Assembly: GCF_023699475.1 (NCBI RefSeq)
Contig: NZ_JALXFV010000002.1
Location: forward strand, 310,001 to 374,000
DNA from: Halomarina rubra
GTDB lineage: Archaea; Halobacteriota; Halobacteria; Halobacteriales; Haloarculaceae
Length of the DNA stretch: 64,000 bases
Direction of reading: 5' to 3'
Below, piece by piece: positions 1 to 64,000 of the stretch. Each line of letters begins with the position of its first letter. The stretch's first letter is position 1. The notes below the pieces were generated by a model that saw only the letters and a program-made list of their open reading frames with translations, was not told the DNA's origin and ran no database searches. A program made the translations under genes and the position numbers.

Positions 1-80
1 GAGACGATCTCCTGGTCAGAGTAGAGTTTCTCCGCGCGCCACAAGAACGGTCGAAGTGTGAGGTCGGTGCCTCCTGGCAT
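1..80 (-). CDS. Acyl-CoA ligase (AMP-binding), N-terminal fragment cut by window edge
   Basis: Only the first 26 codons lie in the window; the gene runs off the left edge. The ATG is the complement of 78-80 and the frame stays open to base 1. The readable start, MPGGTDLTLRPFLWRAEKLY, resembles the N-terminus of haloarchaeal long- or medium-chain fatty-acid-CoA ligases, which activate carboxylic acids as acyl-adenylates in the cytoplasm. No catalytic motif is visible because those lie further downstream. It follows the O-methyltransferase in the same direction across a 44-bp gap. The family call is inferred from this short stretch only. Confidence 0.55.
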   Translation of the reverse strand, partial: MPGGTDLTLRPFLWRAEKLYSDQEIV

Positions 81-105
81 ACGACGACAATGCGCGCGCC
101 GTCAC

Positions 106-129
106 CTAACTGTTAGCACCGTTTCTAAC
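106..129. promoter_or_regulatory. Candidate operator: repeated CTAAC/GTTAG half-sites
   Basis: The 11-bp palindrome CTAAC-T-GTTAG lies at 106-116, and another CTAAC at 125-129 pairs with the GTTAG at 112-116. The cluster sits between the stop of the O-methyltransferase and the start of the acyl-CoA ligase, where a regulator of the ligase could bind. Seen directly; function is inference. Confidence 0.25.
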
Positions 130-787
130 GACGGTAACTAACTGCAATGCCCTCGCCGACTGGAATCAAGGCCGTCTCGAACTCGTCGTCCTCCCGGACT
201 GCCTCGAGGTACTCGGCGATACCCCGAGTCGCCTCGGTCGTCTCGACGTCCTCACCCGCGACGAGTTCGACCAGCGCGTCGAACTCGATGGGGCCGGCGG
301 TCATCGCGTTGTCCGCGACCACGACGCCACCGGGGGCGACCTGCTCGCGGACGGCCTCGAACGCCTCCGCGTAGCGCTCCTTCTCGTTGTCCACGAGGAC
401 GACGTCGAACGTGCCGTCGTAGCGCTCCAGCGTGTCGAAGGCGTCGCCCTGCTCGACGACGGTCCGGTCGTCGTAACCGCCGCGAGCCAGATACTCGCGG
501 GCGCGTTCGCAGTTCTCGGCGTCGAACTCACAGCAGACGATTTCGCCGTCTTCGGGGATCGCTCCGGCGAACCAGTACGCCGAGTAGCCGAAGCCCGACC
601 CGAACTCGAAGACGCGCTCGGCGTCGACCATCCGAGCGAGCACCTGCAACCAGCCGCCGACTGCGGGGCCGACGGTCGGGAACCCCGTCTTCTCGGCGTA
701 GGCGTCCATCTCGGCGACGACCGCGTCGCCACGCGGGCCGACCAGTCTGGCGAACCGTTCGACGCGTTCGGGTACGACGTCGTTCAT
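125..787 (-). CDS. SAM-dependent O-methyltransferase
   Basis: A 220-aa class I methyltransferase of the caffeoyl-CoA/catechol O-methyltransferase-like family. The SAM-binding motif I is EFGSGFGYSA at residues 61-70. The acidic residue after strand 2 is in VCCEFDAEN, and motif IV is VVLVDNEKERYAEAF, whose Asp would bind metal in this family. Length fits the family (about 220 aa). The ATG at 787 is the first start in frame and the product begins MNDVVPERVERF. The methyl acceptor cannot be told from sequence. It is transcribed away from the permease gene, so the 152 bp at 788-939 hold divergent promoters. Confidence 0.85.
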   Translation of the reverse strand: MNDVVPERVERFARLVGPRGDAVVAEMDAYAEKTGFPTVGPAVGGWLQVLARMVDAERVFEFGSGFGYSAYWFAGAIPEDGEIVCCEFDAENCERAREYLARGGYDDRTVVEQGDAFDTLERYDGTFDVVLVDNEKERYAEAFEAVREQVAPGGVVVADNAMTAGPIEFDALVELVAGEDVETTEATRGIAEYLEAVREDDEFETALIPVGEGIAVSYRR

Positions 788-903
788 GCACGGCGCGTTC
801 GACGGCGACGGCCAAAGTCGTATGCCCGCGAGCAGCCCGGCGAGTGGAATACACGAACGTGTACAGGTGCGTCGTCGAACGACCTAGTCGGTACACGTCG
901 ATG

Positions 904-912
904 GGTTTAACT
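904..912 (+). promoter_or_regulatory. Candidate TATA box of the NCS2 permease gene
   Basis: GGTTTAACT lies about 30 bp before the ATG at 940. This is the spacing expected for a haloarchaeal TATA element with transcription starting close to the start codon. Judged by eye only. Confidence 0.35.
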
Positions 913-939
913 CGTCGCTCCGTTTGGCTCCGATAGCTC

Positions 940-2523
940 ATGTCAGGGGTCGACGACACCGCAGGCGACGGTGAGGAGGGGACCGCGGACGACTCGCTCG
1001 TCACGTACGGTATCGAGGACAGACCACCGCTCCCGACCGCGCTGTTGCTCGGCGGCCAACACTACCTCACGATGGTCGGGGCGAACATCGCCGTCCCGCT
1101 CATCCTCGCGGGGGCGCTCGGCTTCGCCGACCAACCGGCCGTCCTCGGGAAGTTCGTCGGGACGTTCTTCGTCGCCTCGGGCATCGCGACGCTCGCCCAG
1201 ACGACGTTCGGGAACCGCTACCCCATCGTCCAGGGCGCGCCGTTCTCGTTGCTCGCCCCGGCACTCGCCGTGGTGGCGGCCGCGCCTGCTCTCGGCGGGA
1301 TGCCCGGGTGGCAGTCCAAGCTGTTGTTCTTGCAGGGGGCCATCGTCGCCGCCGCGCTCGCGGAGGTCGCCATCGGCTACTTCGGTATCGTCGGTCGCCT
1401 CCGGAAGTACCTCTCGCCGCTGGTGGTCGCGCCCGTCATCGCGCTCATCGGTCTCTCGCTGGTCGGTGCTCCTCAGATCGTCGACGTGCTTCCGAGCGTC
1501 GAGGGCGCACAGCAGAACTGGTGGCTCCTCCTGCTGACGCTCGGCCTCATCGTCCTGTTCTCGCAGTACCTCGGCGACCGGCGCAAGGTGTTCGACCTGT
1601 TCCCCGTCCTGCTCGGCGTCGTCATCGCGTGGCTCGTCGCCGCGACGCTCTCGGTGGTCGGGTTCTACCCGTCGAGCTCCTACAGCTACGTCGACCTGGG
1701 CGCGGTCACGGAGGGGCAACTGTTCTACGCCATCCACCCGCTCCAGTACGGGATGCCGCGCTTCGAGACGTCGTTCGTCGTCGGGATGTTCGCGGGCGTG
1801 CTCGCCTCCATCGTCGAGAGCTTCGCGGACTACCACGCCGTCGCTCGACTCTCCGGGGTCGGCGCGCCGAACGAACGGCGCATCAACAACGGCATCGGGA
1901 TGGAGGGGCTGATGACCGCCTTCGCGGGCCTGATGGGCGCGTGTGGCTGTACCTCCTACTCCGAGAACGTCGGGGCCATCGGCATCACGGGCGTCGCCTC
2001 GCGGTTCGTCGTGCAGGTCGGGGCGGTGTTCATGCTCTTCGTCGGCTTCCTCGGGCCGTTCGGCCGCCTCATCGCGACCATCCCCGACCCCATCGTCGGC
2101 GGTCTGTTCGTCGCGATGTTCGGCCAGATCGTCGCGGTCGGCCTCTCGAACCTGAAGTACGTCGACCTCGACTCCTCGCGCAACCTGTTCGTCCTCGGGA
2201 CCGCCATCTTCGTCGGCCTCGCGATTCCGCGGTACCTCTCGACTGCGGGCCGCGAGGGGTTCCTGACGGGGCTGGAAGGCGTCCCGCTCGTTGGCGAGGT
2301 GCTCGCGACGCCCGCGGTCGGCGGCACGCTGTTCGTCGTCGGGTCGACGAGCATGGCCGTCGGCGGCATCGTCGCGCTGTTCTTCGACAACACCATCCCC
2401 GGGACGCCCGAGGAGCGAGGCATCACCGCCTGGGAGGCGCTCGCGGAGGGCGAGGACGACTTCACCTCGCCGCTCGACCGCCTGCGCGACGCGCGCGGCG
2501 ACACCACGACGAAGGCTGACTGA
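940..2523 (+). CDS. NCS2 family nucleobase (uracil/xanthine) permease
   Basis: A 527-aa integral membrane protein of the nucleobase:cation symporter-2 family (UraA/PbuX-like), importing uracil, xanthine or a related base with a cation. The N-terminal 45 residues are cytoplasmic and acidic. The core then has about 14 hydrophobic segments with family signatures: GGQHYLTMVGANIAVP near residue 40, a VESFADYHAVAR stretch near 290 and the NNGIGMEGL segment near 315, which carries the conserved NxGxxxxE-type signature. The C-terminal tail is hydrophilic. Substrate cannot be fixed from motifs. An M20-type amidohydrolase, possibly acting on a ureido compound, lies 740 bp downstream on the other strand, so a joint role in nitrogen salvage is possible but unproven. 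Confidence 0.9.
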   Translation: MSGVDDTAGDGEEGTADDSLVTYGIEDRPPLPTALLLGGQHYLTMVGANIAVPLILAGALGFADQPAVLGKFVGTFFVASGIATLAQTTFGNRYPIVQGAPFSLLAPALAVVAAAPALGGMPGWQSKLLFLQGAIVAAALAEVAIGYFGIVGRLRKYLSPLVVAPVIALIGLSLVGAPQIVDVLPSVEGAQQNWWLLLLTLGLIVLFSQYLGDRRKVFDLFPVLLGVVIAWLVAATLSVVGFYPSSSYSYVDLGAVTEGQLFYAIHPLQYGMPRFETSFVVGMFAGVLASIVESFADYHAVARLSGVGAPNERRINNGIGMEGLMTAFAGLMGACGCTSYSENVGAIGITGVASRFVVQVGAVFMLFVGFLGPFGRLIATIPDPIVGGLFVAMFGQIVAVGLSNLKYVDLDSSRNLFVLGTAIFVGLAIPRYLSTAGREGFLTGLEGVPLVGEVLATPAVGGTLFVVGSTSMAVGGIVALFFDNTIPGTPEERGITAWEALAEGEDDFTSPLDRLRDARGDTTTKAD

Positions 2524-2610
2524 GTCCGCTTCTGCCTCGCGCACCCCACGTCGCCCCGACGTGCTCGGCGCTCCGGAACCACTTTCCTCGCCGCCGCCCC
2601 TCGTCGGGCC

Positions 2611-3249
2611 GTGACCGTTCTCCTCACCGGCTACGAACCGTTCGGCGAGTTCGACGAGAACCCGAGCGAACAGCTCGCTCGTCGCCTCGACGGCACGGCG
2701 GTCGCCGACCACGAGGTCGTCGGCTCCGTCCTCCCCGTCGAGTTCGACGGCGTCGGCGAGCGTCTCGCCGAACGAATCGACCGCCACGACCCGGCGGCAG
2801 TGGTCTGTACCGGTTTGGCGGCGGGTGCGACCGCGATTCGCCTCGAACGGGTCGGCGTCAACGTCGCCGACGCGGCGGGCACGCCCGACAACGCCGAGGC
2901 CGACCCGCTCGACGAACGCATCGACCCCACGGGGGCAGACGCTCACCTCGCGACGCTCCCGCTCGTCGAGACGGTCGAACACCTCCGTCGGCGCGGTGTT
3001 CCGGCGCGCGTCTCGAACACCGCGGGCACGCACCTCTGTAACGACGCGCTGTACTCGACGCTCGCCCACCTCCGAGCGACCGACCGCGACGTCCCGGCGG
3101 GGTTCGTCCACCTCCCCGCGACGCCGACCGTCGCCATCCGGAGCGCCGAGCACCCCGAACGCGGCGGGAGCGTTCCCGCGAGCATGGACCTCGACCTGCA
3201 GGCGGAGGCGCTGCGTCAGGTGTTCGCCGTGGCGCTGGCCGTGTCCTGA
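2611..3249 (+). CDS. pcp: Pyroglutamyl-peptidase I (C15 cysteine peptidase)
   Basis: A 212-aa cytoplasmic peptidase removing N-terminal pyroglutamate from peptides. It starts at GTG 2611 with TVLLTGYEPFGEFDENPSE, the family's hallmark GFEPFG-type N-terminus. The catalytic triad can be placed at Glu79 (in RLERVGVN), Cys143 (in AGTHLCNDALYS) and His167 (in GFVHLPATP), matching the usual family positions of about 80, 143 and 167. Length is normal for the family. It lies 87 bp after the permease and converges on the amidohydrolase with only 12 bp between the stops. Confidence 0.9.
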   Translation: MTVLLTGYEPFGEFDENPSEQLARRLDGTAVADHEVVGSVLPVEFDGVGERLAERIDRHDPAAVVCTGLAAGATAIRLERVGVNVADAAGTPDNAEADPLDERIDPTGADAHLATLPLVETVEHLRRRGVPARVSNTAGTHLCNDALYSTLAHLRATDRDVPAGFVHLPATPTVAIRSAEHPERGGSVPASMDLDLQAEALRQVFAVALAVS

Positions 3250-3261
3250 ACTCCCCCGAGA

Positions 3262-4524
3262 CTACTCCGCACCGGCGAGCGTCGCCAGTGCCCCGGTCAA
3301 CACGCGCGTCGCCGCTTCGCAGTCCGCCCAGTCGGTCCACTCCCGGGGCGAGTGCGAGATACCGTCCCGAGAGGGGGCGAACAGCATCCCGGCGTCGGTG
3401 ACGTTCGCGACGTACATCGAGTCGTGGGCCGCCCCGGAGTGCAGCGACAGGGTCTCGATACCTGCCGTCTCTCCCGCTGTCGCGAGTGCCTCCCGACAGC
3501 GCTCGGCCATCGGCGTCGGTTCGAGGTCGAAGCCGCGCTCGAACGTCGTCTCGACGCCGCGGTCGTCTTCGAGGCGGCCGAGTTCCTCGCGGGCGCGGTC
3601 ACAGAGGCGGTTCATCGAGTCGTACTCGACGCTGCGGACGTCCAGGCCCGTGTCGACGCGCCCCGGAACGACGTTGGTCGCGTTCGGCGAGACGTCGAGC
3701 GACCCGACGGTCGCGACCGCTGCCAGGTCGGTCTCGACGCGCTCCTCGGCGGCCGCTTCCATCGCCAACACGAACTCGCTGGCCGCGGCGAGCGCGTCGG
3801 TCCGCTCTGCGCCCATCGGCGTCGCTCCGGCGTGGTTCGCCTCGCCCGTGACCGTCGCTTCGCAGTGAGTGATGCCCGTGATGTCGGTGACGACGCCGGC
3901 CTGCGCGCCCGCGCGTTCGAGGTCGGTGTGCTGTTCGACGTGGAGTTCGAGCCACGCGTCCCACTCGCTCGCGTCGAGACGACCCTCGCCGCGAAAGTCG
4001 ATGGCGTCGAGGGCGTCCTTGAGTGTCCGTCCGTCGGCGTCGGTCAGCGCGAGCGCCTCCTCGACCGAACGCGCGCCGCTGGCGACCGACGACCCGAGCA
4101 GTCCGGAGGCGAACGTCGTCCCCTCCTCCTCGGTGAACGAGACGACCGCGACCGGGCGCTCCGGTGTCGCTCCGGCGTCCTGCATCGCCCGGACGGCTTC
4201 GAGCGCGGCGTAGACGCCGAGCGGGCCGTCGAAGATGCCGCCGTCGGGAACCGAATCGAGGTGGCTCCCCGCGGCGACGGGTGCGCCCGAGGCGGTCGGC
4301 GGAGACCAGTAGCCCGCGACGTTGCCGACGGCGTCGACGTCGACGGTCAGGCCCGCGTCGTCCATGCGCCCGACGAGGTACTCGCGGGCCTCGCGGTTCG
4401 CGTCGCTGCCGGTCGTGTTGGTCCGGCCGTGACCGTCGCTCTCGGTCGCGCCGAACGAACCGTTGCGTTCGATGTCCTCTCGGAGACGGTCGCCGTCGAC
4501 GCGTTCGTCGGGCCGTGGTGACAT
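3262..4524 (-). CDS. M20-family amidase, hydantoinase/carbamoylase type
   Basis: A 420-aa zinc-dependent amidohydrolase related to N-carbamoyl-L-amino-acid hydrolase, allantoate amidohydrolase and beta-ureidopropionase. Metal ligands of the di-zinc centre are visible: His88 and Asp99 in AGSHLDSVPDGGIFDG, the acidic triplet E132-E134 in FTEEEGTTF, and His in LELHVEQHTD near residue 200. A further conserved His lies in LHSGAAHDSMYVA. Start chosen at ATG 4524 (MSPRPDERVDGDRL). The frame is open further upstream, but that part overlaps the alcohol dehydrogenase and is Ser/Thr/Arg-rich, not haloarchaeal protein. Exact substrate unknown; hydrolysis of an N-carbamoyl or ureido group is likely. Confidence 0.85.
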   Translation of the reverse strand: MSPRPDERVDGDRLREDIERNGSFGATESDGHGRTNTTGSDANREAREYLVGRMDDAGLTVDVDAVGNVAGYWSPPTASGAPVAAGSHLDSVPDGGIFDGPLGVYAALEAVRAMQDAGATPERPVAVVSFTEEEGTTFASGLLGSSVASGARSVEEALALTDADGRTLKDALDAIDFRGEGRLDASEWDAWLELHVEQHTDLERAGAQAGVVTDITGITHCEATVTGEANHAGATPMGAERTDALAAASEFVLAMEAAAEERVETDLAAVATVGSLDVSPNATNVVPGRVDTGLDVRSVEYDSMNRLCDRAREELGRLEDDRGVETTFERGFDLEPTPMAERCREALATAGETAGIETLSLHSGAAHDSMYVANVTDAGMLFAPSRDGISHSPREWTDWADCEAATRVLTGALATLAGAE

Positions 4525-4609
4525 GGCGCTCGGTTCGGCGAGCGAGGGGATACGCGTTCCGTCGTGGCGACGCGCAGGGAGTCGGTGGGCGCTGGTGTAC
4601 CGACCGTGA

Positions 4610-5650
4610 CTACGGGACGATGACCGCTCGCCCCTCAATCTCGCCGTGTTCGAGGCGTACGGCCACGTCGTTGATGTCCTCCAGGCCGTAGCGGGTCGTG
4701 CGAAGGTCGACGTCGCCCTGTTCGACCAGCGCGACGAGTTCCTGTAACTCGGTGTACTGGCCGACGAGCGTCCCGCGGTAGGAGAACTCGCCGTTGACCA
4801 TCGCCTGGGCGGGTTCGTGGACGTGCCCGCCGTAGCCGACGACGTGGTGGTCCCCACCCGCCGCGACGACGTCCGGCGCGAGCGAGAGCGTCTCGTCCGC
4901 CCCCACGAAGTCCAGAACCTGCTTCACCCCACGGTCGTCGGTGAGCGCGTCCAGTTCCGCGGGGACGTCCTCGCTCGACGGGTCGAGCGTGTGTGCCGCG
5001 CCGAGTTCTTCTGCCAAGTCGCGGGCCTCGCCTTTGACGTCGAGAGCGACGATGGTCGCCGCGCTCATCGCGTCGAGACACTGGATTCCGATGTGGCCGA
5101 GGCCGCCGACGCCCACCACGACGGCGTAGTCGCCGGGCACCAGTTCCGCGACGGCCTTCTTGACGGCGTGATAGGCGGTGATACCGGCGTCGGCGTGCGG
5201 GGCGATTTCGGCGGGGTCGACGCCGTCCGGGAGCGGGATGACCGAACGCTCGGAGGTGAGTAACTGGTCTGCGAACCCGCCGTCCCTGGAGAGTCCCGGG
5301 AACGCGACGTCCTCGCAGTACATGTCCTCACCCTGCCGGCAGGGTCGACACTTCCCGCAGGTGACGACCGGGTGGCAGATGACCTGGTCGCCCTCCGCGA
5401 CGGTCGTCACCTCCTCGCCGACGGCGGCGACGGTGCCCGCGTTCTCGTGGCCGAGCGTCATCGGGAGGTCCTGGGGCATGTACTGCTCCCACATCCCCTC
5501 GACGACGTGGTTGTCCGTCTGACACCAACCCGCACCTTCGACGTCGACGACGATGCCGCCCGACCGGTCGATTTCGGGCGCGTCGACCTCGTCGATTGAG
5601 AGGGCGTCGCCCATCTCGTCGGTGTACTCGTGGAGTCGTGCTGCTCGCAT
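4610..5650 (-). CDS. adh: Zinc-dependent alcohol dehydrogenase, NAD(P)-linked
   Basis: A 346-aa medium-chain dehydrogenase. The catalytic zinc ligands are Cys43 (GWCQTDNHV), His68-Glu69 (LGHENAGTVAAVG) and Asp154 (PHADAGITAY); many alcohol dehydrogenases have Cys at the third position. The structural zinc site is complete with C98, C101, C104 and C112 in TCGKCRPCRQGEDMYC. The Rossmann nucleotide loop is VGVGGLGHIGIQCL near residue 180. Its ATG at 5650 is preceded by a short gap to the thioredoxin-fold gene, also on the minus strand. Substrate range is not predictable. Oxidation of primary or secondary alcohols, or reduction of aldehydes, fits the family. Confidence 0.9.
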   Translation of the reverse strand: MRAARLHEYTDEMGDALSIDEVDAPEIDRSGGIVVDVEGAGWCQTDNHVVEGMWEQYMPQDLPMTLGHENAGTVAAVGEEVTTVAEGDQVICHPVVTCGKCRPCRQGEDMYCEDVAFPGLSRDGGFADQLLTSERSVIPLPDGVDPAEIAPHADAGITAYHAVKKAVAELVPGDYAVVVGVGGLGHIGIQCLDAMSAATIVALDVKGEARDLAEELGAAHTLDPSSEDVPAELDALTDDRGVKQVLDFVGADETLSLAPDVVAAGGDHHVVGYGGHVHEPAQAMVNGEFSYRGTLVGQYTELQELVALVEQGDVDLRTTRYGLEDINDVAVRLEHGEIEGRAVIVP

Positions 5651-5728
5651 GGGTCACGCTACCAGTGGACGCTGGAAAACTGTCGGGGAGGCGGCAGTCG
5701 GTGACGTGACTCAGTTCGCGGAAGCGAG

Positions 5729-6304
5729 TCAGTCGTCTCTCCACTTGATGGAGCAGCCACGGGAGGGGAGGAACTCCAACTCGACGGGGTCGCCCGCGAG
5801 GACGCTGTCGATGGCCTGTCGGACGTAGAACTCGCTCGGTTCGTCGTCGGGGTTCAGCGCGTCGTCGAGGCGGCCGTGGTACGACAGGAGGAAACGTGGC
5901 TCCTCGGGGCCACCTTCGTTGCGGAACAGGAACGGGTCGGGCGTGCAGACCGCGCCGTAGTCACGGGCGACGTCCTGTGTCTCGTCGCGGAGATACGCGT
6001 CGTAGGCGACGGTACCCTCGCGGACGAGTTCGGTCATCCGGTCGAACGAGTCGTCGGGGTACTGCTCGGCGTCGTTGGGGTTGATGCCGACGACGGCGAC
6101 GTCGTCGTACTCCGCTGCGAGGTCGTTGAGCAGGTCGAACTTCGCCTGCGCGTACGGACAGTGGTTGCAGGTGAACACCACCAACAGCGCCTCGTACTCG
6201 GCGAAGTCGTCGAGCGAGTAGCGCTCGCCGCTCGTGCCCGGCAGGTCGAAGGCAGGGGCCGGTTCGTCGCGGCCGATGGTCTGCTCGGACTCTTTCGTGA
6301 CCAT
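5729..6304 (-). CDS. Thioredoxin-fold redoxin (AhpC/TSA-like)
   Basis: A 191-aa cytoplasmic protein with a peroxiredoxin/ResA-like fold. The redox motif is C46-N-H-C49 in VVFTCNHCPYAQAK, preceded by an N-terminal stretch (PAPAFDLPGTSGERYSLDDF) typical of AhpC/TSA and thiol-disulfide proteins. A cis-proline-like segment, VCTPDPFLF, follows near residue 120. The start is ATG 6304 (MVTKESEQTIG). The longer frame upstream translates to low-complexity Ser/Thr/Arg sequence and overlaps a small gene promoter region. Substrates are unknown; thiol-disulfide exchange or peroxide reduction is possible. No signal peptide is seen. Confidence 0.85.
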   Translation of the reverse strand: MVTKESEQTIGRDEPAPAFDLPGTSGERYSLDDFAEYEALLVVFTCNHCPYAQAKFDLLNDLAAEYDDVAVVGINPNDAEQYPDDSFDRMTELVREGTVAYDAYLRDETQDVARDYGAVCTPDPFLFRNEGGPEEPRFLLSYHGRLDDALNPDDEPSEFYVRQAIDSVLAGDPVELEFLPSRGCSIKWRDD

Positions 6305-6404
6305 GCGCGCAGTACGGCGAGCGGGGACAAAGGGGTTGGTCCTTGCCTCGCCAGCGGTGGAGACGAGGCTGGTGAGTCGAGAGCGACGCGAGGAAGTGCG
6401 CGGT

Positions 6405-6581
6405 TCAGTCGGCGACGACGGGGGTCTCGCCGTCGACGTCGTCGCTCGGGTCAACGTCGCGCGGGGCCACCTGCGCGGCCAACTGCTCGGTGGAGAGACC
6501 GGCCTGCTTCGCGGCCTGTTCGAGCGTCAGTGTGCCCGCCTCGTAGAGCGTCGTAGCCGTCTGGACGGCGTGACTTCGCAT
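6405..6581 (-). CDS. Small 58-aa helix-turn-helix-like haloarchaeal protein
   Basis: A short gene with ATG complementing 6579-6581 and TGA at 6405-6407. The product starts MRSHAVQTATTLYEAGTLTL and continues EQAAKQAGLSTEQLAAQV, then an acidic tail ending PVVAD. The EQAAKQAGLS segment reads like the first helices of a helix-turn-helix or resolvase-type DNA-binding unit. The acidic composition and GC-rich third positions are like neighbouring real genes. I believe similar small proteins are common in haloarchaea but cannot name a function. It lies about 100 bp upstream of the thioredoxin-fold gene in the same direction. Confidence 0.65.
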   Translation of the reverse strand: MRSHAVQTATTLYEAGTLTLEQAAKQAGLSTEQLAAQVAPRDVDPSDDVDGETPVVAD

Positions 6582-6807
6582 ACCCGTGGTGTCCGTCCAA
6601 AGACCTATAATTGTATCGTGAGGTTATATCTCACTAAGGGGGTACAAGGCTGCTCGTCGGTTCTGGTCGGTCCTAGAATCTGTCGAGTCAGCGGTCGGTT
6701 CCCAGCGCTCCGTCTTCCGTCGCCGAGGGTGGTCCGAGTCGCGACCTCGCGTCCGCAAACCCTGCGGCCGCCGGTAGGGCTAACTGGCCGACGCTCCCCT
6801 CTCGGCC

Positions 6808-7293
6808 ATGGACCGCGACGAACTGCTCGACCTGCTGTCCGAGGACGCCCGAACGCCGGTCGCCGACCTCGCACGGATGTTGGACGCCGACGAGGAGACG
6901 GTCCGTGCGGAACTCGACGCGCTGGAGGCGGAGGGCGTCGTTCGGGGCTACCGCGCCGTGGTCGACCCGGGTCGCACCGCCGACGAACGCGTCGAAGCGG
7001 TCGTCGAACTCGACGTCACCCTCGACCGCGAGACGAGCTACGAGGACATCGCCCGCCGACTCACCAAGTTCGACGAGGTGGTCGGCCTACGCCTCGTCAG
7101 TGGCGACTACGACTTCGCGGTCGACGTCGAAGCCGACTCGATGCGTGAGGTCTCGCGGTTCGTCAGCGACCAGATCGCGCCCGTCCCGGAGGTGACGAAG
7201 ACGGTGACGCACTTCGTGATGCAGACGTACAAGGAGGCCGGCATCGCGTTCGAAGACGGTGAGGACGACGACCGCCTCTCCGTGACGCCATGA
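6808..7293 (+). CDS. Lrp/AsnC family transcriptional regulator
   Basis: A 161-aa DNA-binding protein. The N-terminal helix-turn-helix spans about residues 1-55 (MDRDELLDLLSEDARTPVAD ... RMLDADEETVRAELDALEAE). The RAM/AsnC ligand-sensing domain spans about 65-150, with VGLRLVSGDYDFAVDVEAD being its central strand and GDYD signature. Such proteins form octameric or dimeric regulators of amino-acid metabolism. The stop overlaps the ATG of the next gene by 4 bp (ATGA), so regulator and aminotransferase are cotranscribed and probably functionally linked, with the aminotransferase substrate or product as a possible effector. Confidence 0.9.
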   Translation: MDRDELLDLLSEDARTPVADLARMLDADEETVRAELDALEAEGVVRGYRAVVDPGRTADERVEAVVELDVTLDRETSYEDIARRLTKFDEVVGLRLVSGDYDFAVDVEADSMREVSRFVSDQIAPVPEVTKTVTHFVMQTYKEAGIAFEDGEDDDRLSVTP

Positions 7294-8441
7294 GCGAGTT
7301 CGACGTCTCCGAGCGGGTCGCTTCGGTACCGCCCTCGGGCATCCGGAAGTTCTTCGAGTTGGCCGAGGAACGCGACGACGTCGTCTCGCTCGGAGTGGGC
7401 GAACCCGACTTCACTGCGCCGTGGCGCGCCCGAGAGGCCGCCATCGACTCGCTCGAACGCGGTCGGACGTCCTACACCGCCAACCGCGGGACCCGTGAAC
7501 TGCGCGAGGAGATCGCCCGCTACGTCGAGCGCTTCGACCTCGACTACGACCCCGACGACGAGATTCTCGTCACGGCGGGCGCGAGCGAGGCCATCGACCT
7601 CGCCTTCCGCGCGCTGTGTGACCCCGGCGACGGTGTCGCCATCGTCCAACCGTCGTACGTCTCGTACGTCCCCGGCGTGCAGTTCGCGGGCGCGGAGCCG
7701 ATTCCGGTGCCGACCCGCGCCGAGGACGGGTTCGCGCTCACACCGGAGGTGCTCGAGCGTTCGGGGGCGGCCGACGCCGAGATGCTCGTGCTCTGTTACC
7801 CGAACAATCCGACGGGGGCGACAATGGACCGGGAGGGGCTGGAAGCCGTCGCAGCGTTCGCCCGCGAGCACGACCTGACGGTGCTCTCCGACGAGATTTA
7901 CGCCGAACTCACCTACGAGGGCGAGCACGTCTCCATCGCGTCGCTGCCGGGGATGCGCGAACGGACGGTCGTGTTCAACGGCTTCTCGAAGGCGTACGCG
8001 ATGACGGGCCTACGACTTGGCTACGCCTGTGGCCCGGCCGACGCCATCGGGGCGATGAACCGCGTCCACCAGTACACGATGCTCTCTGCCCCGACGACCG
8101 CCCAGCACGCCGCGCTGACCGCGCTGCGAGAGTGCGACGAGGAGGTCACGTCGATGTGCGCGCAATACGACCGTCGCCGTCGGTTCGTCCTCGCTCGGTT
8201 CCGCGAGATGGGTGTCGAGTGCCCCGAGGCGACCGGCGCGTTCTACCTATTCCCCGAGGCACCGGGTGGTGACGCCGAAGCGTTCGCCGAGGGGTTGCTG
8301 GAAGCGGAGGGCGTAGCCATGGTCCCCGGCGACGCGTTCGGGGCCGGTGGTGCGGGCCATCTCCGTGTCTCCTATGCGACAGGAATGGACGACCTCCGGA
8401 CTGCGATGGACCGCCTCGAACGCTTCCTCGACAATCACTGA
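7290..8441 (+). CDS. PLP-dependent aminotransferase class I
   Basis: A 383-aa cytoplasmic aminotransferase of the aspartate aminotransferase subgroup. The typical opening motif is present (VPPSGIRKFFELAEERDDVV, then GVGEPDF). The substrate-side motif CYPNNPTGATM lies near residue 170. The PLP-binding Lys is in FNGFSKAYAMTGLRLGY near residue 234, and the Arg that binds the substrate carboxylate is in GHLRVSYATG near the C-terminus. Which amino acid it uses cannot be read from motifs. It overlaps the lrp-type regulator by 4 bp. A second member of this family is encoded at 33781-34929. Confidence 0.9.
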   Translation: MSEFDVSERVASVPPSGIRKFFELAEERDDVVSLGVGEPDFTAPWRAREAAIDSLERGRTSYTANRGTRELREEIARYVERFDLDYDPDDEILVTAGASEAIDLAFRALCDPGDGVAIVQPSYVSYVPGVQFAGAEPIPVPTRAEDGFALTPEVLERSGAADAEMLVLCYPNNPTGATMDREGLEAVAAFAREHDLTVLSDEIYAELTYEGEHVSIASLPGMRERTVVFNGFSKAYAMTGLRLGYACGPADAIGAMNRVHQYTMLSAPTTAQHAALTALRECDEEVTSMCAQYDRRRRFVLARFREMGVECPEATGAFYLFPEAPGGDAEAFAEGLLEAEGVAMVPGDAFGAGGAGHLRVSYATGMDDLRTAMDRLERFLDNH

Positions 8442-8449
8442 GGCTGTCC

Positions 8450-8470
8450 CACGTGGGTAGCCCCCACGTG
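8450..8470. terminator. Perfect 8-bp inverted repeat after the aminotransferase gene
   Basis: CACGTGGG (8450-8457), a 5-nt loop and CCCACGTG (8463-8470) form a perfect stem-loop 9 bp after the aminotransferase stop. It also contains two copies of the CACGTG palindrome 13 bp apart. It may act as a terminator, but no T-run follows closely. It lies only about 30 bp before the presumed promoter of the pilus operon, so an operator role is equally possible. Confidence 0.4.
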
Positions 8471-8496
8471 AACAGTTCTCATTTCTGCTTGAGACG

Positions 8497-8507
8497 TTTT
8501 GATAATT
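8497..8507 (+). promoter_or_regulatory. Candidate promoter of the pilus-like operon
   Basis: An AT-rich segment, TTTTGATAATT, lies about 40-50 bp before the ATG at 8547 in otherwise GC-rich DNA, consistent with an archaeal TATA element. A short T-rich leader (around 8519-8523) follows. Confidence 0.4.
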
Positions 8508-8546
8508 AGACGCAAACCTTTTTGTGGACTAAACATATCGCGAAAC

Positions 8547-10868
8547 ATGGCTATTAAGGACGTCCTACCGGGCACCGACGAGGACGCTCAGGAGGACTCG
8601 TCGGACGAGGCGTCCGTCCCCGGTGACGCCGCAGTTTCGGTTGGCGAGTACACCTGGGAGGACTACAAGCGCGAGTTCTACTTCGATGAGGAGGGCAACC
8701 CGCCGACTGACGACGAAGAGCGGGTCGTCCCGTTCGACAAGGAAGACGCCCTGGGGTTCGACCCCGAGGCGCTGGGCGGGATGCTCGCTCACGGTGAGTC
8801 GGCGGCGAACTTCATGCTGGACCACGAGGCCGAGCAGTCCGTCCAGGTCGCCGAGGAACTCGATGAGGACGAGTTCTTCTCGACCGTCGAGGGACACACC
8901 ACCGTCTCGAACCGCTACGACATGGAGAAGACGGTCCCCTTTGAGAAGAAGTCACACTTCGAGGAGGTCGACCGCTACTGGGTGAACAAACCCCACGCCT
9001 TCGTCGTCATCTTCCACTCCACGAAAGAGAACGAACAGAAGTACTACGTCGTCGAGCCGTACCTCACGGACATCGAGCGGGATCTGATGGAGTTCCTCTC
9101 GGGGAAGCTGAAGACCGCCATCAAGTACTCCGACGACGACGTCATCGTCCAGGGCAGCGACGAGTCGCGTGCCGACGTCATCGAACGCGAGACCCAGCGA
9201 CTGCTCGACCGGTACGACCTGTTCGACGGCGACATCACCGCCTTCGCGGCCGACGAACCACAGGTGGCCGACGACGGGTTCGTCGCCCAACTCAAGGAGC
9301 TGTTCGGGTTCGAGCAGGAACTGGTCGTCCACGACGGCGAACTCGACGGCATCGCGGCCCGCCCGGAGCCCGCCTTGCTCGAAGAAGATTCGCCGACGCT
9401 CACCGAGTACCAGGTCGAGAAGATACTGTACTACCTCCGTCGTGACTTCGTCGGCTTCGAGCGTATCGACCCCATCAAACACGACATCAACATCGAGGAC
9501 GTCTCGTGTGACGGCTACGAGTCACCCGTCTTCGTCTACCACTCCGACCACGAGCAGGTCATCTCGAACGTCTACCACGGCACGCAGGAACTCGACGACT
9601 TCGTCGTGAAGATGGCTCAGCGCTCGGGCAAGGGTATCTCGAAACGCCAGCCACAGGTCGACTGTACGCTTCCCGATGGCTCACGTGCCCAGCTCACGCT
9701 CGGCAAGGAGGTCTCGGACCACGGGACGAACTACACCATCCGACAGTTCAAGGACGTCCCGTTCACACCTATCGACCTCATCAACTGGAACACGTTCTCC
9801 CTGGAGGAGATGGCGTACCTCTGGCTCTGCATCGAGAACAACAAGAGCCTCATCTTCGCGGGCGGGACGGCATCTGGGAAGACCACCTCGCTCAACGCCG
9901 TGAGCTTGTTCATCCCCTCGAAGTCGAAGATCGTCTCCATCGAGGACACGCGTGAGGTCGAACTGCCCCAGCGAAACTGGATTGCTTCGGTGACGCGTCC
10001 CTCCTTTTCCGACGACGGGAAGGGCGACGTCGACGAGTTCGATCTGCTCGAAGCTGCACTGCGCCAACGCCCCGAGTACATCGTCATGGGTGAGATCCGT
10101 GGTGAGGAGGGTCGCACGCTGTTCCAGGTCATGTCGACCGGTCACACCACGCTGACGACGTTCCACGCCGACTCCGTTGGCGAGGTCATCAAGCGGTTCA
10201 CGACAGAACCGATCAACGTCTCGAAGACGATGTTCACAGCACTCGACCTGGTGAGCATCCAGACCTCCACCCGAGTGAACGGCAACAAGGTCCGCCGGAA
10301 CAAGTCGCTGACCGAAATCAACAGCTACGACCCGGAGAACGACGAGATCAACGTTCAGGACGTCTACCAGTGGCAGGCCGAGACCGACGAGTACCTCCGG
10401 ATGGGCGAGTCCAACACCATCGAGGAGATCAAGTTCGACCGCGGGTGGAACCAGGACAAGCTCGAAGAGGAGCTGTTCAAACGCAAACTCGTCCTCGCGT
10501 ACCTCATCGAGGCGCGGTTGAACACCTACACGCAGGTCGCGGCGACGCTCCAGGCGTTCATCAACGACCCCGACACCATCCTGCGGCTCATCGCCAACGG
10601 CGACCTTGAAGAGAGTCTGCTCGACCTGCAAGAGATGGAGTCGGTCAGCATCGACATCGACCCGGAGAAAGAGGAGATGGTCCCCCGGCCCGACCCGACG
10701 TTAGAGGTGCTCGGCGAGGCCGAAGAAATCCTCACGCAGGCGACTCCACTGCTCCGGGAGTACAGCGGCGAGGAGGTGACGGTCGACGAGTTCGCCGAGG
10801 CGCTGTCGGGGGTGGACGACGACGAGGAGGCGTTCGGCGGCTTCCGACCGAAAGGAGGCGATGAATGA
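8547..10868 (+). CDS. pilB: Type IV pilus assembly / type II secretion ATPase (PilB-FlaI family)
   Basis: A 773-aa secretion ATPase that would power assembly of pilin-like subunits from the cytoplasmic side. The first 270 residues are an acidic, archaea-specific region. The core has Walker A AGGTASGKTTS near residue 440, an Asp-box region IVSIEDTREVELPQ near 460, Walker B YIVMGEIRGEEG near 510 and the His box STGHTTLTTFHADS near 530. The start is taken at ATG 8547 (MAIKDVLPGTDEDAQED); an upstream extension of 16 residues is basic and unlike this family. It overlaps the membrane platform gene by 4 bp. The name pilB is a family name; haloarchaea carry several paralogues and which one this is cannot be stated. 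Confidence 0.92.
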   Translation: MAIKDVLPGTDEDAQEDSSDEASVPGDAAVSVGEYTWEDYKREFYFDEEGNPPTDDEERVVPFDKEDALGFDPEALGGMLAHGESAANFMLDHEAEQSVQVAEELDEDEFFSTVEGHTTVSNRYDMEKTVPFEKKSHFEEVDRYWVNKPHAFVVIFHSTKENEQKYYVVEPYLTDIERDLMEFLSGKLKTAIKYSDDDVIVQGSDESRADVIERETQRLLDRYDLFDGDITAFAADEPQVADDGFVAQLKELFGFEQELVVHDGELDGIAARPEPALLEEDSPTLTEYQVEKILYYLRRDFVGFERIDPIKHDINIEDVSCDGYESPVFVYHSDHEQVISNVYHGTQELDDFVVKMAQRSGKGISKRQPQVDCTLPDGSRAQLTLGKEVSDHGTNYTIRQFKDVPFTPIDLINWNTFSLEEMAYLWLCIENNKSLIFAGGTASGKTTSLNAVSLFIPSKSKIVSIEDTREVELPQRNWIASVTRPSFSDDGKGDVDEFDLLEAALRQRPEYIVMGEIRGEEGRTLFQVMSTGHTTLTTFHADSVGEVIKRFTTEPINVSKTMFTALDLVSIQTSTRVNGNKVRRNKSLTEINSYDPENDEINVQDVYQWQAETDEYLRMGESNTIEEIKFDRGWNQDKLEEELFKRKLVLAYLIEARLNTYTQVAATLQAFINDPDTILRLIANGDLEESLLDLQEMESVSIDIDPEKEEMVPRPDPTLEVLGEAEEILTQATPLLREYSGEEVTVDEFAEALSGVDDDEEAFGGFRPKGGDE

Positions 10869-12907
10869 GCACCGAGACGGCCGGTGGACAGGTTGGCTCG
10901 AACAGCCTCGGCGACGCGTTCTATCCGCTGTACAAGGCGCTGTTCGACGAGGAGGGTGACTTCACCGCCTCCATCGAGCGAAAACTCGCGCAGGCGCGGA
11001 TGGCCCAGACCGTCGAGATGTACCTCTCGCAGGCGCTCGCCGTCGGCGTCCTCGCTGGCGGGCTGCTCTGGCTGGTCGGGACGCTCGGCGTGTTCATGGT
11101 GTTTCAGCTGTTCGTCACCCAGACACCGACGCTGCTCGGCCTCCCGCTCGAAGGCCAGACGCTCGAACTCGTCAACGCGGTCAAGATACCAGCGCTCATC
11201 CTCGTCGGTGGCCTGGTGTTCGGTGCCATCGGCTTCGGGATGGGCTTCGGCTCGCTGCTCGCGGTGCCGTACTTCAAAGCCGGCGAACGGAAACGGAACA
11301 TCAACGTCCTGCTCTCCGACGCGACGTCGTTCATGTACGCGCTGTCGGTAGGTGGGTTGAACCAACTGGAGATCCTCGAGGCCATCGCGATGGCCGACGA
11401 CACCTACGGCGAGGTGTCGAAGGAGTTCCAGTCCATCATCCGCGAGACGCAGTACTTCGACACCGACTACCGCAACGCTGTCCGCAACCAGGCGCTCCAG
11501 ACGCCGAGTGACGAACTCAGCCAGTTCCTGACGGACATGCTTTCCATCATCGACTCGGGGGGGAACATGACGAACTTCCTCGAAGACCAGAAGGAAAAAC
11601 AGATGCGGACCTCCAAGCAAGAACAGGAGACCGTCCTGGAGACCCTCGAACTGTTCGGGGAGATGTTCATGACGCTGTCGCTGTTCCCGCTGCTGTTGCT
11701 GATCATCCTCGTTATCATGTCGATGATGGGCCAGTCCCAGACGGACATGCTCTACCTGACGGTCTACGGACTCATCCCGCTCATCGGCGGGGCGTTCCTC
11801 ATCCTCATCTCGACGGTCGTCCAGGACGAGGTCGGCGACGGCTACCTCCACGAGGAGGGGACCGCCGAGCGCACCTCCGACGGCCTGTTTAGCCTCGGCC
11901 TCGTCGAGCGCTACACGGGCGAGCACAGCGTCTTCGACCGTATCAAGAGCCGTGAGGGGACCTACGAGACCGGTCGGATGCTCAAGCGGCCCCACATCTT
12001 CTTCCGGGATCACCCCCTGACGGTGTTGTTCCTGACGATTCCGGCGTCGTTCGTCTTTCTCGCGTTTTCTGTACTCGGCGGGTTCGCCCCGCTATCACTC
12101 GCGGAGATGAAGGAGGCTCCCGTCCGCGGGACGTTCTTCTGGCTCTACCTCCCGCTGTACGTCAACGGCATCCCACTGGCCATCTTCCACGAGTGGAACG
12201 TCCAGCACCGACGCAGCATCACGGCGAAACTCTCGGAGAACCTCCGAAAGCTTTCGTCGGCCAACGAGACCGGGATGACGCTCTTGGAGTCTATCAAGTC
12301 GGTCTCGGACACCTCTACCGGCCGGCTCGCAGACGAACTGGACACCATCCACGCGAAGGTGAACTACGGGACGAGCCTGAAGAACGCCCTCTATGAGTTC
12401 AACAACAAGTACCACATCCCGCGGCTCGCACGGACGACGAAGCTCATCGCGAAGGCTCAGGAGGCGTCCAGTCAGATTACGGCCGTGCTGACAACGGCCG
12501 CACAGGCCTCGGAGAACCAGGACGATATCGCCCGGGACCGCAAGTCCCGAACGCGGATGCAGGTCGTCATCATCATCATGACGTTCCTGACGCTGCTCGC
12601 GGTCATGGCCATCCTCAAGGTGAAGTTCCTCGGTGTGATGGCTGACCTCGCCACACAATCCGGTGGTGGTGGCAGCGCTGGCTCCGAGGCCGTCTCCGGG
12701 TCGTCCGGTGGCCTTGGTGGTGGTGGTGGGTTCGCAGAGAATGTTGACGTCCCGCTGATGGACATGTTGTTCTTCCACGCGGTGACGTTCCAGGCTATCG
12801 TCTCGGGTGTCGTTGCGGGGTACATCCGCGACGTGAGCATCCTCGCCGGGGTGAAGTTCCTCGTCATTCTGCCGACGTTCGCCTTGGTGGTGTTCTTATT
12901 CATATGA
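10865..12907 (+). CDS. pilC: Type II/IV secretion membrane platform protein (PilC-TadC-like)
   Basis: A 680-aa polytopic membrane protein with two T2SSF-type modules, about residues 150-300 and 430-560, each followed by paired hydrophobic segments. Membrane segments are visible near 60-80, 110-130, 275-320, 395-425, 575-600, 640-660 and at the C-terminus. Cytoplasmic loops carry the GGLNQLEILEAIA- and ANETGMTLLESI-type helices characteristic of the family. A Gly/Ser-rich loop occurs near residue 605. Start ATG 10865 overlaps the ATPase stop by 4 bp. It would form the inner-membrane base on which the pilin-like proteins downstream assemble. Confidence 0.9.
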   Translation: MSTETAGGQVGSNSLGDAFYPLYKALFDEEGDFTASIERKLAQARMAQTVEMYLSQALAVGVLAGGLLWLVGTLGVFMVFQLFVTQTPTLLGLPLEGQTLELVNAVKIPALILVGGLVFGAIGFGMGFGSLLAVPYFKAGERKRNINVLLSDATSFMYALSVGGLNQLEILEAIAMADDTYGEVSKEFQSIIRETQYFDTDYRNAVRNQALQTPSDELSQFLTDMLSIIDSGGNMTNFLEDQKEKQMRTSKQEQETVLETLELFGEMFMTLSLFPLLLLIILVIMSMMGQSQTDMLYLTVYGLIPLIGGAFLILISTVVQDEVGDGYLHEEGTAERTSDGLFSLGLVERYTGEHSVFDRIKSREGTYETGRMLKRPHIFFRDHPLTVLFLTIPASFVFLAFSVLGGFAPLSLAEMKEAPVRGTFFWLYLPLYVNGIPLAIFHEWNVQHRRSITAKLSENLRKLSSANETGMTLLESIKSVSDTSTGRLADELDTIHAKVNYGTSLKNALYEFNNKYHIPRLARTTKLIAKAQEASSQITAVLTTAAQASENQDDIARDRKSRTRMQVVIIIMTFLTLLAVMAILKVKFLGVMADLATQSGGGGSAGSEAVSGSSGGLGGGGGFAENVDVPLMDMLFFHAVTFQAIVSGVVAGYIRDVSILAGVKFLVILPTFALVVFLFI

Positions 12908-13380
12908 ACCGGGACCGCGGGCAGACGACGCTCGATTTCGCTATCGGCGTGAGCGTGTTCCTCCTCGCCGTTGCGTTCGTTTTTTCGTTCATCCCTGGGA
13001 TGGTCCAACCGTTCGCGGACAGTGGGCAAGAAGATATGACCGTCTCAAATCGGTTAGCAGACCGTCTGGCGACTGATGTTCTGACGAGTGGTGAACCGTA
13101 TATCCTCGACAAATCGTGTACAATGTCATTTTTCGAGGAAGATGCTCCAGCGGACGTCCCGAACTACTGTGCGTTCGAGGGCGGTGGGGTTGAGGATGTA
13201 CTTGCCCTCGACTTACGAACGAATGTCCATGTCTCCTTGACTGGTGACCTCAACGACGACGGAACCGAGGAGTCATACACCGCTGGCGATTCGATTCCGG
13301 CCTCGGGTTCGACGACGACGGCAACCCGCCGTGTCACAGTGGATGGAACCCCTACGAAACTGGTGGTGAAGGTATGGTAG
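12904..13380 (+). CDS. Pilin-like membrane protein with class III signal (158 aa)
   Basis: The product begins MNRDRGQTTLDFAIGVSVFL, a prepilin-like leader: short basic head, RG followed by Q, an acidic residue at about +5, then a single hydrophobic helix of about 20 residues. The remaining ~120 residues are an extracytoplasmic domain with a Cys pair region (SCTMSF ... NYCAF). It overlaps the platform gene by 4 bp, placing it in the pilus operon. It corresponds to uncharacterised haloarchaeal family proteins found beside this ATPase/platform pair. Role as a minor pilin or pseudopilin is inferred from signal and context. Codon use is visibly less GC-rich than in the two genes upstream. Confidence 0.75.
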   Translation: MNRDRGQTTLDFAIGVSVFLLAVAFVFSFIPGMVQPFADSGQEDMTVSNRLADRLATDVLTSGEPYILDKSCTMSFFEEDAPADVPNYCAFEGGGVEDVLALDLRTNVHVSLTGDLNDDGTEESYTAGDSIPASGSTTTATRRVTVDGTPTKLVVKVW

Positions 13381-14033
13381 ACCGAGGACAGGCTCACACG
13401 CTCGAAGCGGTCATGGCGGGTGTCTTGCTGCTTGGAAGCCTCGTCTTCGCGTTGCAGGTGACTGCTGTGACACCGCTCTCTGCGAGTACGTCGAGCCAAC
13501 ACATCGAGAACCAGCAGGCAGCGACTGCAGAGGGGGTCCTCGCTGCGAGTCTCGACGACGGGTCACTGAAGCGTGGATTGTTGTACTGTAATCCCGGTGC
13601 CGAGGGTGTTCAAGAACCTCGGTTCTTGGAGTCCGGAAGTCGGCAGTTCTACACTGATGTCCCGGAGACCGACAAGGGACCGACCGGGTTCGGAAAGAAA
13701 CTCGAAGCGGCGTTCGGCTCGCAGTCAGTTGCGTACAACGTCGAACTCGTCTACGACGATGGGTCGGGGTTCGTCCGACGCAAGATGGTGTACCAAGGGA
13801 ATCCGAGTGACAACGCGGTCACCGTTGCTCGAACCGTCACGCTCCTCGATACGGACTCTTACAGCGAGAGCACAGACGGTGACGGGGAGTTAGAAGTCTC
13901 AGACAAAACACTCAGAGACATTGAAATAGATGCCTCCGACGCGGACCATGCGACCTGCTACGGGGAGACGGACACCACCGACAGTGGTGTCCACAAAGTG
14001 GTGAAAGTGGAGGTGACCGTATGGCGGCAGTGA
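13374..14033 (+). CDS. Pilin-like membrane protein with class III signal (219 aa)
   Basis: The N-terminus MVDRGQAHTLEAVMAGVLLL has the basic-Gly-Gln junction, an acidic Glu at about +6 and one hydrophobic helix, as in prepilin peptidase substrates. The rest is a soluble, Ser/Thr/Asp-rich extracytoplasmic domain with two Cys (near residues 71 and 202). ATG 13374 lies inside the end of the preceding gene (7-bp overlap), indicating translational coupling. No enzymatic motif is seen. I infer a minor pilin or pseudopilin of the adjacent machine; no characterised homologue is recognised. Confidence 0.72.
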   Translation: MVDRGQAHTLEAVMAGVLLLGSLVFALQVTAVTPLSASTSSQHIENQQAATAEGVLAASLDDGSLKRGLLYCNPGAEGVQEPRFLESGSRQFYTDVPETDKGPTGFGKKLEAAFGSQSVAYNVELVYDDGSGFVRRKMVYQGNPSDNAVTVARTVTLLDTDSYSESTDGDGELEVSDKTLRDIEIDASDADHATCYGETDTTDSGVHKVVKVEVTVWRQ

Positions 14034-14932
14034 GAGAGCGAGGCCAACTCATCTTAGTCGGTGGGTTATCTCTCGCAGTCGTACTTGTCGCAATCGCGTT
14101 AGTAATGAACGCCGCGATTTACACCGAGAGTCTGGCGAGTCGTGATGACGCCGGAGAACTGGGTAAACCCGCCTCGATAGAGTCGGATTTGTCGGCGGCA
14201 GTCGAATCGATGATGCTGAATGACTTCTCGGAGTCGGAGATATCCGATGGTGTAGGTGAGTTCAGTTCTTCGTCCGCGTACTTCGCTGCGCAGGACGGTG
14301 CGATAACCTCGGCCAGTGTTCAGTCGACAAATGCAGGTACTTTGGTCACCGATTCGAGTGGGTCCTTCGTGAGTGCCGACGGCGACGCCTCGTGGACGGT
14401 CGTTGACTCGAAGCCTGTTCGGTCCTTCGAGATGACGGTCAACGAGGATAGCCTCGGGAGTGCCTTCGAAATGGAGGTCACGAGCCCGGGGGGTGACCCG
14501 TGGACGATTGACTTCTCCGCGAGCGGCGATACGCTCACGATGACATTCGACGACACGGAGACGACCGTCACGTGTTCCACGACACCCGACAGTGAGGAGG
14601 ATGCAAAGATATCGTTCTCCAGTGGACGGCTGGGCGGTTCACAGTGTGTGCCAATGAAACGCCTGTTCTCTGGTGAGTCCGTGTATAAGATTCGATTCGT
14701 TGGAGGTGACGCGGCGGCGGGGACGTACTCGCTCGTCGTCGACGAGGATGTGACCACGATGGAAGACTACGACGACGATGGCGACGATACCGAGACTGAT
14801 TATGGGTCCGATTCGGGCGACCCGACGGTGGCCGAGGAGCTGTACTCGGTAGAGCTCTTGCTTGAGTACGACTCTCCTGAAATCCAGTACGAGACGACGG
14901 TTGTGGTAGCACCAGGTGAGAACGATGACTGA
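14021..14932 (+). CDS. Pilin-like membrane protein with class III signal (303 aa)
   Basis: The third of the series. MAAVRERGQLILVGGLSLAV shows the RG-Q junction directly before the hydrophobic helix, but lacks the acidic residue at +5. The long extracytoplasmic part is Ser/Asp-rich and contains a beta-rich Cys-bearing region (TTVTCSTTPD, SQCVPMKRLF), then a highly acidic run near residues 245-270. ATG 14021 overlaps the previous gene by 13 bp; an alternative GTG at 14030 would give the 4-bp overlap seen elsewhere in the operon. Function unknown; membership in the pilus-like operon is the main clue. Confidence 0.72.
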   Translation: MAAVRERGQLILVGGLSLAVVLVAIALVMNAAIYTESLASRDDAGELGKPASIESDLSAAVESMMLNDFSESEISDGVGEFSSSSAYFAAQDGAITSASVQSTNAGTLVTDSSGSFVSADGDASWTVVDSKPVRSFEMTVNEDSLGSAFEMEVTSPGGDPWTIDFSASGDTLTMTFDDTETTVTCSTTPDSEEDAKISFSSGRLGGSQCVPMKRLFSGESVYKIRFVGGDAAAGTYSLVVDEDVTTMEDYDDDGDDTETDYGSDSGDPTVAEELYSVELLLEYDSPEIQYETTVVVAPGENDD

Positions 14933-15386
14933 CGAACGTGCCGTTTCGACGACCGTCGGCTTCGTGACGACACTCGGTGTCGCGAGTATCCTCATCTCGG
15001 GGCTGCTGATTGCAGGAGGTGGGTTCGTTGACGATCAGCGTGAGCGAACAATTCGGTCCGAAATGCAGGTTATCGGCCAGCAGGTCGCCTCGGACATCGA
15101 TGCAACTGACCGACTCGTGCAAACGGGTGAGAGCGTCTCCGAACTGCGGGTAACGCATCAACTCCCTGACCGCGTCACAGGCGCACAGTACTCCATAGAA
15201 GTGGATAACTCTGGTTCACAGACGAGGTTGAAGCTATCAAGTGACGACCCCGACGTCACTGTCTGGGTGCAGTTCGACGCGCAGACGGAGGTTGTCGGTG
15301 AGCGGTTCACTGGCGGCGACCTCGTAATTCGATACGCCGACGCCGATCTTGACGGTGATTTGGAACTGGAGGTGACGGGACGATGA
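14925..15386 (+). CDS. Pilin-like membrane protein (153 aa)
   Basis: It starts MTDERAVSTTVGFVTTLGVA, resembling haloarchaeal pilin leaders of the RAVS-type: basic residue, Ala, then VS and a hydrophobic helix. About 120 residues of beta-type extracytoplasmic sequence follow, including the VEVDNSG-like segment near residue 90. The ATG at 14925 is preferred over the in-frame GTG at 14916 because it gives a short leader and overlaps the previous stop by 8 bp. It is the smallest of the set. A minor pilin role is inferred. Confidence 0.72.
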   Translation: MTDERAVSTTVGFVTTLGVASILISGLLIAGGGFVDDQRERTIRSEMQVIGQQVASDIDATDRLVQTGESVSELRVTHQLPDRVTGAQYSIEVDNSGSQTRLKLSSDDPDVTVWVQFDAQTEVVGERFTGGDLVIRYADADLDGDLELEVTGR

Positions 15387-16189
15387 CCCGCAGCCGTGGG
15401 GTCAGCGAAGTCGTCGGGTTCATCCTCGTGTTCTCACTCGTCACTACGACGGTTGGGGTTGTGTACGTCGCCGGATTCGACGGACTCACCAACGCACGTG
15501 ACGCCGAGCGAATCAATAACGTCGAACGGGCGTTCGACGTGATGGCCCACAACATCGAGGACATCGACCGAGACGGTGCCCCTGGTCGATCCACGGAGAT
15601 TAAGCTCGCCGATGGGCAGATATCGTTCAGTGAAGAGACGACCGTCAAGTGGTGTTGGGATAACGACCCAGATACAGACTACGACAATCTCTGTGACCCA
15701 GCAGACACGACGACGATGCACTCTGAGACGCTTCAACCGGTCATATTCGAAGCAGAAGGCACACAACTCGTCTACGAGAACGGCGCCGTTATTAGAGAGC
15801 AGCGTGGTGGTGCGATACTCGTTCGCGAGCCACGGATGTTGTTCCGTGATTCGACCGAGAGATCGGTTATCATCCCCACTATCGACCTCAATGCGCAGGG
15901 CAAGTCGAACGTCGCAGGGGATACGACGATGCTCGTCCGGACCCAACTACAGGCAGGACAGGGCGCTCGCAAGTGGCTCGACCCATCACCAGTGACTAGC
16001 GAGCGGAAGATTCGCTACACGATTCAGACGACCCCGAATCGAGCAGGCGCATGGGAACGATATCTCGAAAATAGAATATCATGGGAATCCAACGCCTGTG
16101 AGATCGTTGGCTCAGGTAACGTCAAGTGTGATTTTACTGCGGATCAGATGCTGTTTCGTGTCGTGCGCATCGATGTAACGTTCGCCTGA
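15383..16189 (+). CDS. Pilin-like membrane protein (268 aa)
   Basis: Last gene of the operon, overlapping the previous stop by 4 bp. MTRSRGVSEVVGFILVFSLV carries an SRG-V junction, Glu three residues on, and a hydrophobic helix, as in archaeal pilins. The ~240-residue outer domain includes a motif-like stretch, IDLNAQGKSNVAGDT, and Cys pairs near residues 92, 102 and 245-255. It resembles in layout, on a smaller scale, the large protein encoded on the opposite strand at 16951-18462 (same SRG leader, same position of hydrophobic helix). Function unknown beyond the pilus-like context. Confidence 0.72.
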   Translation: MTRSRGVSEVVGFILVFSLVTTTVGVVYVAGFDGLTNARDAERINNVERAFDVMAHNIEDIDRDGAPGRSTEIKLADGQISFSEETTVKWCWDNDPDTDYDNLCDPADTTTMHSETLQPVIFEAEGTQLVYENGAVIREQRGGAILVREPRMLFRDSTERSVIIPTIDLNAQGKSNVAGDTTMLVRTQLQAGQGARKWLDPSPVTSERKIRYTIQTTPNRAGAWERYLENRISWESNACEIVGSGNVKCDFTADQMLFRVVRIDVTFA

Positions 16190-16950
16190 ATCCATTCATG
16201 GCAACACACTTTTGTTTCCGTCTAAACTGCTTAGTCTCGAACCGAGCGACTGCCACAGAAGTCCGTCGTCTGCCAGACGGACTGAGTGCAGATTACCGGC
16301 GGCTCTCGACGAAACGCGTTCAGTAGCGCCCCGTCGTCGTCTCGATGGCTGGTTCCGTCGGTTCCGTCGGCGCACGTCGTGGTCAATGAGTCGACGGAGA
16401 GTGAACCGCTTCACAATCAAGGTGTCATTGGGGGGGGGGTTCGTTCTACGTCGATATCGTCGAGTGATCCTCGTAGATTCGGGTCACACAACATTGCGTG
16501 ACTCGCAGCCATCGCTTCGACCGTGTCTTCTATCGGAAATGTCCACGGAATAGAACGTCGATACATTTCCGGAGAACTCCAGCAATCGTTTGGCCTTCGA
16601 GTTTCTATTGAATGGATTTTCGTAGTAGTACGCATCCCTACAATCGCTCGTGTCCCATGCTGTCGGTAGCGGGATGTCACGCGAGGACGTGAAAAAGGTA
16701 CTCGAAGCCCTCATGCCCAGATATCCAAGTCATTCCTCGTGGTCAGTGGCTCTCCTCAATTCGAACCAGAGGAGTGGACACGCCGTACGGTTCGACTCTC
16801 GTAGACGCTGATACAGGAGTGTGGTTAACTCGCTTTGGTCCTTTGACCAACGTCGTTGTCCGTCACTCGTACTCTATTCGTGGAACAAACGAATCGTCCG
16901 GACGGACGGCAGCGAGAATCTTAGACGAGGGGTACCACGACCACTAGCGG
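16190..16950. other. Gene-free segment between convergent genes, with a G10 tract and decayed coding traces
   Basis: 761 bp between the convergent stops of the pilus operon and the large pilin-like gene. A run of ten G occupies 16430-16439. A minus-strand open stretch (16484-16714) and an overlapping one in another frame (16417-16680) join into one plausible protein-like reading only with a frameshift near 16540. The low GC and absence of a start signal suggest a dead gene fragment. No RNA gene is recognised. Confidence 0.5.
16417..16714 (-). pseudogene. Possible frameshifted gene remnant
   Basis: Reading the minus strand, one frame gives a segment ending FSGNVSTFYSVD, and a second frame continues from the same point with FPIEDTVEAMAASHAMLC and then a short acidic tail. 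Each half looks more like protein than the alternative frames do, so a single indel near 16540 is suspected. No family is recognised, and the C-tract on this strand (complement of 16430-16439) ends it. This is a weak call. Confidence 0.25.
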
Positions 16951-18462
16951 TTACTCGAACCTGACCTTAACTTCGTTCTCGGAGACGTGCAGGTACGTGA
17001 TAACGTCACTGCCAGTGTATATAATGTTGTTACCGTTGGACGATGGTTCGTTGACGGAGTTTCCGTGGTTCCCGTCTGTCGAACGGAGGTCGAAGGTTGG
17101 TGCGAAGTGGTTGAAGTAGTGTCGTATAATCAGATCAGCGGACGCATCGCTTCCGACAGTGTAGGTGACATCCGCGTTATCACCCTCAAAATGGTCGAAC
17201 ACGACGGGGTCTTGGAGCGATATGCTGTTTGGATTCGAGGCAACCAAGTTGCTCGCTGTGACTGATTCGTAGTTCATCGACGGCGTCGAATCGCCGATGA
17301 GGTCGAGCTCAATTTTGGGTGTCGACCCACTGCAGTCAACCGTGTATGCGTTCTCCGCGTGCCAACCCTGGTACGTTTCACCACCATCGTGGTAGTAGAT
17401 AGTCAGATCGGCGGCATCTCCGCATCCACCGCTCCCTTGCATCTTGAGGTTGATTTCCATCTCTTGACCTCCCGAGTGGACGTACATCGACCAGTCGAGG
17501 CTTGAGAAATGGTCCTGTGTCCTGTCGATTGGTCGGAGAGTCACAGCGAGGTCTTTCAGACCGTCGCCGTCTTGCATCGACGGTTCCAGACCCCGTACTT
17601 GGAACGGATTGTCTTCACTCGGGAGGTTGAACTCACCTTGGTGACCTAAAGTAATCAGTTCCGCTGTGACGGTTTCTGCCCCGTGATCTACGTCAATGAC
17701 GCTTCCTTCTGTCCTTGAGTTGAAATACTCCTCCCATCCTTGGTAGTATTCGCTCTGAATTGTGACTATTATCTGCCCGTTACTCGCGGGGTTGGTGTAC
17801 TGCTTTGTCGAGTTATCGACGTAATCGGTGTTGGAATTTGGGTAGATGGTCTCGGTCGATGTCGCTCGCTCAACAACTGCCGTCGGTGACCCTGAAGCCG
17901 AGTCCTCCCCGGTGACAGTTACGACCGGGAGGGTGAGTGTCGACCCTTCGTAATGAAACTCGGGAGGCGAGACCATTTGCGTGTTTCCGTCCTGATGACG
18001 CCAGACGCCACCGCCCTGGTACGCTATCTCTGTGTCTCCGTTTTGGTAGACGACAGCTCCGAGAGGCCCTGAGTATATGTCCTCATCATCATCGTAGTTT
18101 CCATCGTCGGTCTTGTCGTCGTCACCGTCAGAATCGTCGCCATCGTGGTTCACGTGTGTGACGGTAATCGTGCCTTCACCCTCAACCACCTGATAGTTTC
18201 CTGATGAATGCCCGAGCGAGAGTTCTTGTAAGCTTTCTGCGCCAAGTGCAACTTGCGCAGCCCGCGAGTCGAACTGAGCCATCGACTGTTCGGCACGCTC
18301 AAGTGTTGATTGCCGCTCTGTGTCCTCGAGTGCGACCGAACCGAGAGCGACCACGCTCGTCATTCCAATCACGACCATTCCGAGGATGAGCACGTACCCA
18401 ACCGTCGACGACATCCCTCGAGAACGACTGGTCCATTTTTCAGAGATATCTCGACGACTCAT
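16951..18462 (-). CDS. Large pilin-like / adhesin-like surface protein (503 aa)
   Basis: The product starts MSRRDISEKWTSRSRGMSST. It has a basic head, an SRG junction, then the hydrophobic helix VGYVLILGMVVIGMTSVVAL: a class III (prepilin-like) leader. A ~460-residue extracytoplasmic domain follows, Ser/Thr/Asn/Gly-rich, with an Asp-only-like acidic loop near residues 120-145 and a Cys pair in the middle (GSGGCGDAADL, YTVDCSGS). The layout is like the last gene of the pilus operon, doubled in size. ATG 18462 is chosen because the frame upstream is in AT-rich non-coding DNA with a TATA-like box at the proper distance. It is transcribed towards the pilus operon. A tip adhesin or major surface subunit is a reasonable guess only. 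Confidence 0.72.
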   Translation of the reverse strand: MSRRDISEKWTSRSRGMSSTVGYVLILGMVVIGMTSVVALGSVALEDTERQSTLERAEQSMAQFDSRAAQVALGAESLQELSLGHSSGNYQVVEGEGTITVTHVNHDGDDSDGDDDKTDDGNYDDDEDIYSGPLGAVVYQNGDTEIAYQGGGVWRHQDGNTQMVSPPEFHYEGSTLTLPVVTVTGEDSASGSPTAVVERATSTETIYPNSNTDYVDNSTKQYTNPASNGQIIVTIQSEYYQGWEEYFNSRTEGSVIDVDHGAETVTAELITLGHQGEFNLPSEDNPFQVRGLEPSMQDGDGLKDLAVTLRPIDRTQDHFSSLDWSMYVHSGGQEMEINLKMQGSGGCGDAADLTIYYHDGGETYQGWHAENAYTVDCSGSTPKIELDLIGDSTPSMNYESVTASNLVASNPNSISLQDPVVFDHFEGDNADVTYTVGSDASADLIIRHYFNHFAPTFDLRSTDGNHGNSVNEPSSNGNNIIYTGSDVITYLHVSENEVKVRFE

Positions 18463-18485
18463 TGTATTGTTTTTGAGAACTACTT

Positions 18486-18500
18486 GGTAATAAACTAATT
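18486..18500 (-). promoter_or_regulatory. Candidate TATA box of the large pilin-like gene
   Basis: On the minus strand the sequence TTAGTTTATTACC lies about 25-35 bp before the ATG at 18462, in an AT-rich patch, consistent with an archaeal promoter and a very short leader. Confidence 0.4.
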
Positions 18501-18638
18501 GGCTACCTTGCTCAGAAAGGAGATGGGGGATCAAACACACATGCGGAATGTCAGAGAAATTTGAATAAGGGTGTCTAGAGTGTCATAGTCTGACTCAGGA
18601 AGGCGTTAAGTATGTTTGACTTGCTACACCGTAGCACA

Positions 18639-18734
18639 ATGGCAAAACAGACCCTCAAAGACGTGAGTCACACACCACCGACCGGCGAGCCAGTCGACAC
18701 AGTCTGGGAGCGAGGTAACGAACGAAACGAGTAA
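18639..18734 (+). CDS. Tiny 31-aa reading frame behind a TATA-like box (doubtful)
   Basis: ATG 18639 follows the TATA-like TTAAGTATG (18606-18614) by about 28 bp, the spacing of a leaderless haloarchaeal gene. The product begins MAKQTLKDVSHTPPTGEPVD and ends in ERNE. It could be a genuine small protein or the surviving 5' end of a deleted gene. No family recognised. Confidence 0.25.
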   Translation: MAKQTLKDVSHTPPTGEPVDTVWERGNERNE

Positions 18735-19174
18735 CGGCGACGGTCGCGACCGGTCTCTCCAACGAACATCAACGGTGAGCCATAGTGCTCGACGGCGACC
18801 GACAGAAGTTTGAGGAGCGTGATGACGCCTTTCTGACCCAGGAGTGCATTTACAGCGGCGGACAAAGGGACTTGGTCAACCATTGAACAGCCGCGCCGTC
18901 TCAAGAAAGACTCCGTTCGACGCGATTGCGGTGAGAACTGATGACCAAAGTTGCTGATTTGCACCTTCAGGAGACCGTGTGATGTCAGTCGAAACTGAGG
19001 TGGTGACCTACTCGTTGTAGCGCTCAACTGGTCCAACGGACCTCTCTAAGACGAGTCTTTCGAGGGCAAAAACATCTAAAAGACTGTAATAACTTTCTGG
19101 ACGATACTCTCGACCCGCGCCGCTTGAAGCGGTCTCGGTCCCACACTCAGCTCAACTCCCGGTAGATACGTGCA

Positions 19175-19531
19175 GTATAGCGATTGTGCAGTTGCTGAGG
19201 GTCGTGAGTAAGGGGGTGCTGTGGGAAGACACGTCGCCCGGCCAACCATTCTACTGAAACGCTTGAATTCGGGCATCTGAGTGGACTGCATGCGACCGAA
19301 ATCACGGCTGTAGCGAGGTGAGTGAATACTAAAACCGCTATACGCAACCGGGTTGTGGAACTGAACTCTCCCCCAATCTGTGCATTGAATCGCCACCGAG
19401 AGGGCATCTACATAAATCGAGTATCGCCTTCACACAGCGTATTTGAGCCTTCTACACGGCAGATAGCACTCTACACCCACAGCACCGGATGACAGAAACA
19501 GCCCGGATTTCACACCACAAAATCGCTATAC
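19175..19531. repeat. Three copies of a GTATAGCG(A/G)TT motif
   Basis: Copies lie at 19175-19188 (+ strand, GTATAGCGATTGTG) and, as complements, at 19331-19343 and 19518-19531. The second and third are in direct orientation, and similarity extends about 25 bp beyond the motif (both continue to a TGTGGAA and a CTCTC). The first is inverted relative to them. The arrangement resembles ends of insertion elements or multiple binding sites; no transposase gene lies between them. Confidence 0.4.
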
Positions 19532-19929
19532 GGAGCGAATGTGTGGAAAATTCTCTCGCTACGTTGACTAATATTCATTCGAACAGTCCTGCGTCCGGCC
19601 AACCAGTTCCGACTCGGAAACTCCCTTGGGAGGGGATTGAGGCTCTCTATCGGTGCTTTGTCCGTTTATCGGTCTGTGTGTGGGTAATGTCAATCGGCCG
19701 TTGGTACACCCGCTCTGGATGGGCTGAACTGCACAGACTCGTTGTACATCTATTCTACCGGGGTTCCAGCCATGTGTGGAACTTCGTCTCTGTGTACTGT
19801 TATGAACGTAATCGTCTGCTCCCGTCTCGTCACTCTAAGGTGAGTTCTTCACAGCGTTCATCGGGTGTTTCAGAGACACGTTTTCACCCTAGATACCAGA
19901 GGTCGGCACACGATGTTCGCTTGAGACAG

Positions 19930-21114
19930 TCAGGTGCTCCGTCTATCGAGGATGTTTGAGGATGACCGAGCACCTGCCACTCCCATCTCGTTGTGTGCTG
20001 TTTGATTCCAGTGAGCGTCGTCGTACATCATATCTCTCAGCGGGTAGTAGCGTGGATTGTCGACGTAGTATGCATTTTCGTCGAGGGCACAGGCAACTGC
20101 CTGTGCGTTCGAGATTCCACACCGTTCTGCAGTCGAGATCTGTGAGCCATAGACGACAAACGGGAGGTTCGGATATCGAAGTGACTCTCGATATCGGCCG
20201 AATAGACCCTGCAGTGACGAGAGATACCTGTTCGGTTCGACTCCGCGTTTCGCATCGTTGCCACCTTGACACCAATGGACCATTCGGAGATTCGGGGAGT
20301 ACCCCGCTTTTTTGAGCTCACCCAGTGCCTCCGTCGTCCACCGAATCGAGCGCTCAAACAGCGTCCCACTTGGACTCCAATTGCCGTTTCCGGTGTCTCC
20401 CGTCTCTGTAAGACCTGTTGCGCCTTTCGCGGTCTGGATAATGCAGATCTCACGTCTCGTCGCTGCATGGAGCGTGGTTACGAACGACGGCCATGCTGCT
20501 TCCATGACCTTCTTGCTGGTTCCCGATGACATTTCGACCAACGACGATGAGTCTGGTGGGTAGTAATACTGTCCAACCCCCGGCTCAACAGATGGCCACG
20601 TTGCATTACGATCGTCTGGATCACCGAGCGCGTTGCTTTGCCCGGCGATAACGAACACGTCGATATCACCATCGAGAGAGTCAGTTATTTCTCTTTTTCG
20701 GAGTTCCCGGTCTTCAGGACATGTGCCATCTGTGGCCCCATCTCGATTAGTGAGTTCAGAACCACCAACCGCGTCATCTGGTGGTTTCTCCATCCCAGGC
20801 GATCCATACTGTGAGGTTCCGGCCATCGACTGGTCGGACGAATCGAAATCAAGTGAGTGCCACTCGCCCGCGGCCTCTTCCCACCGGAAGATGCTGTTAC
20901 TGTCCGTGGCGTAGTACATTGCGCCGTCGAACGGCCCCGATTGTGGGCGATTGGCGTCACTGCCGGGCTCAAGGAGCATGGTTCGAAGCTTGCGCCGGCT
21001 CGCTTCTTCGAGGCGCTCTGTGTCAATGCACTGGTCGCACTCAGCGTCAGATCCTTCATTCAACAGGAGAAAGCCGCCCCATCGCGCCCGTGGTGAATCC
21101 GAGTTATCAGCCAT
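19930..21114 (-). CDS. SGNH / sialate O-acetylesterase-like hydrolase with N-terminal tail-fibre-like region
   Basis: A 394-aa protein. Residues ~150-390 look like a carbohydrate esterase of the SASA (sialate O-acetylesterase-like) SGNH group. Block I is VFVIAGQSNALGDPD with the nucleophile Ser, the oxyanion/Asn block is MVHWCQGGNDAKRG, and the catalytic Asp-His pair is in DDAHWNQTAHNEMG. The first ~150 residues are acidic and include MYYATDSNSIFRWEEAAGEW, resembling the short domain that caps many phage tail-fibre and structural proteins. There is no signal peptide. GC content is lower than in housekeeping neighbours. The gene lies 255 bp from tRNA-Ala in gene-poor DNA, so virus or mobile-element origin is plausible. 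Substrate is unknown; deacetylation of a surface glycan is an inference. Confidence 0.7.
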   Translation of the reverse strand: MADNSDSPRARWGGFLLLNEGSDAECDQCIDTERLEEASRRKLRTMLLEPGSDANRPQSGPFDGAMYYATDSNSIFRWEEAAGEWHSLDFDSSDQSMAGTSQYGSPGMEKPPDDAVGGSELTNRDGATDGTCPEDRELRKREITDSLDGDIDVFVIAGQSNALGDPDDRNATWPSVEPGVGQYYYPPDSSSLVEMSSGTSKKVMEAAWPSFVTTLHAATRREICIIQTAKGATGLTETGDTGNGNWSPSGTLFERSIRWTTEALGELKKAGYSPNLRMVHWCQGGNDAKRGVEPNRYLSSLQGLFGRYRESLRYPNLPFVVYGSQISTAERCGISNAQAVACALDENAYYVDNPRYYPLRDMMYDDAHWNQTAHNEMGVAGARSSSNILDRRST

Positions 21115-21157
21115 GAATGTCGTCGACCACCTACGACTGACGGGGTCGTCTCTCTTC

Positions 21158-21170
21158 TATTTAGGGAGAA
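21158..21170 (-). promoter_or_regulatory. Candidate TATA box of the esterase gene
   Basis: The minus strand reads CCCTAAATAGAAG about 45-55 bp before the ATG at 21114. It is the only AT-rich element in the leader region. Confidence 0.3.
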
Positions 21171-21230
21171 TCAACGAGGAAGCCTCGTGCTTCAGAGCGG
21201 TGGGAGGACGTCAAGAGACGAACAGAGAGC

Positions 21231-21262
21231 TATGGACGTGCCGAGAGTTGAACCCGGAGGAA
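21231..21262 (-). repeat. Eroded copy of the tRNA-Ala 3' end (possible old attachment site)
   Basis: The minus strand reads CCGGGTTCAACTCTCGGCAC followed by GTCCATAG. It differs from the 3' end of the tRNA-Ala gene (T arm, 3' acceptor strand and flank) at about four of 28 positions, and has the same orientation. The 5' half of a tRNA is absent. Partial duplication of a tRNA 3' end is the usual trace of integrase-mediated insertion; the mismatches imply age. No integrase gene is visible. Confidence 0.45.
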
Positions 21263-21368
21263 GATGGTCCTCTCGTTTCGCTCGGTGCTGCGACTTCCAG
21301 GCCAGGGCTTCAAATCCCGCCTGCATCGTACACACCTTCGGCTCGCGAGTTTGCTCGTCGGAGGAATA

Positions 21369-21440
21369 TGGACTTGCCGGGATTTGAACCCGGGGCCTCT
21401 CCCATGCCAAGGGAGTGATCTGCCACTGATCTACAAGCCC
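21369..21440 (-). tRNA. tRNA-Ala, anticodon GGC
   Basis: 72 nt, no intron, 3' CCA not encoded. The acceptor stem GGGCTTG pairs with CAAGTCC and contains the G3:U70 pair, the identity mark of alanine tRNA. D arm GATC/GATC; anticodon stem CTCCC/GGGAG with loop TTGGCAT giving anticodon GGC; T arm CCGGG/CCCGG with loop TTCAAAT; discriminator A73. It reads alanine GCC (and GCU) codons. The 3' end faces the low-GC segment 16190-21368, consistent with use as an integration site. Confidence 0.95.
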
Positions 21441-21467
21441 GCACTGCAACCCAATCTTTCCGAGGAC

Positions 21468-21478
21468 CGTACTTAATC
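21468..21478 (-). promoter_or_regulatory. Candidate TATA box of tRNA-Ala
   Basis: The minus strand reads GGATTAAGTAC about 30-38 bp upstream of the first base of the tRNA, the usual distance for an archaeal tRNA promoter. Confidence 0.5.
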
Positions 21479-21697
21479 CCATCGAACCGTGTAGCCCGTG
21501 CGTGACACCGACGCTCACGGCGTTGAGAGTAGCAACCCTTTTGCGGGTGACACACCGAGTCGCCGGTGGGAACAGCACAGCCGCATATCCGACATCGCCA
21601 CGGTCGCCCGTCTCGGGCACTCTTCCGTGGCTTGGGAGTGTGGACGTGCACTGGGCCAGGTTGGCCCGTAGCGGTTCGTGCAGTTCCAATTCAGCCT

Positions 21698-22165
21698 ATG
21701 GCACGAATGCACACCCGCCGTCGAGGGTCGTCCGGTTCGGACCGCCCCACGGCAGACGAACCACCGGAGTGGAGCGACGTAGACGCCGACGCCATCGAAG
21801 AGCGCGTCGTGGACCTGAAAGAGCAGGGCCACGACCCCTCCCAGATCGGCATGAAGCTGCGCGACGAGGGCGTTCAGGGAACGCCGGTCCCCAACGTGAA
21901 GTTGGCGACGGGCAAGAAGGTCACCGAGATTCTCGACGAGAACGACGCTTCGGACGACCTGCCCGAGGACCTGCGGAACCTGTTCGAGCGGGCCATCCGC
22001 CTGCGCGAGCACATGGACGCGAACCCCGGCGACGCGCAGAACAAGCGCGCACTCCAGAACACGGAGTCGAAGGTCCGCCGTCTGGTGGACTACTACCGCG
22101 GTGACGTCCTCGCGGAGGACTTCAAGTACACGTACGACGTCGCCAAGCGACTCCTCGAGGAGTAA
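21698..22165 (+). CDS. rps15: 30S ribosomal protein S15
   Basis: A 155-aa archaeal/eukaryal-type S15 (longer at the N-terminus than bacterial S15). It starts MARMHTRRRGSSGSDRP, the family's conserved basic head, followed by PPEWSDVDADAIEERVV and the DPSQIGMKLRDEGVQG segment. The C-terminal S15 helices end in KVRRLVDYYRG. It binds 16S rRNA in the central domain. ATG 21698 is chosen because the conserved head begins there; the upstream in-frame stretch lacks similarity. It leads an operon with a RecJ-like gene, pcc1 and rps3ae. Confidence 0.97.
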   Translation: MARMHTRRRGSSGSDRPTADEPPEWSDVDADAIEERVVDLKEQGHDPSQIGMKLRDEGVQGTPVPNVKLATGKKVTEILDENDASDDLPEDLRNLFERAIRLREHMDANPGDAQNKRALQNTESKVRRLVDYYRGDVLAEDFKYTYDVAKRLLEE

Positions 22166-22171
22166 GCCGAC

Positions 22172-23290
22172 ATGTCCGCCGCCGACCACCCCGAGGACGC
22201 CTCGACCGCCAGTGACGTCGCCGCGCGGTGCCGTGACGCCGAGTTCGTCAGACTCGTCGCCACGCCCGACGGTGACGCGCTCGCGGCGACAGGCATCCTC
22301 GCCAGCGCGCTCGCTGCGCGTGACGTCGCGTTCCAGACGAGCGTGACATGGTGGCCGGCGACCGACTCGGAGGCCGACCTCACCGTCTCCGTCGGGGCGA
22401 CGGGCGGCGACGTGTCCCTCACGGACACGACGCTCGCGCCCGCCGCCGCCGACGTCGCGACCGAACTCGACGCCGACCCCGACGCGACGCTCGCGCTCGC
22501 GGGGGCCGTGGCCGCCGGGGACGACCCCGGCGAGCACGCCGCGCTCCTCGACGAGGCGGGTCTCGACCGCGACCCCGGCATTGCCGGACCGGCCGACGAC
22601 GTCGCAGACGCGATGGCACACACCACGCTGGCACACGCGCCGTTCTCGGGTGACCCCGAGGAGACCGCCCGCACACTCGCGGGCGTCGACCGCGAGGGCC
22701 GCACCCTCGCCTCGCTGTTCGCGCTCTCGGTGCTCGAAACCGGGGCGCGCTACGCGGGCGAGGCCGTCGAACGAGCGCTGCACCCGTACGCGCTCGCCGA
22801 CCGGTTCGCGATGGCGACGCTCGCGGGGTACGCCGACGTGCTCGACGCGACTGCCCGGGTCCGCCCCGGGACGGGCGTCGCACTCGCACTCGGCTACGAC
22901 GTCCGCGAGACCGCTCTCGACGGGTGGCGCGAACACGCTCGCACGGTCCACGGGACCGTCCGCGAGGCGACGTTCGCCCGCCACGACGGCCTCGTCGTCA
23001 CCGACGTGACCGACGAGGCGTCGGCGGCGACGCTCGGGTCGGTCGCGCGACTCGTTCGGGACTTCCGTTCGCCGGAACCGGTCGTTCTCGCCCAGTCGGG
23101 CGGGACGGCCGCGGTCGCGTCGGCCGAGACCGACGTGACGACCCTCGTCGCGGAGGCCGCGAGCGCGGTCGGCGGCGAGGCACGCATCCGCGCCGCGGAC
23201 GGCGTGGGCACCCCTGCGTGCGCACAGGTCCGCGTGGACGAGACGGAGATGGACGCCGTGGTAGCGGCGCTCCGGAGGGCGCTCCCGTGA
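22172..23290 (+). CDS. RecJ-like DHH-superfamily protein lacking the DHH motif
   Basis: 372 aa, 6 bp after rps15. The N-terminal motif VATPDGDALAATGILASALA at about residues 28-47 matches the first metal motif of archaeal RecJ/GAN proteins (usual form DxDG). The other metal-binding motif, Asp-His-His, cannot be found anywhere, nor a clear replacement. The C-terminal ~100 residues resemble the DHHA1 substrate-binding region in spacing, but the usual GG-H motif is reduced to a GG (SAVGGEARIRAADG). A non-catalytic, Cdc45/GAN-like partner of the replication GINS complex is one possibility. The conserved neighbourhood with rps15, pcc1 and rps3ae suggests a core information-processing role. Assignment to the superfamily is confident; function is not. 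Confidence 0.7.
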   Translation: MSAADHPEDASTASDVAARCRDAEFVRLVATPDGDALAATGILASALAARDVAFQTSVTWWPATDSEADLTVSVGATGGDVSLTDTTLAPAAADVATELDADPDATLALAGAVAAGDDPGEHAALLDEAGLDRDPGIAGPADDVADAMAHTTLAHAPFSGDPEETARTLAGVDREGRTLASLFALSVLETGARYAGEAVERALHPYALADRFAMATLAGYADVLDATARVRPGTGVALALGYDVRETALDGWREHARTVHGTVREATFARHDGLVVTDVTDEASAATLGSVARLVRDFRSPEPVVLAQSGGTAAVASAETDVTTLVAEAASAVGGEARIRAADGVGTPACAQVRVDETEMDAVVAALRRALP

Positions 23291-23571
23291 GCGACCCGAC
23301 GGACGCCCACACGGGCGACGCCGACCGCTCGGCGACCGAGACGCCACGCACCGCGACGGTGCGGGTCGCGTTCGACGACGCCGAGACGTCCGAACAAGTC
23401 GCCGCGGCACTCGCCCCCGACAACACGCCCGAGATGGAGACGCGTGTCGAAGGGTCGACGGTCGAGACGACCATCACCCGCGAGACGACCGGTGGCCTCC
23501 GGACGACAGCGGACGACTACGTCAGCAACCTACAGGTAGCACAGCAGTTGACCGACACGACACAACCATGA
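23287..23571 (+). CDS. pcc1: KEOPS complex subunit Pcc1
   Basis: A 94-aa small subunit of KEOPS, which with Kae1, Bud32 and Cgi121 makes the t6A modification of ANN-decoding tRNAs. GTG 23287 overlaps the RecJ-like stop. After an acidic head the Pcc1 fold reads TATVRVAFDDAETSEQVAAA, then TRVEGSTVETTITRE and a final helix, DDYVSNLQVAQQL. Pcc1 forms dimers that bridge Kae1 subunits. The other KEOPS genes are not in the window. The next gene, rps3ae, overlaps by 4 bp. Confidence 0.88.
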   Translation: MSDPTDAHTGDADRSATETPRTATVRVAFDDAETSEQVAAALAPDNTPEMETRVEGSTVETTITRETTGGLRTTADDYVSNLQVAQQLTDTTQP

Positions 23572-24203
23572 GCGAACGTTCAGTATCACGACGACGACAG
23601 GAGAAACGCTGGTACACCGTGCTCGCCCCGGAGCAGTTCGACCGGGCCGAACTCGGTGAGACCGTCGCCGACGAGACCGAGAAGGTCTACGGCCGAACCA
23701 TCGAAACCACCCTCGGCGAACTGCAGGGTGACGCGGGCGAGAACAGCACGAAGCTCACGTTCCGCATCAACGACGTGGGCTCGGACGCCGCGTACACCGA
23801 GTTCGTCCAGCAGGAGCTCACGCGGGACTACCTCCGTAGTCTCGTCCGCCGCGGCTCCTCGAAGATCGCCGCGTACGTCACGGTCCTCACGACCGACGAC
23901 TACCGCGTGCAGGTCCAGCCCGTCGCCTTCACGACGAAGAAGGCCGACCGCAGCCAGGAGCACGCCATCCGCAAGCTGATGATCGAGCTCGTCGAAGAGG
24001 CCGCCACCGAGCGGACCTTCGAGGACCTCGTCGACAGCGTCACGGAGGGGCGACTCTCCTCGGCCATCTACGGCGAGGCCAAGACCATCTACCCGCTGCG
24101 CCGCGTCGAGATCCAGAAGCTTCGTCTCGAAGCGCGACCCGAAGAGGTCGCCGAAGAGGAAGAGACGAGCGTCGACGTCGACGACGCCGACGTCGAAGTC
24201 TAA
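23568..24203 (+). CDS. rps3ae: 30S ribosomal protein S3Ae
   Basis: A 211-aa archaeal/eukaryal ribosomal protein (eS1 family) on the small-subunit platform. Family features: basic N-terminus (MSERSVSRRRQEKRWYTVLA), FDRAELGETVADE, the KLTFRINDVGSDAAYTEFVQ region near residue 65, RRGSSKIAAYV near 103 and KIYPLRRVEIQKLR-like sequence near the C-terminus (IYPLRRVEIQKLR). The acidic C-terminal tail is typical of haloarchaeal versions. It ends the rps15 operon, converging on the halocyanin gene across 71 bp that contain a short T-run (ATTTTCT) suited to termination. Confidence 0.97.
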   Translation: MSERSVSRRRQEKRWYTVLAPEQFDRAELGETVADETEKVYGRTIETTLGELQGDAGENSTKLTFRINDVGSDAAYTEFVQQELTRDYLRSLVRRGSSKIAAYVTVLTTDDYRVQVQPVAFTTKKADRSQEHAIRKLMIELVEEAATERTFEDLVDSVTEGRLSSAIYGEAKTIYPLRRVEIQKLRLEARPEEVAEEEETSVDVDDADVEV

Positions 24204-24274
24204 CCGCCGCAGTTCAACCCGACTCGAATTTTCTGCGCATCGGTCGCCGAGCGACGGCTCCGGGGCGGTGAGCG

Positions 24275-24691
24275 CTACTCCTCAACGACGGTGACGGTCC
24301 CGACCATCCCGCGCCCTTCGTGGGGGAGACAGACGTAGCCGTACGTGCCGGCCACCTCGAACGTGTGTTCGTACGTCTCGCCGGGGGCGACGTTGCCCGC
24401 ACCGCGGTCGACGAACGCGTCGCGCGCGGCCTGCTCGTCCTCGAACCCGCCGGAGGCGAAGTACGTCGCACCGTCGGGGATGGCGTCGTCGTAGGCGGTG
24501 ACGGTGTGGCCCCGCGAGCCACTGTTGCCCCACAGCACCGTCTCGCCGACCTGCACCTCGATGGCGTCGGGTTCGTACGCGTAGTGGGTCATGTCCACGT
24601 CGTACTCGCTGTCGGCGAGGATGGAAGAACAGCCGGCGAGCGACACGGAGGCGGCTCCGGCGGCCGTCGCGAGGAACGTGCGCCGCTTCAT
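24275..24691 (-). CDS. Halocyanin-like blue copper lipoprotein
   Basis: A 138-aa exported small electron carrier. The N-terminus MKRRTFLATAAGAASVSLAG followed by Cys21 combines a twin-arginine motif with a lipobox, so it is secreted folded by Tat and anchored by a lipid on the outer face of the membrane. The type I copper ligands are His62 (SRGHTVTAYDD), Cys121, His124 (YGYVCLPHEG) and Met129 (RGMVG), all present in the correct order. ATG 24691 gives exactly the signal peptide. It could move electrons to a terminal oxidase; no oxidase gene is nearby. Confidence 0.93.
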   Translation of the reverse strand: MKRRTFLATAAGAASVSLAGCSSILADSEYDVDMTHYAYEPDAIEVQVGETVLWGNSGSRGHTVTAYDDAIPDGATYFASGGFEDEQAARDAFVDRGAGNVAPGETYEHTFEVAGTYGYVCLPHEGRGMVGTVTVVEE

Positions 24692-24823
24692 ACGCCCGAC
24701 TAGCCGAGCGCGACGTATAGCCTCCGTGGTTCTCGCGTCTAGCGGTATGCGGTCGACGCGGTGTCGAAGGCGTGACACACCGAACCGAAACGCCCTAACC
24801 CACGCTCGCCCGAGTCGTGGAGT

Positions 24824-25573
24824 ATGCGCCCCCGGTTCGTCGGCCGTTTCGGCATCGCGGACGCGATGACCGTCGTGAACGCCGCCTTGGGGTTCACCGC
24901 CGCGGCCGCGGTCCTCGTCGACCCGGGACTCGCCGCCCGACTCGTCCTCCTCGCCGCCGTCGCCGACGGAGCCGACGGCGTCCTCGCCCGCCGCTACGGC
25001 GGGACCGAGTTCGGCGAGCACCTCGACTCGCTCGCAGACGTCGCCTCCTTTTCGGTCGCCCCCGCGCTGTTCGTCTTCGCCGTCGCCTTCGAGGCGTGGG
25101 GCGAGACGACCGGCACGCTCGTCGCCGGCGGCGTCGCCGCGCTGTTCGTCGCGATGGGCGTCGTCCGCCTCGGTCTCTACACCGTCCACGACCCCGGTGG
25201 CCCCGTCACCGTCGGCGTGCCGACGACGCTCGCCGCGACGGTGCTCGCGGCCGTCTACCTCGCCGGGTACACGAACCCGACCGGGTTGCTCGGCATCACC
25301 GCCGCGTTCGCGTACCTGATGGTCGTCTCGGTTCGCTACCCCGACCTGTACGCCCGCGACGCGCTGGCGATGGGTGCGGTCCAGGCGCTCGCCGTGCTCG
25401 CGCCGACGGCCTTTTCCCGCGTGTTTCCGCGGGCGCTGCTCGTCGCCGCGCTCGCGTACATGTTCCTCGCCCCCGACTTCTACTGGCGTGACCTCGACGC
25501 GACCGAGGAGTCGTCGGCGAACGCGGGCGGGACGCCGACGGAGACCGACGGCGGCCGGCCACCCCGTCGCTGA
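24824..25573 (+). CDS. pssA: Archaetidylserine synthase, CDP-alcohol phosphatidyltransferase family
   Basis: 249 aa with about 7-8 membrane segments. The CDP-alcohol phosphotransferase signature is complete: D48-G-x-D51-G-xx-A55-R56, then G64, D68 and D72 in the stretch ADGADGVLARRYGGTEFGEH and onwards. This form of the enzyme transfers serine to CDP-archaeol. In haloarchaea the pssA product feeds archaetidylethanolamine synthesis and is tied to archaeosortase-dependent lipid anchoring of surface proteins. It starts at ATG 24824, divergent from the halocyanin gene over 132 bp. The last 25 residues are hydrophilic and poorly conserved. Confidence 0.85.
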   Translation: MRPRFVGRFGIADAMTVVNAALGFTAAAAVLVDPGLAARLVLLAAVADGADGVLARRYGGTEFGEHLDSLADVASFSVAPALFVFAVAFEAWGETTGTLVAGGVAALFVAMGVVRLGLYTVHDPGGPVTVGVPTTLAATVLAAVYLAGYTNPTGLLGITAAFAYLMVVSVRYPDLYARDALAMGAVQALAVLAPTAFSRVFPRALLVAALAYMFLAPDFYWRDLDATEESSANAGGTPTETDGGRPPRR

Positions 25574-25677
25574 CGGCGCTGTGTAGTGTTCACCGGGGTC
25601 GACCGGCCGATACACCGCGCGGCGAATCGGGCACCGGAAAGGAAACGCCTTTGAGCGCGACTGTCGGAGTTCACGCC

Positions 25678-26982
25678 ATGAGCGACGGGGATGACGACAC
25701 CGAGGAGACCCCCGACTCCGCCGACGAGGACGCGTCGGAGCCGGTCGCCTCTCCAGAGGAACTCGACGAACAGCTCGACGCGGTCGAGGAGGACCTCGAC
25801 GCAGCCGAAACCGAATCCGACCTCGACGCAGTCGAGAACGACCTCGACGACGTCGAAGCGAAGGTCGAGACGCTACCCGAGGCCGACGACGACGCCGAGG
25901 AGGACCCGAAGGGCGACCTCGAGGACCGCATCTCGGCAGTCCGCGACGGTATCGAGGACCAGCGCGGTCCCTACGGCGAGGACGTCGCCGAGGAACTGGA
26001 GACCGCCGCGGGCACCATCCGGGACACTCGCTGGACCGACACCGGCGAGGGAGCGGTCCGCGAGGCCGTCGACGTGCGTCTGAACGACCTCGACGAGACG
26101 CTCGACGCGAGCGTCGCCACCGCCTCCGGCGACGACCTCGACGCACACGCGGACGCGGTCGAGTCCGCCGCCGAGACGGTCCGTGGTGCCGACCTCGACG
26201 CGGACGACGACGCGGAGACCATCGCCACCCTGCTGGAGACCGCCGAGGGCCTCCAGTCGGACCTCGACGACGCCGAGGAGTGGGACGACCTCACCGTCGT
26301 CGAGCAACTGGACTACCAGGGGTTCTACGACGTGCTCACGGGGAAGAACCGCAAGGACTTCCCGCCCGAACTCTCCGTGGTTCGCATCGCCGAGCGCGAA
26401 CGCGACCCCGAACCCATCCTGCTCGCACTCGACACGTTCGACTCCGAGTTCATGCAGGAGAACTGCATGATGGCGCTCAAGCGCCTCGCACCCCCCGAGG
26501 CGTACGAGGAGATGAACGAGCGCGCCCAGCGCCGCAAGGTCCTCCCCATCGAGGTGCTCGGGAAGATCGGCGACGCGCGCGCGCTCGACACGCTGCTGGA
26601 GTTCATCGAGGGCGACGCCAACCCGCCGCTCCAGCGCGTCGTGCTCCGTGCGGTCGGCTCCATCGGCGACGAGGAGGCGACCCAGACCGTCGCCGACCGA
26701 CTCGTCGCCGAGGACCCAGAGATTCGCTCGAACGCCGCTCGCGCACTCGGTCAGATCGGCGACACGCGCGCCATCGACCCGCTGTCGGACCTGCTCGACG
26801 AGGACGACGACGACTCGGTCCGCACGAGCGCGGCGTGGGCGCTCAACCAGATCGGGACCGAAGAAGCGCTGAAAGCCGCCAGCGAGCACAGCGACGACCG
26901 CTCGTACATCGTCCAGACGGAGGCCGAGAAGGCACGCGACGCGCTCGACGACGACGGCGAACGCGCCGAACCCGCGGCCTGA
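25678..26982 (+). CDS. HEAT-repeat protein with long acidic N-terminal half
   Basis: 434 aa. Residues 1-250 are very acidic (Asp/Glu near 40 percent) with heptad-like Leu/Val spacing typical of coiled coils (EELDEQLDAVEEDLDAAETE, SDLDAVENDLDDVEAKVETL). Residues ~260-425 form HEAT/PBS-lyase-type repeats: DTLLEFIEGDANPPLQRVVL, RAVGSIGDEEATQTVADRLV, RSNAARALGQIGDTRAIDPL and SAAWALNQIGTEEALKAASE. Such repeats bind other proteins or act as phycobilin-lyase-like scaffolds; no enzyme motif is present. ATG 25678 is preferred over the TTG at 25651 by codon type and composition. Function unknown; common in haloarchaea. Confidence 0.82.
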   Translation: MSDGDDDTEETPDSADEDASEPVASPEELDEQLDAVEEDLDAAETESDLDAVENDLDDVEAKVETLPEADDDAEEDPKGDLEDRISAVRDGIEDQRGPYGEDVAEELETAAGTIRDTRWTDTGEGAVREAVDVRLNDLDETLDASVATASGDDLDAHADAVESAAETVRGADLDADDDAETIATLLETAEGLQSDLDDAEEWDDLTVVEQLDYQGFYDVLTGKNRKDFPPELSVVRIAERERDPEPILLALDTFDSEFMQENCMMALKRLAPPEAYEEMNERAQRRKVLPIEVLGKIGDARALDTLLEFIEGDANPPLQRVVLRAVGSIGDEEATQTVADRLVAEDPEIRSNAARALGQIGDTRAIDPLSDLLDEDDDDSVRTSAAWALNQIGTEEALKAASEHSDDRSYIVQTEAEKARDALDDDGERAEPAA

Positions 26983-27036
26983 CACTCGGACACCCGTTCC
27001 GGACCTTTTTACTCTAGTACCGGGCCAACGCGCTGC

Positions 27037-28710
27037 GTGAACCGCCGAACAGTCGCGCTACTGCTCGTCGTCTGCCTCACAGCGGCAGCGCTCCCGCCCG
27101 TGACGGCCGACGTGACGCCCCTCCCCTCGCCCGAAGGTCAGTCGCCCTCACCGGCCGACCGTTCCCCCGCGCTCGTCGGCGTCCACCCGAACCCGGTCGC
27201 CGAGGGCGACGTCGGGGAGTTCCTCGTCGTCCACGTTCCCGAGGGGGTCGACCTCCGGGACTACCGCGTCTGCGACGACGAAGGCTGTCTTGCGCCCGAA
27301 CGGGACGCGAGCGGCCGGGTCGTTGTGGCGGCCGCTCCCGACCGCGTTCGGGGGGTGGTCGACTCGCCGGTCGTCGCCGCGACGGGCGACCTCTCGCTGG
27401 CCAACGGCGGCGAACGACTCGAACTGCGAGCGGGCGAGCACGTCGTCGGGACCATCCGCTACGAGGACGCCCCCGAAGCCGAGACATACCGGCGGTCCAA
27501 GACCACCGAGCGCACGGCCACGAGTACGCGCTGGCGGTGGGTCCCACTCGGCGCGAGCGACTACGACGTCGCGTCGACACGAGACGCGAACGTGACGGCG
27601 TTCGCCCTCCCGGACGCGCCCGACGTGGTGACCGAGACGCTCGCGCGGGCCGACGAGCGCCTCCTGCTGGCGGGCTACACGCTCACCTCCTCGCGGGTCA
27701 CCGAGGCACTCCTCGCCGCCCACCGTCGCGGTGTCGCCGTCCGCGTGCTGGTCGAGGGCGGTCCGGTCGGAGGCATCCCCCGCGCCGAAGCCCGTGTCCT
27801 CGACCGACTCGTCGGCGAGGGCGTTCCCGTCCGCGTCGTCGACGGTCCATACGCGCGCTACGACTACCACCACTCGAAGTACGCCGTCGCCGACGACCGG
27901 GCGCTCGTCCTGACCGAGAACTGGAAACCAGCCGGAACCGGCGGAAACTCCTCGCGCGGGTGGGGGGCCGTCGTCCGCGACGCGAGCGTCGCCGACCGCC
28001 TCGCCGCGACGTTCGTCGGGGACTTCCGGTGGCGAGCGGCCCGGACCTGGAGTTCGTTCCGTGAGGACCGGTCGTTCGAGGCGAGTACACCCACCGACGG
28101 GTCGTTCCCGCGGCAGTTCGACCCCGCGACGCTCAGCGCGGATCGGGTCCGACTGCTCGTCGCCCCGGACAACGCCGAGTCCGGCGTCCGTTCGCTCCTC
28201 CGGAACGCCAGCGACTCGGTCGACGTCGTCCAGATGGGCCTCGGCGGACCGGACGGCCCGTTCACCCGGGAACTCGTCGCGGCCGCCGAGCGAGGCGTCG
28301 AGGTGCGCGTCCTCCTCTCCGGGACGTGGTACGTCCGCGAGGAGGACCGGGCGCTCGCCGACCGCCTGAACGCTCGCGCGGAGCGGGGGGACCTACCGCT
28401 GACGGTCCGACTCGCCGACGCGAACGGAGCGTTCGAGAAGATTCACGCGAAGGGTGCGGTCGTCGACGGCGAGCACGTCGTCGTCGGGAGTCTGAACTGG
28501 AATCCCCACGCCGCCCGCGAGAACCGAGAAGTCGCACTCGTCCTCTCGGGCGACGAGGTCGGCGACTACTACGGCGCGGTGTTCGCGAGCGACTGGCGCG
28601 GCGACGGTGCCGTCGGTAGCGAGCGCGTCCCGGTCGGCGCGCTGGTGGCGCTCGTCGCTGGCGTGCTCGTGGTGCTGGCGGTCGCTCGCCGGTTCGAGTT
28701 CGAGCGGTGA
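27037..28710 (+). CDS. Secreted, membrane-anchored phospholipase D-like protein
   Basis: 557 aa, GTG start. The N-terminal signal peptide is MNRRTVALLLVVCLTAAALP followed by PVTAD. Residues ~45-150 resemble a lamin-tail-like domain (VGVHPNPVAEGDVGEFLVVH, a fold used for binding and often fused to secreted nucleases). Two HKD half-sites follow: YHHSKYAVADDRALVLTENW near 278 and KIHAKGAVVDGEHVVVGSLN near 469, together forming one PLD active site. A hydrophobic segment at ~530-550 (VGALVALVAGVLVVLAVARR) anchors the C-terminus, so the enzyme faces outward. It may cut phospholipid or nucleic acid; the family cannot be resolved further by eye. Confidence 0.85.
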   Translation: MNRRTVALLLVVCLTAAALPPVTADVTPLPSPEGQSPSPADRSPALVGVHPNPVAEGDVGEFLVVHVPEGVDLRDYRVCDDEGCLAPERDASGRVVVAAAPDRVRGVVDSPVVAATGDLSLANGGERLELRAGEHVVGTIRYEDAPEAETYRRSKTTERTATSTRWRWVPLGASDYDVASTRDANVTAFALPDAPDVVTETLARADERLLLAGYTLTSSRVTEALLAAHRRGVAVRVLVEGGPVGGIPRAEARVLDRLVGEGVPVRVVDGPYARYDYHHSKYAVADDRALVLTENWKPAGTGGNSSRGWGAVVRDASVADRLAATFVGDFRWRAARTWSSFREDRSFEASTPTDGSFPRQFDPATLSADRVRLLVAPDNAESGVRSLLRNASDSVDVVQMGLGGPDGPFTRELVAAAERGVEVRVLLSGTWYVREEDRALADRLNARAERGDLPLTVRLADANGAFEKIHAKGAVVDGEHVVVGSLNWNPHAARENREVALVLSGDEVGDYYGAVFASDWRGDGAVGSERVPVGALVALVAGVLVVLAVARRFEFER

Positions 28711-28746
28711 GAAGTGGAGGCGGAGCCGTCGTATCGTGCGCCCGGT

Positions 28747-30648
28747 TCAGTCGCGCAGCAGCGTCGAGCGGAGGTCTTCGTCGATGTCGGCTTCGGCCAT
28801 CTTCTCGACGAGCGCGTCGAGCACCTGCTCGCGCTTGCCCGAGACGAACTTGATGGAGCCGACGACGAGGTGGCCGCCACCCGAGACGCCCGCGCCGGGG
28901 TGTTCGTCGGTCAACTGCGTGACCATCTCGGGGATGTCGAGTCGGACGCCGTCACTGCGGAGGACGGCGAAGTCCGGCCCGAAGCCGATGGTGATGACGG
29001 GGTCGCCGTCGTGCTCGCGGACCTTGTGGTCGTGGACCGCGCCCGTGGTCTTGCCCGGAGCGGGGTAGGTGAAGCGGTGGGCGTGGTTCTCCACGTCGAC
29101 GCGATAGAGGTTCGCGCCGTTGGCGAGCTCCTCGCTCTCGGTGTGGGGCAGGGTCACGTCGAGTTGGCGGTCCCGGTCGCGCTCGGCGTGACTCGCGAGG
29201 AACTCGACGATGTCGCGGTGGCGCTGGTCGTCGTCGCAGTCGACGTTGAGCACGTCGTCGACGAGGCCGCTGCCGTCGTTGTACCGCAGCCAGAACGCGG
29301 CGTAGTCGAGCGCCTCGCCGATGTCTTCCAGGTCGTCCTCGTCGTAGCCCGCCTCGTCGGCGAGTGCGATGTACTCGTCCATCACTTCCGCGCGCGAGCG
29401 GTCACAGAGACCGGCGACGGCGGGGACGTGACGGACCTCCTCGGTCACGTCGGGGTCGATCATCCGCGCGAGTTCGACGCACATCATGCCGGTCGTGATG
29501 CGGTAGTCCTCGTCGTGGAGGTACGGGTTGACGTGCTCGTCGAGGTACGGTTCGACGGCCTCGGGGTCGGGGTGGTGGTGGTCGAGGACGACGATGGGCA
29601 TGTCGTACTCCGACAGCGTCCGGTAGGCGGGCGTGTCCTCCTCGGTCGACCCGTTGTCGAGCATGAGGAGGAGGGGGAGCTTCTGGCCGTGGCGCTCCTG
29701 GTCTTCCAGCGCGTAGTTCAGGTCACGCGTGACGTCCTCCATCTCGTAGAACGGAGCCTTCGACGGCAGTCGCCGGAGGTGGTGGCGGGTCTCGCCGGGG
29801 TCGACGTGGACCGACTGGACGTAGCGAGCGAGCGCGTACTGGAGCGGCACCGCCGCACACATCCCGTCGCCGTCGGCGTGATGGCGCATCCGGATGGGTC
29901 GGCCGTCGAGGACGGCGCGCTTGAGCGTCGCCGCGACCGATTCGAGGTCCTCGCGGACCGGTTCGAACGCCTCCCACTCGACGAGCGGGTCGGGCGTCGC
30001 GGGCTGGGCGGCCTCCTCGAGCGCCGCGTCGAGGTCGGTGGCCGCTGCCTCGTCGGTGTCGGTGTCGAGGGACTCGACCTCGACCTGGAGCGAACCGTTG
30101 CGCGACTCGACCTCGCCGACGACGGTCACGAGGTCGTCGATCTCGACGTCGGGGTACGCGCGAACGCCGGCCTCCTCGAACGCCGCACACGGAACGATGC
30201 CGCCCGCGTCGCGGAGGTGGAAGACGGTGGGACCGGCGGTCTGGCGAATCTGGACGACGGTGCCGGTCAGGCGGACCGCGTTGCCGACCTTGTCGTCGAG
30301 TTCGTCGACGGTCGCGTCGTTCTCCGGGCCGACGGCCTCGGTGGTGTAGTCGGCCGGGCTGGCCTCGCTGAAGCTGAGGTCGCCGTTCTCACGGACCTCG
30401 TCGAGGTGGACGATGAACGAGTCGCCGACGTCGTAGTCGCCGTCGAGGACCGACTCGTGGACGAGGCCGGAGACGTGGTCCGAGAGGTCGACGAAGACGC
30501 CGTAGGGGACGACGCCGTTGACCGTGGCGTGGTAGTTCGCGTCGACTTCGACGGCGTCGACGGTGCAGTCTGGTGCGAGGTCGTAGACGACCGTGGAGGA
30601 GGTAGAACTGCCGTCCGCATCGGACGAATCCGCGTACGTGGGTGGCAT
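28747..30648 (-). CDS. DHH-family RecJ-like nuclease with S1 and OB-fold domains
   Basis: A 633-aa cytoplasmic protein. An S1 RNA-binding domain spans ~residues 30-95 (ATVNGVVPYGVFVDLSDHVS). A second OB-fold spans ~110-175 (LTGTVVQIRQTAGPTVFHLR). The DHH phosphoesterase domain begins near 250 with MRHHADGDGMCAAVPLQYAL and has the hallmark DHHHPDPEAV near 354. The C-terminus carries a DHHA1-like GVSGGGHLVVGSIKF. All metal motifs are intact, so this is expected to be an active Mn-dependent single-strand DNA or RNA exonuclease. It is transcribed divergently from the JAMM gene, sharing a 196-bp intergenic region. Confidence 0.88.
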   Translation of the reverse strand: MPPTYADSSDADGSSTSSTVVYDLAPDCTVDAVEVDANYHATVNGVVPYGVFVDLSDHVSGLVHESVLDGDYDVGDSFIVHLDEVRENGDLSFSEASPADYTTEAVGPENDATVDELDDKVGNAVRLTGTVVQIRQTAGPTVFHLRDAGGIVPCAAFEEAGVRAYPDVEIDDLVTVVGEVESRNGSLQVEVESLDTDTDEAAATDLDAALEEAAQPATPDPLVEWEAFEPVREDLESVAATLKRAVLDGRPIRMRHHADGDGMCAAVPLQYALARYVQSVHVDPGETRHHLRRLPSKAPFYEMEDVTRDLNYALEDQERHGQKLPLLLMLDNGSTEEDTPAYRTLSEYDMPIVVLDHHHPDPEAVEPYLDEHVNPYLHDEDYRITTGMMCVELARMIDPDVTEEVRHVPAVAGLCDRSRAEVMDEYIALADEAGYDEDDLEDIGEALDYAAFWLRYNDGSGLVDDVLNVDCDDDQRHRDIVEFLASHAERDRDRQLDVTLPHTESEELANGANLYRVDVENHAHRFTYPAPGKTTGAVHDHKVREHDGDPVITIGFGPDFAVLRSDGVRLDIPEMVTQLTDEHPGAGVSGGGHLVVGSIKFVSGKREQVLDALVEKMAEADIDEDLRSTLLRD

Positions 30649-30844
30649 TGAGGAGGGTTCGGACCCGGTCGGTTTTAAGCGTTGGCAAGCACGCTCGCGA
30701 GCGGGCGCGCTGGCGACTCGGGGGCGGTCGTCGCCCGGAGCGACGCGCTGGACGGTGAACCGGTCGCCGCCGGCAGCGAACGACGGTCGACCAGGGGTCA
30801 CCCGTTCCGGAACCCGTATATGAAAACCCCACGTCGGTTCGGCT

Positions 30845-31363
30845 ATGCGGCTGTTCCGGTCGAGCGGCGTCGTCGGTATCGCGGAGTCGACGCTGGACTT
30901 CGCGCTGGAGGCGTCCGCACAGACCCACCCCAACGAGTACATGGGACTGCTCCGCGGCGAGGACGCCCGCTCGCTCGGTCTCGACGAGGATGGGACGGTC
31001 ATCACCGACGTGCTGGTCATCCCCGGCACCGAGTCGAACCCGGTGAGCGCCACCGTCAAGACCAGCATGATCCCCAACGACATGCGCGCGCAGGGGTCGG
31101 TCCACTCCCACCCCAACGGCGTACTCCGGCCGAGCGACGCCGACCTCGCGACGTTCGGGAAGGGGACCGTCCACATCATCATCGGCGCGCCGTACGGTCC
31201 CGACGACTGGGAGGCGTTCGACCAGGAGGGGCGGGTTCGCGACCTCCGGGTCATCGACGTCGACATCCCCGACCGCGAGGAGCGGTTCTTCGACTTCACA
31301 CAGGAGGACATCGACGCCGAGTTGGGTTACGACCTCTACGACGACCCGGAGGACGAGCGATGA
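30845..31363 (+). CDS. JAMM/MPN+ metalloprotease, desampylase-like
   Basis: A 172-aa zinc isopeptidase of the JAB1/MPN/Mov34 family. The active-site set is complete: Glu31 (NEYMGLLRG), His87-Ser-His89-Pro (GSVHSHPNG), Ser97 and Asp100 (RPSDADL). In haloarchaea such enzymes (HvJAMM group) remove SAMP ubiquitin-like modifiers from target proteins. It overlaps the FAD synthase gene by 4 bp (ATGA) and is divergent from an S1/DHH nuclease. Substrate specificity towards SAMP conjugates is inferred from family membership. Confidence 0.87.
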
Positions 31364-31812
31364 CCGACCGAGGCGACGACCACGCACGCGGGGAGTCGCG
31401 GGTCGTCGCACAGGGCACCTTCGACATCCTCCACCCGGGCCACGTCCACTACCTGCGGGAGGCCGCCGCGTTCGGCGAACTCCACGTCATCATCGCCCGC
31501 CGCGAGAACGTCACCCACAAACCGAAACCCATCGTCCCCGACGAGCAACGACGGCGGATGGTCGAAGCGCTCGACCCCGTCGCCGAGGCCCACCTCGGGC
31601 ACCGCGAGGACATCTTCGTCCCCATCGAGCAGATCCAGCCCTCGGTCATCGTCCTCGGCCACGACCAGCACCACGACGACGACGCCATCGCGGCCGCGCT
31701 CGAAGACCGGGGTATCGACTGTGTTGTCCGCCGGGCCTCCGCACTCGAAGCCGACGACGCGCTGTACTCGACGGGCGACATCATCGAGCGCGTCTGCGAG
31801 GAGCGCTGCTGA
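31360..31812 (+). CDS. ribL: FAD synthase (RibL family cytidylyltransferase-fold)
   Basis: A 150-aa nucleotidyltransferase that adenylates FMN to FAD in archaea. The nucleotide-binding motif is [18 protein letters not shown] with His25-x-x-His28 of the HxGH type, and the C-terminal signature is [10 protein letters not shown], equivalent to ISTT. The conserved [11 protein letters not shown] segment lies near residue 50. ATG 31360 overlaps the stop of the JAMM gene, so the two are cotranslated. A lumazine synthase gene for riboflavin (ribH) lies 3 kb away at 34929-35330, but the two are not in one operon. Confidence 0.88.
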
Positions 31813-31829
31813 ACGACACCACTATTGAC

Positions 31830-31855
31830 ATAGATATTACAGAACGGCAGTTCTG
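31830..31855 (+). promoter_or_regulatory. TATA-like box followed by a CAGAAC/GTTCTG palindrome
   Basis: TAGATATTA (31831-31839) is directly followed by CAGAAC-GGCA-GTTCTG (31840-31855), a perfect 6-bp inverted repeat with a 4-nt spacer. The peptidase ATG is 36 bp further on. A repressor bound here would block the promoter of the S9 peptidase gene. The palindrome is seen directly; the role is inferred. Confidence 0.4.
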
Positions 31856-31891
31856 GAAACCACTAAGGGGCGTCTCTCCGACGCGTGAGCA

Positions 31892-33763
31892 ATGCCCGCG
31901 GAGTACCCGCTCGAAGAGTTGGCCAGCCTTCCGTCGTTCTACCACCCGACCGTCTCCCCGGACGGGTCGCGCATCGCGTTCTACTACGACGCGACCGGTC
32001 GGAACGAACTGTACGTCCAGGACCTCGCGACCGGCGAGCGCGAGCAGGTGAGCGACGGCGAGGTGCCCCGTCAACCGCGCCACGGTATCGCGTGGGACGC
32101 TGACGGCGAGGGCGTCCTGTTCCACCTCGACGACGACGGCGACGAGCAGAACGACGTCTACCGCTTCGACCTCGACAGCCGCGAGCGCGACCCGCTGGTC
32201 ACCAACGACGGACAGAGCCACTTCCAGGCCGTCAGCGACGACGGCCGCTGGCTGTTCTACGTCTCGACGGCCGAGGGCCAGATGAACGTCCACCGCTACG
32301 ACCGCGAGACCGACACCGACGAGCGCCTCACCGACTACGACCAGCCGGTGTACACGCTCGAACTGTCGCCCGACGGCGAGCGTATCGCCTACATGGTCAA
32401 CGAGTCCGACGATTTGGACAACAAGGACGTCTACGTGGCGAGCGTGGGGCCACGCGCCACGGAAGACGCCGACGGCTCGAACGCCCGGAACCTCCACGTC
32501 GGCGAGGAGGGTGCCGAAGCCGCTCCCGTCGACTGGCTCTCGCCCACCGAACTGCTGGTCGGCGACAACTCCGAGGACCTCGGCCGGAGCGGTATCTACG
32601 ACCTCGACACCGACTCCGTCGAGTGGTTCGCGAGCGAGTTCGAGGAGCAACCGGTCGCCTCGCTCGGGGACGACGACGCCGGCGACTTCCTCGCGCTACG
32701 CTACCGCGAGGCCGCCGTCGTGCCGGTGGTCTACGCCGATGGCGAGGCCCGCGAACTCGACGCGCCACTCGGCGTCGCGGCGTTCGGCGGCGACGAGTGT
32801 CTGGTCGGCGACGGGACGGTCCTGCTCACCCAGACGACGCCCGACGCGCGAGGGAATCTCCTCCGCTACGACCTCACGGACGACAGCTACGAGACGCTCG
32901 TCGAGGCCGACTACGGCGACATCGACCCCGACGCGTTCGCCGACTGCGAGTTCGTCACCTACGACTCCGAAGACGGACTCGGCATCGGCGCGCTCCACTA
33001 CGACGCCCGCGACGGTCCCGCCGTCGACGACGACGCGACCGACGTCCCCGCCGTCGTGATGGTCCACGGTGGCCCACACGCCCAGTCGCTCCGCAGTTTC
33101 AACGCCTACGCGCAGTTCCTCGTCTCGCGTGGCTACACCGTCTTCCTGCCGAACTACCGCGGGTCGACCGGCCGCGGCCGCGAGTTCAAGAACCGCGTCC
33201 ACCACGACTGGGGCGGGATGGAGCAGGTCGACGTTCGCGAGGCCGCGACGTGGCTCCGCCAGCAGGAGTACGTCGACGACGACCGACTCGCCGTCTACGG
33301 CGGTTCCTACGGCGGCTACAGCGCGTACTGCCAGCTGACGATGTACCCCGACGTGTGGACGACAGGCATCGCGTGGGTCGGCATCACCGACCTCCAGGCG
33401 CTGTACGAGGAGTCGATGCCGCACTTCAAGACGACGCTCGAACAGCAACTCGGTGACCCCGAGGAGAACGCGGAGTTCTACCGCGAGCGCTCGCCGGTCA
33501 CCCACGTCGAGGACATGATCGCGTCCATCCTGATGGTCCACGGCGTCAACGACCCGCGCTGTCCGGTGAGTCAGGCGCGCATCTTCCGCGACGCGCTGGA
33601 GGAGCGTGGCTGGACCGACGGTGACGAGTTCCGCTACGAGGAGTTGGGCGAGGAGGGCCACGGCTCGGCCGACATCGACCAGAAGATCCGCGCCTACCGC
33701 ATCATGGAGGAGTACCTCGCCGAGCGAATGCCGGCAGCGGCGACGCCAGAAGCCGACGACTGA
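31892..33763 (+). CDS. S9-family serine peptidase (acylaminoacyl/prolyl oligopeptidase type)
   Basis: 623 aa. The N-terminal ~350 residues form a TolB/WD40-like beta-propeller with repeated blade phrases such as VSPDGSRIAFYYDATGRN and LSPDGERIAYMVNESDDL. The C-terminal alpha/beta-hydrolase domain starts with VVMVHGGPHAQS. The catalytic Ser is in YGGSYGGYSAYC near residue 473, Asp in HGVNDPRCPVSQ near 554 and His in EEGHGSADIDQK near 590. No signal peptide, so it is a cytoplasmic oligopeptidase trimming short peptides. It has its own promoter with a palindromic element. Confidence 0.9.
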   Translation: MPAEYPLEELASLPSFYHPTVSPDGSRIAFYYDATGRNELYVQDLATGEREQVSDGEVPRQPRHGIAWDADGEGVLFHLDDDGDEQNDVYRFDLDSRERDPLVTNDGQSHFQAVSDDGRWLFYVSTAEGQMNVHRYDRETDTDERLTDYDQPVYTLELSPDGERIAYMVNESDDLDNKDVYVASVGPRATEDADGSNARNLHVGEEGAEAAPVDWLSPTELLVGDNSEDLGRSGIYDLDTDSVEWFASEFEEQPVASLGDDDAGDFLALRYREAAVVPVVYADGEARELDAPLGVAAFGGDECLVGDGTVLLTQTTPDARGNLLRYDLTDDSYETLVEADYGDIDPDAFADCEFVTYDSEDGLGIGALHYDARDGPAVDDDATDVPAVVMVHGGPHAQSLRSFNAYAQFLVSRGYTVFLPNYRGSTGRGREFKNRVHHDWGGMEQVDVREAATWLRQQEYVDDDRLAVYGGSYGGYSAYCQLTMYPDVWTTGIAWVGITDLQALYEESMPHFKTTLEQQLGDPEENAEFYRERSPVTHVEDMIASILMVHGVNDPRCPVSQARIFRDALEERGWTDGDEFRYEELGEEGHGSADIDQKIRAYRIMEEYLAERMPAAATPEADD

Positions 33764-33780
33764 GGCGGGCGTCTCGCGCG

Positions 33781-34929
33781 TTACAACAGGTCGGCGTCGG
33801 CCAACCGCTCGACACCCTCTCGCAGGCGCTCCTCGCTCGCGGCGTAGCTCATCCGGGCGTAGCCGCCGGCACCGAACGCCCCGCCGGGGACCATCGCGAC
33901 GTGGGCCTGTTCGATTGCGGTCTCACACCACTCCTGGTCGTCGTCGGCGACTGGAACCATCGCGTAGAACGCACCGTCGCCGATGGGGACGTCGACGCCC
34001 TCCTCGGCGAACAGGTCGACGACCAACTCGCGCCGGTCGGCGAACGCGTCGCGCATCTCGGCGACGAAGTCGTCGCACTCTTCGAGCGCCGCGACACCCG
34101 CGTGCTGGACGAAGTTCGTCGCACACGTCACCGAGTGGCTCTGTATCTTCGACGCCTCGTCCACGAACTCGTCGGGACCGGCGATGTAGCCGAGTCGCCA
34201 CCCGGTCATCGAGTACGCCTTCGAGAACCCGTTGAGGGTGACGGTCCGGTCGCCCATCCCGTCGAGCGAGCCGAGGCTGATGGCGTCGGCGTCGTAGGTG
34301 ATGCGGTCGTAGATCTCGTCGGAGAGAACGGTGGCGTCGTGGTCGACCGCGAGGTCGCGGACTGCCTCCAGTGCGGTCTCGGAGTACACCGCGCCGGTCG
34401 GGTTGTTCGGGGAGTTGACGACGACGAGCGCGGTGTCGTCGGTGATGGCCTCGCCCAACTCGTCGAGTGCGGGTTCGAGTTGGAACTCGTGTGGCGTCAG
34501 GTCGACGCGCTTGAGCGTGCCGCCCGCGAGTTTCACCATCGCCTGATAGGAGACCCACGCGGGGTCCAGCAGGACGACCTCGTCGCCCTCGTCAACGAGC
34601 GCCTGGAACGTCTCGAAGAGGCCCTGCTTGCCGCCAGGCGTGACGATGATCTGGTCGTCGGTGTAGGGCAACCCGCGCTCGCCGAGCGAGTCGGCGATGG
34701 CCTCGCGGAGTTCGGGAACTCCCTTCGAAGGCGCGTAGCCGGTGTGGCCGTCGTCGATGGCGGCCTTGCCGGCGTCGACGACCGCCTGTGGGGTGTCGAA
34801 GTCGGGTTCGCCCACCGAGAGGTCGACGACGTCGACGCCGTCGGCTTCGAGTTGCGAGGCGAGGTTGCTGACGGCGACGGTCGCGCTCGGTTCGACGCGA
34901 GTGACGCGGTCGGCGAACTCCATCGTCAT
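33781..34929 (-). CDS. PLP-dependent aminotransferase class I
   Basis: A 382-aa aspartate aminotransferase-type enzyme. The N-terminal motif is SVGEPDFDTPQAVVDAGKAA, followed by GYAPSKGVPELREAI. The NSPNNPTGAVYSE motif lies near residue 168 and the PLP Lys in NGFSKAYSMTGWRLGY near 237. The substrate Arg is near the C-terminus in YARMSYAASEERL. Start ATG 34929 overlaps the ribH stop as TGATG; an internal ATG at 34923 is possible. The frame remains open for a further 2.7 kb, but that part is antisense to other genes. Amino-acid substrate unassigned; cotranscription with ribH gives no obvious pathway link. Confidence 0.9.
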   Translation of the reverse strand: MTMEFADRVTRVEPSATVAVSNLASQLEADGVDVVDLSVGEPDFDTPQAVVDAGKAAIDDGHTGYAPSKGVPELREAIADSLGERGLPYTDDQIIVTPGGKQGLFETFQALVDEGDEVVLLDPAWVSYQAMVKLAGGTLKRVDLTPHEFQLEPALDELGEAITDDTALVVVNSPNNPTGAVYSETALEAVRDLAVDHDATVLSDEIYDRITYDADAISLGSLDGMGDRTVTLNGFSKAYSMTGWRLGYIAGPDEFVDEASKIQSHSVTCATNFVQHAGVAALEECDDFVAEMRDAFADRRELVVDLFAEEGVDVPIGDGAFYAMVPVADDDQEWCETAIEQAHVAMVPGGAFGAGGYARMSYAASEERLREGVERLADADLL

Positions 34930-35330
34930 CAGAGCGCCTCCACGAGGTCGGCCGCGCCCTCGACGGCCTTCGCGGCGTTCCCGACGCGTTCGCGCGCCTC
35001 CGCGCCGCTCATCCCCGGCCCGACGATGCCGAGCGTGACGGGTTTGTCGCGCTCTAAGCTCACGTCGGTGAGTTTCTGGGCGGCGGCGTTCGCGATGACC
35101 TGGTCGTGGTCGGTGTCGCCGGTGACGATAGCGCCGATGGCGGCGACGGCGTCCACGTCGTCGCGACGGGCGAGGCGGTCGGCGGCGAGCGGTGCGTCGT
35201 ACGCGCCGGGGACGTGGAGCGTCTCGACGACCTCGACGTCGCGCGCACTGGCGGCTTCGTGCGCGCGTTCTTCCATCTGTTCGGTGACCGAGCGGTTGAA
35301 CCGCGCGACCACTAGTCCGAGCCGTGTCAT
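34929..35330 (-). CDS. ribH: 6,7-dimethyl-8-ribityllumazine synthase
   Basis: A 133-aa enzyme catalysing the penultimate step of riboflavin synthesis, joining the ribityl-pyrimidine with 3,4-dihydroxybutanone phosphate in the cytoplasm. It starts MTRLGLVVARFNRSVTEQME with the conserved ARFN. The substrate-binding HVPGAYDAPLAA is near residue 48, then AIGAIVTGDTDHDQVIAN with the catalytic His of the TDHDQV segment near 83. Length is short but usual for archaeal RibH. Start ATG 35330 is preferred over an in-frame ATG nine codons upstream. It overlaps the aminotransferase start. Confidence 0.93.
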   Translation of the reverse strand: MTRLGLVVARFNRSVTEQMEERAHEAASARDVEVVETLHVPGAYDAPLAADRLARRDDVDAVAAIGAIVTGDTDHDQVIANAAAQKLTDVSLERDKPVTLGIVGPGMSGAEARERVGNAAKAVEGAADLVEAL

Positions 35331-35445
35331 AGGCGTGCGGTGGCATGGCCGGGCCATAGAAGTACCGCTGTCGGCAGCGTCGACGTATCAAACGAGGAAC
35401 TGACGAACCACAAGGTTCCTTAGGTGGGGCAGGCAGTACCGGGTA

Positions 35446-37398
35446 ATGGCTGTCGGACCCTCGACCGACGGGACGGACGACCGACGACTCGCCGTCGGCG
35501 GCGTCCTCGTCCTCTCGGTCGTCGCCCTCGTCGCTCGCTTCCTCGACCTCGGCGGTCGGGTGGCCCACTGGGACGAAGGCCGCGTCGCGTGGTGGATCCT
35601 CGACTACGCCGAGAGCGGCGAGTTCAGCTACCGGCCCATCATCCACGGGCCGTTCTACGAGATCGTCACGCCGCTCGTCTTCGACGTGTTCGGCGCGACC
35701 GACGCGACGCTGCGGTACGTCCCCGCGCTGTTGACGGGGCTGGTCCCGCTGTCGGTGTTGCTCCTCCGGGACCGCTTCGACACCGAGGAGCTGCTGGCGC
35801 TCGCGTTCTTCCTCGCGCTCAACCCCCTCCTGTTGTACTATGGGCGGTTCATGCGCGGAGACCCGCTGGTGGGGGCGTTCATGTTCGTCGCGTTCCTGTT
35901 GTTCGTCCGGTTCGTCGGGACGCGCAGCCTCCGCTATCTGTTCGCCGGCGTCGTGTTCGTCGCGCTCGGGTTCACCGTCAAGGAGAACGCGCCCGTGTAC
36001 GTCCTCTGTTGGCTCGGCGGAGTCGCCGTCTACGGCTACCTCCGCCTGTTCGCGGCCCGAACCCACGGCGAGACCCCGATTCGGGCGTGGCTCGCTCGGC
36101 GTCGCGACCGCCTCGTCGGCCCCGACTGGCCGTCCCCGCAGGCCGACGGTGGCGTCCGGGCGTCGCTGAACGCCCGCGACCTCGGTGGCCGACTCCTGTA
36201 CGGACTCGGCGTCGCCGTGATCTGTCTCGTCCTGTTCTTCGCGGTCATCGTGCTGTTCTACGCGCCGCGAGGTGCCTCGGGCGTCACGGTCGGGACGACG
36301 CTCGCCGACCCGCTCCAGTTCCCGGCGCTCGTCGAGGAGGCGACCGTCGGATCGTTCGAGTCGTTCATGAGCATCTGGATCAACAGCGAGAAGACCGACC
36401 ACGCGTACCTGCCGTACCTCGTTCACCTCGTCGAGACGATGGGCGCGGGCGCGCTCGTCGTCGGCCTGCTCGCCGTCGTCGGGTTCCTCCTCGACTCCGT
36501 GCGGGAGGGTGGCCCCAGACCGGTCGTCGTCGTCGCGTTCCTCTGGGGAGTCGCCTCGCTGCTGGGCTACCCCATCATCACCGACATCAAAGCGCCCTGG
36601 GCGGCGGTGAACGTCGTCCTGCCGTTGACCATCCCGGCTGCCGTCGCCCTCGGCGCGTTTGTCCGCTGGGGCCGCCGAGCGCGGGCCAGCGACGACTTGG
36701 CGAGCTACGGTCTCGCCGCACTCGTCGTCGTCCTCCTCGTCAGCGTCCCGACGTACACGGCCTACCAGACCAGCTTCGTCGACCCACAAGCCGACTCGAA
36801 CGACCTCGTCCAGTACGCCCAGCCAGCCGCGGACATCCACCCCGAGATGGCGGCTCTGGAACTGCTCGCCGAACGGAACGAGGGGACCGACGTCGTCATC
36901 TACGGCAGTTCCCTCGTGGACGGGAAGTCCATCTATCAGCGGCCGTCGTGTACCGGGAGTAGCGGGTGGTTCAACTCGCTGCCGCTCCCGTGGTACCTCG
37001 AACGCGCCGACGCGGAGACGGCCTGTGCCGAGGACCTCGGCGACCTGCGGCGGCTCGCCGAGGAGCGCCCGCCGGTCGTCGTCTCGACGGCCGACCAGCG
37101 CTCGACGCTGGAAGCACAGTTCTCCGACTACACCGTCACCGTCCGGACGATGCGTTCGTACGGGTCGCGGTGGGTGTTCCTCGTCGACACCTCGCGGCTC
37201 CCCGAGGGTGAGAACCCGATGGCGGACGTCGAATCCGAGGTGCTGGTCGACGACGCCACCGAGGGGGCCGTCGACGGGTCGATGACGCAGGCCGACGCGT
37301 CGGGCGGTGCCGCCTCGAACGGCACGGCGACCGGCGCGACGGTCACCGCGGCCGCCGCGGTGCGCCCCCCGACCCCGAGCGCCATCCACTACGGTTAA
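35446..37398 (+). CDS. Polytopic membrane protein, Agl23/TIGR03663-like
   Basis: 650 aa with about 11-13 predicted membrane segments. The N-terminal luminal-type loop contains HWDEGRVAWWILDYAESGEF with acidic residues typical of GT-C glycosyltransferases. RPIIHGPFYEIVTP and YYGRFMRGDPLVGAFMFVAF are the recognisable family blocks. A soluble domain of ~200 residues at the C-terminus is extracytoplasmic and includes KSIYQRPSCTGSSGWFNSLP. Related proteins are associated with the S-layer N-glycosylation flippase step in haloarchaea. The family call is by memory of these blocks; the donor or lipid substrate is not known. Confidence 0.75.
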   Translation: MAVGPSTDGTDDRRLAVGGVLVLSVVALVARFLDLGGRVAHWDEGRVAWWILDYAESGEFSYRPIIHGPFYEIVTPLVFDVFGATDATLRYVPALLTGLVPLSVLLLRDRFDTEELLALAFFLALNPLLLYYGRFMRGDPLVGAFMFVAFLLFVRFVGTRSLRYLFAGVVFVALGFTVKENAPVYVLCWLGGVAVYGYLRLFAARTHGETPIRAWLARRRDRLVGPDWPSPQADGGVRASLNARDLGGRLLYGLGVAVICLVLFFAVIVLFYAPRGASGVTVGTTLADPLQFPALVEEATVGSFESFMSIWINSEKTDHAYLPYLVHLVETMGAGALVVGLLAVVGFLLDSVREGGPRPVVVVAFLWGVASLLGYPIITDIKAPWAAVNVVLPLTIPAAVALGAFVRWGRRARASDDLASYGLAALVVVLLVSVPTYTAYQTSFVDPQADSNDLVQYAQPAADIHPEMAALELLAERNEGTDVVIYGSSLVDGKSIYQRPSCTGSSGWFNSLPLPWYLERADAETACAEDLGDLRRLAEERPPVVVSTADQRSTLEAQFSDYTVTVRTMRSYGSRWVFLVDTSRLPEGENPMADVESEVLVDDATEGAVDGSMTQADASGGAASNGTATGATVTAAAAVRPPTPSAIHYG

Positions 37399-37423
37399 CC
37401 TCCCCGCGACGGCACCACCGGGT

Positions 37424-38581
37424 GTGAACCTCAGGAGCCCCGGTCCGACCGTCGGCGTCGTCGGCGGTGGCCAACTCGCTCGGATGCTCGGGGAGGCGGC
37501 CGGCCCGCTCGGCGTGCAGGTCGTCGCGCTCGACCCGACGCCCGACCCGCCGGCCGCGCCGGTCGTCGCCGACACGGTCGCCGCCGCGTTCGACGACGAG
37601 GCGGCCATCACCGCGCTCGCCGAGGGCGTCGACGTACTGACCTACGAGATCGAACTCGCCGACGCCGACGCGCTCGAACGGGTCCGCGAGGAGACCGACA
37701 CGCCCGTCCACCCCTCGCCCGAGACGCTCCGGCGGACGCAGGACAAACTGCTCGAGAAGGAGTGGCTCGCCGGGGCGGACATTCCGGTCCCCGACTTCGT
37801 CGCCGTCGACGACGAGACCGACCTCCGCGCGGCGGGCGAGGCCCTCGGCTGGCCCGTCATGCTGAAAGCCAGACAGGGTGGCTACGACGGTCGCGGCAAC
37901 CTCCCGGTCGAGTCGCCCGAGGAGTGCGAGGTCGCGCTGGACGAACTCGGCGGTACGGACGAACACGGTGCGCTCGCCGAAGCGATGGTGCCGTTCGAGC
38001 GCGAACTGTCGGTCATCGGCGTTCGCGGAGCCGACGGCGAGACCGCGACCTACCCCGTCACCGAGACGGTCCACGAGGAAGAGATCCTGCGCGAGAGCGT
38101 CCAACCTGCGCGAACGAGCGACGCCGTCGCCGAGCGCGCCCGCGAGGTGGCGACCGACGTGCTCGACGCCATGGACGGTCGCGGCGTGTTCGGCATCGAA
38201 CTGTTCCAGGTCGGCGAGGACGTCCTCGTCAACGAGATCGCGCCGCGCCCGCACAACTCGGGGCACTGGACCATCGAAGGCGCACACTGCTCGCAGTTCG
38301 AACAGCACGCCCGCTCGGTGCTCGGGTGGCCCCTCGGGGCGACCGAGCGCCGCGATGTGAGCGTGACGACGAACCTCTTGGGTGACGTCGACGACCCCGA
38401 ACCCGCCGAGTTGAGCGGTGTCGAGTCGGTGCTGTCCGCCCCGGACGCCCACCTCCACTGGTACGGCAAGCGCGAGGTCCGGCCACTCCGGAAGATGGGC
38501 CACGTGACCGTCGTCGGCGAGGAGCGCGAGACGACGCTCGACCGTGCACGCGAGGTGCGCGACGCCGTGACGTTCCGCTGA
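37424..38581 (+). CDS. purK: 5-(carboxyamino)imidazole ribonucleotide synthase
   Basis: 385 aa, GTG start. ATP-grasp enzyme that carboxylates AIR with bicarbonate and ATP in purine synthesis. The opening VGVVGGGQLARMLGEAAGPL is the classic PurK N-terminus. The ATP-grasp core includes PVMLKARQGGYDGRGNL, FERELSVIGVRGADGE and metal-binding FGIELFQVGEDVLVNEIAPR, with PHNSGHWTIEGAHCSQFEQH the substrate region. GTG 37424 starts at the conserved residues, 25 bp after the Agl23-like gene. purE follows in the same direction 66 bp on, completing the two-step route to CAIR. Confidence 0.95.
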   Translation: MNLRSPGPTVGVVGGGQLARMLGEAAGPLGVQVVALDPTPDPPAAPVVADTVAAAFDDEAAITALAEGVDVLTYEIELADADALERVREETDTPVHPSPETLRRTQDKLLEKEWLAGADIPVPDFVAVDDETDLRAAGEALGWPVMLKARQGGYDGRGNLPVESPEECEVALDELGGTDEHGALAEAMVPFERELSVIGVRGADGETATYPVTETVHEEEILRESVQPARTSDAVAERAREVATDVLDAMDGRGVFGIELFQVGEDVLVNEIAPRPHNSGHWTIEGAHCSQFEQHARSVLGWPLGATERRDVSVTTNLLGDVDDPEPAELSGVESVLSAPDAHLHWYGKREVRPLRKMGHVTVVGEERETTLDRAREVRDAVTFR

Positions 38582-38647
38582 CCGAGCCTCGATAGCTCGC
38601 CGCCACCGACCGTAACCACGAAGCGACCCGCGACCGCTTCTCCCGGT

Positions 38648-39262
38648 ATGACCGACCCCGTCCAGTCGCTCATCGACGACCTGCACGCCGAGGCCGACCG
38701 CGACCGACCGACCGAGGAGACACCCGAGGTGGGTATCGTGATGGGGTCCGATTCGGACCTCGACGTGATGTACGGCGCGTACGAGGCGTTGACCGAACTC
38801 GGCTTCGAGGAACTGACCGACGGCGACGACCTGCCGGAAGCGCGCTTCACCTTCGAGACGTACGTCGTCAGCGCGCACCGGACGCCGGACCTGATGGACG
38901 CGTACGCGACGACCGCACGCGACAGAGGCCTCGACGCCATCGTCGCCGGGGCTGGCGGGAAAGCCGCCGACCTGCCGAACATGGTCGCGTCGCTCGCGTA
39001 CCCACTGCCGGTCGTGGGCGTCCCCGTCCAGGAGAAGTCCGTCGACTCGGTCATCGGGATGCCGACGGGTGCGCCGCTGGTCGCCGTCGACGCCGGCAAG
39101 TCGTTCAACGCGGCGCTGTCGGTCGTTCAGATGCTCGCCCGCGCGTACCCCGAACTGGAGGACCGCCTGGAGGCGTACCACGACGACCTGCGAGCGGGCG
39201 TCGGACGGGTGTCGCGTGACCTCCACGAGTCGGGGACCGACGCGTTCCGCGAGCGACGCTGA
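38648..39262 (+). CDS. purE: N5-carboxyaminoimidazole ribonucleotide mutase
   Basis: A 204-aa mutase moving the carboxylate of N5-CAIR to give CAIR. The family blocks are VGIVMGSDSDLDVMYGAYEA near residue 30, VVSAHRTPDLM with the catalytic His near 77, and AGAGGKAADLPNMVASLAYP near 100 with PVVGVPVQEK. It is about 40 residues longer than bacterial PurE because of an N-terminal extension and a short insertion (TDGDDLPEARF). It works with PurK encoded just upstream. Confidence 0.95.
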   Translation: MTDPVQSLIDDLHAEADRDRPTEETPEVGIVMGSDSDLDVMYGAYEALTELGFEELTDGDDLPEARFTFETYVVSAHRTPDLMDAYATTARDRGLDAIVAGAGGKAADLPNMVASLAYPLPVVGVPVQEKSVDSVIGMPTGAPLVAVDAGKSFNAALSVVQMLARAYPELEDRLEAYHDDLRAGVGRVSRDLHESGTDAFRERR

Positions 39263-39613
39263 GGCGGTCGTCCGGACGCTGGCGTCGCTCGGCGCGAGGT
39301 ACGTCGCTCGAAATGAGTGGCGAACAGGCGACACGGGAGTCCCCCGACCGGTGTGTCGCACACCCGCTGGCCGGCCGGGGGTGACGGTCAGCGCACGGGC
39401 GGTCTGGCTGCGTCTCCCCTCTTGAACGTCCGCCGGCGAGTTCGGCGGTGGCAACGCCTGCCGGAACCGTTCGGCGCTGTGGCGTCGACAGCGCCCGTGA
39501 CTGGCGCGAATCCTGACCGCTCTCGCTCCACCGAAACCAGACGGAAAAACGCCTCACGCGGAAGAATCAAGCCTTATATGCCGGCCCATCCAACCGGCAA
39601 TACGATACGACTA
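39263..39613. other. 351-bp leader region before the complex I operon
   Basis: No gene is seen. The right end has a promoter (listed separately). The rest is GC-rich and includes a weak inverted repeat region (GCCGGCCGGGGGTGAC near 39371-39386) that may terminate purE. Open frames across it are not protein-like. Confidence 0.5.
39570..39580 (+). promoter_or_regulatory. Strong TATA-like promoter of the nuo operon
   Basis: AGCCTTATATG is an archaeal TATA element centred about 37 bp before the nuoA ATG (39614), preceded by an A-rich BRE-like stretch. It is the clearest promoter in the window and serves at least nuoA-B-CD-H, probably nuoI. Confidence 0.6.
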
Positions 39614-40021
39614 ATGAGTAACCCGTGGATAGCAGTCGGCGCGCTGGGGTTGGTCTCGGTTCTCGTTCCGCTGGGGATGATGGCCGCGTCCGCGCTCATC
39701 CGCCCTACCGTGCCGGAACAAGGGAAAACCGCCGTCTACGAGTCCGGTGAAGTCCCGACGGGGAACACGCGCATTCGGTTCAACATCCAGTACTACATGG
39801 TTGCGCTGTTGTTCGTCATCTTCGACATCGAGACGGTCCTCATCTTCCCGTGGACGGTCATCTACCGCGACGCCGTCTCGCAGGTGGGCCTGACGAAGGC
39901 GCTGGTTCCGATGTTGGTCTTCATCGGCGTCCTCGTCGTCGGCCTCGTGTGGGCGTGGCGTAACGGCGCGGTTCGCTGGGTGCAGCCGACCACGAGCGAT
40001 CGGAGGCAGACTGAGACATGA
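39614..40021 (+). CDS. nuoA: NADH-quinone oxidoreductase-like complex I subunit A
   Basis: 135 aa, three membrane segments (about residues 7-28, 66-85 and 100-120). The family motif is KTAVYESGEVPTGNTRIRFN, with YYMVALLFVIFDIETVLIFP near residue 60. It forms part of the membrane arm near the quinone site. ATG 39614 is chosen because the leader upstream is non-coding and a promoter lies at the right distance. The stop overlaps nuoB by 4 bp. Confidence 0.95.
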   Translation: MSNPWIAVGALGLVSVLVPLGMMAASALIRPTVPEQGKTAVYESGEVPTGNTRIRFNIQYYMVALLFVIFDIETVLIFPWTVIYRDAVSQVGLTKALVPMLVFIGVLVVGLVWAWRNGAVRWVQPTTSDRRQTET

Positions 40022-40695
40022 GTAGCGACAAACAGATTCAATCGACCCAAGAGGCCCGTATGGGCGAGGGTGTCGACAGCCGGTTCAACTCGAAACTCCG
40101 GGAGGCGTTCGGCTCTTCGCCGTTCATCCTCACCAAGTTCGATAAGTTCATGAACTGGGTGCGCGGCTCCTCGATGTTCATGCTGCAGTTCGGTATCGCG
40201 TGCTGCAGCATCGAGATGATGCACACCTACGCGGTCAAACACGACCTCGACCGCTTCGGTGCGGGCGTGCCGCGGGCGTCGCCTCGACAGGCCGACGTCA
40301 TCATCGTCCCGGGGACGATCGTCTCGAAGTTCGCCCCGCGGATGAAGCGCGTCTACGACCAGATGCCGGAGCCGAAGTTCGTCGTCGGGATGGGTTCGTG
40401 TACCATCTCCGGCGGTCCGTTCCACGAGGGCTACAACGTCATCAAGGGCGCAGAGGAGGTTATCCCGGTGGACATTCACGTCCCCGGCTGCCCGCCCCGC
40501 CCCGAGGCGCTCGTCTACGGCGTCGCCAAACTGCAGGAGCGAATCGCTAACGGCGAGTCCTCGCCGGTGACGGTCAAGCCGTACGAACTCGAACAGTTCG
40601 GCGACCTGGAGGGCGACGAACTCGTCCGCCACCTCGCCGACCAGATCGACGAGGAGGACCTCGTCATGCGCTACAACTGGGCTGAGTCGCCATGA
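40018..40695 (+). CDS. nuoB: Complex I subunit B
   Basis: A 225-aa cytoplasmic-arm subunit holding cluster N2, the last iron-sulfur centre before quinone. The ligand Cys are in [17 protein letters not shown] (tandem CC), [17 protein letters not shown] and [18 protein letters not shown], all present. The N-terminal ~50 residues and the acidic C-terminal ~30 residues are haloarchaeal extensions. Overlaps nuoA and nuoCD by 4 bp each. Confidence 0.97.
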
Positions 40696-42377
40696 GTCTG
40701 GAACGACCGGAACCCAGCACGCACGACCAGGTCGGCGTCACCGAACGTGGTCTCGACTACGAGGCCATCGACGACCTGCTCGGCGACCTCGTCATCGGCC
40801 GCGAGTCCCACCTCAACGCGGAGGGGTTCGTCGTCCGTCCCGAGCGCGTCGCGGAGGCACTCGACCGCCTGAAGCAACAGGCCGGCTTCGACCACCTCTC
40901 GTGTGTCACCGCTCAGGAGTACGACGACCGCTTCGAGAGCATCTACCACCTGAAGAAGTACGCCGACCCCACCCAGGAGGTCAGCGTCGTCGTCCCCACG
41001 AGCCACGACGACCCGCACAGTCAGTCGGGCAACGCCGTGTTCCGTACGGCCGACTGGCACGAACGCGAGGCGTACGACCTCATGGGCATCACGTACGACG
41101 ACCACCCGGACCTCCGGCGTATCCTCCTGCCGGAGACGTGGCAGGGCCACCCCATGCGGAAGGACTACGACAAGGAACAGCCCCAGGTCGTCACCTTCCG
41201 TGAACACGCCAACCCGCTGCAGGAGGACCACCGCGCGGGCGGTGGCGAGGGCGACACGATGTTCGTCAACATCGGTCCCCACCACCCGGCGACCCACGGT
41301 GTGCTCCACCTGAAGACCGTGCTGGACGGCGAGACCGTCGCGGACGTCGAACCGGACATCGGCTACCTCCACCGCTGTGAGGAGCAGATGTGCCAGCAGG
41401 GCACCTACCGCCACCAGATCATGCCGTACCCCGACCGCTGGGACTACATCTCGGCGGGCATCCTCAACGAGTGGGCGTACGCGCGCACGGCGGAGGACCT
41501 CGCGGACATCGAGGTCCCCGAGTACGCACAGATCATCCGGACGATGAGCGCCGAGATGTGCCGTATCGCGAGCCACATGCTCGCGGTCGGGACGTTCGCG
41601 CTCGACGTCTACGGCGACTTCACGGCCATCTTCATGTACTCGACGCGTGACCGTGAAATCGTCCAGAACCTGCTCGAAGACCTCACCGGCCAGCGGCTGA
41701 TGTTCAACTACCTCCGTCTGGGCGGCGTCGCGTGGGACCTCCCGGAACCCCGCGAGGAGTACTTCGAGAAGGTGCGTGACTTCCTCGACGACCTCCCCGC
41801 GAAACTGGAGGAGTACCACGACCTCATCACGGGCAACGAGATCTTCCAGCTCCGGTGTGTCAACACCGGCGTCCTCGACCCCGAGATGGCCAAGAGCTAC
41901 GGGACGACCGGTCCCGTCGCCCGCGGGTCGGGCATCGACTACGACCTGCGGCGGGACGACCCGTACGGCTACTACCCCGAACTCGACTGGGACGTCATCA
42001 CCGAGGACGGCTGTGACAACTACTCGCGCGTCCTCGTTCGGATGAAGGAGGTCGAGGAGTCCGCGAAGATCATCGAGCAGTGTGTCGACCTGCTCGAAGA
42101 CTGGCCCGAGGAGGAACGCGAGATCCAGGCCAACGTTCCCCGGACGCTCAAGCCCGACAACGACACGGAAGTGTACCGTGCGGTCGAGGGTGCGAAGGGA
42201 GAACTCGGCATCTACATCCGCGCCGACGGGACGGACAAGCCGGCTCGCTTCAAGATTCGCTCGCCGTGTTACTCCAACCTCCAGGCGCTCCCGGAGATGT
42301 CCAACGGCGAGTACATCCCGGACATGATCGCGTCGCTCGGCAGCCTCGACATCGTGCTCGGTGAGGTCGACCGATGA
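40692..42377 (+). CDS. nuoCD: Complex I fused subunits C and D
   Basis: 561 aa. Residues ~20-165 are the NuoC (30-kDa) part, ending with [20 protein letters not shown]. Residues ~185-561 are NuoD (49-kDa), beginning [20 protein letters not shown], with quinone-cavity residues in this HHPATHG loop and [20 protein letters not shown]. Other blocks are [20 protein letters not shown] and [14 protein letters not shown] at the end. Fusion of C and D in one chain is known from haloarchaea and some bacteria. Starts and ends with 4-bp overlaps to its neighbours. Confidence 0.96.
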
Positions 42378-43519
42378 ACTGGGGGCTGCTTCAGGAGGGG
42401 AACAACTCCTCGAACGCCAGCGCCGGTGCGGCGAACGGCAGTGCCAACGCCTCCGCCGCCGGCGGTGGCGAGGTCCAGACGCTTCCGGACACGCTCGGGA
42501 GCCTCCTCGGTCTCGGTCAGATGGGGCCACTGGAGACGTTCGCGATGGCGGTCATCGCCTCCGGTGCCGTCGCCACGTTCCTGCTGACCCTCGTCGCCGT
42601 CTCCGGCATCTGGGGCAAGCGGAAGATCACCGCGGCGTTCACCGACCGCATCGCGGTCAACCGTATCGGCCCGTTCGGCCTGCTCATCATCGTGGCCGAC
42701 GCCGTCCGACTGCTCTCGAAAGAGCTGGTCATCCCCGACGGCGTCGACCGCCCGGCGTTCGACATCGCGCCGGTCATCATGGTCTCGTCGGCGCTGCTCG
42801 GCTTCGCCGTCATCCCCATGGGGAACGGCATCCAGATCGCCGACCCCGAGACGGGGCTCGCGTACGTGTTCGCGGTCTCCTCCATCGCCAGCCTCGGGCT
42901 GGTGACGGCGGGGTACGCCTCGAACAACAAGTTCTCGTTCCTCGGTGGGCTGCGCGCGGTCGCACAGAACATCGCCTACGAGATCCCACTCGTCGTAACG
43001 GCCGCGTCGGTCGTCATCTTCGCGGGGTCGCTGCAGATGAGCACCATCGTCGAACAGCAGGCCCAGACGCTCGTCACCCTCGGCGGACTCGACATCCCGT
43101 CGTGGTACGCGTTCGTCAACCCGTTCGCGTTCGTGCTGTTCATGGCCGCGAACCTCGCGGAGGTCGGACGGAACCCGTTCGACGTCCCCGAGGCACCCAC
43201 GGAGATCGTCGCGGGGTGGCAGACCGAGTACTCCAGTGTGTACTTCGTGCTCTGTTACCTCTCGGAGTTCATCCACATCTTCCTCGGTGGGGCCATCATC
43301 GCGACCATCTTCCTCGGCGGCCCAGCGGGTCCGGTGCTTCCGGGTTTCCTCTGGTTCGTCATCAAGATTCTCGCGGTGTACCTGTTCACCCAGTGGGCGC
43401 GCTCTGCAGTGCCGCGCGTCCGCATCGACCAACTCATCGAGATCGGCTGGAAGGGGATGCTCGTGCTGAGCTTCGCCAACCTGCTGCTCACCGCCATCAT
43501 CGTCGGGGTGATCGCCTGA
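42374..43519 (+). CDS. nuoH: Complex I subunit H
   Basis: A 381-aa membrane subunit with eight or nine helices, linking the quinone site to the proton pumps. Recognisable blocks: [20 protein letters not shown] (the quinone-chamber loop region), the acidic-loop segment [36 protein letters not shown], and [20 protein letters not shown] with YQTEYS-like [10 protein letters not shown]. An extra hydrophobic/Asn-Ala-Ser-rich N-terminus of ~45 residues precedes the first helix. Followed after 55 bp by nuoI. Confidence 0.96.
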
Positions 43520-43574
43520 ACGCGGTGGCCGGGTGCGAACCCGGTTTCGACCACACACCCCACTCAGACTACCA

Positions 43575-44036
43575 ATGATTGGAATCCTCAAGGGCATGGC
43601 GACCACCATGAAACACGCGCTGGACGGCTCGACGTTCACCGTCGAGTATCCGGACCAGGCACCCGAAGTGTCGCCGCGGTTCCGTGGCGTCCACAAGTTC
43701 AGCCAGGAGCGCTGTATCTGGTGTCGCCAGTGTGAGAACGTCTGCCCGAACGACACCATCCAGATCGTCACCGACGACCAGCGTAACGGCGAACAGTACA
43801 ACCTCCACATCGGCCAGTGTATCTACTGCCGACTGTGCGAGGAGGTCTGTCCCGTCGACGCCATCCTGCTCACGCAGAACTTCGAGTTCACCGCGGACAC
43901 GAAAGACGAGTTCGCGTACAACAAAGAGCAGTTGAAGAACGTCCCGTGGTACAAGGACATCGACCCGCTCGCCTCCCGTGAACCCGACCGCGGTGCGTGG
44001 ATCGGCGAGGGCGAAGGCGAAGTCGACTACAACTAG
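43575..44036 (+). CDS. nuoI: Complex I subunit I, 2x[4Fe-4S] ferredoxin-type
   Basis: A 153-aa iron-sulfur subunit. Both cluster motifs are intact: CIWCRQCENVCPNDTIQI and CIYCRLCEEVCPVDAILL, separated by 35 residues. It passes electrons to NuoB. An N-terminal amphipathic helix (MIGILKGMATTMKHAL) is usual. ATG 43575 is favoured by homology and because it lies just after the nuoH stop region; a longer frame from 43533 has no family similarity. In a haloarchaeal complex lacking NuoEFG it is the likely entry point for a soluble electron donor. Confidence 0.95.
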   Translation: MIGILKGMATTMKHALDGSTFTVEYPDQAPEVSPRFRGVHKFSQERCIWCRQCENVCPNDTIQIVTDDQRNGEQYNLHIGQCIYCRLCEEVCPVDAILLTQNFEFTADTKDEFAYNKEQLKNVPWYKDIDPLASREPDRGAWIGEGEGEVDYN

Positions 44037-44236
44037 CGACCGTTTTCTTCGTCGGGTGCGCTCTGCGCACCACTCCTCGAAAACCCTCGATGATAAATGC
44101 CGGGTACTCACTTCGCTCGTACTCGGTGAACCGCGCTCGCTCACGCCGTTCGCTCGCGCGGACGTTTGCTTCTCCGACGTTCTGTCCGCAGGCCGAGCGT
44201 CCGAATCACTAACTCGTACGGCACGGAACGACGAGC
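44037..44236. repeat. Stem-loop-rich spacer between nuoI and the M19 peptidase gene
   Basis: 200 bp. A perfect hairpin, GGTGCGC-TCT-GCGCACC, occupies 44055-44071, 19 bp after the nuoI stop. Further on, CGCTCGC/GCTCG-type repeats occur (44120-44162). The hairpin probably ends the nuoABCDHI transcript. No gene is seen in this spacer. Confidence 0.5.
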
Positions 44237-45283
44237 ATGGACTATCATCGTCTGTTCGACGGCCACAACGACACGCTCCTCGACCTCCACCTCGACGAGC
44301 GTGGCGGGGGTCGCTCGTTCTTCGAGCGCAGCGCTGAGGGACACGTCGACCTTCCGCGCGCACGCGAAGCAGGGTTCGGAGGTGGACTGTTCGCCATCTT
44401 CGTCCCGTACGAGGAGCGTCCCGAGTTCGTCGAGACCGACGAGGGCTACGAGATGCCCCTCGCCGACCAGGTCGACACCGAACGCGCGAAACGGTTCACT
44501 TTCGACGTACTGGCGCGCCTGTACCGACTCGAACGTCGATCGGCGGGCGACCTGCGGGTCTGTCGGAGCGCCGTGGACGTCCGCGAGGCGTGGGCCGACG
44601 AGGCGCTCGCGGCGGTCGCACACCTCGAAGGGGCGGCCGCGGTCGAACCGGACCTGTCGAACCTGGACTTGCTGTACGCAGCGGGGGTGCGCTCCATCGG
44701 GCTGACGTGGGCGCGGCCGAACGCGTTCGCCACCGGAGCGCAATTCGCGTACCCACGGGACCCGGACGTGGGTCCGGGACTCACGGACGCGGGTGTCGAG
44801 TTGGTCCGCGCGTGCGAGGAGCGGGGCATCCTCGTCGACTGCGCGCACCTCACCGCGGCGGGCTTCTGGGACGTCGCGGCGACGACGCGCGCGCCGCTGG
44901 TGGTCAGCCACGCCGCCGTCCACGACATCTGCCCGTCGACGCGGAACCTCACGGACGAGCAGTTGGACGCTATCGGGGAGTCCGACGGGGTCGTCGGCAT
45001 CTCGCTGGCCGTCGAGAACCTGCGCGCGGACGGCGACCGGGTGCTCGACACCCCCGTCTCGGTCGTCGCGGACCACGTCGAGTACGTCGCCGAGCGAATC
45101 GGCGTCGAACACGTCGCGCTGGGGTCGGACTTCGACGGCTGTACGGTGCCGGAGACGGTCGGTGACGTGACCGGTCTTCGCGCGATTCTCGACGAACTAC
45201 ACGAGCGAGGGTTCGAACGCCGCGATTTCGAGCAGTTCTGTTCGGAGAACTGGCTCCGCGTGCTGGCGCAGACCGGGGGGTGA
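44237..45283 (+). CDS. M19 membrane dipeptidase (renal dipeptidase family)
   Basis: A 348-aa zinc dipeptidase. Metal-site residues: His and Asp in FDGHNDTLLDLHLD near residue 9, the bridging Glu is expected in the 110-125 region (VAHLEGAAAVEP), and His residues in CAHLTAAGFWDVA near 196 and VVSHAAVHDICPSTRNL near 217. The family C-terminal signature ALGSDFDGCTVPETVGDVTG is near 290. Despite the family name there is no signal peptide or membrane segment, so it is cytoplasmic. Its position inside the complex I operon is unusual; it has no role in respiration that I know of. Confidence 0.9.
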   Translation: MDYHRLFDGHNDTLLDLHLDERGGGRSFFERSAEGHVDLPRAREAGFGGGLFAIFVPYEERPEFVETDEGYEMPLADQVDTERAKRFTFDVLARLYRLERRSAGDLRVCRSAVDVREAWADEALAAVAHLEGAAAVEPDLSNLDLLYAAGVRSIGLTWARPNAFATGAQFAYPRDPDVGPGLTDAGVELVRACEERGILVDCAHLTAAGFWDVAATTRAPLVVSHAAVHDICPSTRNLTDEQLDAIGESDGVVGISLAVENLRADGDRVLDTPVSVVADHVEYVAERIGVEHVALGSDFDGCTVPETVGDVTGLRAILDELHERGFERRDFEQFCSENWLRVLAQTGG

Positions 45284-45319
45284 GTGGCGATTTCTGTCCT
45301 CTGCTTCTCGACGGAACGG

Positions 45320-45332
45320 GGCGCTGAGCGCC
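45320..45332. terminator. Hairpin after the M19 peptidase gene
   Basis: GGCGC-TGA-GCGCC, a perfect 5-bp stem with a 3-nt loop, 37 bp after the M19 stop and 69 bp before nuoJ1. It could end the peptidase transcript; nuoJ1 would then need its own promoter, for which no clear TATA box is seen. Confidence 0.35.
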
Positions 45333-45400
45333 GATTCTCACGCGTGCGCTCGCGGACGGTTCTCGAAACGTTGAAACCCGCCGCAAAACGACTGCCACCA

Positions 45401-45667
45401 ATGGCACCACTCGCAGAAACACTAGCATTTGCGCTGTTCGCTCTCGTGACAGTGGGCAGCAGCCTCGGCATGGTGCTAGTGCGCGACGTCTGGCACGCAG
45501 CGCTCCTGATGGGGGTCGCGCTGCTGTCGGTCGCCGTCCACTACGTCATGTTGCAGGCGGAGTTTCTGGCGGCGATGCAGGTCCTCGTCTACGTGGGCGG
45601 GGTCCTCATCCTCATCACGTTCGCCGTCATGTTGACCCGCGAGACGACAGAGGAGGTCACAGCGTGA
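45401..45667 (+). CDS. nuoJ1: Complex I subunit J, N-terminal part
   Basis: 88 aa with about three membrane helices. The block ALLMGVALLSVAVHYVMLQA followed by EFLAAMQVLVYVGGVLILIT is the diagnostic NuoJ core. It lacks the C-terminal half of a normal NuoJ, which is encoded by the next gene. ATG 45401 is chosen because the frame upstream is low-quality and overlaps a hairpin. The stop overlaps the next gene by 4 bp. Confidence 0.93.
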   Translation: MAPLAETLAFALFALVTVGSSLGMVLVRDVWHAALLMGVALLSVAVHYVMLQAEFLAAMQVLVYVGGVLILITFAVMLTRETTEEVTA

Positions 45668-46017
45668 CGTCCCGTCCGCGTCTCAACGACGACATCAACT
45701 TCGTCCAGGGGCTGGCGGCCGTGGCGCTGTTCGCGGTTCTGGCGCTCACGTTCGTCACCTCCTCGGGGTGGAGCGCACCCGCCGGCTTCCCGGAGGGCTC
45801 GGTCACCGCGAGTATCGGCTACGCGATGTTCGACATGACCGACCAGGCGGCCATCCAGTCCGAACCGTTCCTCGTCTCGTTCGAGATCATCGACGTCGTG
45901 CTCGTCAGCGCGCTCGTCGCGGCCGTGCTGCTCGCGAAACGCGAGAGCGGCGGCAGCCTCTACGGCGCTGCCCGGAACGCCATTCGAACTGACGGCGGGA
46001 AGGAGGACGACGACTGA
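45664..46017 (+). CDS. nuoJ2: Complex I subunit J, C-terminal part
   Basis: 117 aa, GTG start. Two membrane helices (about residues 15-32 and 70-92). The segment EPFLVSFEIIDVVLVSALVA with its membrane Glu matches the C-terminal half of NuoJ. The family is split into two genes here, as in other haloarchaea. Residues after 95 are hydrophilic and acidic. It shares TGATG-type overlap with nuoK. Confidence 0.9.
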   Translation: MTSRPRLNDDINFVQGLAAVALFAVLALTFVTSSGWSAPAGFPEGSVTASIGYAMFDMTDQAAIQSEPFLVSFEIIDVVLVSALVAAVLLAKRESGGSLYGAARNAIRTDGGKEDDD

Positions 46018-46319
46018 TGGTCCCCATCGAGTACTACATGGTGCTGTCGGCGGCGGTGTTCTGCATCGGCGTCTTCGGCATCCTCACCCGACGTAACGCA
46101 CTGATGTTCCTGATGAGCGTCGAGCTCATGCTCAACGCGGCGAACATCAACCTCGTCGCGTTCTCGTTCCAGAACGGGAACCTCACGGGGCAGGTGTTCA
46201 GTCTGTTCACGATGGCACTGGCCGCCGCGGAGGTGGCCGTCGGTATCGGCATCATCCTCGTGCTCTACCGAAACTTCGACGACGTCGACGTCACCAAGGC
46301 GACGACGATGAGGTGGTAA
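46017..46319 (+). CDS. nuoK: Complex I subunit K
   Basis: A 100-aa membrane subunit with three helices. Conserved membrane glutamates are visible in FLMSVELMLNAANINLVAFS near residue 38 and MALAAAEVAVGIGIILVLYR near 70, which take part in proton transfer. Length is standard for NuoK. ATG 46017 shares a base with the nuoJ2 stop. Confidence 0.97.
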   Translation: MVPIEYYMVLSAAVFCIGVFGILTRRNALMFLMSVELMLNAANINLVAFSFQNGNLTGQVFSLFTMALAAAEVAVGIGIILVLYRNFDDVDVTKATTMRW

Positions 46320-46323
46320 CTCT

Positions 46324-48372
46324 ATGGCAGGCGCATTCGACTTCGCACCGGCTATCGCACTACTCCCGTTCGGCTCGTTCCTCGTCGCGCTGTTCCTGGG
46401 CCAGTACATGCCCAAACGCGGCGCGCTCGCCGGCATCATCGCGACCGTCGGGTCGCTGTTGCTCTCGGCGTGGGTCGCTCTGACCGTCGCCGGCGGTGAA
46501 ACGTACAACGAACCCGTCTACACGTTCGTCGCGATGGGCGAGAACCCCATCCAGTTCGGCCTGCTGCTCGACCAGCTGTCGGCGCTGATGCTGGTCATCG
46601 TCTCGCTCATCGCCGTGTTGGTCCACGTCTTCTCGCTGGGCTACATGAACGACGAGGGCGAGACGGGACTGCCCCGCTACTACGGCGAACTCGGCCTGTT
46701 CACCGCGAGCATGCTCGCGTTCGTCATGTCCTCAAACCTGCTGATGGCGTTCATGTTCTTCGAGCTGGTCGGACTCTGCTCGTACCTGCTCATCGGCTTC
46801 TGGTTCCGTCGTGACGGCCCCCCGAGCGCCGCGAAGAAGGCGTTCCTCGTCACCCGCTTCGGTGACTACTTCTTCCTCATCGGTGTCGTCGCGGTGTTCG
46901 CCACGTTCGGCACCGCTCAGTTCGCGGGCGAGGAGAGCTTCCCGCACCTCGCGGAACTCGCGCTCAGCGGTGAGGGCCAGGTGACCACGATGTTCGGCCT
47001 CGGGGCCGAAGCGTGGTTCACCGTCGTCGGCCTGCTCATCCTCGGCGGTGTGATGGGCAAGTCCGCACAGTTCCCGTTCCACACGTGGCTGCCCGACGCG
47101 ATGGAGGGTCCCACGCCGGTCTCCGCGCTCATCCACGCCGCGACGATGGTCGCCGCGGGTGTGTATCTCGTCGCCCGTATCTACGGCTTCTACGCGCTGC
47201 TCCCGACGGCGCTCGCGGTCATCGCGCTCGTCGGTGGGTTCACCGCGCTGTTCGCCGCCACGATGGGCGTCGTCAAACGCGAAATCAAACAGGTGCTCGC
47301 GTACTCCACCATCTCCCAGTACGGCTACATCATGCTCGCGCTGGGTGGCGGTGGCTACGTCGCCGGCGTGTTCCACCTCACGACCCACGCCGTGTTCAAG
47401 GCGCTCCTGTTCCTCGGTGCCGGGTCGGTCATCATCGCCATGCACCACAACGAGAACATGTGGGATATGGGCGGATTGAAGGACAAGATGCCCGTCACCT
47501 ACTACGCGTTCCTCTCGGGTTCGCTCGCGCTCGCGGGCATCGTCCCGTTCTCCGGCTTCTGGTCGAAAGACGAGGTGCTCTACGAGACGCTCGTCCACGG
47601 TATCGGGACCGACGGTGGTCTCGGTGTCGTCCTCCTGCTCGCGTACGCGATGGGCCTCATCGCGGTGTTCTTCACCGGGTTCTACACCTTCCGGATGGTC
47701 CTGCTGACCTTCCACGGCAAGCCCCGGTCCGACACCGCACGGAACCCCCACGGCGTTCACTGGAACGTCAAGGGGCCGCTGGCCGTCCTCGGCGTTCTCG
47801 CCGCGACGGTCGGTGCCATCAACCTCGTGCCGGTTCACGCACTGGTCGGCTCCGTCCCGGAGTTCCTCCACGACTGGCTCTACTACGGGCCGGAGATGCT
47901 GAACGGGCACCACTACCACGAACTCATCACCGCGGGTGAGTTCGGTGGTATGTCCGCTGGGGAACTGCCCGGTCTCGGTGAGACCGGGACGCTGTTCGCT
48001 TCGGCAGGAATCTCGCTGACGGTTGCACTCGCCGGGTCCGCCCTCGCGATTGCACTCTACCGCGGTGACTCGCCGGTCGAACACACCGACCGGCTCGGCT
48101 CTGCAAAGACCGTGCTGTTCAACAACTACTATCAGGACGAGTATCAGGTGTGGCTGGCCCAGGGGCTGACGATGAACGTCGCCCGCGCCGCCGACAAGTT
48201 CGACCAGGGCGTCGTTGACGGTGTCGTCAACGGCGTCTCCTCGGTCTCGCTGTTCGGAGGCAGTCGCGTCCGCCGCATCCAGACGGGTATCGTTTCGAAC
48301 TACGCGACGCTGCTGACGCTGGGGCTGGTCGCCCTGCTGGTCGGCATCGGGCTGATGGGGGGGTGGTTCTAG
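46324..48372 (+). CDS. nuoL: Complex I subunit L (antiporter-like)
   Basis: 682 aa with about 16 membrane helices, one of the three Mrp-antiporter-like proton pumps. Key residues: Glu in MAFMFFELVGLCSYLLIGFW, Lys in GKSAQFPFHTWLPDAMEGPT and HAATMVAAGVYLVAR, and Lys in the helix near VVKREIKQVLAYSTISQYGY. The long C-terminal lateral helix region begins after ~residue 560. The gene is 4 bp downstream of nuoK and abuts nuoM without a gap. Confidence 0.97.
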   Translation: MAGAFDFAPAIALLPFGSFLVALFLGQYMPKRGALAGIIATVGSLLLSAWVALTVAGGETYNEPVYTFVAMGENPIQFGLLLDQLSALMLVIVSLIAVLVHVFSLGYMNDEGETGLPRYYGELGLFTASMLAFVMSSNLLMAFMFFELVGLCSYLLIGFWFRRDGPPSAAKKAFLVTRFGDYFFLIGVVAVFATFGTAQFAGEESFPHLAELALSGEGQVTTMFGLGAEAWFTVVGLLILGGVMGKSAQFPFHTWLPDAMEGPTPVSALIHAATMVAAGVYLVARIYGFYALLPTALAVIALVGGFTALFAATMGVVKREIKQVLAYSTISQYGYIMLALGGGGYVAGVFHLTTHAVFKALLFLGAGSVIIAMHHNENMWDMGGLKDKMPVTYYAFLSGSLALAGIVPFSGFWSKDEVLYETLVHGIGTDGGLGVVLLLAYAMGLIAVFFTGFYTFRMVLLTFHGKPRSDTARNPHGVHWNVKGPLAVLGVLAATVGAINLVPVHALVGSVPEFLHDWLYYGPEMLNGHHYHELITAGEFGGMSAGELPGLGETGTLFASAGISLTVALAGSALAIALYRGDSPVEHTDRLGSAKTVLFNNYYQDEYQVWLAQGLTMNVARAADKFDQGVVDGVVNGVSSVSLFGGSRVRRIQTGIVSNYATLLTLGLVALLVGIGLMGGWF

Positions 48373-49956
48373 ATGCTGGTCGAACTCCTGCTCGCCGCTT
48401 GTCTGGTCGGTGCGGTGGTCACGTTCGTCGCCCCCGACCGCGTCGCCGGGAAGCTGGCACTGGGCATCAGCCTGCTGCCGCTCGTCGGCGCGCTCTACAT
48501 GTACGCCACGTTCGACGGTTCGGGCAACGCGCTGTTCGGCGGCGCGACGATGTTCGGCGAGAACGTCGCCTGGCTCGACCTCGCGGGCTACCAGCTGTCG
48601 TACCACACCGGTCTCGACGGTCTCTCGCTGCCGCTGGTCGTGCTCTCGACGGTGCTCATCCCGCTCGCCATCCTGAGCGCGTGGACGCCTATCCAGAGCC
48701 GCCAGAGTCAGTTCTACGGCCTCGTCCTCCTGATGGAGGCGAGCCTCATCGGCGTGTTCTCCGCGCTGGACTTCTTCGTCTGGTTCGTCTTCTGGGAGGC
48801 CGTCCTCATCCCGATGTACTTCCTCATCGGCGTCTGGGGCGGCCCGCGCCGGAAGTACGCCGCCATCAAGTTCTTCGTCTACACGAACGTCGCCTCGCTG
48901 GTCATGTTCATCGGGTTCATGACCCTCGTGTTCGCGCTGGGCGACAGCGTGAGTTCGTTCGGTCTGCCCGCCGTGACGCAGGCCATCGCCGCCGGCAACC
49001 TTGGGAACGTCGCCGGCGTCGCCGGCAGCACCATCGCGCTGGTGTCGTTCGTGCTGATGTTCTTCGGGTTCGCCGTCAAGGTGCCAATCGTCCCGTTGCA
49101 CACGTGGCTGCCCGACGCTCACGTCGAAGCCCCGACACCGGTGTCGGTGCTACTGGCGGGCGTCCTCCTGAAGATGGGGACGTACGCCCTGCTGCGGTTC
49201 AACTTCACGATGCTCCCCGGGGTCGCACAGGACCTCGCGGTGTTCATCGCCCTGCTCGGGGCGGCCAGCGTCATCTACGGCGCGCTGCTCGCGCTCGCCC
49301 AGCAGGACCTCAAGCGCATCGTCGCGTACTCCTCGGTCTCCTCGATGGGGTACGTCATCCTCGGCCTCGTCGCCTACACCCAGTACGGACTCGGTGGCGC
49401 GACGTTCCAGATGGTCGCCCACGGCCTCATCTCGGGGCTGATGTTCATGTGCGTCGGCGTCGTCTACAACACGACCCACACGCGCATGGTCGGCGACATG
49501 TCCGGCCTCGCCTCGCGGATGCCCTACACCGTCGGCGCGCTCATCGCGGGCGCGTTCGCCTACATGGGCCTCCCGCTGATGGCCGGGTTCGCCGGTGAGT
49601 TCTTCATCTTCCGTGGCTCGTTCGCCTCGACGGTCCTCCCCAACAACGGGATGGCGCTCATCACGGGCGTCGCGATGTTCGGCATCGTCATCGTCGCCGG
49701 CTACCTGCTGTTCGCGATGCAGCGCACGCTGTTCGGCGAGTTCTTCTCGGCGACGGAGTACGACGTGCGCGAGGCGGCGGTCCACGACGTGGCCCCGCTG
49801 TTCGTCCTCGTCTTGCTCATCATCGCGCTGGGGACCGCGCCGGGCATCTTCTTCGAGATGATCTGGAACGCCTCCCAGCCCATCCTCGACAACGTCCAGA
49901 GCGGCGGTGAAGCGGCCGTCGAGTCGCTCGCCACCGTCCTCGGAGGTGTTCGCTAA
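48373..49956 (+). CDS. nuoM: Complex I subunit M (antiporter-like)
   Basis: 527 aa, 14 membrane helices. Pump residues: Glu in FFVWFVFWEAVLIPMYFLIG, Lys in FFGFAVKVPIVPLHTWLPDA (with HVEAPTPVSVLLAGVLLKMG) and the block LALAQQDLKRIVAYSSVSSM. The N-terminus is standard. It begins directly at the base after the nuoL stop. Confidence 0.97.
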   Translation: MLVELLLAACLVGAVVTFVAPDRVAGKLALGISLLPLVGALYMYATFDGSGNALFGGATMFGENVAWLDLAGYQLSYHTGLDGLSLPLVVLSTVLIPLAILSAWTPIQSRQSQFYGLVLLMEASLIGVFSALDFFVWFVFWEAVLIPMYFLIGVWGGPRRKYAAIKFFVYTNVASLVMFIGFMTLVFALGDSVSSFGLPAVTQAIAAGNLGNVAGVAGSTIALVSFVLMFFGFAVKVPIVPLHTWLPDAHVEAPTPVSVLLAGVLLKMGTYALLRFNFTMLPGVAQDLAVFIALLGAASVIYGALLALAQQDLKRIVAYSSVSSMGYVILGLVAYTQYGLGGATFQMVAHGLISGLMFMCVGVVYNTTHTRMVGDMSGLASRMPYTVGALIAGAFAYMGLPLMAGFAGEFFIFRGSFASTVLPNNGMALITGVAMFGIVIVAGYLLFAMQRTLFGEFFSATEYDVREAAVHDVAPLFVLVLLIIALGTAPGIFFEMIWNASQPILDNVQSGGEAAVESLATVLGGVR

Positions 49957-51453
49957 ATGCTACAGACGCTCCAGATATCAGGCACCGCCGCGCTCGCGCC
50001 GACACTCGTCCTCGGCGTGACGGCGCTCCTGTTGTTGCTCATCGACAGTATCGACCCCGAAGAATCCTCGTCGGCGCTCCTCTCGGGCGTCGCGACGCTG
50101 GGGTCGCTCGTGGCGCTGGCCGCCGCGGGGGCTATCCTCGTCGCGACGGGTGGTGAGCCGCAGTCGCTGTTCCAGGGGCAACTCGTCGTCGACGGGATGA
50201 GCTTGTTCTTCACGTTCATCTTCACGAGCGTCACCACGCTCGTCACGCTCGCGAGCTACGACTACCTGAAGGAGTTCCGCTACAAGGCGGAGTTCTACAC
50301 GCTCGTCATGCTCGCGGCGACGGGGATGACGCTGATGGCGAGTTCGAACTCGATGGCGACGGCGTTCGTCAGCCTCGAACTCGCCTCGCTGCCGTCGTAC
50401 GCGCTCGTCGCGTTCCTCAAGAACAACCGCGGGAGCGTCGAGGCCGGCCTGAAGTACTTCCTCATCGGTGCGCTGTCGTCGGCGGTGTTCGTCTACGGCA
50501 TCTCGCTGGTGTACGGCGTCACCGGGTCGCTCCAGTTCGATGCCATCGCCTCGGAACTGGGCAACACCGGCGAGGGCCTCGTCGGTGTCCTCGGTGTCGG
50601 TATCCTGATGATCATCGGTGGGTTCGCGTTCAAGACCGCGAGCGTGCCGTTCCACTGGTGGGCACCGGAGGCGTACGAGGGTGCGCCCGCCCCCGTCAGC
50701 GCGTTCCTCTCGTCGGCCTCGAAGGCCGCCGGGTTCGTCATCGCCTTCCGCGTGTTCACCGTCGCGTTCCCGCAGTCGACCGTCGGGGTCGACTGGGTGC
50801 TCGCGTTCCAGGTGCTCGCGCTCGTGACGATGACGCTCGGGAACTTCGCCGCCGCGACCCAGGAGAACGTCAAGCGGATGATGGCGTACTCCTCCATCGG
50901 GCACGCCGGCTACGTGCTCATCGCCCTCGGTGCGCTCACAGGGAGCGCCAACCAGGCGTTCGTCCTCGGGGCGGGGATGATCCACCTCGTCGTCTACGGC
51001 TTCATGAACACCGGTGCGTTCCTGTTCATCGCTCTCGCGGAGTACTGGGGCGTCGGCCGCACCTTCGAGGACTACAACGGCCTCGCGAAGCAGGCCCCCG
51101 TGGCGTGTGTCGCGATGACCGTCTTCCTGTTCAGTCTCGCGGGCCTGCCCATCGGTGGCGGGTTCCTCTCGAAGTTCTTCCTCATCGCGGCCGCCGTCGA
51201 GGCGGCGACCATCGGAACGTACGTCCTCGCGTTCGCACTCGTGATCAACAGCGCGCTGTCGCTGTTCTACTACTCGCGGGTCGTGAAGGCGATGTGGATC
51301 GAGGACCCCGTCGGCGACTTCGAGGTCGGTGGCTACCCCACTGGGCTGTACGCCGCCATCATCGTCGCTGCGGTCGCGACGTTCCTGTTACTCCCCGCGC
51401 TGGGGCTGTTCACGAACGTCGCCGTCGACGCCGCGGCGTCGATGATTCAGTAA
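49957..51453 (+). CDS. nuoN: Complex I subunit N (antiporter-like)
   Basis: 498 aa, about 14 membrane helices. Blocks: FVSLELASLPSYALVAFLKN with the pump Glu, RGSVEAGLKYFLIGALSSAV, FKTASVPFHWWAPEAYEGAP with Lys, and ATQENVKRMMAYSSIGHAGY. The central Glu to Lys series needed for proton translocation is intact. Last gene of the operon. Nothing resembling nuoE, nuoF or nuoG is present anywhere in the window. Confidence 0.97.
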   Translation: MLQTLQISGTAALAPTLVLGVTALLLLLIDSIDPEESSSALLSGVATLGSLVALAAAGAILVATGGEPQSLFQGQLVVDGMSLFFTFIFTSVTTLVTLASYDYLKEFRYKAEFYTLVMLAATGMTLMASSNSMATAFVSLELASLPSYALVAFLKNNRGSVEAGLKYFLIGALSSAVFVYGISLVYGVTGSLQFDAIASELGNTGEGLVGVLGVGILMIIGGFAFKTASVPFHWWAPEAYEGAPAPVSAFLSSASKAAGFVIAFRVFTVAFPQSTVGVDWVLAFQVLALVTMTLGNFAAATQENVKRMMAYSSIGHAGYVLIALGALTGSANQAFVLGAGMIHLVVYGFMNTGAFLFIALAEYWGVGRTFEDYNGLAKQAPVACVAMTVFLFSLAGLPIGGGFLSKFFLIAAAVEAATIGTYVLAFALVINSALSLFYYSRVVKAMWIEDPVGDFEVGGYPTGLYAAIIVAAVATFLLLPALGLFTNVAVDAAASMIQ

Positions 51454-51555
51454 CGCGTTCGACCGTTTCGACGCCTCTTTTCGCCGAAAACTGCCGTCGA
51501 GCGGCGGGATTCCGCAGGCGGTGAAGCTTTCCCCACGGGGGGCGATTGCCACGAC

Positions 51556-53046
51556 ATGAGTACCCGGCTCGTTCTGGGCTGTGGGTCGTTCGGGCACGCC
51601 CTCATCGAGGAGTTGCGCCAGACGCCCGGCGACCTGCACGTCGTCTCGGGCGACGAGGGGCGCGTCGACTCGCTGCGTGGCGAGAACGTCCCCGCCGAAC
51701 TCGGTGCTTACGACGACCCCGCCGTCGTCGAGGAGGTGAAAGCCGAGGACCTCCCGACGGTCGCCAGCGTCGTCGTCGCCGGTGACGACCCGGACCGGAA
51801 CCTCGCGGCCATCGAGGTCGCTCGCGAGCACTATCCCGACGTCCCCGTCGTCAGCTACGTCGGCCGCGACGGCACCGACGCCCAGCGCGAAGCGCTCGAA
51901 GCCGCCGCCGACCGACTCGTCGACCCCGCCGACATCGTCCCCCAGCGCATCCTCCAAGCGGCCGGTCGCGGCGGCCTCCGCCTCCGACAGCTCCACCGCA
52001 TCGTCCGCGAGCTCGACGGACCGCTCGCGGTCGTGATGCACGACAACCCCGACCCCGACGCCATCGCCAGCGCGTGTGCGCTCGTCCAGATCGCCGAGAA
52101 CGCCGGCGGCGAGGCCGAGCCGTGTTACTACGGCGAGATCTCCCACCAGGAGAACCTCGCGCTGGTCAACCTCATGGAGTACGACCTCACCAACCTCCAG
52201 GCGGGGGACGACCTCTCGCGGTTCGCGGGGTTCGCCCTCGTCGACCACTCCCGACCGGGCGTCAACGACCAACTGCCACCCGACACGCCCGTCGACATCG
52301 TCGTCGACCACCACCCGCCCCGAGAACCCATCGAGGCGCGGTTCGTCGACCTCCGCAGCGACATCGGTGCGACGAGCACGCTGCTCACCGACTACCTCCG
52401 ACGGCTCGACGTCGAACCGACGACGCCCGTCGCGACGGGGCTTCTGTTCGGCATCCGTATCGACACGAAGGACTTCCGCCGGGAGGTGAGCGTCGACGAC
52501 TACGAGGCGGCGTCGTACCTCCTGCCGTACGCCGACACCGCGACCCTCGAACGCGTCGAGTCGCCCTCCGTCAGCGTCGACACGCTGGAGACCGTCGGCC
52601 GGGCGATTCGCAACCGCGAGGTCCACGGCGAGGTGCTCACCTCCTGTGTCGGGCGGCTCCACTCCCGGGACGCGCTGGCGCAGTCCGCAGACCGCCTGCT
52701 CGACCTGCGGGAGGTGACGACGACGCTCGTCTACGGGTTCAAAGACGGCACCATCTACATGTCGGCGCGCACTCGCGGCACCGACCTCGACGTCGGTGAG
52801 ACGCTCCGGGAGGCGTTCGCTCAGATCGGCGAGGCGGGCGGGCACGCCGACATGGCGGGCGCACAGTTGCCGCTCGGCTTGCTCGGCACGGTCGAGGAGG
52901 ACGCCGACGAGGACCTCTCGTCGGTCATCGCCGACGTGGTCACCGACCGGTTCTTCGAGACGCTGCGCTCGCGACCGAACTGGGACCTCGTGGACATCTA
53001 CGGCGGCGGCGGCGAGGAACTGCCCGTCGGGGCCGACGAGGAGTAG
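51556..53046 (+). CDS. TrkA-N / DHH-DHHA1 phosphoesterase fusion
   Basis: 496 aa. Residues 1-130 are a Rossmann TrkA-N (RCK-type) domain starting LVLGCGSFGHALIEELRQ. From about 150, a DHH phosphoesterase follows with VVMHDNPDPDAIASACALVQ, ALVDHSRPGVND and the hallmark VVDHHPPREP near 250. A DHHA1 domain ends with AGGHADMAGAQLPLG near 430. The complete motif set predicts a Mn-dependent phosphodiesterase acting on cyclic dinucleotides, nanoRNA or similar, gated by nucleotide or c-di-AMP binding to the N-terminal domain. Members with this architecture are found in haloarchaea; the substrate is not established here. Confidence 0.85.
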   Translation: MSTRLVLGCGSFGHALIEELRQTPGDLHVVSGDEGRVDSLRGENVPAELGAYDDPAVVEEVKAEDLPTVASVVVAGDDPDRNLAAIEVAREHYPDVPVVSYVGRDGTDAQREALEAAADRLVDPADIVPQRILQAAGRGGLRLRQLHRIVRELDGPLAVVMHDNPDPDAIASACALVQIAENAGGEAEPCYYGEISHQENLALVNLMEYDLTNLQAGDDLSRFAGFALVDHSRPGVNDQLPPDTPVDIVVDHHPPREPIEARFVDLRSDIGATSTLLTDYLRRLDVEPTTPVATGLLFGIRIDTKDFRREVSVDDYEAASYLLPYADTATLERVESPSVSVDTLETVGRAIRNREVHGEVLTSCVGRLHSRDALAQSADRLLDLREVTTTLVYGFKDGTIYMSARTRGTDLDVGETLREAFAQIGEAGGHADMAGAQLPLGLLGTVEEDADEDLSSVIADVVTDRFFETLRSRPNWDLVDIYGGGGEELPVGADEE

Positions 53047-53059
53047 CGCGGTTCGGAGT

Positions 53060-53260
53060 TCCCGCGAGAGCAACGAGCGGGAGCACGGAAGACGAGCATC
53101 GCGAGTCTTCCGGAGGGAGCGGAGCGACCGAGAACCGCGAGCGGAACGGCGAACGCAGTGAGCCGTGGAGGAGTAGGGAGATTCGGAGCGCTCGCAGAGC
53201 GCGAGAATCTCCGAGAGACGAGCGAGGAACGGAGTGACTCGCGAGGAGTAACGAGGCGCG
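53060..53260. repeat. Array of stem-loops after the TrkA-N/DHH gene
   Basis: Three inverted repeats in 150 bp: TCCCGC...GCGGGA (53060-53082); a perfect CGGAAGAC...GTCTTCCG (53086-53112, 11-nt loop); and a nested pair GGAGATTC...GAATCTCC (53177-53212) enclosing GCGCTC-GCA-GAGCGC. The phrase GAGGAGTA recurs three times (near 53039, 53168 and 53243). This has the look of haloarchaeal intergenic repeat DNA, perhaps a terminator plus repeat insertion. Open frames running through it are not protein-like. Confidence 0.55.
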
Positions 53261-53316
53261 AGCGTCGGACTGTCGTGACCGGGAGGCTTTTGCCTCGACT
53301 CGCCCTCCCTCCGGCA

Positions 53317-54111
53317 ATGGGCGAGGACAAGCTGCGCGTCAAGGACTACATGACCCGCGACGTGGTCACCGTCGACGTCGACGAGACCGTCGCGGACGTC
53401 AAGCGCCGCATCGCCGAGAGCGACGAACACAGCGGCTTCCCGGTGTGTGACGGGCGGCGCGTCCACGGGTTCATCGCCGCCCGAGACCTGCTCCTCGCCG
53501 ACGACGGCGAACCGATGTTCAAGGTGATGAACGACGACCTCATCGTCGCGCACCCGGAGATGGCCATCACCGACGCCGGGCGGGTCATCCTCCGGTCGGG
53601 CATCCAGAAGCTCCCGGTCGTCGACGACGCGGGCAACCTCGTCGGCATCATCTCGAACGCCGACGTGGTGCGCTCGCACATCGAGCGCGCGACGCCGGGG
53701 AAGGTGGACAAACTCATGCAGACCCTGCGGAACATCCACTCCGTCGGGATGCACCAGGAGCGTCGCCGGGTCAGCCTCGCGAACCTCCGGCCGACGCAGT
53801 CGAAGGTGTACACCGACGAGTTGGAGGGGCGGAAGTACGAGTTGGAGAACGGGCTGGCCGAACCGCTCGTCGTCATCGACAACGGCGGGAAGGACCTCCT
53901 GCTGGCCGACGGGCACCACCGCGTGAAGGCCGCCTACCGCGACGGCATCGAGGAGATGGACGCCTACGTCATCGTCCTGAACCGCACGGTCGAACTCGGG
54001 ATGGCCGAGACCGCCCGAAAGGCGAACCTCCAGACCATCGACGACATCCAGGAGGTCGACTACGCCCATCACCCGCTGGTGGAGACGACCAAACGGTTCC
54101 AGCGGGACTGA
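53317..54111 (+). CDS. CBS-domain pair fused to a ParB-like domain
   Basis: 264 aa. Residues ~8-125 hold two CBS motifs (VKDYMTRDVVTVDVDETVAD ... SGFPVCDGRRVHGFIAARDL; the second ends GIQKLPVVDDAGNLVGIISN), a module that binds adenine nucleotides. Residues ~150-264 look like a ParB/Srx N-terminal nuclease domain with ANGLAEPLVVIDNG-type and LLLADGHHRVKAAYRDGIEE motifs, whose DGHHR is the diagnostic GxHR-like motif. ATG 53317 is chosen because the longer frame crosses the repeat array. The fusion suggests an adenylate-sensing DNA-binding or nucleotide-hydrolysing protein. Function unknown; members exist in other haloarchaea. Confidence 0.8.
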   Translation: MGEDKLRVKDYMTRDVVTVDVDETVADVKRRIAESDEHSGFPVCDGRRVHGFIAARDLLLADDGEPMFKVMNDDLIVAHPEMAITDAGRVILRSGIQKLPVVDDAGNLVGIISNADVVRSHIERATPGKVDKLMQTLRNIHSVGMHQERRRVSLANLRPTQSKVYTDELEGRKYELENGLAEPLVVIDNGGKDLLLADGHHRVKAAYRDGIEEMDAYVIVLNRTVELGMAETARKANLQTIDDIQEVDYAHHPLVETTKRFQRD

Positions 54112-54161
54112 GACGGCGGCGCAGTGCGAACCTTCTTGCTCCGGCCCACCGAACGCGGCGT

Positions 54162-55865
<1,704 letters not shown>

Positions 55866-55999
55866 GTCGGACGCGCTCGCCAGCGGCCCGAACGGTTCGC
55901 CGTCCGTGGGTGCAGCTTTCGACCATCGTTCTTCCTCGACCCACCTCGGGTTAACGCTATTACGTCGGGCGAAAACATGTGACGTGGTGACTGCAGTTT

Positions 56000-57988
56000 A
56001 TGAGTGATTCCGAGGACGAGGTGCGACTCGAAGCACGACTGCGCGAACAGGAGTACTTCCGCCCGCCGTCGAAGTTCGTCGGCCAGGCGAACGTGTCGGA
56101 CCCGGCCGTCTACGACCGGTTCGGGGAGTTCCCCGACGGGTTCGAGGAGTACGCGGACCTGCTCGACTGGGACGACCGCTGGGACAAGGTGCTCGACGCC
56201 TCGAACCCGCCGTTCTACGGCTGGTTCACGGGCGGGACGTTGAACGCTTCGTACAACTGTGTCGACCGGCACCTCGACGACCGAAAGAACCAGACCGCAC
56301 TGCTCTGGGAGGGCGAGGACGGCGACCAGCGCAACATCTCCTATCAGGACCTCTACCGCGAGGTCAACGAGATGGCCGCCGCCCTGCGGTCGATGGGCGT
56401 CGAGGAGGACGACGTGGTGACGCTCCACCTCCCGATGGTGCCCGCCCTGCCCGTCACGATGCTGGCGTGTGCCCGCATCGGCGCGCCCCACTCGGTCGTG
56501 TTCGCGGGGTTCTCCGCGAGCGCGCTCGCAGAACGGGTGAACAACGCCGAGTCGGACTACGTCGTCACCATCGACGGCTACTACCGTCGCGGCGAGTTCC
56601 TCGACCACGTCCAGAAGGCCGACGCCGCGATGGACGAGACCGAGCGCGACCCCGAGGTGCTCGTCTGGACGCGCCACGACGAACCCCACGACTCCGTCTC
56701 GGTGAGCGACGACTACACGATGGTCGCCGACCTGCTGGAGGAACACCGCCGCGAGCGCGTCGACCCGGTCGCGCGTGACGCCGAGGACCCGCTGTTCTTG
56801 ATGTACACCTCCGGGACGACGGGCAAACCGAAGGGCTGTCAGCACCGCACCGGCGGCTATCTCGCGTACGCCGCGGGCACCTCGAAGTACGTGCTGGACA
56901 TCGAACCCGAGGACACCTACTGGTGTGCCGCGGACATCGGGTGGATCACCGGCCACAGCTACATCGTCTACGGGCCGCTCGCACTCGGGACGACGAGCGT
57001 GATGTACGAGGGCGCGCCGGACTTCCCCCACAAGTCCCGCATCTGGGAGATCGCCGAGAAGTACGACGTCGACGTGTTCCACACCTCGCCGACCGCCGTG
57101 CGGCAGTTCATGAAGTGGGGTCCCGAGTACATCGAGGGGTACGACTTCGACTTCCGCCACATGACGACGGTCGGCGAACCTATCCAGCCCGAGGCGTGGC
57201 TCTGGTACTACAAGCACATTGGCGACGAGGACGCCGTCATCGTCGACACGTGGTGGCAGACCGAGACCGGCGGCCACCTCATCACGAACCTGCCCGCACT
57301 GGAGGACATGAAACCGGGCAGCGCGGGCCTGCCCGCACCGGGAATCGAACCGGCGTTGCTCGACGACGACGGCGAGGAGATCGAGCCAGCCTCCGGACAG
57401 GCGGGCAACCTCATCATCAAGAAGCCCTGGCCCGGAATGCTCCAGACCGTCTACGGCAACGACGAGCGGTTCATCGAAACGTACTGGGCAGACTTCTCGG
57501 ACACCGACAGCGACGACTGGACCGACTGGAACTACAAGGCGGGTGACGGTGCGGTTCACGAACGCGACGGCTACTTCCGTATCCTCGGTCGTCTCGACGA
57601 CGTGATGAACGTCGCCGGCCACCGCCTCGGGACGATGGAACTCGAGTCGGCGGTCGCGGAGGTCGAGGACGTCGCCGAGGCGGCGGTCGTCTCCCGAGAA
57701 CACACCGAGAAGGGCGAGGTGCCCGACGTCTACGTCATCCTGCGGGAGGGCGTCGAGGAGAGCGACGACGTGCGCCAGCGCATCGTCGGCGCGGTCGAAG
57801 ACGAGATCGGGAAGTTCGCGCGCCCCGCGAACGTCGTGTTCGTCGACGACCTGCCGAAGACCCGTTCGGGGAAGATCATGCGTCGCCTCCTGGAGAACAT
57901 CTCCAACGATAAGGAGCTGGGCGACACGACGACGCTTCGGGACCCCGACGTCCCCGAGCGCATCCGCGACCAGATGAAGGCGGACTGA
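56000..57988 (+). CDS. acs: Acetate-CoA ligase (acetyl-CoA synthetase)
   Basis: A 662-aa adenylate-forming enzyme making acetyl-CoA from acetate, ATP and CoA. Core motifs: LMYTSGTTGKPKGCQHRTGG (phosphate loop) near residue 268, DTWWQTETGGHLITN near 412, the GRLDDVMNVAGHRLGTMELE hinge region near 530 and TRSGKIMRRLLEN with the acetylatable catalytic Lys near 628. The N-terminal acetyl-CoA synthetase domain (FYGWFTGGTLNASYNCVDRH) is present, so acetate rather than a longer acid is likely. Length is standard for Acs. Confidence 0.95.
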   Translation: MSDSEDEVRLEARLREQEYFRPPSKFVGQANVSDPAVYDRFGEFPDGFEEYADLLDWDDRWDKVLDASNPPFYGWFTGGTLNASYNCVDRHLDDRKNQTALLWEGEDGDQRNISYQDLYREVNEMAAALRSMGVEEDDVVTLHLPMVPALPVTMLACARIGAPHSVVFAGFSASALAERVNNAESDYVVTIDGYYRRGEFLDHVQKADAAMDETERDPEVLVWTRHDEPHDSVSVSDDYTMVADLLEEHRRERVDPVARDAEDPLFLMYTSGTTGKPKGCQHRTGGYLAYAAGTSKYVLDIEPEDTYWCAADIGWITGHSYIVYGPLALGTTSVMYEGAPDFPHKSRIWEIAEKYDVDVFHTSPTAVRQFMKWGPEYIEGYDFDFRHMTTVGEPIQPEAWLWYYKHIGDEDAVIVDTWWQTETGGHLITNLPALEDMKPGSAGLPAPGIEPALLDDDGEEIEPASGQAGNLIIKKPWPGMLQTVYGNDERFIETYWADFSDTDSDDWTDWNYKAGDGAVHERDGYFRILGRLDDVMNVAGHRLGTMELESAVAEVEDVAEAAVVSREHTEKGEVPDVYVILREGVEESDDVRQRIVGAVEDEIGKFARPANVVFVDDLPKTRSGKIMRRLLENISNDKELGDTTTLRDPDVPERIRDQMKAD

Positions 57989-58053
57989 AACCTCCGGACA
58001 GTTTCTTCGGTTCTTCGGTCGACGTCTCGCGTCCCACCGGGAGAACCGTCGGA

Positions 58054-58073
58054 GGCCGGGCCGCTTCCCGGCC
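58054..58073. terminator. GC-rich hairpin after acs
   Basis: GGCCGGG-CCGCTT-CCCGGCC, a 7-bp perfect stem with a 6-nt loop, 66 bp after the acs stop. Probably marks the transcript end; no long T-run follows. Confidence 0.4.
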
Positions 58074-58133
58074 GTCCCAGTCTCCTCTCGCTCGGTGTGA
58101 AGATGACACCACCGACAATCAGCTCACCAGTTT

Positions 58134-58208
58134 ACGTTAACGTTGGTAGGCACGAACGGAAACTTTTCAGTCGTTGAACAGCTAAAACGGCGCAAACGTT
58201 AATGTTGC
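58134..58208 (+). promoter_or_regulatory. Repeated ACGTTAACGTTG element and promoter of the Liv operon
   Basis: ACGTTAACGTTGG (58134-58146, containing the palindrome ACGTTAACGT) recurs as ACGTTAATGTTGC (58196-58208), 62 bp apart (about six helical turns). Between them are the AT-richer segments around 58160 and GCTAAAACG (58181-58189), either of which could be the TATA box for the substrate-binding protein gene at 58230. The second copy would cover the start of transcription. A regulator binding both copies could loop DNA. The repeat is seen; the function is inferred. Confidence 0.4.
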
Positions 58209-58229
58209 TCGCTCCAGCTATCAGTTGGC

Positions 58230-59666
58230 ATGGCAAGCGGTAACAACCGACTGACGCGCCGTGACGTGCTGAAAGGTGCAGGGGCGACAGGAACGGCGGG
58301 TCTCGTAGGATTGGCAGGATGTACGACAGAAGACACCGGTGGCGGCGGTGGCGGTGGAGGCGGTGGCGGCGGTGGTGGTGGTGACGGTGGTGGCAACGGA
58401 AGCGGGACCGGGTCCGGCGGTGGCGGCGGGGAGGACTACCCGTCGCTCGGCAACTTCCCCGTCGAGGGCGACACCGCGACGTTCGGGTTCAACGTCCCGA
58501 AGACCGGTCCGTACGCCTCCGAGGGTGAGGACGAACTTCGGGCGTACAACCTCGCGATGAAACACCTGAACGAGGGCGGGGGCTGGGTCGACAGTCAGTT
58601 CGACGACCTCTCGGGCGACGGCGTGCTCGGCTATCAGATCGAGTCGGTCGAGGGTGATACGGCGACGGACGCCGCGACGGCGACGCAGGCGGCCAACCGG
58701 ATGGTCGACCGGGACGACGTCATCATGTTCTCCGGCGGGTCGTCGAGTGCGACGGCTATCGCCCAACAGCAGGTCGCACAGGACAACAAGGTGCTGTACA
58801 TGTGCTGTCTCACCCACTCCAACGAGACGACCGGTGTCGAGTGTCGACGCTACGGCTTCCGGGAGATGTTCAACGCCTACACGACCGGTCAGGCGCTCGC
58901 GCCGGTCGTGAAAGAGGAGTACGGCGAGGGACAGAAGTTCTATCAGCTGTACGCCGACTACTCCTGGGGCCAGACCCAGCAGGAGTCGATGAACCAGTTC
59001 CTCACCGAGACCGCCGGCTGGGAGCAGGTCGACAGCGTCCCGACGTCGCTCGGGACGGACGACTACTCGCCGTTCCTCTCGGAGGCGGCGAACTCCGGGG
59101 CCGACGTGCTGGTGCTCAACCACTACGGTCTCGACGGCGCGAAGTCGCTCACGCAGGCGGTCGACGCGGGTCTGAAAGACAGCATGACGCTGCTCGTTCC
59201 GCTGTACAACCGTCCGATGGCGGAGTCCGCGGGCGACGCCATCTCCGGTGTGTTCGGCACCGTCGCGTGGGACTCGCAGCTCGACAACGAACCGTCGAGC
59301 CAGTTCACCCAGGCGTTCAAAGAGGAGTACGACCGGGTACCGTCCGGCCCGGCCCAACTGGCGTACGCACAGACGCTCCAGTACGCCGCAGCGGTCGAAC
59401 GCGCGGGGACGTTCTACCCGCCGGAGGTCATCAAGCAGCTGGAGGGGTACGAGTACGACAACATCGGAATGGGGCCGGAGACGATGCGCGAGTGCGACCA
59501 CCAGGCCATCCGGGACGTGCCGGTCGTCCGCGGCCTCCCCGGCGACGAACAGTCCTCGGGCAACTACTTCGAGATTGTCAACGTGACCAGTCGGGACAAC
59601 CTCTGGTACGGCTGCGACGACGGGCCGGCCGCGGAGTGCGAACTCGGCCCGTACGGCGACGAGTGA
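58230..59666 (+). CDS. livK: ABC transporter substrate-binding lipoprotein, branched-chain amino acid/urea type
   Basis: A 478-aa extracellular binding protein. The Tat motif RR (residues 10-11) with lipobox LVGLAGC (Cys31) gives Tat export and lipid anchoring. A low-complexity glycine linker follows at about 38-72, then a type I periplasmic-binding fold (Peripla_BP_6): FGFNVPKTGPYASEGEDELR near 90, then VDRDDVIMFSGGSSSATAIA and an aromatic-rich ligand pocket. Its operon partners are LivH, LivM, LivG and LivF. Ligand may be branched-chain amino acids, urea or another small amide; motifs do not separate these. Confidence 0.88.
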   Translation: MASGNNRLTRRDVLKGAGATGTAGLVGLAGCTTEDTGGGGGGGGGGGGGGGDGGGNGSGTGSGGGGGEDYPSLGNFPVEGDTATFGFNVPKTGPYASEGEDELRAYNLAMKHLNEGGGWVDSQFDDLSGDGVLGYQIESVEGDTATDAATATQAANRMVDRDDVIMFSGGSSSATAIAQQQVAQDNKVLYMCCLTHSNETTGVECRRYGFREMFNAYTTGQALAPVVKEEYGEGQKFYQLYADYSWGQTQQESMNQFLTETAGWEQVDSVPTSLGTDDYSPFLSEAANSGADVLVLNHYGLDGAKSLTQAVDAGLKDSMTLLVPLYNRPMAESAGDAISGVFGTVAWDSQLDNEPSSQFTQAFKEEYDRVPSGPAQLAYAQTLQYAAAVERAGTFYPPEVIKQLEGYEYDNIGMGPETMRECDHQAIRDVPVVRGLPGDEQSSGNYFEIVNVTSRDNLWYGCDDGPAAECELGPYGDE

Positions 59667-59745
59667 CCGACCCGGACCACACCAACTCGACATTCATGCA
59701 TCACGAAAACTCACACTCGCAAGACACGCGACGGAGGGGGTCGGC

Positions 59746-60729
59746 GTGAGTGCCTCCCTCCTCGCGCTCCAGACCAGCTCCGAAATCGCCCGACTGCTCA
59801 TCAACGGGCTCCAGGCCGGCGCGATCTACATCCTGCTCGCCGTCGGTCTCTCCATCATCCTCGGTACGCTGAAGTTCGTCAACTTCGCTCACGGTGCGCT
59901 GTACATCGTCGGCGCGTACCTCGGCCTCATCATCGCGGGCATGCCCACCTTCAGCGGGAAGCTCGCCGAGTGGGGCTTCGCCAGCCCCGGACTCGGGTGG
60001 GGCTACCTCGCGGCGCTCGTCATCGTTCCGCTCGTCGTCTTCGTCGTCGGGCTGGCGATGGAGCGGTTCGTCGCTCAGCCGTTCTACGACCGACCGGACA
60101 CCGACCAGATCCTGCTCACCTACGGAATAGCGCTGGTCGTCGCGGAGACGTTTCGCGTGCTGTTCGGCGGGCAGAGTCGGGGCATCGCCCAGCCACCGTG
60201 GGCCAGTGGCTCGGCCACCGGCGTCCCCGTCGTCGGCGACGTGCTCGCCTTTCTCGGCGTGAACGCCATTTCGACGTGGCGGCTCGTGGTCATCCTGCTC
60301 ACGGCCGTCCTCGTCGGCATCGTGTTCCTGCTCATCGAGTACACCGACTTCGGGCTGACGGTCAGAGCCGGCACCGTCGACCCGGAGATGGTCGAGATGC
60401 TCGGCATCCGCCTGTCGCGGCCGTACCTCGTCGTGTTCGGCATCGGCGCGGCGCTTGCGGGCGTCGCCGGCCTCGTCGGCGGGCCGCTCGTGCAGTTCTA
60501 CCCCGGATACGGGGGTGAGATACTCGTCCCGGCGTTCCTGACGGTGGTCGTCGGCGGCGTCGGGTCGATACGCGGGGCGGTCGTCGGCGGCCTCGCGTTC
60601 GGGTTGATACAGTCCGGGCTCATCCAGTTCGGCTTCTCGGAGTGGTCACAGGTCGGCATCTACGCGTTCGCGGCCATCGTCCTGCTCGTCAGACCACAGG
60701 GGCTGCTCGGTGAGGAGGTGGCTGTATGA
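59746..60729 (+). CDS. livH: ABC transporter permease, LivH type
   Basis: A 327-aa membrane protein starting at GTG 59746, with about 8 hydrophobic segments. Family blocks: INGLQAGAIYILLAVGLSII near residue 22 followed by LKFVNFAHGALYIVGAYLG, and the EAA-like cytoplasmic segment near TVRAGTVDPEMVEMLGIRLS (residue ~205). It overlaps LivM by 4 bp, and the gap to the binding protein is 79 bp. Confidence 0.92.
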   Translation: MSASLLALQTSSEIARLLINGLQAGAIYILLAVGLSIILGTLKFVNFAHGALYIVGAYLGLIIAGMPTFSGKLAEWGFASPGLGWGYLAALVIVPLVVFVVGLAMERFVAQPFYDRPDTDQILLTYGIALVVAETFRVLFGGQSRGIAQPPWASGSATGVPVVGDVLAFLGVNAISTWRLVVILLTAVLVGIVFLLIEYTDFGLTVRAGTVDPEMVEMLGIRLSRPYLVVFGIGAALAGVAGLVGGPLVQFYPGYGGEILVPAFLTVVVGGVGSIRGAVVGGLAFGLIQSGLIQFGFSEWSQVGIYAFAAIVLLVRPQGLLGEEVAV

Positions 60730-61910
60730 GTGACGAGACCGGACAGCGTGTCGGTGAGGAGTCTGGGCAGCTCTCGGCCGTCCCCCTGCTCGTCCGCTGG
60801 CGGGCGGTCCGCCAGCGCGAGTCGTTCGTCGTCGCCGCGACGGCCATCGCCGTCCTCCTGTTTCCGTACCTGTTCGTCCGTGCGCCGGTCATCAGCACGG
60901 CTCTCCAGGGCTACCAGTCGCTCGCCGAACTCATCGTCATCTGGGGCATCTTCGTCATCGGCTTCGACCTGCTCCACGGCTACACCGGCCTGCTGTCGTT
61001 CGGCCACGCCGCCTTCTGGGGCGGTGGCGCGTACGCGGCGGGCGTGTTCGCCATCCACGTCTCGGGGTCGCCGCTGGTGATGATCGCCGTCGGCATCACG
61101 TTCTCGGTGTTGCTGGCGTGGGTTCTGGGCTTCCTCACGCTCCGTCGCGGCGGCATCTACTTCGCCATCCTCACGCTGGCGTTCGGGCAGATGCTGTACT
61201 ACATGGCGTTGCAACCGCTGGCAGACCTCACCGGCGGCGACAACGGTCTCGGCATCGGGGGCACCGCCATCGAACCGCTGTTGGGGTTCATCCCGCTCGG
61301 CGCGGGCATCCCCGTCATCACGACGTTCGTCGCCACGTGGATGTACACCCTCATCGGCGTCGCGATGGTGCTCACCGTCGCGTTCGCCTACCGGGTGCTC
61401 AACTCGCCGTACGGGATGGTGTTCCGAGCCATCCGCGAGAACGAACAGCGCGCCGAGTTCGTCGGTCTGAACGTCCAGCGGTACAAGCTGATGGCGTTCG
61501 TCCTCTCCGGGGGCATCTCGGGGCTGGCCGGGTCGCTGTTCGCCATCCAGCAGGCCCGCGTCCCCGTCGAGTCGCTGTTCTGGACGACCAGCGGCGAGGT
61601 CGTCATCATGAGCGTCATCGGCGGCGTCGGGTCGCTGTTCGGCGGCCCCATCGGTGCCGCGGTGTACCTCTACGTCGCTAACGTCGTCCAGGGGATGCGC
61701 GAAGTCGTGTTGTTCGTCCAGGTCGACAAGCTCTTCCCCGGCGCACAGGCGGTCGTCCTTCCCGAGTGGGCGAGTCCCGCCGACTACTGGCACCTACTCC
61801 TCGGGTTGCTGTTCGTCGCCGTGGTCGTGTTCATCCCGCGTGGCGGGCTGTGGGGTGGGCTCAAATCCATCGGCCACCGCATCGGGAACCGACTCGGAGG
61901 TGGTCGCTGA
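60726..61910 (+). CDS. livM: ABC transporter permease, LivM type
   Basis: 394 aa with about 9-10 membrane segments. The LivM block FDLLHGYTGLLSFGHAAFWG is near residue 80, and the cytoplasmic loop SPYGMVFRAIRENEQRAEFV with the conserved AIREN is near 230. The N-terminal ~35 residues are cytoplasmic and hydrophilic. The stop shares one base with the livG start (TGATG). Confidence 0.92.
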   Translation: MSDETGQRVGEESGQLSAVPLLVRWRAVRQRESFVVAATAIAVLLFPYLFVRAPVISTALQGYQSLAELIVIWGIFVIGFDLLHGYTGLLSFGHAAFWGGGAYAAGVFAIHVSGSPLVMIAVGITFSVLLAWVLGFLTLRRGGIYFAILTLAFGQMLYYMALQPLADLTGGDNGLGIGGTAIEPLLGFIPLGAGIPVITTFVATWMYTLIGVAMVLTVAFAYRVLNSPYGMVFRAIRENEQRAEFVGLNVQRYKLMAFVLSGGISGLAGSLFAIQQARVPVESLFWTTSGEVVIMSVIGGVGSLFGGPIGAAVYLYVANVVQGMREVVLFVQVDKLFPGAQAVVLPEWASPADYWHLLLGLLFVAVVVFIPRGGLWGGLKSIGHRIGNRLGGGR

Positions 61911-62751
61911 TGGCGAGCAGCGACGCCACGACGACCGAGACCGACCAGTCCCGGCAGGCCGACGAGACCGAGACGGGCGTCGACCGTGCGGCGGAGCCGT
62001 TGCTCGAAACCGACGGTCTCGTCAAGCAGTTCGGCGGACTGACGGCCACCGACGACGTGGACATCAGCGTCGAACGGGGCGAGCGTGTCAGCCTCATCGG
62101 GCCGAACGGGGCCGGGAAGTCGACCATCATCAACCTCATCACACGGCGACTGGAGCCGACCGAGGGCGACATCCATTTCAAGGGACAGTCCATCCTCGGT
62201 CTCTCGCCACACGAGGTCGTCCAGCGCGGGATGAGCAAGTCGTTCCAGACCGCGTCCATCTTCCCGACGCTGACGGTGCGCCAGAACGCCCGCATCGCGG
62301 CACTGGCCGCCGAACACGGCTCGTTCCGGTTCAACTTCCTCAGACACCGTCGACGCTACCCGGCGGTCGAGGAGGTCGCCCGCGAGACGCTCGACGCGGT
62401 CGGACTGTGGGACCAGCGCGAGAGCGCCGCCGAGGACCTCCCGTACGGCGACAAGCGCCGCCTCGAAATCGGCATCGCGCTCGCCGCGGAACCGGACATG
62501 CTCCTGATGGACGAACCGACCGCCGGGATGTCCCCCGAGGAGACCCACGCGACGGTCGACCTCATCGAACGCGTGAAAGAAGAACGCGGGCTGACGTTCC
62601 TGCTCGTCGAACACGACATGGAGATCGTCTTCCGCGTCTCCGACCGCATCGTCGTGCTCAACCGGGGGGCGGTCATCGCCGAAGGGCCCCCGAGGAGATA
62701 CGCGAGAATCCGGACGTGCAGGACGCGTACCTCGGAGGTGTCGAGGAGTGA
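61910..62751 (+). CDS. livG: ABC transporter ATP-binding protein, LivG type, frameshifted near the C-terminus
   Basis: A nucleotide-binding subunit. Walker A is SLIGPNGAGKSTIINLI, the signature is near EDLPYGDKRRLEIGIALAAE, Walker B LLMDEPTAGMSPEE, and the H-loop VEHDMEIVF. The frame that begins at ATG 61910 is correct up to GAVIAEG, then hits GGGCCCCC (62684-62691). To keep homology (PEEIRENPDVQDAYLGGVEE in another frame) one base must be added at this tract. Read literally, the protein would run to 62893 with a foreign tail of about 65 residues; corrected, it ends at 62751 overlapping livF. A homopolymer sequencing error or a true mutation are both possible; the catalytic part is complete either way. 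Confidence 0.85.
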
Positions 62752-63575
62752 GCAGTCCCGACGGCGCTCCCGACGACGGGACCGCCCGAGCGACCGCGCC
62801 GACCGACGCCACGGAGGAGACGACCGCGGGCGGGCCCCTGCTCGACGTCGAGGCGGTCGACGCCTACTACGGCGAGAGCCACATCCTGCGTGACCTCTCG
62901 TTGCACGTCGACAGCGGCGAGATATGCGCCGTGCTCGGCCGTAACGGTGCGGGCAAGACCACGACGCTCCGCGCCATCGCCGGGACCGACGAACCGGAGG
63001 TCCGCAGCGGTCACGTCCGCTTCCACGGCGACGACGTCACGCACCTGCCGACCGAGGACGTGGCGGTGCGAGGCATCTCGCTGGTGCCCGAAGAACGCCG
63101 GATATTCCCCGACCTCACCGTCGCGGAGAACATGCACATCGCGGAGGTCGTCCGAAATCGGTCGAACGTCGTCGGTCGGGACATCGAGTTCGACCGCGGC
63201 CAGATGGCCGACGAGGACATCTACGACGTGTTCCCGCGGCTCAGGGAACGACTCTCGCAGAAAGGTGGGACGCTCTCCGGTGGCGAACAGCAGATGCTCG
63301 CCATCGCTCGGGCGCTGAAACAGAACCCCGACCTCCTGATGCTCGACGAACCGTACGAGGGTCTCGCCCCGCAGATCATCCAGGCGGTCGAGGCTGCCGT
63401 CGAACGCATCCGCGAGGACGGGACCACGGTCCTGCTGGTCGAACAGAACGCCGTCGCGGCGATGAACATCGCCGACCGGTGCTACGTCGTCGACCAGGGG
63501 CAGGTCGTGTTCGAAGGGACGGCCGACGAACTCCGGGCGGACGAAGAGACCCGGGACCGGTATCTGGGCGTATGA
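62748..63575 (+). CDS. livF: ABC transporter ATP-binding protein, LivF type
   Basis: 275 aa, GTG start. Walker A is VLGRNGAGKTTTLRAIAG near residue 65, signature GTLSGGEQQMLAIARAL near 177, Walker B LLMLDEPYEGLAPQ near 197 and H-loop VEQNAVAAM near 225. An N-terminal extension of about 30 residues, Thr/Ala/Asp-rich, precedes the core. It pairs with LivG to energise the LivHM channel. The start overlaps the corrected livG stop, which supports the frameshift reading upstream. Confidence 0.92.
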   Translation: MSSPDGAPDDGTARATAPTDATEETTAGGPLLDVEAVDAYYGESHILRDLSLHVDSGEICAVLGRNGAGKTTTLRAIAGTDEPEVRSGHVRFHGDDVTHLPTEDVAVRGISLVPEERRIFPDLTVAENMHIAEVVRNRSNVVGRDIEFDRGQMADEDIYDVFPRLRERLSQKGGTLSGGEQQMLAIARALKQNPDLLMLDEPYEGLAPQIIQAVEAAVERIREDGTTVLLVEQNAVAAMNIADRCYVVDQGQVVFEGTADELRADEETRDRYLGV

Positions 63576-64000
63576 CGGGCGACGACACGGCGGGCACGCC
63601 CGCTACGAGTCCCCCCGAGACGGCCGAGCGACTGCTGGACGCGCTCGTCGAGGAGGGTGTCGTCCTGGAGCGAGCGGACGGGACGCTCGCCCTCAGCGAG
63701 TCGTACGACGCGACCCACGACATCTACCACGACAGCTACGGCGACGCCACCGACGAGGCGTTCGAACGGGCCGTCGCCGACGTGTTCGACCTCTCGGCGG
63801 ACGAGGCCGAAGCGCGCATCGCCGAGGAGGGCGTCACCCGGGAGATGCTCGTCGCGTACCTCGCCGTCCAGTCGGAGCTCGACGGCTCGTACTCCCGCGA
63901 GGAACGCGCCCGGATGGCCGCGATGGTCGAGGACCTCTCGCCGGAGTCGCCGGTACCCGAGGTGGTCGAACGACTCGACGACGACGGGTACGAGACGTTC
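63572..64000 (+). CDS. Uncharacterised protein, N-terminal part (window end)
   Basis: 143 codons from ATG 63572 to the window end, still open; overlaps the livF stop by 4 bp, so part of the transporter operon. The visible part is acidic and helical, with ALVEEGVVLERADGTLALSE near residue 30, then an alanine/Glu-rich helical stretch and ERLDDDGYETF at the cut. From memory, haloarchaeal proteins with such an N-terminal region continue into a thioredoxin-like domain, but nothing of that domain is in view. Function not assigned. Confidence 0.6.
   Translation, partial: MTGDDTAGTPATSPPETAERLLDALVEEGVVLERADGTLALSESYDATHDIYHDSYGDATDEAFERAVADVFDLSADEAEARIAEEGVTREMLVAYLAVQSELDGSYSREERARMAAMVEDLSPESPVPEVVERLDDDGYETF

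Follow-up and report, generated by a model that had tools for sequence, protein, structure and literature searches.

A motor, a platform, and six prepilin-like genes

Within the window, the 64,000-nucleotide stretch of Halomarina rubra DNA analyzed here, seven genes lie in succession on the forward strand between positions 8547 and 16189. Open reading frames and Pfam matches place the genes for an assembly ATPase and a platform protein, followed by five prepilin-like genes that overlap, exactly where the original prediction had put them. The first gene (8547..10868) encodes a 773-aa ATPase of the PilB/GspE family, probably of the PilB4 type, with N- and C-terminal extensions (Pfam T2SSE, 6.4e-30). 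The second (10865..12907) encodes a 680-aa membrane platform protein of the PilC/GspF/TadC family, which matches Pfam T2SSF over two stretches or domains (9.3e-27). The prepilin-like genes that follow encode proteins of the families DUF7287 (12904..13380, 158 aa, Pfam 1.4e-45), DUF7288 (13374..14033, 219 aa, 5.3e-54), DUF7261 (14021..14932, 303 aa, 1.2e-6; ortholog profile), DUF7266 (14925..15386, with an alternative GTG start at 14916; 153 aa, 2.2e-29), and DUF7289 (15383..16189, 268 aa, 6.4e-56). Along the seven genes, neighbors overlap by 4, 4, 7, 13, 8, and 4 bp, the 8 bp becoming 17 bp if DUF7266 begins at its GTG. These overlaps suggest that the seven genes form one operon.

A count of five subunits proved too low. 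A sixth prepilin-like gene, convergent with the others, lies at 16951..18462 on the reverse strand and encodes a protein of 503 aa from the ATG at 18462, within an ORF that extends to a GTG at 18540. It combines DUF7308 (Pfam 5.8e-33) with DUF7289 (2.2e-27), and profile–profile comparison finds its outer domain homologous to that of DUF7289 with 99.8% probability. An antisense gene of the DUF7289 family adjoins 89 of 117 haloarchaeal copies of the pilin-gene set (here called the cassette), and in low-GC, non-haloarchaeal families a gene of this family adjoins 7 of 9 cassettes on the same strand. The spacer that separates the two converging pilin genes contains ten consecutive G residues (16430-16439), which may be a slippage site or have no significance. 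Farther along the reverse strand, a gene resembling sialic acid-specific acetylesterases (Pfam SASA, 19930-21114) lies near a tRNA-Ala gene (21369-21440). Both are beside a stretch of lower GC content (~0.53 at 16–20 kb), possibly an island remnant.

The window PilB matches PilB3_N at the cutoff and PilB3_C below it in a Pfam scan. Its closest solved relatives are 2OAP, deposited as "Type II secretion system protein" (4e-110), FlaI (4ihq/4ii7), and CpaF. In an ATPase tree, it groups with the long, extended ATPases of Haloferax cassette loci. Pfam and the solved relatives together identify a PilB/VirB11-type ATPase adjoining a PilC/TadC protein, a pairing expected of the PilB4-type archaeal pilus. 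The window genome encodes a PibD-family prepilin peptidase (PF06847 over the cutoff at G000:C10:587742) and a second PilB, 66% identical to that of the window, with a PilC (L046, G000:C9:157000-173000). This second locus also has a DUF7289-like gene whose product includes a domain of the Ig-like/filamin type, and C9:167507 encodes a PilA-type pilin. At a further locus (L047), a more distant PilB is accompanied by DUF7289- and DUF7266-like genes.

Conservation of the cassette and its linkage to the motor

DUF7288 is present in 105 of 116 genomes of the window's own family and in 194 of the 295 genomes of the phylum sample; among 14 control genomes, it occurs in Haloferax volcanii only. The order DUF7287-DUF7288-DUF7261-DUF7266-DUF7289 is exact in 95 of ~125 cassettes, a total in which a few loci represent the same species twice. 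The block is conserved across haloarchaea, where the original prediction had suggested looking for it, and beyond them, in other families of the phylum. Restriction of the quintet to haloarchaea was considered and rejected, given the cassettes of low-GC, non-haloarchaeal families. Named carriers include Halomarina oriensis, which is closest to the window (71% over DUF7288), as well as Haloarcula, Halorientalis, Haloferax, Halorubrum, and Natronomonas.

The position of the motor gene is far less constant. A PilB of the window type lies within 8 kb upstream of 77 of 119 scorable cassettes and is absent there in the other 42. Linkage changes state at least 12 times (15 with seven short loci counted against it) on a tree built from the concatenated sequences of four cassette proteins. 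Upstream of one unlinked cassette is a gene for a 2267-residue protein of the DUF7289 family (L033:24-6824, forward strand). At the level of whole genomes, the association is much tighter. Among 116 genomes, 101 carry both cassette and ATPase, 9 carry neither, and 6 are discordant, giving agreement in 110 of 116; the corresponding Fisher p of 5e-9 ignores relatedness, and seven of the nine double absences come from one genus. Neither DUF7288 nor the PilB4-type ATPase occurs in any of the seven sampled genomes of that genus (g5: G004, G024, G038, G051, G063, G075, and G084), which makes the genus a natural comparison group for phenotype. Failure of the subunits to co-occur with the ATPase/platform pair, named at the outset as evidence against a common machine, is therefore seen only locally, where the genes are often unlinked; the partners nearly always share a genome.

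Because the ATPase gene is often unlinked, what is conserved as a unit is the pilin set and not the motor operon. Of the 101 genomes that carry both, 53 have more cassettes than PilB4-type ATPases, often two per ATPase, and one motor probably serves cassettes in trans in many of them. Other motors serving the cassettes could also underlie the reduced linkage. A bolder and rather unlikely extension is that the six-pilin cassette is a portable, exchangeable filament kit spanning non-haloarchaeal families and haloarchaea, that one genome maintains at least two different kits served by the same motor and platform, and that each kit builds a pseudopilus-like tip complex.

The same counts bear on whether the adjoining ATPase is a dedicated motor at all. 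The 42 cassettes with no PilB within 8 kb upstream and the surplus of cassettes over ATPases would also be expected if the cassette encoded accessory or minor pilins that any PilB could assemble in trans into a general PilA pilus. PilA-type pilins are encoded elsewhere in the genome, and PilB3-C3 can substitute for PilB1-C1 in H. volcanii (PMC6491452). However, the strong genome-level co-occurrence ties the cassette to the PilB4-type subfamily in particular, and all nine haloarchaeal genomes examined that have an unlinked cassette keep one such PilB elsewhere (69–77% identity). Dependence on PilA was likewise judged unlikely by Makarova et al. in 2016 (PMC4858521). On balance, we regard an accessory role in a PilA pilus as improbable.

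Leaders and predicted folds of the subunits

Leader sequences were aligned for 41–52 orthologs per family, taken both from haloarchaea and from additional families within the phylum. In the window, the predicted cuts (slashes) are DRG/QTTLDF in DUF7287, DRG/QAHTLE in DUF7288, ERG/QLILVG in DUF7261, ERA/VSTTVG in DUF7266, SRG/VSEVVG in DUF7289, and SRG/MSSTVG in the sixth subunit. Among orthologs with the −1 column filled, this position is Gly or Ala in 43/43 (DUF7287), 45/45 (DUF7288), 31/31 (DUF7261), 35/36 (DUF7266), and 42/43 (DUF7289). Position −2 is mostly Arg, and +1 is Gln (DUF7287, DUF7288, DUF7261) or mostly Val (DUF7266, DUF7289). The prepilin-type leader with its RG/RA junction, first noticed in the window alone, is not a chance resemblance; all but two sequences across five families have Gly or Ala at −1. 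The hallmarks of a class III signal peptide, Gly or Ala at −1 and a hydrophobic helix, are found in the orthologs and in the N-terminal helices of two structure models. One relative of DUF7289 (G006:C1:34898-35167) also scores above the cutoff for Pilin_N, which is PilA-type.

The five subunits had been described as dissimilar outside the leader, and profile–profile comparison bears this out: with the first 36–40 residues removed, every pair scores a probability of 18% or lower. With the leader kept, DUF7287 and DUF7288 (95.6%) and DUF7266 and DUF7289 (96.7%) are clearly related.

Two subunits, DUF7266 and DUF7288, were modeled using AlphaFold2 with the ortholog alignments. The DUF7266 model (pLDDT 93.0) has one 67-residue helix (4–70) and seven strands, and the DUF7288 model (pLDDT 84.7) has helices at 4–31 and 35–62, followed by a β-rich head. 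The expected pilin β-sheets are therefore predicted in both modeled subunits, as confident helix-plus-β "lollipops" like those of type IV pilins. Foldseek returned no significant match to a solved structure for either model. In a second look, Foldseek's top 1000 chains were aligned and scored by Z. For DUF7266, the first three are type II secretion system (T2SS) pseudopilus chains (9a1f_R, Z 5.0; 5bw0_F, Z 4.4; 5vtm_V, Z 4.3), followed by unrelated chains at Z 3.0. This weak, model-based resemblance to T2SS minor pseudopilins is suggestive, not proof. For DUF7288, mostly ribosomal protein chains were listed (Z up to 5.0), in our view a common arrangement; that the list contained no pilin excludes nothing. 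Profile searches against solved structures found no credible relative for DUF7289 (E 0.23 or worse) or for DUF7288, for which the one entry was OR280 (E 0.0024).

These matches, together with several distinct pilin-like subunits of different sizes and a dedicated ATPase, are the features expected of a pseudopilus-like machine, in which a short filament, instead of a long adhesive pilus, would push or present proteins through the S-layer in analogy to T2SS. The original prediction leaned toward this comparison, and the DUF7266 matches lend it a little support. However, their Z values of 4.3–5.0 are within the range that common arrangements give, and the window PilB is nearer to 2OAP, FlaI, and CpaF than to bacterial GspE. 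No subunit belongs to a T2SS pseudopilin Pfam family (GspG/H/I/J/K are not among their matches at E 0.1), and the genome has no match to the secretin family PF00263, a search that was positive in six bacterial control genomes. Minor pilin sets also occur in true pili, both bacterial and archaeal. A pseudopilus-like machine is improbable, and a type II secretion system proper is not indicated. Because both the secretin and the T2SS pseudopilin families are missing, the comparison stays an analogy.

Proposed function and relation to known systems

In characterized type IV pili, leaders are cut by a peptidase and the mature subunits are polymerized by PilB and PilC. The co-occurrence of ATPase and pilin set and the prepilin peptidase in the genome support the central proposal, a machine like a type IV pilus that has a motor of its own and several different subunits resembling PibD substrates. 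The most likely product is a surface pilus with a multi-subunit priming or tip complex. By analogy, PibD would cut every prepilin at the junction of Gly/Ala with Gln/Val. The PilB ATPase would then act on the PilC platform to lift the mature subunits out of the membrane, and these would stack via their hydrophobic helices. One short subunit would make up most of the filament. DUF7266 is the best candidate because it is one of the shortest subunits, combines an uninterrupted helix with a compact head, and has a leader region related to that of DUF7289; its role as the major pilin is nevertheless a guess, with somewhat less than even odds. The remaining subunits would form a low-abundance priming and tip complex, in which the large DUF7289/DUF7308 proteins may carry an exposed binding surface. 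Cleavage, co-assembly, the identity of the major subunit, the tip position, and the adhesive function are all what we infer for this surface pilus.

Haloarchaea are equipped with several motors for pili and with dozens of predicted pilins, few of which have known functions. The locus described here has a fixed membership and gene order, tracks one ATPase subfamily even when unlinked from it, and yields two confident models, which makes its function testable in H. volcanii. In this species, a condition for PilB4 production has already been reported: PilB4 and PilB1 were detected exclusively in cells cultured in the medium GMM (PMC7305310). The pilB4/C4 genes are expressed in H. volcanii, where a distinct pilus-like structure has been proposed as their product (PMC4371748, an earlier review that also counts two FlaFind-positive pilins with pilB4), and their expression falls in H. 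gibbonsii during HFTV1 infection (PMC12542753). Our literature search found no paper naming DUF7287, DUF7288, DUF7261, DUF7266, or DUF7289 and no functional test of the PilB4 system, for which the papers found report no filament, cleavage, or phenotype.

The original prediction cited no characterized function for these subunit families. The system itself is not unknown, because Makarova et al. described a PilB4-type euryarchaeal type IV pilus (clade 2) at the arCOG level in 2016, typified by the H. volcanii PilB4 locus (PMC4858521). We estimate a probability of about 80% that the locus is this PilB4-type pilus, a label assigned by description (its own pilin set, an extended ATPase, and Haloferax cassette loci from which the pilB1 primer sites are absent) and not by direct comparison with HVO_1160. 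The locus is a genuine archaeal type IV pilus system, well conserved and of a kind already known. New here are a sixth subunit, conservation that extends beyond haloarchaea, and a cassette that is often separated from its motor; we did not find the fixed gene order, the frequent unlinking of the motor, or the convergence of the sixth gene spelled out in the 2016 text.

Three sets of known systems resemble the locus to different degrees. Bacterial T2SS likewise pair several distinct class III signal peptide subunits (GspG–K) with a GspE/GspF-type pair, and DUF7266 adds a weak resemblance in fold; the window genome differs in lacking a secretin, and its subunits fall outside the T2SS pseudopilin families. 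Haloarchaea, unlike the bacterial hosts of T2SS, have no outer membrane. The H. volcanii PilB1-C1 operon, which belongs to subclade 4C (PMC6491452), and H. salinarum pil-2, with seven co-transcribed ORFs that include three FlaFind-positive genes (PMC4292770), share with the window an ATPase and a platform followed by several pilin-like genes; identity of the window locus with pil-2 was considered and not adopted, because an H. salinarum locus is mentioned under subclade 4C (PMC4858521). PilB1, however, is an ATPase of another clade than the window PilB. The PilB4-type pilus has an ATPase with haloarchaea-specific extra domains and its own pilin set, and was judged unlikely to depend on PilA; its minor pilin arCOG02911 varies in length (~250–550 aa) and is prone to duplication (PMC4858521). 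None of the features compared here sets the window locus apart from this pilus. DUF7289 and the DUF7289+DUF7308 protein are like arCOG02911 in size and behavior, a match made by description only. The window shares with this system an extended haloarchaeal PilB, an adjoining TadC/PilC protein, and a dedicated set of several distinct pilins.

Follow-up and report, generated by a model that had tools for sequence, protein, structure and literature searches.

The 64,000-nucleotide stretch of Halomarina rubra DNA analysed here (the window) carries on its forward strand a four-gene operon in which two ribosomal protein genes and a KEOPS subunit gene surround a member of the RecJ family. The operon begins with rps15 (S15; 21698..22165), whose stop codon lies 6 nt before an ATG-start open reading frame of 372 aa (22172..23290), confirmed among the ORFs of the window. 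We call this gene recJ2, an inactivated RecJ/GAN/Cdc45-like gene of the arCOG00428 type, from its ORF, family searches, genome survey, alignment, tree and profile. Its stop overlaps by 4 nt (GTGA) the GTG start of pcc1 (23287..23571), which encodes the KEOPS subunit, and the pcc1 stop overlaps by 4 nt (ATGA) the ATG start of the rps3ae open reading frame (S3Ae/S1e; 23568..24203). All three neighbours were recognised from sequence and gave Pfam/NCBIfam matches above cut-off, and recJ2 lies between rps15 and pcc1-rps3ae, as a preliminary description of this DNA had placed it. The only tRNA gene found in the window, tRNA-Ala (GGC; 21369-21440), lies on the opposite strand immediately before the operon. 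A second DHH-family protein, a 530-aa open frame that scores 40 bits with Pfam DHH, is also present within the window (52027-52455).

Family identification

Pfam returned no match to the RecJ2 protein up to E = 1, and the only direct family hint came from the NCBIfam RecJ_archaeal model, which matched residues 14-58 with E 3.2e-4 and a score of 19.7 bits, where the cut-off is 360. The second NCBIfam row, a histidine-biosynthesis isomerase (E 0.021), was taken as a chance match. When a profile of 23 RecJ2 orthologues was searched against the PDB, it matched GAN (5ghr, E 4e-6) and other archaeal RecJ proteins over the same N-terminal stretch; the same search gave no sequence match to Cdc45. The H. 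rubra genome contains one copy of RecJ2, and a Pfam DHH search of that genome found five other places, including the active paralogue RecJ1 (G000:C12). By its class, its locus and its motif loss, the window protein is haloarchaeal RecJ2 (arCOG00428). The observation made in the preliminary description was correct, but the family is known and has been in print since 2012, when Makarova, Koonin and Kelman described the S15-RecJ-Pcc1-S3 neighbourhood with the inactivated arCOG00428 proteins of Halobacteria within it (PMC3307487). The RecJ2 of Haloferax volcanii has likewise been placed in arCOG00428 (PMC10470531).

Loss of the catalytic motifs

In GAN and RecJ the active form of motif I is xxSHxDADGxTSAG, and its H-x-D-A-D-G core reads T-P-D-G-D-A in the window RecJ2. 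The remnant, VATPDGDALAATG (residues 29-41; 22256..22294, + strand), keeps two Asp in the alignments and has lost the His and the DADG context. On the same strand, the motif II remnant LTVSVGAT (residues 70-77; 22379..22402) has VSVG for CDLG and so retains the Gly but not the Asp in the alignment, and the motif IV remnant (residues 111-115; 22502..22516) reads GAVAA where intact relatives have GAIGD. The place aligned with DHH (residues 85-87; 22424..22432, +) reads DTT, in a loop of uncertain alignment where another alignment has a gap. There is no C-terminal GGGH. The loss is therefore wider than the preliminary description had recognised, since motif II, motif IV and GGGH are gone in addition to DHH.

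That DHH is missing holds well beyond this protein: neither DHH nor GGGH was found in any of the 89 RecJ2 sequences examined (0/89 for each), a set that includes one second copy located outside the operon (L091). Both motifs were present in 4/4 operonic proteins of families f5 and f14, in 12/12 outgroup operonic proteins and in 7/7 RecJ1 proteins. The N-terminal metal motif had been described as recognisable, and in the window protein it is; in an 84-row alignment, from which duplicates (L079, L082, L083, L095) and copies cut by contig ends (L080, L094) were dropped, it proved vestigial, decaying among relatives to forms such as DATGEALAAT and HTSGAAVAAA, with the Asp pair not kept across the family. 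Given this decay, the motif is no working half-site maintained by selection.

We also weighed the possibility that RecJ2 is still a nuclease, acting through a rearranged metal site. Both motif I Asp are kept in the window protein, and the Asp at residue 35 is found in about 95% of 22 species. Set against this are the decay of motif I in relatives and the complete loss of the motif II Asp, DHH, the motif IV Asp and GGGH; with all remaining ligands lost, a hidden second metal site is unlikely, and we regard a surviving nuclease as very improbable indeed.

Distribution, synteny and selection

When the 145 genomes of the class were searched with the window protein, 144 gave a match, covering 58 of 59 genera. 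S15, RecJ, Pcc1 and S3Ae occurred in that order on one strand at 89 of 98 non-duplicate loci. The nine exceptions were two loci cut by contig ends (L080, L094), the second copy L091, three loci of family f11 without recJ (L137-L139) and three of family f14 in which S3Ae is not adjacent (L147-L149). NG86 estimates of dN/dS were 0.12-0.36 in 15/15 pairs, comprising 14 RecJ2 pairs and one active pair (L147/L148), and RecJ2 is under purifying selection. These values, together with the presence of the gene in 144/145 genomes, rule out an artefact of a high-GC genome or a spurious open frame. In families f15 (L143, L144) and f16 (L145, L146) RecJ2 lies at the same locus with 25-34% identity and no traceable catalytic motif. 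The extra RecJ2-like gene L091 (G023:C5) is 35% identical and lies outside the ribosomal operon of its genome, which carries the operonic copy as well. At another locus (L093, in G085) RecJ2 extends across two frames, of which the first continues into pcc1; this may represent a frameshift, a sequencing error or a fusion. No relative of RecJ2 was found in the viral contigs scanned.

The single genome of the 145 without a RecJ2 match (G021) has, in the same place, a 435-aa frame with every motif (L036:3950-5254). A full-motif operonic nuclease of GAN type is also present in three f14 genomes (L147, L148, L149), and the fourth f14 genome (G163) contains a C-terminal piece with GGGH beside a pcc1-like frame. 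Three of these genomes could be named: G148 is Halorutilus salinus F3-133, and G158 and G154 are the MAGs Ods01 and Ods02. Ordosarchaeia fall within the Halorutilales/Afararchaeaceae, and cited work has them as sister to Halobacteria (PMC13082222). A profile of the Halorutilales and G021 proteins aligned with GAN almost end to end (E 1.3e-29). Within the library searched, we found no literature report of an intact operonic recJ in Halorutilales.

Family f11 differs again. All three of its loci (L137, L138, L139) retain rps15-pcc1-rps3ae and have no recJ between rps15 and pcc1, and the RecJ2 profile found nothing in 4/4 genomes, which are 58-78% complete. The active paralogue RecJ1 is present in all four. 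Two of the four have a GINS-like match, one of them over the Pfam cut-off; its absence from the others means little, because the match of H. rubra itself to that family is weak. That f11 keeps a GINS-like gene and RecJ1 without RecJ2 indicates that some members of the order can do without RecJ2. With genomes of 0.9-1.1 Mb and a locus GC of 37-40%, f11 is probably Hikarchaeia, which have about 1.2 Mb and 40-42% GC (PMC7599335).

Gene tree and timing of inactivation

For the gene tree we used 54 rows, namely 24 of the 82 haloarchaeal RecJ2, seven proteins of families f12, f13, f15 and f16, the four active operonic proteins, 12 of 29 outgroup loci and seven RecJ1. L091 is labelled there as inactive operonic but is really the second copy outside the operon. 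Within the short locus covered for each of the 12 outgroup rows, S15 or Pcc1 was recognised beside most of them; neither was for L133 and L136. Inactive RecJ2 formed a single clade (100/100) with a long stem (1.63), within which the position of the long-branched f15 and f16 copies is unsure. The active operonic proteins formed a clade (94/89) sister to inactive RecJ2, the two jointly supported at 99/96, and both sit among the operonic GAN proteins of other families, with RecJ1 separate (100/100). This topology has to be read with the long branches, the compositional bias and a bootstrap that had not settled, and an AU test did not reject a clade of RecJ2 with RecJ1 (p 0.114). RecJ2 is an orthologue of operonic GAN by synteny and by the tree, synteny being the stronger argument; the operon shared with active GAN supports the same orthology.

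A species tree from ribosomal proteins S15 and S3Ae left the base of the order unresolved, the outgroup branch being very long and the root falling inside the haloarchaea. From it we retained a single result, the grouping of the active-locus genomes (100/98), and took the branching order from published work (PMC13082222). Given the active syntenic sister in G021, Halorutilus and Ordosarchaeia, inactivation of RecJ2 probably occurred on the haloarchaeal stem. Dating the inactivation by intact relatives, and the loss in f11, are what the present analysis adds; they bring into sharper focus, but do not decide, which RecJ serves as Cdc45 in haloarchaea.

Conservation by region and predicted structure

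The region aligned with the CMG-interacting domain (CID) of GAN and its linker helix spans approximately residues 143-265 (22598..22966, +), with limits inferred from the alignment. Across 22 species this region had the highest mean identity in RecJ2 (0.469, compared with 0.402 for the DHH domain and 0.342 for DHHA1), while RecJ1 of the same species gave 0.703 for DHH, 0.669 for CID and linker and 0.632 for DHHA1. The ratio of CID and linker to DHH was accordingly higher in RecJ2 (1.17, 0.98-1.34) than in RecJ1 (0.95, 0.87-1.05), with 96.5% of 200 bootstraps in agreement, a modest shift in that the 95% intervals overlap and the domain limits come from the alignment. The CID faces the helicase in GAN and Cdc45 (CID as described in PMC5484177), and judged from these sequences the shift would fit a constraint moving from catalysis to the helicase-facing part, as modest evidence.

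An AlphaFold2 model of the window RecJ2 was poor (pLDDT 58, pTM 0.46, with stretches 103-158 and 173-213 under 50). Its input had nine rows, the window protein and eight others, and since GAN-type rows were among them, a match to the GAN fold is agreement and not independent proof. With this low-confidence model, GAN and archaeal RecJ matched best, followed by bacterial RecJ and Cdc45: the best 18 Foldseek matches listed were all archaeal RecJ/GAN (top E 2.8e-11), and VIA-align ranked GAN first (Z 13.1), ahead of bacterial RecJ (12.3) and the Cdc45 chains (about 10-11.6), the differences being small. The motif loss and the predicted fold both support the earlier view of a RecJ-superfamily protein that has lost its catalytic site, as Cdc45 has.

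A probable non-catalytic Cdc45-type subunit

We consider the best explanation, with a probability of roughly 60%, to be that RecJ2 is a non-catalytic subunit of Cdc45 type in the CMG complex, the structural role that Makarova et al. proposed for the inactive arCOG00428 proteins of Halobacteria (PMC3307487). RecJ2 would descend directly from GAN, the nuclease encoded in this operon and the archaeal equivalent of Cdc45, and its catalytic site and the substrate motif of DHHA1 would have disappeared on the haloarchaeal stem; the model suggests that the DHH/CID/linker/DHHA1 architecture may have been retained, and the protein would bind GINS and MCM and act at the fork. Evidence for this role comes from the near-universal presence of the gene, the operon that surrounds intact GAN-type genes outside the class too, the tree, the dN/dS values, the conservation of the CID and linker, the fold match to GAN and, from the literature, the proposal of Makarova et al. 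and the reported non-essentiality of the other RecJ proteins in H. volcanii; the locus evidence in particular points to RecJ2 as the haloarchaeal Cdc45. Several findings speak against it, among them the f11 genomes without RecJ2, the modest size of the conservation shift and the AU result. RecJ2 also evolves fast, with regional mean identities of 0.34-0.47 versus 0.63-0.71 for RecJ1, and the f15 and f16 copies are hardly recognisable, which would be odd for such a protein. The crenarchaeal counterparts are likewise reported to be very divergent (PMC3307487).

The alternative that we take most seriously, although we judge it unlikely, is that active RecJ1 (arCOG00427) serves as the Cdc45/GAN of the haloarchaeal CMG, so that RecJ2 was freed, lost catalysis and took another role, for example by partnering or regulating RecJ1 or some other complex. 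RecJ1 exceeds the family cut-off (NF053576) in 145/145 genomes of the class, its regions are conserved at 0.63-0.71 identity, and a 2020 review names it the best GAN candidate by arCOG (PMC7776575). Family f11, with RecJ1 and a GINS-like gene but no RecJ2, favours RecJ1 as Cdc45, and the complex of inactive RecJ4 with active RecJ3 in H. volcanii (PMC10470531) offers a model for a RecJ2-RecJ1 pairing. Yet the GAN locus is occupied by RecJ2 and not by RecJ1, and RecJ1 is reported as non-essential in H. volcanii, in unpublished work cited in PMC7776575. According to the same review, RecJ1, RecJ3 and RecJ4 are non-essential there even when combined (also cited as unpublished), RecJ2 is the open case, and the identity of Cdc45 in H. 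volcanii is an open question. The distribution of RecJ1 was useless as a discriminator, RecJ1 being universal too. On its family assignment the sources differ: Makarova et al. describe Halobacteriales as without arCOG00427 (PMC3307487), yet RecJ1 scores over the NF053576 cut-off throughout the class and a 2023 mBio paper places it in arCOG00427.

Cotranscription had been said to tie the protein to core translation or replication. The operon is real, and its conservation and the 4-nt overlaps in the window could be taken to mean that RecJ2 works together with S15, S3Ae and KEOPS in translation or in the modification of tRNA; for the active proteins, Makarova et al. list a function in translation among the possibilities (PMC3307487). 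By itself, however, the operon shows no tie to translation or KEOPS, because active GAN shares the identical arrangement and its known partner is GINS. In archaea the S15-Pcc1-S3Ae context is ancient and holds for the gene of active GAN as well (PMC3307487), with which the outgroup loci in our survey agree. In Halorutilales, moreover, S3Ae no longer adjoins Pcc1 while recJ remains, and comparison of the predicted structure revealed no ribosome- or RNA-binding domain in RecJ2 beyond a DHHA1/C-Ala-like fold. We therefore regard a role in translation or tRNA modification as improbable.

Returning to RecJ2 as a non-catalytic CMG subunit, we tentatively suggest, at somewhat less than even odds, that the locus preserves a series of states. 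Halorutilales and G021 would show the active GAN, the remaining haloarchaea the inactive RecJ2, and the Hikarchaeia-like family, which keeps GINS and RecJ1, the absence of the gene. If this series is true, the CMG nuclease was switched off within one archaeal class, separately from what happened in eukaryotes and Crenarchaeota, and RecJ1 stands in as Cdc45 in f11. Halorutilus salinus is in culture, and its active operonic gene would provide a ready-made 'before' state in which to ask whether its RecJ still joins GINS and cuts DNA, and which properties disappeared or arose with the death of the haloarchaeal copy. The repeated loss of the built-in nuclease by CMG helicases would thereby become open to test.

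Comparison with known systems

The window protein matches haloarchaeal RecJ2 of arCOG00428, as described by Makarova et al. (2012) and in H. volcanii, in class, operon and inactivated DHH domain, and we found no difference from it. Haloarchaeal RecJ1 (NF053576; G000:C12 and L005 in H. rubra) is a paralogue of the same superfamily and equally universal, but it has active motifs, lies outside the operon and is far more conserved. The operonic RecJ proteins of Halorutilus salinus (L152), the Ordosarchaeia MAGs (L151, L153) and G021 (L036) occupy the same locus and are sister to RecJ2 in the gene tree; the H. salinus protein, at 369 aa, is about as long as the 372-aa window protein, but unlike RecJ2 all of these have every motif intact (HADADG, CDLG, DHH, GAMGD and GGGH). 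GAN (arCOG00427_II, e.g. Thermococcus kodakarensis, PDB 5GHR/5GHS) shares with RecJ2 the place in the operon, a weak N-terminal sequence match and, by the low-confidence model, the predicted fold and probably the domain order; it is an active exonuclease with every catalytic motif, whereas the window RecJ2, about 100 aa shorter, has none intact. Eukaryotic Cdc45 (5DGO) and crenarchaeal RecJdbh, the latter inactivated independently (Makarova et al. 2012, PMC3307487), resemble RecJ2 in the RecJ fold, as predicted for RecJ2, in having lost catalysis and in the place proposed for them in the CMG complex.
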